Of a stretch of 21,872 nucleotides of DNA, positions 1 through 21,872 are shown piece after piece. A model generated the notes under the pieces. It searched no databases and was not told where the DNA came from. It saw only the letters and a list, made by a program, of their open reading frames with translations. The stretch covers positions 1-21,872 of the IMG/VR virus record IMGVR_UViG_3300047585_000080; one strand, given 5' to 3'. Both the position numbers and the translations under genes were made by a program. The first letter of the stretch is position 1. The number at the start of each line of letters is the position of its first letter. This DNA comes from a virus.

Positions 1-1317
1 AAACTCCGTCACATTACTGAACTGGACTACCGTGTTGAACATGTCCACGTTATTGAAATTGACGTTGTTCGGCTTGGTAGACCCGCTTTGCAGACCGATG
101 ATGCTTGAGGCCCCTGTCATCGCGCCCCCGTTGATGGTCAGGCGCGTGACGGTGCCACCGTCGAAATCCGCGAACCAAATCACATGGCGACAGGAGCTAC
201 CGGTATGGGTGAGATCCACGCTGGTGAAGCGCATATCCACATTCGGCGTGCTGGTGCTGGTTCCGCTGGTCTGCAGCGAGATGTGCGCCGCGCTATTGAA
301 GGTGGAGTACATGTAGCCGCCTTCCTGACGGATGATATGGCTCCAGACGCGTCCCGAGGCCTGATTCTCCACGTTGATTCCGAACAGGTGCCCGAAATGC
401 ACCGTGTTGGTCATGCGGATCTCATTCGAGCTGTTGAGCGTGCTGTTCCCAGCAAGCGAGATATTGACGTTGCAGGTCTCGAAACGACAATGGGTGTAGA
501 AGTTGTCTGCGGTGTAGCAGGGCCTCCAGGCCTTGGTGAAGGCATAGTGGGTGATCCGGTTCATGACGACGCCAGCGCATAGCTGTCCGGTGCCGTCGGT
601 CTCATAGGTTAATCCACTATTCGCAACACCGCCTGAGGAGCCGAACTGGATACCTTGTGATGCATTGGAGTTGATCTGGGTCGTACCCACCAGGATCAGA
701 TCGTCGAGCGTCGCATCTCCGGTGGGGAGGTAGATGATCGTGCCCGCATTGCCGGGACTGCCCAGGGTTCCGGGGCCGGTGTAGAGCGCCACATCAGCCC
801 GCAAGATCGTGCCCCGGGAGTTCACCAGCGAGGTCAGCGGCAGCACACTGTCGGAGGTCGAGGCTCTCACTCCCCGGTAGTTGATGAATGCCCCGAAAAC
901 GAGCGTGCTCTTGCACAGGTACACCTTGGCATCGAACAGCAAGGTCCCGCGTCCATAGCCGTTATTGGGACTCACCCCCTGGCTGTTGCGGGTATTCAGG
1001 AAGTTAATGGCGGCCTGGATGTAAGGCGCGCAATCGGTCACCCCGGCCGTGAGCGTGCCGTTGGGGGCGAACCACTCGGGACGGACAGCGGTGAGACGAT
1101 ATTCGAGCGTCTGCAGGCTCTGGAAGGCCACGATGGCGTTGTAGACCGTCTGCCAATTGGCGAGCGTGCCGTAGCGGAATGGATCGAGCTCGGGCAGCGC
1201 GTAGTTGACCGGCGTCACCCCGTCAGCGGTCTCATCGGTTGTGGCGATTCCCGCCGGCCATGGCTGGGTCAGCAGCGCATAGATGCTCGGCACCAGCTCA
1301 TTGGCGTCAATGGGCAT
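1..1317 (-). CDS. Tailspike / pectate-lyase-like beta-helix protein (partial, 3' end outside window)
   Basis: This frame is open for 439 codons from an ATG at 1317 to the window edge, so the C-terminus is missing. I translated it by hand. Residues 1-75 look like a virion-anchoring head. Residues 79-140 then match the entry pattern of pectate-lyase_3-type tailspikes: a RPEWF segment, a GVTDCAPYIQAAINFL helix, then a GRGTLLFDAKVYL strand. The rest is rich in N, T, S, G and short beta repeats such as NNVNFNNVDMFN, as expected of a right-handed beta-helix. By analogy with that family it would bind or cleave a surface polysaccharide of the host; no catalytic residues can be assigned. No clear Shine-Dalgarno precedes the ATG. 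It is the only minus-strand gene not directly joined to its upstream neighbour, with a gap of about 185 bases. Family assignment is good, enzymatic activity is inferred. Confidence 0.8.
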   Translation of the reverse strand, partial: MPIDANELVPSIYALLTQPWPAGIATTDETADGVTPVNYALPELDPFRYGTLANWQTVYNAIVAFQSLQTLEYRLTAVRPEWFAPNGTLTAGVTDCAPYIQAAINFLNTRNSQGVSPNNGYGRGTLLFDAKVYLCKSTLVFGAFINYRGVRASTSDSVLPLTSLVNSRGTILRADVALYTGPGTLGSPGNAGTIIYLPTGDATLDDLILVGTTQINSNASQGIQFGSSGGVANSGLTYETDGTGQLCAGVVMNRITHYAFTKAWRPCYTADNFYTHCRFETCNVNISLAGNSTLNSSNEIRMTNTVHFGHLFGINVENQASGRVWSHIIRQEGGYMYSTFNSAAHISLQTSGTSTSTPNVDMRFTSVDLTHTGSSCRHVIWFADFDGGTVTRLTINGGAMTGASSIIGLQSGSTKPNNVNFNNVDMFNTVVQFSNVTEF

Positions 1318-1380
1318 AATGTGACCGGTTCGGCTTTACATCCAGTATCCATACAGGAGCAGACTCGGACTTAACTGGAT

Positions 1381-1385
1381 AGGAG
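1381..1385 (+). promoter_or_regulatory. Shine-Dalgarno for the plus-strand small membrane ORF
   Basis: The plus strand reads AGGAG six bases before a GTG codon at 1392. The good sequence and spacing are the main reason to take the following short plus-strand frame seriously. Confidence 0.45.
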
Positions 1386-1391
1386 AACTCC

Positions 1392-1532
1392 GTGGGCTGG
1401 CTAGTACTGATCGGGATGTTTCTGTTTGCTCTGTGTTCGCTGGCAGTCCTTGGGCCGGCGGGGTTCTTGACGATTATTGGCTTCACGCTCCTCATCCGGG
1501 CGCTAGGGAGCATTGGCAACCCCCGCAGCTGA
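1392..1532 (+). CDS. Small two-helix membrane protein, holin-like (46 aa), opposite orientation
   Basis: This frame begins at GTG 1392 behind AGGAG and ends at TGA 1530-1532. The product is almost entirely hydrophobic. One segment is at residues 2-20 (GWLVLIGMFLFALCSLAVL), then comes a GPAG turn, a second segment at about 25-37, and a short basic polar tail (RALGSIGNPRS). That layout suits a small phage holin-like or inner-membrane peptide, but there is no recognisable family signature. It is the only plausible plus-strand gene in the window. Its last 30 bases overlap, tail to tail, the 3' end of the minus-strand ejection-protein gene ending at 1503. The antisense frame in the same place (1307-1519, minus) is a competing but less convincing reading. 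Existence is moderately likely; a lysis role is speculation. Confidence 0.45.
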   Translation: MGWLVLIGMFLFALCSLAVLGPAGFLTIIGFTLLIRALGSIGNPRS

Positions 1533-3029
1533 CCCCACCGCGCGGGCCTTCAGGGCCTGAGAAAGCGCCGAAGGACTTCGAGCGGCTGCCGGAAGAGCCC
1601 CGGTTTGCCCACGCCCACTCAGCAGATAGGCTCGGGCTCCTTCACTGGTCAGCGGCAGAGCGCCCCCGATTGCCGCACCCTTGACGCCCCCTACGTGGTA
1701 GCCCTCGGCAGCCCCCACCGCTGAGGCGCCAAAGCTCCACTTGCGTACATTGCTGCTGTTAGCGGGCAAGTTGGCCTTTGGGTAGTTAGCGGCGTGCTCG
1801 GCGGCGGTCAAAAGGTTCCCGGATAGCGGCTCATTGCGGTTCCACGCTGCTGCCAGCTTAGTACCGCTGACGTTCCCAGCCGCATCACTGGCGTCTTCAA
1901 TAGTCGAAGCTTGTGCGTAGGTCTTGCGCGCCTGCCGGAGACCATTGACGAGATCGGCATAGGGTCCCCCTGCCTGCTGCGCGCCGCGCTCCATCTCCTC
2001 CTCAAGCGCACGGGAGATGCCTTTGTAGGCGATGCCCATTTCACTGTTGCCCTGCGCGTAAGCATCGTTAGCTTTTCCACGCAGGAGCTTGATCGCGGAT
2101 ACACCCGAGTCGCCCGTGAAGGAGGGCACGCGATACGTGTTCACTAGATTCTCGACGTCTGGATTCGACGCGCCCGGGAAATCCTTATTCGCCCCCCGAG
2201 TCTGTTCAAGAATCTTGTCGAGGTCGGTCCCGAACTGAGGGCTGGTCTGGAAGCGTGGTATCGACTTCGCCGCTTCGATCGCTTGGCCTGCTTCGGATTT
2301 CACCGCCGCAACCGCACCCGGCGTGAAAACCTCGGGTTTGAGTCCCAGGTCCTGCGCCGCGCCGGCGTTGCGCGCTTCCTGATTGATCGCTCGAGCCTCG
2401 TTCTGAGTGTTCTCCTTGCCGGCCACGCTCTCCAGCACCCGGTTGAAACGAGTGGGGTTCGTCGTGGAGGGGGGAACCACGTAGCCCGCGTCCTGCGCAT
2501 TCTTCAAGCCCGCGGCGAGCAACTGCGCCTTCTGTTGAGCAGGCGGCATGAAGTTGGCCGGCGCCTGAGTCACTCCCGTGGGAATCTGAGGCGTCATCGC
2601 GCCGCCGGCTATCGATAGAGGAATGCTGGCCAATTTCTCGCCAGTGGTTTGGGGTGTGGGCAGATAGGGGTCCAGCGCTCTATCGAACTCCTGAGTAGGG
2701 GCATCCTTCGGAGGAGTGAGCCACTGCGAAGGATGTTGAAGCTGTTCCCAGGTGGCAGAACGCGCCTGCGGATTGGTCGCCAGATCGTAGAGACTATGCC
2801 CTGCATCCAGCATCTGACCGGGCAATCCCACCATGCCTTGAATCAGTGCCCGGCCCGTCAATCCTGCTCCACGTTCCAATTGAGAGGCTATCGAAGGCGA
2901 TTCAGTTTTCGTTTCGCTCTTCACCGGCGGGGTAATGTCATCGAAGGGGTTGGCACCCTGAGCGGGAGCCGACGCGCTCACCACCGACAGCGGTGGGAGA
3001 TCGTCAAAAGCGTTTGCTGGCTCACTCAC
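1503..3029 (-). CDS. Internal virion / DNA-ejection protein (508 aa)
   Basis: The protein is Ala/Gln/Pro-rich and predicted mostly helical. Its position after the portal, coat, gp4-like and gp10-like genes suggests an ejection protein in the role of P22 gp7, gp16 or gp20; the sequence itself gives no catalytic signature. Two short acidic motifs repeat near the N-terminus (NAFDDLPP at 7-14 and NPFDDITPP at 27-35). Such repeats recall the short N-terminal repeats (often WEKY-like) of other phage internal proteins. A small/hydrophobic amphipathic stretch lies at about 53-72, and a Gly/Ala-rich one near the C-terminus (FGASAVGAAEGYHVGGVKGAAIGG). Either could contact membrane. The GTG start at 3029 overlaps the stop of the upstream gene (GTGA), so coupled translation is likely. 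It is the last gene of the continuous minus-strand array before the tailspike. Confidence 0.65.
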   Translation of the reverse strand: MSEPANAFDDLPPLSVVSASAPAQGANPFDDITPPVKSETKTESPSIASQLERGAGLTGRALIQGMVGLPGQMLDAGHSLYDLATNPQARSATWEQLQHPSQWLTPPKDAPTQEFDRALDPYLPTPQTTGEKLASIPLSIAGGAMTPQIPTGVTQAPANFMPPAQQKAQLLAAGLKNAQDAGYVVPPSTTNPTRFNRVLESVAGKENTQNEARAINQEARNAGAAQDLGLKPEVFTPGAVAAVKSEAGQAIEAAKSIPRFQTSPQFGTDLDKILEQTRGANKDFPGASNPDVENLVNTYRVPSFTGDSGVSAIKLLRGKANDAYAQGNSEMGIAYKGISRALEEEMERGAQQAGGPYADLVNGLRQARKTYAQASTIEDASDAAGNVSGTKLAAAWNRNEPLSGNLLTAAEHAANYPKANLPANSSNVRKWSFGASAVGAAEGYHVGGVKGAAIGGALPLTSEGARAYLLSGRGQTGALPAAARSPSALSQALKARAVGSAAGVANAP

Positions 3030-4765
3030 TGACTCGGGTCCCAGTTGTACTTTTTGACGAACGCAGGCAGCAGCTCAGGTTGCTGCTTCAATCGGTCCAA
3101 CGCCGCCGGTGGTGTGTCGTACTGAGCAGCAAAGCGCGAGATCGGCCGCCGCACGTTGTATTGAGCCTCGAACCGGTTGGGGTCGCCCCCTTGAGTGTGG
3201 TATTCGCTATAATCCTTGTCCTGCTGGATCGCGTAGCCGTTTTTCACCTGTTGCTGATGAATTAGCGAGGCGATAGCGTCGTGCGTCATCTTCGCAGAAG
3301 GACTCATCTCATCCTTCTGCAACATCACTTCGCTCTGGGTCAGGCGCCCGAAGTTGGCCTTGGCGCCTTGCAAGCCTGAGTTCACAAGTGCTTTGTTGAG
3401 CTCAAGAGTGGGAGTCACCGATTCGGTACCCCCCAGGATTGGACCCAGGGAGGGCATCGTCTCGATCAGTTTGCCGCGGTTCTCGGTAAGCCATTCCGAC
3501 ATGGGACCCGTCTCGGCGGCCGGGAGATGCTTCAGCGCCTGATCCAGATAGTTATTCGACAGAACTGCCTGCGCCGAACCTTCGCCCAGTTTATCGACCA
3601 ACTCCTGGTGTCTCTTGACACTGGCCCCGAGAATCCCCTCGGAGTAAGCGTCACTGGTGCTGCCGGGGCTGTTGGGAATCGCCATCTTCGGGATATTCGG
3701 CCAGAGATTGTTATCGTACTGACCGGTCTGCGGATTCTTCACCGGCCCGACCTGAGCCGGCGTCCTGGCACTCGGCGGCGGCTGAGGCATCGGGGGTGCC
3801 GGAGGCGCGCCGCTGAAATATTTTCCCTGCTGGCCGGGAGGCGCCTGATTCTGCAGAGCAGGCGGAGTGGGCGGATACCCGAGCTTCTCTACACCACCGC
3901 CCTGGGGGATCATGCGCGGGGTGTTGGCTTGGGTGGACGCGGTCTCCACTGCCTTCTGAGCCCCCAGCGCGGGCACCATGCCGGGAATGTTCTGTGCGCC
4001 CTGGGGGTTGCCTTGCGCATCGTAGGTCGTGGGCTCCATGCCGGCGGGTAAGGTCGGGTTGCGGATGATGCGGCCATCGGGCAAATAGATGGCTCCGCCC
4101 GGGCGCGCGTCGAGGGATTGTGACTTGTTGAATGCCGCTGTAGCGGCTTGCGGACCGGTGTAGCCAGCCATCTTGCCCAGCTGGACGCTCTCGGGACCCG
4201 CGATCATCGAAGCGTATTTCGCCGGATCGCTCTGCCACAGACGCAGCATCGCGTTCGCCGGAATGCCCTGCGGGTTCATGGGATTGGTGGGCGTGACGCC
4301 CGGCTGCGAACGCTGCACCGTCTGATCGAAGCTTTGGCCGTTAGGTCGAGCCATCGCGGGTTGGACGCTCTGGGCATTCGGGTCACTCGGCGGCGGCGCG
4401 GCTTGCAAGGGTTGACCCTGAACCTGTTGGCCGCCCGGTTGAAATGCCTGCTGGGCCTGTTGATACTGGCGTCCCATCGCCCCTAAGGCGCCTCCCGAGC
4501 CCGGATCGCCTACTCCCGGCAATACCTGGCCGGTGAACCCCTTATTGGCCATCAACGCATCGGCGAGCTTCGAGAGCGCGGCCGTCTTTCCGACCCGCGC
4601 CATCTGGAAGTATTTGCCTCCTTGCGGCTGTTGCAGGTCGTTCTGCACCGGTGAGAGGGACATGCCCTGTAGGGCCTGGGCGAGCGACATCTGCCGCTGA
4701 GTCTTGATCCAGTCACTGGGATCCACACCGGGTGGAATGGAGGATAGGGTGCTCGGGTCAGCCAT
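3026..4765 (-). CDS. Large Pro/Gln/Gly-rich internal virion protein, probable ejection protein (579 aa)
   Basis: The start at ATG 4765 lies inside the last codons of the 55-residue gene, and the end overlaps the next GTG start. The N-terminal 110 residues are helical and Gln-rich. A long low-complexity linker follows at roughly 105-345, dense in P, Q, G and A. The C-terminal third (about 375-579) is a helical, better-structured domain. The last segment (PPAALDRLKQQPELLPAFVKKY) resembles a short C-terminal motif I associate with phage internal or lytic virion proteins. No transglycosylase or protease motif was found. Placement among ejection-type genes supports a role in DNA delivery analogous to P22 gp20/gp16, but this is an inference from synteny and composition. 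Confidence 0.6.
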   Translation of the reverse strand: MADPSTLSSIPPGVDPSDWIKTQRQMSLAQALQGMSLSPVQNDLQQPQGGKYFQMARVGKTAALSKLADALMANKGFTGQVLPGVGDPGSGGALGAMGRQYQQAQQAFQPGGQQVQGQPLQAAPPPSDPNAQSVQPAMARPNGQSFDQTVQRSQPGVTPTNPMNPQGIPANAMLRLWQSDPAKYASMIAGPESVQLGKMAGYTGPQAATAAFNKSQSLDARPGGAIYLPDGRIIRNPTLPAGMEPTTYDAQGNPQGAQNIPGMVPALGAQKAVETASTQANTPRMIPQGGGVEKLGYPPTPPALQNQAPPGQQGKYFSGAPPAPPMPQPPPSARTPAQVGPVKNPQTGQYDNNLWPNIPKMAIPNSPGSTSDAYSEGILGASVKRHQELVDKLGEGSAQAVLSNNYLDQALKHLPAAETGPMSEWLTENRGKLIETMPSLGPILGGTESVTPTLELNKALVNSGLQGAKANFGRLTQSEVMLQKDEMSPSAKMTHDAIASLIHQQQVKNGYAIQQDKDYSEYHTQGGDPNRFEAQYNVRRPISRFAAQYDTPPAALDRLKQQPELLPAFVKKYNWDPSQ

Positions 4766-4925
4766 CGGTGGGCCACTCGTCCGGTGTCTTGTTGGTCGTC
4801 ACCTGCGGGCCATTCTCGTTAGTGCCAGTGCCCGGCTGAACGTCTTCCTTGCGCGCAGGCTTGATGCGCTTCGCCTGCCGCAAAGCCAACGCCAATTTCT
4901 GCCGCATGATTGACTCAGGGGTCAT
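4758..4925 (-). CDS. Small basic/acidic hypothetical protein (55 aa)
   Basis: This frame was found by translating the apparent gap between the 93-residue and 579-residue genes. ATG 4925 overlaps the upstream stop as ATGA, and the TGA at 4758-4760 lies 8 bases past the next gene's start. The product begins MTPESIMRQKLALALRQAKR, a short amphipathic basic helix, and continues with a polar Asn/Thr/Pro tail ending DEWPTDG. A second in-frame ATG seven codons in is an alternative start. Both ends are coupled to neighbours exactly as elsewhere in the operon, which supports a real gene. The function is unknown. A small virion or assembly factor is possible given the ejection-gene neighbours. Confidence 0.6.
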   Translation of the reverse strand: MTPESIMRQKLALALRQAKRIKPARKEDVQPGTGTNENGPQVTTNKTPDEWPTDG

Positions 4926-5203
4926 TCGTTGGCTTGTTCCTGGGCAGCCAACCGGGCGCTTTGCTGAGTAATGGATTTCGGCGCTACCGCCTTGGCCACC
5001 GCGCCCACCGCATCGCTGATCGCCCCTCCCAGGCCGGGCGTCGCGCGGTTGACGGCTGGGGTTGGCGTCGTGGGCGCCGGTTGAGCGGCTTTCGCGGCCT
5101 GCAGGGCCTGCACGAGTTTCAGGTTCTCCGGCGAGATCCCGGCGGGTGCGTGCCCGAAGAGCTGCATGTACTGCAGCACATTCTGGGCTTCGGTGGGGTC
5201 CAT
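4922..5203 (-). CDS. Small Ala/Pro-rich phage protein (93 aa)
   Basis: ATG 5203 shares one base with the upstream stop (TAATG), and the stop overlaps the next ATG (ATGA). Residues 1-35 form a structured acidic helical start (MDPTEAQNVLQYMQLFGHAP). An Ala/Pro/Thr linker follows, then a small-residue helix GGAISDAVGAVAKAVAP at about 59-75, and a Gln/Ala-rich end. The small-residue helix could be amphipathic and membrane-interacting. I do not recognise a family. Composition matches neighbouring internal virion proteins, and its place between the 115- and 579-residue genes suggests a minor virion or ejection component. Confidence 0.65.
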   Translation of the reverse strand: MDPTEAQNVLQYMQLFGHAPAGISPENLKLVQALQAAKAAQPAPTTPTPAVNRATPGLGGAISDAVGAVAKAVAPKSITQQSARLAAQEQANE

Positions 5204-5550
5204 TACTGACTCCCTGTGATCGGCGCCACCGGGATCTGCTGCATCATACTGTCGATCGCCTGCCCCTGGTTCTGATTGATCGCCGGCATCTGCTGCGTCA
5301 TGGAGTTCTGTGCCGAGAGCTGGTCACCCAGTTGCTTTTGCTGCTGGGCTTTCATCAAGGCCGCGATCAGTTTGGCGGTACCGCTGGTCGCGGCTGCCCC
5401 GGTGGAGGGTTGCCCCTGCGTATTGATCCCCGGCTGCTGACCCTCGTAGCCCGCGGCAGGTGCGGGATTCAACGGCGCCACCGGCTGGGCGCCGGAGATC
5501 TGCTTGTACTGGGCCAGCATCTGCTGCATCTGTTGAGGCGACATACTCAT
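5203..5550 (-). CDS. Met/Gln/Pro-rich small phage protein (115 aa)
   Basis: ATG 5550 overlaps the upstream stop (ATGA), and its TAA overlaps the next ATG. The N-terminus is a Met/Gln-rich helix (MSMSPQQMQQMLAQYKQISG). The middle is a disordered Pro/Gly/Thr stretch. The C-terminal half is again Gln/Met-rich and helical (TAKLIAALMKAQQQKQLGDQ). No domain is recognisable. The composition is the same as in the two neighbouring ejection-type proteins. It follows the haem-oxygenase-like gene directly and may be co-expressed with it. Confidence 0.65.
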   Translation of the reverse strand: MSMSPQQMQQMLAQYKQISGAQPVAPLNPAPAAGYEGQQPGINTQGQPSTGAAATSGTAKLIAALMKAQQQKQLGDQLSAQNSMTQQMPAINQNQGQAIDSMMQQIPVAPITGSQ

Positions 5551-6056
5551 GCGGCAACCTTCTGCAGTGCCCGCTGGCAGTAGCGGATCGTTTGGGTATA
5601 AGTCTGGGTGATTAGTTGCTGTTGTGTCGGTGTGGTCGCAAGGATCACGTCCCGAAGCTTCCGCGCATGCTCGCGATCGTGGAGCGCGTGGTAGTGAAGA
5701 GTCCGCAGCAAGCTCGCCGGGTACTCCTTCTCGAAGCGACTCATCAGCGCATCATCCGGAGAACGCTCCATGGCCTGCATGTAACCGAGGAGGGCCGCCG
5801 GATCGACGTGCTCGATGAGATAATAGACGCAACCGACCATCTCCATGGCCTCCAGCGGAATCTGCGTTTTCTTCACGTTCACCCCGACAGAGTCCAGATC
5901 CTCTGCCAGCCACTCGTCGTGACCGCGTTCCTCTTCCAGGTGGCTCCGGAAGTAGTCCTGCAGGGTCCCTGTGGAACGCTCACTGGCGCGCTCGAGCAAG
6001 CGCTCACTGGCGACCATCGCGTGATACAGGAAGATGAGGTTGGGGATCAGGTCCAT
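5547..6056 (-). CDS. Haem-oxygenase-like putative metal-dependent redox protein (169 aa)
   Basis: The protein is all-helical and non-repetitive, unlike its low-complexity neighbours. Residues 39-54 read HLEEERGHDEWLAEDL, giving the ExxH pattern E43/H46. Residues 121-134 read HYHALHDREHARKL, giving H123-x3-D127-x2-H130. These spacings resemble the metal-ligand helices of the haem-oxygenase-like (TenA/PqqC/'iron-containing redox enzyme') fold, including the di-iron oxidase members. A further acidic candidate, E82, lies in the intervening helix. The length is shorter than most family members at about 200-250 residues, so it may be a minimal form. I chose ATG 6056, which shares one base with the upstream stop (TGATG); a TTG one codon earlier is possible. 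It sits inside the ejection-protein genes. Fold assignment is fairly confident; metal content, reaction and substrate are unknown. Confidence 0.65.
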   Translation of the reverse strand: MDLIPNLIFLYHAMVASERLLERASERSTGTLQDYFRSHLEEERGHDEWLAEDLDSVGVNVKKTQIPLEAMEMVGCVYYLIEHVDPAALLGYMQAMERSPDDALMSRFEKEYPASLLRTLHYHALHDREHARKLRDVILATTPTQQQLITQTYTQTIRYCQRALQKVAA

Positions 6057-6880
6057 CAATACATGCTCGCCGCCGCCGCCAGAACCCCTACCCCTGCGCC
6101 GATGTCGGTGTTAGTCGAAGAGACGCCCGCATTGTAATTGGCCAACTGCCCCTGGTACTGATTCTCATAGGCCTGCATGATGTTCGGGGCCGAAGTCGAG
6201 GCGCCCGTCGTGGCATTGCCCGCAGCCCCGGTGCTGGTCGTGCCCGGAGCTCCGGTCGCGAGACTCAGGTAATTGGCGATTTGACCGCCCTGCGCCTGAT
6301 TCACATCCGAGATCTGCTGACCTTCGGCCGACAGCCCTTGGCCGAAGGCCTGATTCTCGGCCTGCCCATAAGCACTGGCCTGATTCGCATCGAAGGATTG
6401 CATCGCGTTGTCGTAGGCCGGCATCCCCGGAGTAGCGCCCGAATTGCGCAACGAAGCATCCAACTGCTCCCCCTGCTGCTGCCACATCGGATTCATCGAG
6501 GCGGTCTCAACCCCATACGCGGATTGCATCGCCTGCTGGCCGAACTCCTGATTCTGCCCTTGGGTAGGAAGCTGATAGTTCTGCAGCGTGTTGGCTACAT
6601 TCTGCCCCTGACCCCCAGCCAATTGCTGGGACTGCGATTCCAATCCCTGACTACCGGACAGCAATGCCTGCTCGGGAGCCGAGAGTTGGGTGGTGGAGGT
6701 GTAGGTCGGCGCGCCCCCGTATCCCGTCCCGGTCTGTTGATAGCTGGTCGATCCTGTGGGGCCGACCTGATTCACCTGATTCAATGCGGCGTTGTAGCCG
6801 GCGGCCTCCGTTCCGTACTGGTACTGGGCGGCGGCCGTTTGAACAGGATTAGGCGCGGCCGGGGCCGACGACTTGCCCAT
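6056..6880 (-). CDS. Gln/Gly/Ala-rich virion protein, probable DNA-transfer/ejection protein (274 aa)
   Basis: The N-terminus MGKSSAPAAPNPVQTAAAQ followed by NQVNQVGPTGSTSYQQTG is a pattern typical of podovirus proteins annotated as internal virion or tail/DNA-transfer proteins. These have a K-S-x-A-P-x-P start, an Ala-rich helix, then an 'N-x-V-x-Q-x-x-P-x-G' segment. The middle is Gln-rich and helical (about 70-215). The C-terminus carries a small-residue, mildly hydrophobic end (NTDIGAGVGVLAAAASMY) that could insert in membrane. The ATG follows the upstream TAA immediately, and a GGAGG ten bases upstream is a fair ribosome site. The role is analogous to P22 gp7/gp14-type components, by context and composition. 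Confidence 0.65.
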   Translation of the reverse strand: MGKSSAPAAPNPVQTAAAQYQYGTEAAGYNAALNQVNQVGPTGSTSYQQTGTGYGGAPTYTSTTQLSAPEQALLSGSQGLESQSQQLAGGQGQNVANTLQNYQLPTQGQNQEFGQQAMQSAYGVETASMNPMWQQQGEQLDASLRNSGATPGMPAYDNAMQSFDANQASAYGQAENQAFGQGLSAEGQQISDVNQAQGGQIANYLSLATGAPGTTSTGAAGNATTGASTSAPNIMQAYENQYQGQLANYNAGVSSTNTDIGAGVGVLAAAASMY

Positions 6881-7210
6881 TTACCGCATGCCTCCCTGCA
6901 AGTTAGCGAGCCCCTGGGCCAGTTGCTGGGGGTTAGCGCCCTGTGCAGGCATTCCCCCTGGCGGGGCGCCTGGTGGGGCACCGGGGGGCATTCCTCCGGC
7001 AGGCGCTTGCATGGGCGCATTGGGCGGCATGCCGGGCCGCATCTGCGCCTGGCCGGGATTCGCGAGCCGGGGCTGCATGTTCGTCACGGGGCTGGAGCCC
7101 ATGACCGGGTAGCTAGCGCCGGGAATCCCCGAGGCCGTTCCCGCCGGCGGGGAGTACATGGGAGGTCTCGCGCCGCCACCCGTCTGTGGTCCCGTATTGT
7201 TTACGCCCAT
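6881..7210 (-). CDS. Pro/Gly/Met-rich low-complexity phage protein (109 aa)
   Basis: ATG 7210 has an AGGTGG about nine bases upstream, and the TAA abuts the next ATG. The sequence is nearly all Pro, Gly, Ala, Met and Gln, with tandem GG(M/A)PPGAPPGAPP-type units around residues 70-90. A short helical end is ANPQQLAQGLANLQGGMR. It is likely disordered. The first third (7113-7210) overlaps the 3' end of the acetyltransferase gene in another frame, an unusually long overlap of about 98 bases for this operon. No family is recognised. A linker or minor virion protein of the ejection group is plausible. Confidence 0.6.
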   Translation of the reverse strand: MGVNNTGPQTGGGARPPMYSPPAGTASGIPGASYPVMGSSPVTNMQPRLANPGQAQMRPGMPPNAPMQAPAGGMPPGAPPGAPPGGMPAQGANPQQLAQGLANLQGGMR

Positions 7211-7643
7211 GGTTCAAGCCCACCTTTAAGAAACGGCACTCCTCACGGAGCATGCCATAAACCAGCAGGTCATCGCCGTTAGCGAGAACTTGGCGGATTC
7301 TACCCTCGAGCACGAATCCCAGATGCTCATCGAACCGCGCCGCGACCTCGTTCCTGCCCGGCACCAGCCCCGTGACCCGCCGACATCCCAGTTGCTCAAA
7401 AGGATAGCGGAAGCATTCGCCCAGATAGGCCTTGCTCATCCAGCGTTTGCCGGGGAGGGCCGCGACATGCATGTGGAGGTCGGTTTTGGTGAAGTTCTGA
7501 TAGATACAGCCGGCAATCAGGCTGCCGGATCGGTCCGCCTGGCCAATCGCGGTATAGGGGGTCGAGCCAAACTCGAAGACGGGCATGTGATCGGCGACCC
7601 ATCTCGCGACGCGCTCATCCTGATGGGTGACGAGGTGCTTCAT
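7113..7643 (-). CDS. GNAT-family N-acetyltransferase-like protein (176 aa)
   Basis: ATG 7643 overlaps the stop of the glycine-rich gene (ATGA). Residues 85-133 show the GNAT C-terminal half: a strand RRVTGLVPGRN, then N98-x2-A101-x2-F104 leading into HLGFVLEGRIRQV, then a strand LLVYGML. This is the RimJ/RimL-like motif-B region. The canonical Q/R-x-x-G-x-G/A acetyl-CoA loop is not obvious, so cofactor binding may be degenerate. The family transfers acetyl from acetyl-CoA to an amine; the acceptor here is unknown. The domain ends near residue 140 (REECRFLK). The last ~32 residues, read in the region shared with the downstream Pro-rich gene, look like a non-conserved tail. Similar small GNAT genes do occur next to phage tail genes. 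Confidence 0.75.
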   Translation of the reverse strand: MKHLVTHQDERVARWVADHMPVFEFGSTPYTAIGQADRSGSLIAGCIYQNFTKTDLHMHVAALPGKRWMSKAYLGECFRYPFEQLGCRRVTGLVPGRNEVAARFDEHLGFVLEGRIRQVLANGDDLLVYGMLREECRFLKVGLNHGRKQYGTTDGWRRETSHVLPAGGNGLGDSRR

Positions 7644-8266
7644 GTGTAATTGAAGATGACCGCACCGTTAGCCCCCGCACCGGATGTCCCTCCGACATTG
7701 GCACCCCCTCCTCCCCCGCCGGGCGCACTTCCCGTCCCACCCGGATTACCGCCTGCCCCCCCGAGGCCTCCCAGGGGTGGGCCGCCTGCCCCCCCGGCTC
7801 CTCCCAGGTTGCCGGTATTGCTCGACCCGAGCCCACCGGACTGATTGGTGGTACCCCCGGAGGCGGTCCCGAAGTTGCCCCCGGTCCCCAGCAGCGTGCC
7901 ACCTCCCCCGCCGCCGGCGGACAGATTCAGTGTCCCGCCTGTGACCGTTCCGGTCACGGTGGAAGCGCCGCCGCTATTGCCGTTTGCAGTGCCGCTCACC
8001 GCAGCCCCACCGGCACCCACGGAATAATTCATTGTCTGGCCGACTGCGACCACGAGGTTGGATTGCGCGCAATAAGCCCCGCCCCCGCCGCCACCGGCTC
8101 CACTGGTCACAGCGCGAGCCCCGCCGCTCCCGCCGGCCCCCTCGACCTGCCACGAACAGAAACTGGAGCCCGCTGGCACCGTCTCAGTCCCCGAGCCGCT
8201 GGTGTAGGTATGGGTCACGGGAGTAAACGAGGAGCCAGCCAACAACATGGCAGCCGGACCACTCAT
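7640..8266 (-). CDS. Glycine-rich phage protein, putative tail adhesin (208 aa)
   Basis: The start is set at ATG 8266, which overlaps the tail-fibre stop as ATGA. The frame continues upstream, but only as an antisense-like shadow within the fibre gene. After a short beta N-terminus (FTPVTHTYTSGSGTETVPAG), residues from about 40 onward are dominated by Gly. Runs such as GAGGGGGGAY and GGAGGAGGPPLGGLGGAGG occur, and the end is GANGAVIFNYT. This architecture, with Gly-rich loops and a terminal V-x-F-x-Y strand, is typical of phage glycine-rich domain proteins. It also recalls the polyglycine sandwich of T-even-like gp38 adhesins. Its place directly after the fibre gene suggests a distal receptor-binding role; this is inference. 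Confidence 0.7.
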   Translation of the reverse strand: MSGPAAMLLAGSSFTPVTHTYTSGSGTETVPAGSSFCSWQVEGAGGSGGARAVTSGAGGGGGGAYCAQSNLVVAVGQTMNYSVGAGGAAVSGTANGNSGGASTVTGTVTGGTLNLSAGGGGGGTLLGTGGNFGTASGGTTNQSGGLGSSNTGNLGGAGGAGGPPLGGLGGAGGNPGGTGSAPGGGGGGANVGGTSGAGANGAVIFNYT

Positions 8267-9285
8267 GAGATCTGCGCTCCGGAGATCTGCCAGACGGTAT
8301 TGGCTGACTTGATGGCGGTGGCTACGCCTCCCGCAGCCAGACTTCGCGAGCCAGTCGTATTGTTGTTCGCCCACACCAGCGTATCGGAGTTGATGGCGAT
8401 CGTGAGAACACCGCTTGCCGGGCCGTTTACGAAGGTCAGCGTCGTGCCCAAGGTGTAGGGTACAGAAGCATTGGCCGGGATCGTGTAGGTGTGCGCGCTA
8501 CCGGAAGCATGGTAGATGCTCTTGCCGGAATCCGATCCGGCCGTAGTGTAATTGTTGGGCTGGGCGTTCTGAGGCAGGTTCACGTAACCAGCCGTATAGA
8601 GCGTTGGGGAGGCCGCATTGTCGGAGATCTGGAAGAAGCCGCTGGACTGCAGGCGCGCCTTGATGGTCGCGCCGGAATCCACCGAGAAATTGATGTTGCC
8701 CCCCAGGCTTGCGACATCGAAATCCCCCAGTGCGTCCCCTGTGATCAACGCGCTGGTACTGCCGGCCACACCGATCAGCGCCTTCGCCACCGAGTTTATG
8801 AAAAAGTCCTGGTAGGCGCTCTGGCCGGTGAGCGAATTGATGTTGAAGCCGGCGGTATTGGCGGTGGAGACCGTCGAAGTGATCCCATCGCCGATGAAGT
8901 TGAAGGTCGGCTTGTCGGCTGAATTCCCGAACGCATAGGCGCTGGGATTGAGCGACAGAGCGAGATTTCCGGTGTTGAGCGTGGCGGTCACCACGTCTGC
9001 CGAATCCACCACCGCCCAGATGAGGGATGGATTGTTGCTACCGCCCGTGCGGGCGATCGATAACACCGTGGCGTCGGAAGCCTTGGTCAGCGCGAGCGAC
9101 TGCGCCCAGGTTAGACTCGCGTTCGGCTTGTTCTGGTTGTCGATAGTCAGGCAATTCTGAATGCCCGCAGCGAAATCATTGTCCTCCGTATCGAACTTCG
9201 TGGCCGAGATCGGTAAGCCATTGGTGGCATCCGCTGTCCAGGACGCATAGCCACGGGTGTAGGTGCCACTACCGTTCCAGGGCAT
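8263..9285 (-). CDS. Tail fibre protein (340 aa)
   Basis: ATG 9285 has a GGGAG six bases upstream and overlaps the end of the 59-residue gene by 17 bases. Residues 1-55 (MPWNGSGTYTRGYASWTADA...KFDTEDNDFAAGIQNCLT) match the N-terminal virion-attachment pattern common to many phage fibres: MP-x-NGSG-x-(Y/F), then W, then a D-x-E-x-x-DFA-x-G-(I/L) helix, then a 'T-x-D-x-Q' segment. The rest is Ser/Thr/Asn/Gly/Ala-rich and beta-structured. The last ~85 residues (from about AHTYTIPANASVPY) form a beta domain ending WQISGAQIS. It most likely forms or anchors a host-recognition fibre, with the glycine-rich protein encoded directly downstream as a candidate tip. Confidence 0.75.
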   Translation of the reverse strand: MPWNGSGTYTRGYASWTADATNGLPISATKFDTEDNDFAAGIQNCLTIDNQNKPNASLTWAQSLALTKASDATVLSIARTGGSNNPSLIWAVVDSADVVTATLNTGNLALSLNPSAYAFGNSADKPTFNFIGDGITSTVSTANTAGFNINSLTGQSAYQDFFINSVAKALIGVAGSTSALITGDALGDFDVASLGGNINFSVDSGATIKARLQSSGFFQISDNAASPTLYTAGYVNLPQNAQPNNYTTAGSDSGKSIYHASGSAHTYTIPANASVPYTLGTTLTFVNGPASGVLTIAINSDTLVWANNNTTGSRSLAAGGVATAIKSANTVWQISGAQIS

Positions 9286-9448
9286 CGGTCTCTCCCAGTT
9301 GCGTCTTCACCTGTTGCCGCAGTTGATCGATCACCGGCTGACTTACGATGTAGGGAAGTTGTTTCAAGCCGGCGATGATCACGTTGAACGCCTCCGCGCT
9401 CACCTTCAGGGTCGCCTGCTGGAGGGGAATCGACAAGACCTCACCCAT
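9269..9448 (-). CDS. Small helical phage protein (59 aa)
   Basis: I found this by translating the gap between the gp10-like and tail-fibre genes. ATG 9448 lies within the last codons of the gp10-like gene and has GGGGAG eight bases upstream. The TAG at 9269-9271 lies 17 bases past the fibre start. The product begins MGEVLSIPLQQATLKVSAEA, with a helical middle (FNVIIAGLKQLPYIVSQPVI) and an amphipathic end (DQLRQQVKTQLGETDALER). Third codon positions are GC-rich as in real genes here. The function is not recognised. A chaperone or small tail component is conceivable from its position. Confidence 0.65.
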   Translation of the reverse strand: MGEVLSIPLQQATLKVSAEAFNVIIAGLKQLPYIVSQPVIDQLRQQVKTQLGETDALER

Positions 9449-11333
9449 AGAAAAGGCTCCCCGGACGATACAGGTAGTTGGTGCTCTGCCACTTGGCGGT
9501 CAGATTCTTGACGTTGATGCGCAGCTCCATGGAGGCCGCATAGCCGGTGGCGGCAAGGCCAATCCAGGGTTTGACCACCTGCTCATCATCCCCCCATAAC
9601 GTTACATTCCATAATGCAACATTCCACACCGCGCTGTTGCCCGCTGATAAGGGGACGGTGTTGGTCGAGCCGGTCGTGCTGTAATCCGTCAGCATATTGA
9701 TCGAGAGCGTCAGGTTGCCGGTCACCTGGAAGATCGGCTGACACTGGGTCCAGGTCTTCAGATGCTCTCTATCTTCCATGTAGCTGAAAGCCGGCTCCGC
9801 CGTCACCAGATACGCATTGCCATCGTCCGACATGCCCGTATCGCATTGGGCCACGGAGTTGACGGTGCCGTAATACAGGTTATCCCCCATCGTCTCAAAG
9901 CAGATGGCGTTCCAGGGGGAATTAACCTTGCCGAAGGTGCACCATGCGCCCGAGATCGTATTCTGCACATACTGATAACTGGTCGAGTTCACCACCGTGG
10001 GCGTGTTGATGATGATCTTGGTGCCCATCGGATAGAGCACAACCTGCCAACCGAAGGTCGCCCCGTAGGCCTGGGCATCGATATTGATCGCCGAGCGGAT
10101 CTTGTCGGTGATCGCGATCAGGGGCTGACTGCGATCGGCAACCAAGGCCTTCGACAGCGGGGTAAGCCCATCGACGCACAGAACGGCTGCATCGGAGCCG
10201 AGTTTCACATTACCGCGGCGTCCCAGCGCCAGCGGCCGACCCACCCGGAAGTGTCCCGCCTCATACCACGTCGCCACCTGGGAGGGATCGTACCCCTGGT
10301 ACATCACCACCTCGCCTTGGGTAGAGATGAAAGCCAGGTAGTCGTTGATGCCCGCCGCATTGTCCACACTGTTGGTGGCCATCATGGCGAGTGATCCGCC
10401 GAGATTGAAGTTCGGGCCCATCGGCAGGAGTGTGAGTTGACCGGCGAATACGTTCTGCGGCAGGTAATACACGTTCATCGTGTTGGCCTGAATGAACCAC
10501 AGGCGCGACTTATAGCGGATCACCTGGGACAGCGAGGTCAGGGGACTGGGACCGCCGGTCAGCGCATAGGGAAAAGGCGAGGACAGCATGCCGCCAGAAG
10601 TGTAGGCCGTGAAAGCGGCGGAATTGACATTGATCGTGACGGTCCAGGCCCCCGAGCTCCCACCAATATTCGTCACCTTGGCATTGACGTTGTTGATCTG
10701 CGTCATGCCGCCCGCGCCCGTGACCCCCACGGTCTCCCCGATGACGAACGGGTTGCTGCCGCTCACGGTGTTGATCGTCACGACCGCGGAGGCGGCCTGG
10801 GAGATAGCCGTGACGGAGGCCGAGATCGGGGTCGTGATCGGCCACCACGTGGTGCCGTCATAGATCAGCGGGTTATCGTTGCCGTTGACGAGATAGAGGA
10901 CCTCCGCGTTGCCGGTGCCGAACTGCACCCAGTCGTACTGGGTATTGGTCACCTGCTGGATGGTGTTGCTACCACCCCCGATCACGGCGGCCCCCGCCGA
11001 ACCGCCTCCCGCGTTATCCACCCGGTAGATGGAGCCCACCGTACCGTTCAGGGCGCCTGCGTAAAGCTGGTTCGTGCCCGAGAGACTGTTGTAGGCCATC
11101 AGCGACTGGCAGATGCCCGTGAAGGTGGCGAGTGTCGTCTTACCGCGCCGCAGCTCCACCCACGTGGGTTGGACAAACCAGTTGTCCAGCACGATCGCAT
11201 CGGTCTCGGGCATGGCCGCGAGCGCATCTCGAGCGTTCAGTCCCCCCGTGGGGGCGGCCACGACGTACCCGGTGGCGGCCGGCTGAGCGGCCTGCTGGGC
11301 CCTCAACGCGAGCATGGCGCTGCGGCGGGGCAT
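9441..11333 (-). CDS. P22 gp10-like tail hub / packaged-DNA stabilisation protein (630 aa)
   Basis: The protein is beta-rich throughout. Its opening GLNARDALAAMPETDAIVLDN followed by a WVELRRGK strand is typical of phage proteins that build the tail hub below the portal: P-x-G-G-(L/W)-N-x-R-D, then an M-x-x-x-D-A-x-x-L-(D/E)-N-x-x-P segment. Repeating strands with W/Y and 'LVNG', 'IYDGTTW' blades fit a beta-propeller-like body. Residues ~170-250 form an inserted domain (NPFVIGETVGVTGAGGMTQI... AFTAYTSGG) resembling the FCCH-like repeat domains widespread in phage tail proteins. It is immediately downstream of the gp4-like gene, the same order as in P22. The assignment rests on sequence pattern plus synteny. 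Confidence 0.75.
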   Translation of the reverse strand: MPRRSAMLALRAQQAAQPAATGYVVAAPTGGLNARDALAAMPETDAIVLDNWFVQPTWVELRRGKTTLATFTGICQSLMAYNSLSGTNQLYAGALNGTVGSIYRVDNAGGGSAGAAVIGGGSNTIQQVTNTQYDWVQFGTGNAEVLYLVNGNDNPLIYDGTTWWPITTPISASVTAISQAASAVVTINTVSGSNPFVIGETVGVTGAGGMTQINNVNAKVTNIGGSSGAWTVTINVNSAAFTAYTSGGMLSSPFPYALTGGPSPLTSLSQVIRYKSRLWFIQANTMNVYYLPQNVFAGQLTLLPMGPNFNLGGSLAMMATNSVDNAAGINDYLAFISTQGEVVMYQGYDPSQVATWYEAGHFRVGRPLALGRRGNVKLGSDAAVLCVDGLTPLSKALVADRSQPLIAITDKIRSAINIDAQAYGATFGWQVVLYPMGTKIIINTPTVVNSTSYQYVQNTISGAWCTFGKVNSPWNAICFETMGDNLYYGTVNSVAQCDTGMSDDGNAYLVTAEPAFSYMEDREHLKTWTQCQPIFQVTGNLTLSINMLTDYSTTGSTNTVPLSAGNSAVWNVALWNVTLWGDDEQVVKPWIGLAATGYAASMELRINVKNLTAKWQSTNYLYRPGSLFYG

Positions 11334-11335
11334 CG

Positions 11336-12310
11336 CTAACTGCCAAACCCGGTATCAGGCACGTTCTGACTGTTGAGAAGGCGAATTCCACTCGCCCGGC
11401 TATTCAACGGCAGATTCCGCGCCATCGTCTGGCGTCCGACCAGTGTGCTGACTGTGTCGGTGTACTCCACGAACTCATCCGCATAGGCCATGCCGATGGC
11501 TTTCAGGATGCGCCACTTGAGTGACAGAACCAGCAGGTCTTCGGGGATCAGCGAGACGTCCGTATCGGCCGCGTACCCATCCTGGGCCAACACCGTGGGG
11601 GCCGCGGCGGTGGCCACCCAGAACATGGAGGCGTACTCCAGCACGATCAGGTCCGAAATCGGGCTGGACTGGCCGGTCGGAACGTAGGGAGCCGGGTTGA
11701 TGTAGATCAGGTTGTTCATCAGCCGATAGCGCAATCGCGGCCCCACGGGGCTGATGCCTGACTTCAGTACCTGCCACTCCTGCGCATCCACCGGTCCTAA
11801 GAGCTGCCAGCGGAAGTTGCGATCCCAACCGGTCTGGGGGATGAAGTGACCGAGGTCGGACGGGTAGGGATAGGCTTCCTGACCAAACGCGAGACTCGTG
11901 TCGATTCCCGTCGCTTGCGACTGCGTGACGTTGGCGTTCTCGCTCATCGTCACCGTGCCGGCCGCCGCATTGATGGCCGTCACCATCGTGTCGTTCAGGG
12001 CGAACGTGGAGCTGATCTGCCAGCCGACTTGGACGCCTGCGAGATTCGTTCCGGTGATGTTGGTAATCGTCGGTGAGTTATAGGTGAACGTGCCGGTAAA
12101 GGGTCCAATCCCATAGAGATTAAACAGGAACTGCTTTCTCAGGGCCTGCCAGTAGTCGGTCGTCTCCGGGCTGTCCTTGAGCACGATTCCCGCGCGGTTG
12201 GCGAGATAGAACGCCTTGATGACGTTGGCGTCCGTGTTGCCCACGACAGAAGTCGGCGGGGGAAGCCCGACTTCCCCGAAGGCCTTCTGGACGACCGTCA
12301 GCAGGCTCAC
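11336..12310 (-). CDS. P22 gp4-like head-tail connector / DNA stabilisation protein (324 aa)
   Basis: A GTG start at 12310 has GGAG six bases upstream. Residues 1-60 are helical (LLTVVQKAFGEVGLPPPTSV, then NVIKAFYLANRAGIVL) and resemble connector proteins that dock under the portal. From about 145 to the end the helical fold resumes with conserved aromatic blocks (WDRNFRWQLLG, LRYRLMNNLIYINPAP, LVLSLKWRILKAIGMAYADE). Residues ~68-138 form an inserted Thr/Val/Asn-rich beta domain, making the protein about twice the length of P22 gp4 (roughly 166 residues). Between the coat region and the gp10-like gene it holds the gp4 position. It likely closes the portal after DNA packaging. Confidence 0.65.
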   Translation of the reverse strand: MSLLTVVQKAFGEVGLPPPTSVVGNTDANVIKAFYLANRAGIVLKDSPETTDYWQALRKQFLFNLYGIGPFTGTFTYNSPTITNITGTNLAGVQVGWQISSTFALNDTMVTAINAAAGTVTMSENANVTQSQATGIDTSLAFGQEAYPYPSDLGHFIPQTGWDRNFRWQLLGPVDAQEWQVLKSGISPVGPRLRYRLMNNLIYINPAPYVPTGQSSPISDLIVLEYASMFWVATAAAPTVLAQDGYAADTDVSLIPEDLLVLSLKWRILKAIGMAYADEFVEYTDTVSTLVGRQTMARNLPLNSRASGIRLLNSQNVPDTGFGS

Positions 12311-12313
12311 CCG

Positions 12314-13147
12314 TTACTCCGCAGCGGCTGCCGCAATGGCCTGAGCCCGCTTGGAGGTCTTGACACTCGCGGTCTTCACAGTCGGGGGAGCGGGCGTGAA
12401 ATTCGTGGCCTGCTGGACCTGCGGGCGCATCCCTTGGGCGAACTGGCTCTGCATGGCCGCGATGGTGGCTTCCAATTGCTTGATCTTCTCATCCTGCAGG
12501 CTGGACTTCTCCTCGGCTCTCGAGGCTTTGGCCTGCTCGTGCGCCACGATCTTGTTGCGATCCCGCTCACTTAATGCTGCGCGGGCAAGATCGCGGTACT
12601 TCCGGCCGCCCATGACCTGGGCCACATTGGCGTCAGAGAGCGCGGCGAGCGCTTCCACCGTGGGGATGGCGAGCATCTTCAGGGATTCGGCATAGGACCG
12701 TGTCACCACACCCCACTCCTCGATCGGCCAACCGTCGTCGGCCTTTTCGCCTTTGCGCATGAAGCGACCCCACGCGTTGGGATACTTGGCCGCATCCGGC
12801 GGGTCACCGTTCGGACACTGCCCTAGGACATTCCAGGTCGTGTGGTATTCGTTGGACTCAGGATCGATCGCGGTGTTGTACTCGATGCCCGCCCCCAGCG
12901 TATCCCACACGGTACGGGAATTACCCGGCGCCACGATGCGCACCCAGATGCGGTCCTGAAAGATCGGGAAACCCATGCACTCCGTCAGATACTCCATCGC
13001 ATAGGGCTTGATGTAGAACTCCACGATGAGTTCGCCATCCAGGCCATTACCGCCTTCTCCGGGTCGCCCATACAGCACTTTGGAGAAGTCGCTTTTCGGG
13101 CTCTCCAGGGCACGAGGGGGGGCGAAACTGGGATTATCGATGCTCAT
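12314..13147 (-). CDS. Phage structural-region protein with C-terminal coiled coil (277 aa)
   Basis: ATG 13147 overlaps the stop of the fusion-enzyme gene (ATGA). The N-terminal half (about 1-150) is a compact mixed domain with many aromatic and Pro residues (GELIVEFYIKPYAMEYLTEC, FQDRIWVRIVAPGNSRTVWD). A helical region follows. A clear coiled coil lies at roughly 192-238 (SERDRNKIVAHEQAKASRAE, then EKIKQLEATIAAMQSQ). The tail is a Pro/Thr/Lys/Ala-rich basic region ending in an Ala run. I recognise it only as a type of conserved hypothetical seen between capsid and connector genes of podoviruses. The coiled coil suggests oligomerisation; the function is unknown. Confidence 0.65.
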   Translation of the reverse strand: MSIDNPSFAPPRALESPKSDFSKVLYGRPGEGGNGLDGELIVEFYIKPYAMEYLTECMGFPIFQDRIWVRIVAPGNSRTVWDTLGAGIEYNTAIDPESNEYHTTWNVLGQCPNGDPPDAAKYPNAWGRFMRKGEKADDGWPIEEWGVVTRSYAESLKMLAIPTVEALAALSDANVAQVMGGRKYRDLARAALSERDRNKIVAHEQAKASRAEEKSSLQDEKIKQLEATIAAMQSQFAQGMRPQVQQATNFTPAPPTVKTASVKTSKRAQAIAAAAAE

Positions 13148-15123
13148 GAGGCCACCTTCAGCGTCTTGATGTCGGCGAGTTTCACCCGCCAGGTGTAATT
13201 GGCGCCCGTTTCAGGCGTGCCGAACAGTTCATCCACCGCGCGCTTCACTCCGAAGTCTGGGAAGTCGCGGTTGTCGTAATCGTGACCGGAAATGAAACCG
13301 GAAGTCTTCACCTTCGGGAGCCACGCCTGAAGATCGGCCTTGCAGCCTTCATACGAGTGATCGGCATCGATGAAGACGAAATCCAGGGAGCGATCGGGAA
13401 CGAAGAGCGCCGCCTCAGTCGAGAGATATCGCAGGAGCTTGGCGCGGGACCCAGCGAAGCGTATTGACTCCAGAGTCGCCTCGAAGTAACCGTCCTGCTG
13501 AGCTTGAGTCAGTCTTGCGTGATAGTCGCCCGATTCGGCATAGGTTGAGTCGTGGGCGCTCGTGCGCCAGTGATCCACCAGCCATAGCGTCAAATCCTCG
13601 CGCCGGAGCAGTTGGCGCGACATGGCCCCTTTGAACACGCCAATCTCAGCCCCCGCGGGGTTCGGCACGTCATTGAGCCATGCCAGCACCTGTTGAGCGC
13701 GTTGGCTGGCCGCAGGCTGCTCGAACTGGGAGGCGATCCAGGGAATCAGCCCCTCGCCGAATACCCGCACGACACACCCTTCTTCCATCAGCAGGGGAAT
13801 CAGCTCCTTGAAATCCTCCGCCTGAGTGATCATCCAGGGCGCGCATTTGAACGTTCGTCCCGCCACGGTGGCATCGACGACCTTCTCGCCGTCATTCAGG
13901 GGCTGATCATAAGCGTGGTGACTCGGGCCGTAGCTTGAGTCGAAGCCGAACAGCCGTAAGTGTCGGTGACCTAGTGCGCAGGCCAACGCGATGGCTTTCA
14001 AGCCGACCGTGGTGCCCCCACCGAGCTTCAGACCCTCGTGATTCTGAACACGCCACTCATAGCAGGTCTGAGCGGCATGCCAGCATTGCAGGTTCGTGGC
14101 GGCTTCCAAGACGGAAGGGTGGCATTGGGAGGCGTAGTACTGGATCCCTGTGGTTCCACGTGGAACGAACTCCAGATTGCCCTCTCTCGCATCCAGCAGG
14201 ACATGAGCGTCCGGTTGAATGCCGTGCTCCTTGAGGTACGCGTAGGTATTCCCGGTCGCGAACACCTTGCCACCGGACATCTGCATCCCCCGGATGTAGA
14301 AGAGATTCTGCGCAAGACTGGGTCCACCCCCCACGATGATCGCGGTGTCAATCGCGTTTCCGACCCTCATCCAGGAGCATTTTCGCGCCATGGCTGAAAC
14401 GACGTTCCCATGGAGGGTCTCGTCATCCACGTTCGCCTGAACGACCCATTCGGTCCCGGATCCTCCGCCGACCTTCCAGACCTCCGGCACCCATCCCGAG
14501 GTGACTTCATGCGGTCGGGGATGGCCATGAAAGAACACCACGGAGGTGCCACGGGGAATGAGCGCGCGGCAATCGGCCTTGTAGCTTTTGAGCTTGTTCG
14601 GGAAACGGTCCTGCAGGATAGCCGCCGTGAAAATCCCTGCGGAACCGTGCAGCTGAACCTCGAGATATTCCTGATCACCTCCGGGCCAAGGCAGATGTTG
14701 ATAGTCAGACCATCGAGACCAGAACAATTGAGTCCAATTGCCCGCTTCCCAGGCCATGACGGAAGATTGCAGACCGTTGGGCCGGTAGACGTCCCTGAGC
14801 ATGGCAAACGGCCCGTCGTAGGTCGCGATGGCATCCAACGGGCCGGTCATCACGGTATCCAGATCGAAGTACAGCACCCGTTCGCCCGGGTTAAAGGCTT
14901 CGGGCGAGAACAGCCAGAGCTTGTTCCACCAGCCAGTCAATCCACCGGGGAGGGGTCGGGCTTCGATGCCCTCATCCAACCCGGTGGGGTCATCCGTGAA
15001 GACCACGAACTTGCCGGGAAAGCCGGCCTGCAGATTCCGTCGCACACCGTCAAACAGGCGATTCACGTAGTCGGCGCCCCGACCGCAGTAATTGCCCGCA
15101 TTGACGGTGCAGACGGTCAGCAT
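13144..15123 (-). CDS. Three-domain fusion: glycosyltransferase-like, DUF115/Maf-like and methyltransferase-like (659 aa)
   Basis: I chose ATG 15123 because it overlaps the upstream stop (TGATG) and begins a normal strand (MLTVCTVNAGNYCG). A longer in-frame reading to 15348 gives an Arg/Asp/His-rich shadow. Domain 1 (about 1-215) looks like a nucleotide-sugar glycosyltransferase: an N-terminal Rossmann-like start and a FDLDT segment with the DxD signature at D87-L-D89. Domain 2 (about 255-465) has IVGGGPSL at 263-270 and a GGGTTVGLKAIALACALG helix with LFGFDSSYG at 368-399, as in DUF115/motility-accessory-factor-like proteins that handle acidic sugars. Domain 3 (about 488-659) has a SAM motif I-like GAEIGVFKGAMS, then FVFIDADHSYEG (584-593) and a GHDY segment, as in Methyltransf_24-type enzymes. 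A role in glycan modification of virion or host surface is inference. Confidence 0.75.
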   Translation of the reverse strand: MLTVCTVNAGNYCGRGADYVNRLFDGVRRNLQAGFPGKFVVFTDDPTGLDEGIEARPLPGGLTGWWNKLWLFSPEAFNPGERVLYFDLDTVMTGPLDAIATYDGPFAMLRDVYRPNGLQSSVMAWEAGNWTQLFWSRWSDYQHLPWPGGDQEYLEVQLHGSAGIFTAAILQDRFPNKLKSYKADCRALIPRGTSVVFFHGHPRPHEVTSGWVPEVWKVGGGSGTEWVVQANVDDETLHGNVVSAMARKCSWMRVGNAIDTAIIVGGGPSLAQNLFYIRGMQMSGGKVFATGNTYAYLKEHGIQPDAHVLLDAREGNLEFVPRGTTGIQYYASQCHPSVLEAATNLQCWHAAQTCYEWRVQNHEGLKLGGGTTVGLKAIALACALGHRHLRLFGFDSSYGPSHHAYDQPLNDGEKVVDATVAGRTFKCAPWMITQAEDFKELIPLLMEEGCVVRVFGEGLIPWIASQFEQPAASQRAQQVLAWLNDVPNPAGAEIGVFKGAMSRQLLRREDLTLWLVDHWRTSAHDSTYAESGDYHARLTQAQQDGYFEATLESIRFAGSRAKLLRYLSTEAALFVPDRSLDFVFIDADHSYEGCKADLQAWLPKVKTSGFISGHDYDNRDFPDFGVKRAVDELFGTPETGANYTWRVKLADIKTLKVAS

Positions 15124-15920
15124 CAGGCGCCTTCCAGCAGTGCTCGAGCCCCGTAGTACACCAGTGCCAGACTCTGCGTGCTGGTGGTGGTCCCGGTGGC
15201 GGCTCGCGCTCCCAGGATCTGCCCTCCGGTCGAGGACAGCACCTTGAAGCGCCCGTTGGTCCCTACCGCACCGACGAAGATCGGCACGTTCGGTGTGACC
15301 TGGACGGCGGTTTTCAGCGTCCAGGCCCGGCCTGAGATCTGATACCACGCGATGGTGATCTGGTTAGCCTGGGAGGCCAATCCTGAGCCATCGAACAGTT
15401 TCACGATCGGGTAGACCGTGCCTTGGGTCAGGGCCTGGGCGGTCGTGCTGACCTGGGCGCTGGAGACGGCCACCGCGGCCGCCTGACCGGTGTTCTTGGT
15501 CGTGCCCGACAGGATCGAGATGTTGTAGGTTGCATCCCAGGTGACCAATGTTCCCACCGGCAGCGCGGTCGAAATGGGATTGCGCAGGGCGATGAACTCA
15601 CCCCACCCCAGGGTCGGCTCGTAGGCGGTGATGATCTGTCCCGGCTGGACGGGGAAGATCGGGGCCGGCAGGACCGGCAAGGTCACCGTTCCCGGCGTCG
15701 CGGCCGCCGATTCAGGCTTCAGGAAAACGTTCCCGAATCCCAAGTAAGGACCCGGCAGATCGGCCCAGACGTTGCCGATGTCGTAGTCGCCCAACTGGTT
15801 GTTCTGCGCGATCCAGTTGTAGGCCTGACCGTTGGTAACGGTCGCGGGGAAGCCCGGCGGCACATAGGTCTGTGCGGCGAACGGAGACACCGGGGTCGCT
15901 TTGATTGTGATGATGCCCAT
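15123..15920 (-). CDS. Beta-rich capsid-proximal protein, possible decoration protein (265 aa)
   Basis: This gene follows the major capsid gene by ten bases, with a strong AAGGAG overlapping the coat stop codon. The protein is mostly beta, rich in Thr, Val, Ala and Gly, with no signal peptide. Distinct segments are WIAQNNQLGDYDIGNVWADL near residue 36, a central GWGEFIALRNPISTALPVGT, and a C-terminal SLALVYYGARALLEGA. Position directly after the coat gene and a strong ribosome site suggest an abundant head-associated product, such as a decoration or cement protein. I do not recognise a named family. The stop overlaps the ATG of the glycosyltransferase/methyltransferase fusion gene. Confidence 0.65.
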   Translation of the reverse strand: MGIITIKATPVSPFAAQTYVPPGFPATVTNGQAYNWIAQNNQLGDYDIGNVWADLPGPYLGFGNVFLKPESAAATPGTVTLPVLPAPIFPVQPGQIITAYEPTLGWGEFIALRNPISTALPVGTLVTWDATYNISILSGTTKNTGQAAAVAVSSAQVSTTAQALTQGTVYPIVKLFDGSGLASQANQITIAWYQISGRAWTLKTAVQVTPNVPIFVGAVGTNGRFKVLSSTGGQILGARAATGTTTSTQSLALVYYGARALLEGA

Positions 15921-15925
15921 GTGTG

Positions 15926-15931
15926 CTCCTT
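15926..15931 (-). promoter_or_regulatory. Strong Shine-Dalgarno for the post-capsid gene
   Basis: The minus strand reads AAGGAG five bases before ATG 15920, overlapping the coat stop codon TAA. It fixes that start and suggests high expression. Confidence 0.7.
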
Positions 15932-16913
15932 AAGCAGCCAGCAGGCCCTGGAGGAACCGGTTCGAGGTGGTCATGTTGCCGGCGAAGCCGACCAGCTTGA
16001 CCATCGCGTCCTGGTTGACCGCGAAACGCTCGTCCCCCAGCGGGGCGAAGTTTCGATCCTGGTGCGGGCGGAAGAACAGATACTTCGAGTTGAGGAAGAA
16101 CATCGTGCTCGTCGGTGCCCCACCCCCAAATCCACCATCCAGCACGACATCCGCGTTCATGTACTTCAGCGTCTGGAAGCCGAGCTCCGCCATATCCTCA
16201 TCGCCGATGCGCTGCAAGGCTTGCAGCGATTCGAGGTAATAGCGGTAGAAGTTGTTATCCGCCACGATCAGATCCGGGGCATCCGCGCCACGCACCAACT
16301 GCAGGTAGGTGCGATTCATGTAGGTCTGAATCGTGGCCGTCGAAACCGCAGCTCCACCGGTTGTGACCCCGGAGTAGAACACGTTGCGCCAGAACGCCCA
16401 CACCGAAGGATCGATACCGCCCACGACGCCCGAGGAGGGGGTCGTGGAGATCAGCAGCTGCAAGCCCCCGATCTGGCGTCCCCCATCGGCCGTGCCGTTG
16501 GAGTAGATGTCCAGCGCCACGTTATTGGTGAGGGTCTGTTCGGCGTTCTCGATACGCCCTTCGAGCAGGTCGATGATCGCCTCTTCGCCTGAGTTCTGCA
16601 GCATCTCGAGGCCCGAGATGGAGACCGCGACCGCCGCCTGGGCGTAGTTGTATTCCGCGCCCGTGAAGACATCGCTGGGCGAGATATTGAGGACTTCGTA
16701 CCCGGAATAGCGTTTGTACGTCCCGTTTTCCTGGTAGTTCAGCTCCTGCACGATGGTGCGACCGCCGGAGACGGGTTTGACCCGACCTCGAGCGCGCAAT
16801 CGGTAGAGCAGCGCATTGTTCTTGGTGACGTTATCGGCCAGCTTCCCCGTACGATTACGAAGAGTCGTGGTTACGATCTCGGTCACCGTGGCTGATGGGT
16901 TGATCAGTGCCAT
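15930..16913 (-). CDS. Major capsid protein (327 aa, HK97-type fold)
   Basis: This has the length and features of a podovirus/siphovirus coat protein. The N-terminal arm is MALINPSATVTEIVTTTLRN followed by a GKLADNVTKNNALL helix. An E-loop-like segment (about 46-75) carries a G-G-R-T-I-V-Q-E-L strand and an NYQENGTYKRYSGYE turn. A long spine helix follows (NSGEEAIIDLLEGRIENAEQ) and a TNNVALDIYSNGTADGGRQIGGL segment. The C-terminal half has LIVADNNFYRYYLESLQALQ and the FFLNSKYLFFRPHQDRNF strand typical of these proteins. It lies 18 bases after the scaffold gene, with GGGAG five bases before ATG. It forms the icosahedral shell. There is no N-terminal protease-like delta domain and no maturation protease gene nearby, so P22-like uncleaved assembly with a separate scaffold is likely. 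Confidence 0.88.
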   Translation of the reverse strand: MALINPSATVTEIVTTTLRNRTGKLADNVTKNNALLYRLRARGRVKPVSGGRTIVQELNYQENGTYKRYSGYEVLNISPSDVFTGAEYNYAQAAVAVSISGLEMLQNSGEEAIIDLLEGRIENAEQTLTNNVALDIYSNGTADGGRQIGGLQLLISTTPSSGVVGGIDPSVWAFWRNVFYSGVTTGGAAVSTATIQTYMNRTYLQLVRGADAPDLIVADNNFYRYYLESLQALQRIGDEDMAELGFQTLKYMNADVVLDGGFGGGAPTSTMFFLNSKYLFFRPHQDRNFAPLGDERFAVNQDAMVKLVGFAGNMTTSNRFLQGLLAA

Positions 16914-16918
16914 GGTAA

Positions 16919-16923
16919 CTCCC
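16919..16923 (-). promoter_or_regulatory. Shine-Dalgarno for the major capsid gene
   Basis: The minus strand reads GGGAG five bases before ATG 16913, in the short gap between the scaffold and coat genes. Confidence 0.6.
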
Positions 16924-16931
16924 GCAAAAGG

Positions 16932-18116
16932 TTATAAGCGCCCTCGAGCTTCCTCAAAGGCGGACTTCAATTCATCGCGAATCGAGCGGTCCTTGCCGTT
17001 GGGCTGGCTGCTGGAGCCAGGCCCCCCTCGGATTGAGCCGCCCGCGCGGCGCTTGGCCTCTGCCTTGCGTCGCTTCTCCTCGACCTCTTTCGCCTTGGCC
17101 TGTTCGGCCTGAGCGATCAAGGTCGCGGTCTCGGGATGAGCCTTCACGGCGAGTTGATAGGCTTCTTCCAGGGTCGTGGCCGCCCCTCCGCCAAGGATGG
17201 AAGCCATCAGGCTTGTCACATGGTCGAAGTAGGGGTAGGCCGGCTGGCCGTTCACGACTTTGGAGCGGAAGCTCTCGATCTCACTGTTGGTTGCTTGCAT
17301 CTCCGCACGTTCACGCGCCTCGGTCTCTTGCCGTTGCCTCGCCTGGAACGCTTCGTTGACCTGTCGTTGCACGAGTTGGTCAATGGGAAGGTTGGGCGGC
17401 TGGCCTTGAGAGTTCTGCGCGTTGGGTTGCCCCACTAAACTTCTGACGTCAATCCCGTTCACCTGGGCGAGCTGGCGCAGCATCGAGGCGCGCACGGCGG
17501 GGTCCGGGTTACCTAACTGGGTGACGATGCCTAAGGCTTCCTTGAAAAAAGCCACCGGCGTGATTCCACGGGCTTGCAGGACGGGCGCGTACTCGTTCGC
17601 CGTCTGCATGAATTGGTTACCGACCCCGCGCACCTCGTCCTGGGAGCTGGCCTGACGGTGGATGTCGCGCTCGCGACGATCAATGATGTGCTGGACTTCG
17701 GGCGGAACTTTCGCCCAGAGCGCTTTCTCCTCGGGCTTCCAACTGGTGGGGGCGGGGAGGGCTACGGGAGAGGTCTGATTCCCAGCGACCGCTGCGTTCG
17801 TACTGCTTCCCGGTAGTACCGGTTGTACTCGAACTTCTCCTGATAGAGGATGAGTTCCTTCACCTGCTCCGGCGTCAGACTGTCGGGCGAACTTGCCGTC
17901 TGGCCCCCGCGCTCGTCCGGCGCCTGGTACTTCTTGAGGATGGCCGTCGCCCCTGCCGGGGTCGCTGCCCACTGCGCGTACTGACTCGTCCCGATTGCCA
18001 TCGTCTTTCTCCTGCCGCGCAGTGACTTCGCTTAAGGACGATTCCAACTCTTCCCGAATCGATTTCTCAGGAACTTCGATGTCGTCGGCTTCGGCGGTTT
18101 CAGCGGGCTCTTTCAA
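16932..18116 (-). CDS. Capsid scaffolding protein (394 aa)
   Basis: The position is right for a scaffold, between portal and coat, and the protein is highly charged. From the TTG at 18116, the first codon after an in-frame stop, it opens with an acidic helix (DDIEVPEKSIREELESSLSE). A disordered Gly/Pro/Arg region follows with a GRARGPDGKFARQ segment common in phage scaffolds. Then comes SWKPEEKALWAKVPPEVQHI with RRERDIHRQASSQDE, a typical scaffold block. Helices and a Gln/Arg/Glu coiled coil (about 235-280) follow, and the end is basic: SIRDELKSAFEEARGRL. The C-terminal helix likely binds coat, as known for P22 gp8. Residues ~39-118 overlap the nested 79-residue frame, and their third positions are unusually AT-rich there. 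No ATG start exists before residue ~163. Confidence 0.75.
   Translation of the reverse strand: MKEPAETAEADDIEVPEKSIREELESSLSEVTARQEKDDGNRDESVRAVGSDPGRGDGHPQEVPGAGRARGPDGKFARQSDAGAGEGTHPLSGEVRVQPVLPGSSTNAAVAGNQTSPVALPAPTSWKPEEKALWAKVPPEVQHIIDRRERDIHRQASSQDEVRGVGNQFMQTANEYAPVLQARGITPVAFFKEALGIVTQLGNPDPAVRASMLRQLAQVNGIDVRSLVGQPNAQNSQGQPPNLPIDQLVQRQVNEAFQARQRQETEARERAEMQATNSEIESFRSKVVNGQPAYPYFDHVTSLMASILGGGAATTLEEAYQLAVKAHPETATLIAQAEQAKAKEVEEKRRKAEAKRRAGGSIRGGPGSSSQPNGKDRSIRDELKSAFEEARGRL
16950..16985 (-). repeat. Intragenic repeat, copy B (scaffold C-terminus)
   Basis: These 36 bases encode SIRDELKSAFEE. They align without gaps to 18027-18062, which encodes SIREELESSLSE; the first eight bases, TCGATTCG, are identical and most of the others match. 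Conservation at DNA level suggests duplication within the gene or strong shared selection. Confidence 0.5.
17762..18001 (-). CDS. Nested alternative-frame protein inside the scaffold gene (79 aa)
   Basis: ATG 18001 has AGGAG seven bases upstream, and the frame ends at TAG 17762-17764. The product starts MAIGTSQYAQWAATPAGATA, has a helical middle (SLTPEQVKELILYQEKFEYN) and a basic end (RYYREAVRTQRSLGIRPLP). It looks like an ordinary folded small protein. The great majority of its codons end in G or C, as in real genes here. The scaffold frame over the same bases has mixed third positions and encodes a Gly/Pro/Arg linker. Past this stop, the GC-rich third position moves back to the scaffold frame. 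I read it as a true overlapping gene; a pair of frame errors in the sequence is the alternative. Function unknown, possibly an assembly factor. Confidence 0.6.
   Translation of the reverse strand: MAIGTSQYAQWAATPAGATAILKKYQAPDERGGQTASSPDSLTPEQVKELILYQEKFEYNRYYREAVRTQRSLGIRPLP
18009..18013 (-). promoter_or_regulatory. Shine-Dalgarno for the nested 79-codon frame
   Basis: The minus strand reads AGGAG with a seven-base spacer before ATG 18001. It is better than anything before the scaffold's own TTG start. Confidence 0.55.
18027..18062 (-). repeat. Intragenic repeat, copy A (scaffold N-terminus)
   Basis: This encodes SIREELESSLSE and pairs with 16950-16985 (SIRDELKSAFEE) at the other end of the same gene. 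It lies just upstream of the nested frame. Confidence 0.5.
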
Positions 18117-18477
18117 TCAAACCCCCGCGCTTGTGATCGGGCCGTGTGTGCTCGGCAATCGCGCGGCGCATGGACTCCGCGACCTCGCCCTTCTTGACCG
18201 TCGATCGCATCTGCTTCGTGGGCCTGATCGGCTCAGTCCCCAACTCCACCAGCTTGTTGCGCTTCAGGAATTGCTTGTGCTGCTGGCGTGTCGTGATCGG
18301 CTTGCCCATCATGTCACCGCCGACTGCAATGTAGGGAGTGATGTCGCCAAACCCCTTGCAAGCCGAGATGACGCGCGTCACGGGGTGCTCATGCTCAGGC
18401 GGGACTTTGTAGTCCGCCATGGAGCGCCAGACCTCAATCGGTCCGCACATCTCACAGTGATATTCGTAGGTCGGCGT
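18100..18477 (-). CDS. FmdB-like zinc-ribbon protein with apparent ACG start (125 aa)
   Basis: Read from the ACG at 18477, the protein starts (M)PTYEYHCEMCGPIEVWRS, which matches the FmdB zinc-ribbon consensus MPTYEYxCxxCG. C8 and C11 form the first metal pair. Where the family usually has a second CPxC knuckle, this protein has EHEH (29-32; H29 or H31 as numbered from E28) before PVTRVISAC. The C-terminal half (PITTRQQHKQFLKRNKL, 60-76) matches a tail seen in phage FmdB-like proteins. An in-frame TGA lies two codons before the ACG, so no ATG or GTG can give the consensus N-terminus. The first ATG (18450) falls inside the Cys pair. AGGTGA lies just upstream, within and after the portal stop region. 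The stop overlaps the scaffold start. A regulatory role is named in the family but not proven here. Confidence 0.7.
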   Translation of the reverse strand, partial: TPTYEYHCEMCGPIEVWRSMADYKVPPEHEHPVTRVISACKGFGDITPYIAVGGDMMGKPITTRQQHKQFLKRNKLVELGTEPIRPTKQMRSTVKKGEVAESMRRAIAEHTRPDHKRGGLIERAR

Positions 18478-18484
18478 ACGTCAC

Positions 18485-21040
18485 CTAGTCTTTCTTGGCA
18501 TGCCCGTTAGGCTTGGCCTTGACCATCTTACCCTCATGCTCGCGCTGTTTCTCGCCCTCACTCGACTGATGCTTCAGATCCATCTCGTGCTGTGAGCCCT
18601 GGTGGTCCAGGTCCATGCGCTTTTCCTGCAGCTTGGTATGCGAGTCCATCATCGCAATGTGGATTTTCGCCGCGGTCTCGAACTGTACGCGCTCGGCCTC
18701 AAACTTGTTCTTCAGCTCCTGAACCTGCATGTCGCTCGCGGCCTTCATCTGGGCTTTGTGCTGTTCCAGCTGGGCCTGTAACTGCGCGTCGTGCTGAGCG
18801 CGGGCCTGCTCCATCTGGTTCTCGACCTGACTCTGCTGGCTCTCGGCCTGCTGCTTCGCTTGGGCGATCTGGCCCTCGAGCTTCGCTTTCATGGAAGCGA
18901 CCTGGATCTGAGTCTGCGCCTCCATCTGGGCCTTCTGCACCTCAGGCGGGGGGCCTTTGGGCTGGCTGGCGGCCTTCTGAAGTGCGTCCATCGCATCCTC
19001 GAATGCCTGCTCGATCGGTCTCGCGCTCTTGAAGCTACGGATGGCGAACATCATCAGCTCGCCCAGCATGGGGATGATTTCAGGCGCGGTGGATCCGGCC
19101 ATGACGGCCTTGTCGAGGAAGCCGCCGACCGCGGTCACGAGTTCCACTCGGCTGGCCTTCTCGGCGTCGTCATCCATGCGGATGGTGGAGTCGGTCTCGA
19201 TGTCCAGCCGGAACTCGCGGTTGACCGGATTCTGCAACAGGTTCTCGACCTCTTCCCAGGTCGGTAGCTCCAGTAGAGCCAGTTTCTCAGGGCTGGGGGG
19301 CGCCTGACCGGGGGCAGTCGCACCCATATTGGGCGCGGCCTGCGGGTGCATCATTCCGGGAGAAGCCTGTGGAGGGGCGTTTGCTCCGGGCGCTCCTTGC
19401 GGCGGGGGACCTCCCGGAGGCGCACCAGGCGGCCCTTGTTGTCCCGGGGGAGGGGCCGGGGGAGTCTGAGCAGTGGACTGCTGCTGCATGAGCTGAATTT
19501 GGACCTGGAGGGTGGACTTTTCATCGTTGGTGAGCAGCTTGACGCCACTGATCTGCTTGAGGGTCTCGATATCGTACTGCGCCACGATCTCGCCCACGAT
19601 CCGAATCACATCCCGGGCAAAGCGCTGCACCTCCATCTGCGCGTCCTGAATCCGCAGGATGCTGAAGTTGCCCTTCATCTCCTGAGCGGTGGCGGTCTCG
19701 TTCGGATCGCTGAAGCCGCGCACAATATCCGCGATGCCGGTGAGCTGATAGACGTCCTCGATCAGGCTGGCACGCTGTTCCCTCAAGTCACTCAGGGCCT
19801 GGGCAATCTCCGCCAAGGGCAGCAGTTCAAAAGAGCCGGCTAAACCGCCCTTGTCTTTATGTGCGGCCCATCCCGAGACAGGAACAAGCTGATTCTCCAC
19901 CCCTTCGCTAAGCAGACGGTCCAGACCTTCCGCACTCGCATCGCGGACACCAGCGACCTTGAGGGCCTTACTAATAGCCACAATTCGGGTGGAAAGCTCA
20001 TCGATCTCGTTCGCCTGGTCCTGATAGAAGGTGAAATTGGGGGTCGGGAGCAGCTCATCACTGAGCGTGTTGGCCATCAATGGCCGGGGACAGGGGAAGA
20101 AGTTGTTCAGGCCCAGCTCATCGTCCCGTTGATCCAGGAGCTTGTGGAAATTCTTCACCAGCCAGTAACGACAGCGTTTGTGCTTGTCGTGAATCTCGTA
20201 AACTACTGCTTTCTTGCGGGTGATCTTGATCTGGGTATCGGTGAGGTTCTTGGGCGACCAGTCGAGCGGGATCATGAGGATCTCCGCCTCGCTCAGCTCC
20301 GTGAAGCGCTCTCTCAATTCATCTCGGTCCATGAAGACGCGCTTCCACAGAAGCCGCACTTCCTGCCAGGTCCGGGCCCAGGACCATCCTGAGTCTTCCC
20401 AGGAGACGTAATCGATGATCGTCTCCTCGTACTTCAGCTTCTCTTCCGTGACTTCATCTTCTTCGTCAGAGGTCGTCGCCTCTCCCTCGGTCTCGGTTTT
20501 CTCGTTCTGCTCACCCTCAATGGCTCCTTCATCCTTCGCGGCCGGCAATTCCGGCTTATGGAAGTGCGGCTCGTATCTCACCCACACGCTGGCCATGCCG
20601 GGCAGCTCGTAATCCTGCACTGCCAAACGCATCACATAGAAGAAGTCGTTGACGTGGTCTAGGGTGTACTCAATCGAACGCTCTAGGATTTCGGCAGCCG
20701 TTCGACCAATAGGGTCACGATCCTTGTAACGCCGCTCAACGATGGGCTTGGGGTTACGTGCGTATAGCGCAGGTAAGCGAGTCTGAACATTCGCCCACAG
20801 AATGTTATAGCGAGTGATCGCGTCCTCTCGTGGGGAACGTACATCCCGATACTTCTTGAGTATTTTACGGCCCCGCCGAAGAAACTTGTCGAATAGACGC
20901 TCATGGGTATCGATCTCATCTTTGAGCCAGCCCACTACGGGGGTGAGTTCCTGACCAGGATGGGGATTGACCGAGCCGCCCTCCTTGACCTTGCGTGAGC
21001 GCTTGGCCGGCGAGCCATCGGCCATCAGGATTCGGCTCAC
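18485..21040 (-). CDS. Portal protein (851 aa, P22-like, extended C-terminus)
   Basis: GTG 21040 overlaps the stop of the small upstream gene (GTGA); an ATG six codons in is an alternative. Portal-type features run along the first 590 residues: a helical start with RYNILWANVQTRLPALYARN (78-97), ERRYKDRDPIGRTAAEILER, an acidic low-complexity insertion at about 168-205, and the central ADIVRGFSDPNETATAQEMK segment (437-456) in the stem/clip region. A Pro/Gly/Gln-rich stretch interrupts the protein at 526-584. The fold resumes at 585-690, and a long Gln/Glu/Lys coiled coil fills 695-838. P22 gp1 is about 725 residues with a helical barrel at its C-terminus; this one is longer. It forms the dodecameric DNA channel at one capsid vertex. 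Confidence 0.85.
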   Translation of the reverse strand: MSRILMADGSPAKRSRKVKEGGSVNPHPGQELTPVVGWLKDEIDTHERLFDKFLRRGRKILKKYRDVRSPREDAITRYNILWANVQTRLPALYARNPKPIVERRYKDRDPIGRTAAEILERSIEYTLDHVNDFFYVMRLAVQDYELPGMASVWVRYEPHFHKPELPAAKDEGAIEGEQNEKTETEGEATTSDEEDEVTEEKLKYEETIIDYVSWEDSGWSWARTWQEVRLLWKRVFMDRDELRERFTELSEAEILMIPLDWSPKNLTDTQIKITRKKAVVYEIHDKHKRCRYWLVKNFHKLLDQRDDELGLNNFFPCPRPLMANTLSDELLPTPNFTFYQDQANEIDELSTRIVAISKALKVAGVRDASAEGLDRLLSEGVENQLVPVSGWAAHKDKGGLAGSFELLPLAEIAQALSDLREQRASLIEDVYQLTGIADIVRGFSDPNETATAQEMKGNFSILRIQDAQMEVQRFARDVIRIVGEIVAQYDIETLKQISGVKLLTNDEKSTLQVQIQLMQQQSTAQTPPAPPPGQQGPPGAPPGGPPPQGAPGANAPPQASPGMMHPQAAPNMGATAPGQAPPSPEKLALLELPTWEEVENLLQNPVNREFRLDIETDSTIRMDDDAEKASRVELVTAVGGFLDKAVMAGSTAPEIIPMLGELMMFAIRSFKSARPIEQAFEDAMDALQKAASQPKGPPPEVQKAQMEAQTQIQVASMKAKLEGQIAQAKQQAESQQSQVENQMEQARAQHDAQLQAQLEQHKAQMKAASDMQVQELKNKFEAERVQFETAAKIHIAMMDSHTKLQEKRMDLDHQGSQHEMDLKHQSSEGEKQREHEGKMVKAKPNGHAKKD

Positions 21041-21447
21041 GAGATATCTACACCGAAGATATAGAGGTCAGCCGTGCAAGCCCCTGTGCTCGGTGTCGCC
21101 AGCGTGAGAGAAGGAGTGGCACTCAGAAGCGTGGTCTGAATGAGACTGGCAAGGGTTGCCGTCACCGTCACCCCAGAAGCCAGCGTTACCCAGGCCTGGG
21201 TAGCTGCGACAATCGCATTCGTACCGTCAGAAATGCCACCCAGACAGGCGACACTGGCCGCTCCGGAGCGCTGGCGCGCCACAATCAAGGTGGGGTAGTA
21301 CACGCTGCCCGCATAAACCTTTGTGAAGGCTTGTGCGCTGCCGGACTGCATATTCGCGCCAGACAGCTTGAAGAGCAGTTGCTGCTGCTGCCCATTGGCC
21401 GTGGTGGAACTGGAAGACTGGATGAATCCAGCGGCCTTCACACTCAC
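21037..21447 (-). CDS. Small beta-rich phage protein upstream of portal (136 aa)
   Basis: GTG 21447 overlaps the upstream stop and its own stop overlaps the portal start (both GTGA). The protein is rich in Ser, Thr, Ala and Val, with alternating strand-like segments. Examples are QQQQLLFKLSGANMQSGSAQ, VYYPTLIVARQRS, and a C-terminal STGACTADLYIFGVDIS. No signal peptide, membrane segment or known motif is visible. With the 105-residue gene before it, it forms a pair of small beta proteins ahead of the portal. A head decoration or minor structural role is possible but unproven. Confidence 0.6.
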   Translation of the reverse strand: MSVKAAGFIQSSSSTTANGQQQQLLFKLSGANMQSGSAQAFTKVYAGSVYYPTLIVARQRSGAASVACLGGISDGTNAIVAATQAWVTLASGVTVTATLASLIQTTLLSATPSLTLATPSTGACTADLYIFGVDIS

Positions 21448-21761
21448 ACGCCTTCCCCACGAGTGAATATAACACCGGTCAATGTGCCGGGGGCTGCCCC
21501 TAGAATGACGGAAACACCTTGCTGCTCGGGTTGAATCGTAATGACCACCACGCTACCGGGGGCCACCGGATAACTCGCCGCCACCGTCGCTGCCGTTACG
21601 CTGGCCGCCGCGGCGCCGAAGTTACAGTAAGCCCAGGCGGTCGTGGTATTGGCGATCTGCAGCTGATTCCCCACGCCCACCAAGGTGCCCGCTGTGGCTG
21701 AAGCATTGGTCCCCGTCACCGTCACACTGGTGATGCCAGGGCCAAATGGACCTTGAAACAT
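21444..21761 (-). CDS. Small beta-rich phage protein (105 aa)
   Basis: ATG 21761 has AGGGG five bases upstream. The product starts MFQGPFGPGITSVTVTGTNA and consists of short Val/Thr/Ala/Gly strands, with the single aromatic patch AWAYCNFG near residues 42-49. The end is GTLTGVIFTRGEGV. The all-beta character and small size suit a virion decoration or spike-base protein, but no family is recognised. Its stop overlaps the next GTG. Confidence 0.6.
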   Translation of the reverse strand: MFQGPFGPGITSVTVTGTNASATAGTLVGVGNQLQIANTTTAWAYCNFGAAAASVTAATVAASYPVAPGSVVVITIQPEQQGVSVILGAAPGTLTGVIFTRGEGV

Positions 21762-21769
21762 CTAATCCC

Positions 21770-21853
21770 CTAAGGCGCCCAGGGGGAGCCGTACGATTGT
21801 GATTGCGCGCAACACTGGTCAAGCGCGGCTTGATGCTCGTCAGGGCTGAGCAT
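21770..21853 (-). CDS. Possible mini-gene (27 aa)
   Basis: ATG 21853 to TAG 21770 encodes MLSPDEHQAALDQCCAQSQS and seven further residues (YGSPWAP). It starts within the last codons of another frame that stops at 21840, and ends nine bases before the next gene. That matches the overlapping style of this operon, but there is only a weak ribosome site and the frame is open to the window edge. It could instead be the 3' end of a longer upstream gene. Confidence 0.35.
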   Translation of the reverse strand: MLSPDEHQAALDQCCAQSQSYGSPWAP

Positions 21854-21872
21854 AGTCGTTCGATGCCTGACC
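21840..21872 (-). CDS. 3' end of an upstream gene (partial)
   Basis: The last ten codons before a TGA at 21840-21842 read GQASNDYAQP. In P22-like order the gene before the portal region is usually the large terminase, but ten residues cannot establish identity. Confidence 0.25.
   Translation of the reverse strand, partial: GQASNDYAQP

Follow-up and report, generated by a model that had tools for sequence, protein, structure and literature searches.

A candidate overlapping gene nested in the scaffold linker of a small clade of podovirus-like phages

Genomic Context of the Nested Reading Frame

The scaffold protein gene of an uncultivated phage contains a second, complete reading frame, which raises the question of whether this frame encodes a protein of its own or is open by chance. 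The window, i.e., the whole stretch of DNA analyzed, is a 21.9-kb virus record with genes on the minus strand, to which all window coordinates given below refer. The predicted scaffold protein gene (16932..18116; 394 aa, TTG start) is located between the genes encoding the portal protein (18485..21040; PHROG 12082, E 2.9e-180) and the major capsid protein (15930..16913; PHROG 9953, E 2e-125), and has homologs in L001 (66%) and L002 (57%). Searches of PHROGs and Pfam gave no match of the protein to a named family of scaffolds, and the assignment rests on the position of the gene and on relatives that occupy the same place. A linker (17760..18002) that is of low complexity in the scaffold frame and variable between relatives lies within the protein, and in the middle of it is RARGPDGKFA (17886..17915), a motif of which some form was found in the scaffolds of 44 of 66 relatives. 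The order portal, small gene, scaffold, and capsid is shared with the head genes of Mx8-like podoviruses; the scaffold protein aligned with Mx8 p47 (31%), and for the capsid protein of Mx8 the value was 49%. The annotations of Mx8 p47 and of the corresponding gene in Bradyrhizobium phage ppBjS10J-1 list no nested gene.

The small gene between portal and scaffold (18100..18450; 116 aa) has counterparts in L001 and L002, and lacks an in-frame ATG, GTG, or TTG at 18451-18490, where those of the relatives start (MPTYEY). The sequence at this place, GTGACGTACG, looks as if it contained one extra base, or else the gene has an unusual start codon. Elsewhere in the window, one ORF among the structural genes (13144-15348; 734 aa) carries an MptE-like domain (PF01973) together with a Methyltransf_24 domain (PF13578), and the product of 5547-6059 matched Haem_oxygenas_2 (PF14518) barely above the cut-off. 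Rfam gave no match in the window.

Start, Stop, and Codon Signal of the Nested ORF

The nested ORF (17762..18001) lies entirely within the scaffold gene, on the same strand and in the +1 frame relative to it, and comprises 79 codons from ATG to TAG, with the translation MAIGTSQYAQWAATPAGATAILKKYQAPDERGGQTASSPDSLTPEQVKELILYQEKFEYNRYYREAVRTQRSLGIRPLP followed by the stop. It has its own Shine-Dalgarno sequence, AGGAG (18009..18013), separated from the ATG at 18001 by a spacer of seven bases. The stop is formed at the scaffold valine codon GTA (17763..17765) of PVALPAP, of which TA and the next G yield the nested TAG (17764-17762). The AGGAG, its spacer, the ATG, and the stop had been reported in a preliminary description of the locus and were confirmed, as was the composition described there, with G/C-rich third positions in the nested frame, mixed ones in the scaffold frame, and a return to GC-rich scaffold codons past the nested stop. 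The codon-position GC over the nested ORF was 0.62/0.49/0.80; because of these values, the third-position GC of the scaffold frame was 0.49 across the nested ORF, compared with 0.75 after the linker. Order-promoting residues made up 13% of the overlap in the scaffold frame and 27% of the nested product.

The main rival to an overlapping gene is a frame that stays open by chance, a somewhat unlikely explanation in our assessment. G+C-rich, low-complexity linkers in which Ala, Gly, Pro, Arg, Glu, and Gln are abundant seldom contain stops in +1, and Gln-Glu codons (CAG GAG) can give rise to an AGGAG incidentally. Consistent with this, the +1 frame was equally far open in approximately 40% of synonymous recodings of the linker, and long open +1 frames were present in many unrelated relatives. 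An ATG ORF of the nested length appeared in the recodings with P ~0.03; the length of the ORF by itself is thus only modestly above chance. On the other hand, the window contains 91 distinct out-of-frame readings with a length of 60 aa or above. Among these, the nested ORF ranked second in coding likelihood, and was the only sense-strand ATG reading with a Shine-Dalgarno sequence of at least five bases, whereas two antisense readings with ATG and Shine-Dalgarno sequence had coding scores much below it. Length, codon usage, and Shine-Dalgarno sequence together make the nested ORF stand out from chance.

The codon likelihood in the window linker was 0.13 for the +1 frame and -0.22 for the scaffold frame, and sliding windows placed the switch of the codon signal between frames at approximately codons 40 to 100. 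The nine highest differences between +1 and scaffold frame among the compared loci all belonged to this phage group. However, nulls that preserved the linker's own codons were exceeded by many loci that have no ORF and separated the clade poorly, and unrelated loci also gave values above zero, so the composition of the linker accounts for part of the nested codon signal. The flip in codon likelihood was set aside as sole proof for this reason, and because L010 and L135 show the flip without conservation of the nested frame. The codon signal is consistent with an overlapping gene, but not decisive.

Conservation of the Nested Product

Among the fetched loci, L003 (4937-5137) encoded a homologous +1 product that was 52% identical to that of the window over 50 aa (E 4e-9). 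L085, which came from another metagenome, was identical to L003 over 654 bases, and both were returned by an independent scan of the collection. The window and L003 were aligned with the ATG and the scaffold motif as anchors and a single, frame-neutral gap of 6 bases, which was placed by nucleotide identity alone and fell where the nested proteins need it. Within the first 28 codons after the ATG, 16 were identical in the nested frame and 10 in the scaffold frame. Against a null of random substitutions and random gap placement, the nested frame was conserved (P 0.0015 for the whole stretch, 0.0008 for the first 28 codons), whereas the scaffold frame was not (P 0.09 and 0.48, respectively). For the block taken from the protein alignment, an earlier test had yielded P values of 1e-4 to 5e-4; the anchored values are the fairer ones because this block had been picked by nested similarity.

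Under a freely gapped nucleotide alignment of the window and L003, conservation of the nested frame was not significant (P 0.14-0.17), and none was found in the other pairs compared, as a chance frame would predict. In L010/L135 the scaffold frame was the conserved one (P 0.0013 vs. 0.99 for the nested frame). The conservation evidence for the putative product therefore rests on one pair, window/L003. The homologous product and its conservation in L003 argue against a chance frame, and the homologous +1 product of L003/L085 supports the earlier proposal that a small protein overprints a disordered scaffold linker.

Recurrence of Start and Stop among Relatives

Dozens of relatives were obtained from IMG/VR scans. 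Eight phages including the window formed a clade on the scaffold body (support 95/92), with L009 as its sister. A +1 ATG ORF was present in the linker of all eight members, and absent from L009 and others, which speaks against an ORF that arises from linker composition by chance. In seven members the nested ATG occurred at the same place, 16 bases past the start of the same arginine codon. The Shine-Dalgarno sequence at the matching spot was AGGAG in L086, L103, and L002, and GGAGGAG in L003; in L001, L014, and L089 it was weaker, with purines that resemble a Shine-Dalgarno sequence. The nested stop was located at the valine codon of (P/E)V(A/T)LP, in seven of the eight; the nested frame of L002 ends earlier, at codon 41, and that of L086 at an earlier GTA-G. 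This valine codon was GTA in every member, though GTA accounts for 7-14% of their valine codons. Among 35 invariant fourfold columns, nine kept one codon throughout the clade, and of five valine columns only the one at the nested stop kept GTA, the others having GTC, GTG, or mixtures. The recurrence of the ATG position and of a stop in a rare codon speaks against chance, and the rare GTA supports, but does not prove, a stop kept for a nested gene. Clade members share ancestry, and a simple product of GTA frequencies is therefore too optimistic.

The preliminary description had set a nested frame broken by stops over a conserved linker against its own proposal. L002 fits this in part, with an in-frame stop after 41 codons of the nested frame, but its scaffold linker is not conserved there either. 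Its +1 frame (L002:5086-5290, plus strand) stays gene-like past the in-frame TAG (LERLRRFQKAFEQTHQPPREILAQ), which suggests a truncated former nested gene.

Outside the clade, the scaffold linkers of a sister group carried a strong codon signal in +1, and the +1 products were dissimilar (L004:4787-5122, L007:4892-5218, and L010:4862-5110, plus strand). These loci and L135 are not claimed as the same nested gene, given their dissimilar products and unclear starts. A related capsid gene was identified in 14 of 397 prokaryote genomes of one order, at most 69% identical and outside the nested group. Contig 5 of a Bathyarchaeota MAG (G002, locus L097) likewise carries scaffold and capsid genes of the type seen in these phages, and the capsid match there is in two pieces; this is probably a misbinned phage contig.

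Interpretation of the Nested ORF

We consider it probable that the nested ORF is a genuine overlapping gene, borne by podovirus-like phages of one small, uncultivated clade, because a homolog exists in L003, the nested frame is conserved in that comparison, the ATG and stop recur within a supported clade, and the sister L009 lacks the ORF. The initial idea of overprinting gains from the same points, given that the nested frame and not the scaffold frame was conserved in the anchored alignment. Ribosomes on the late structural mRNA would initiate independently at the internal AGGAG-ATG and produce a soluble, mostly helical protein of 79 aa, while the same bases in the scaffold frame would encode a disordered linker. 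Such a linker may tolerate almost any sequence, which would leave the second frame free to evolve fast and to be swapped among phages. The best reading of the locus is a fast-evolving nested gene.

An improbable explanation is a cis-acting role of the internal start and stop, with out-of-frame initiation and release tuning scaffold output and the peptide itself irrelevant. The recurring start and stop around a hypervariable middle would fit this, as would the predicted hairpin that encloses the Shine-Dalgarno sequence and ATG in the window; however, this hairpin was not significant (z -1.4), no in-frame restart codon for the scaffold occurs close past the nested stop, and the window/L003 pair is conserved at the peptide level. 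A frame switch by two compensating indels, mentioned in the preliminary description as an alternative in which the 79 codons truly belong to the scaffold frame, would explain why gene-like codon usage appears in the nested frame exactly where the scaffold frame has none, but it is rejected as very improbable because RARGPDGKFA is in the scaffold frame mid-overlap and independent contigs agree, several of them showing the same two-frame layout and L003 and L085, from different metagenomes, being identical in the overlap region.

AlphaFold, run on a two-sequence alignment, predicted helices at residues 7-12, 15-26, and 44-72 (mean pLDDT 70, pTM 0.31), so that the "structured" protein anticipated earlier is weakly borne out by three helices. 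The product had no significant family match in PHROGs, Pfam, or PADLOC. The search of the 79 residues against phage proteins that had been suggested at the outset yielded no relative in phage and plasmid records, apart from a single weak hit at chance level (E 0.3). Its role is most likely that of an accessory late protein, which could be a head-assembly helper or a virion or host-interaction factor.

Linker Turnover and Possible Cassette Exchange

Scaffolds that are otherwise near-identical have almost wholly different linkers. In L003 and L014, the DNA is approximately 88% identical on both sides, but homology is lost at the nested ATG and returns near the end of the ORF. Among L003, L014, and L089, the flanks are 88-92% identical and the linkers are near shuffled similarity, whereas comparable pairs outside the group retain somewhat more linker similarity. 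Furthermore, the scaffold body of the window pairs with that of L001 (100/99), and its nested product resembles that of L003. We tentatively propose that the scaffold linker is a docking site for small, exchangeable +1 genes that are swapped between phages as cassettes, with a scaffold frame that would need only to stay open and disordered. Such an exchange would explain the breakpoints between L003 and L014, the dissimilar linkers, and the combination of an L001-like body with an L003-like product. Alternatively, rapid drift of a disordered linker through indels may have produced the same pattern.

Comparison with Known Systems and Implications

The protein encoded by gene D of phage phiX174 is an external scaffolding protein. 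Gene E is nested in gene D in a different frame, so that a small gene is entirely contained in a larger one, as is the ORF described here (PMC8227390). The phiX174 E protein is a membrane lysis protein; an E-type role was ruled out for the nested product because no stretch in it is hydrophobic enough to resemble a transmembrane segment (maximum 19-residue mean hydropathy 0.28). The phage in this study is also a tailed dsDNA phage, unlike phiX174, and its overlap lies in a variable linker. In ShiLan-domain insertions, an out-of-frame HNH endonuclease is hidden in a tolerated insertion (PMC11855218). The likeness lies in a stretch that is a tolerated loop in its own frame and a separate protein in the other, and in a patchy distribution. 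However, ShiLan insertions encode a homing endonuclease without a detectable ribosome-binding site (PMC11855218), whereas the products here are 60-80 aa long, with a clear Shine-Dalgarno sequence in the window and no match to an HNH or other nuclease domain in PHROGs, Pfam, or PADLOC. In lambda Rz/Rz1, one phage gene is embedded out of frame in another (PMC5295617). Rz1 is an outer-membrane lipoprotein that works with Rz; for the nested ORF, neither a signal nor a lysis context was seen.

This kind of arrangement is already known from phiX174 E in D and from ShiLan; the novelty would lie in the possible exchange of cassettes within the scaffold linker. Gene-calling programs discard an ORF when it overlaps a longer gene, and small overlapping genes of phages are therefore missed. 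If the overlapping gene is real, hidden phage genes could be sought in the disordered linkers of structural proteins, and more than loose constraint would account for the near-complete linker turnover among phages that are otherwise similar.
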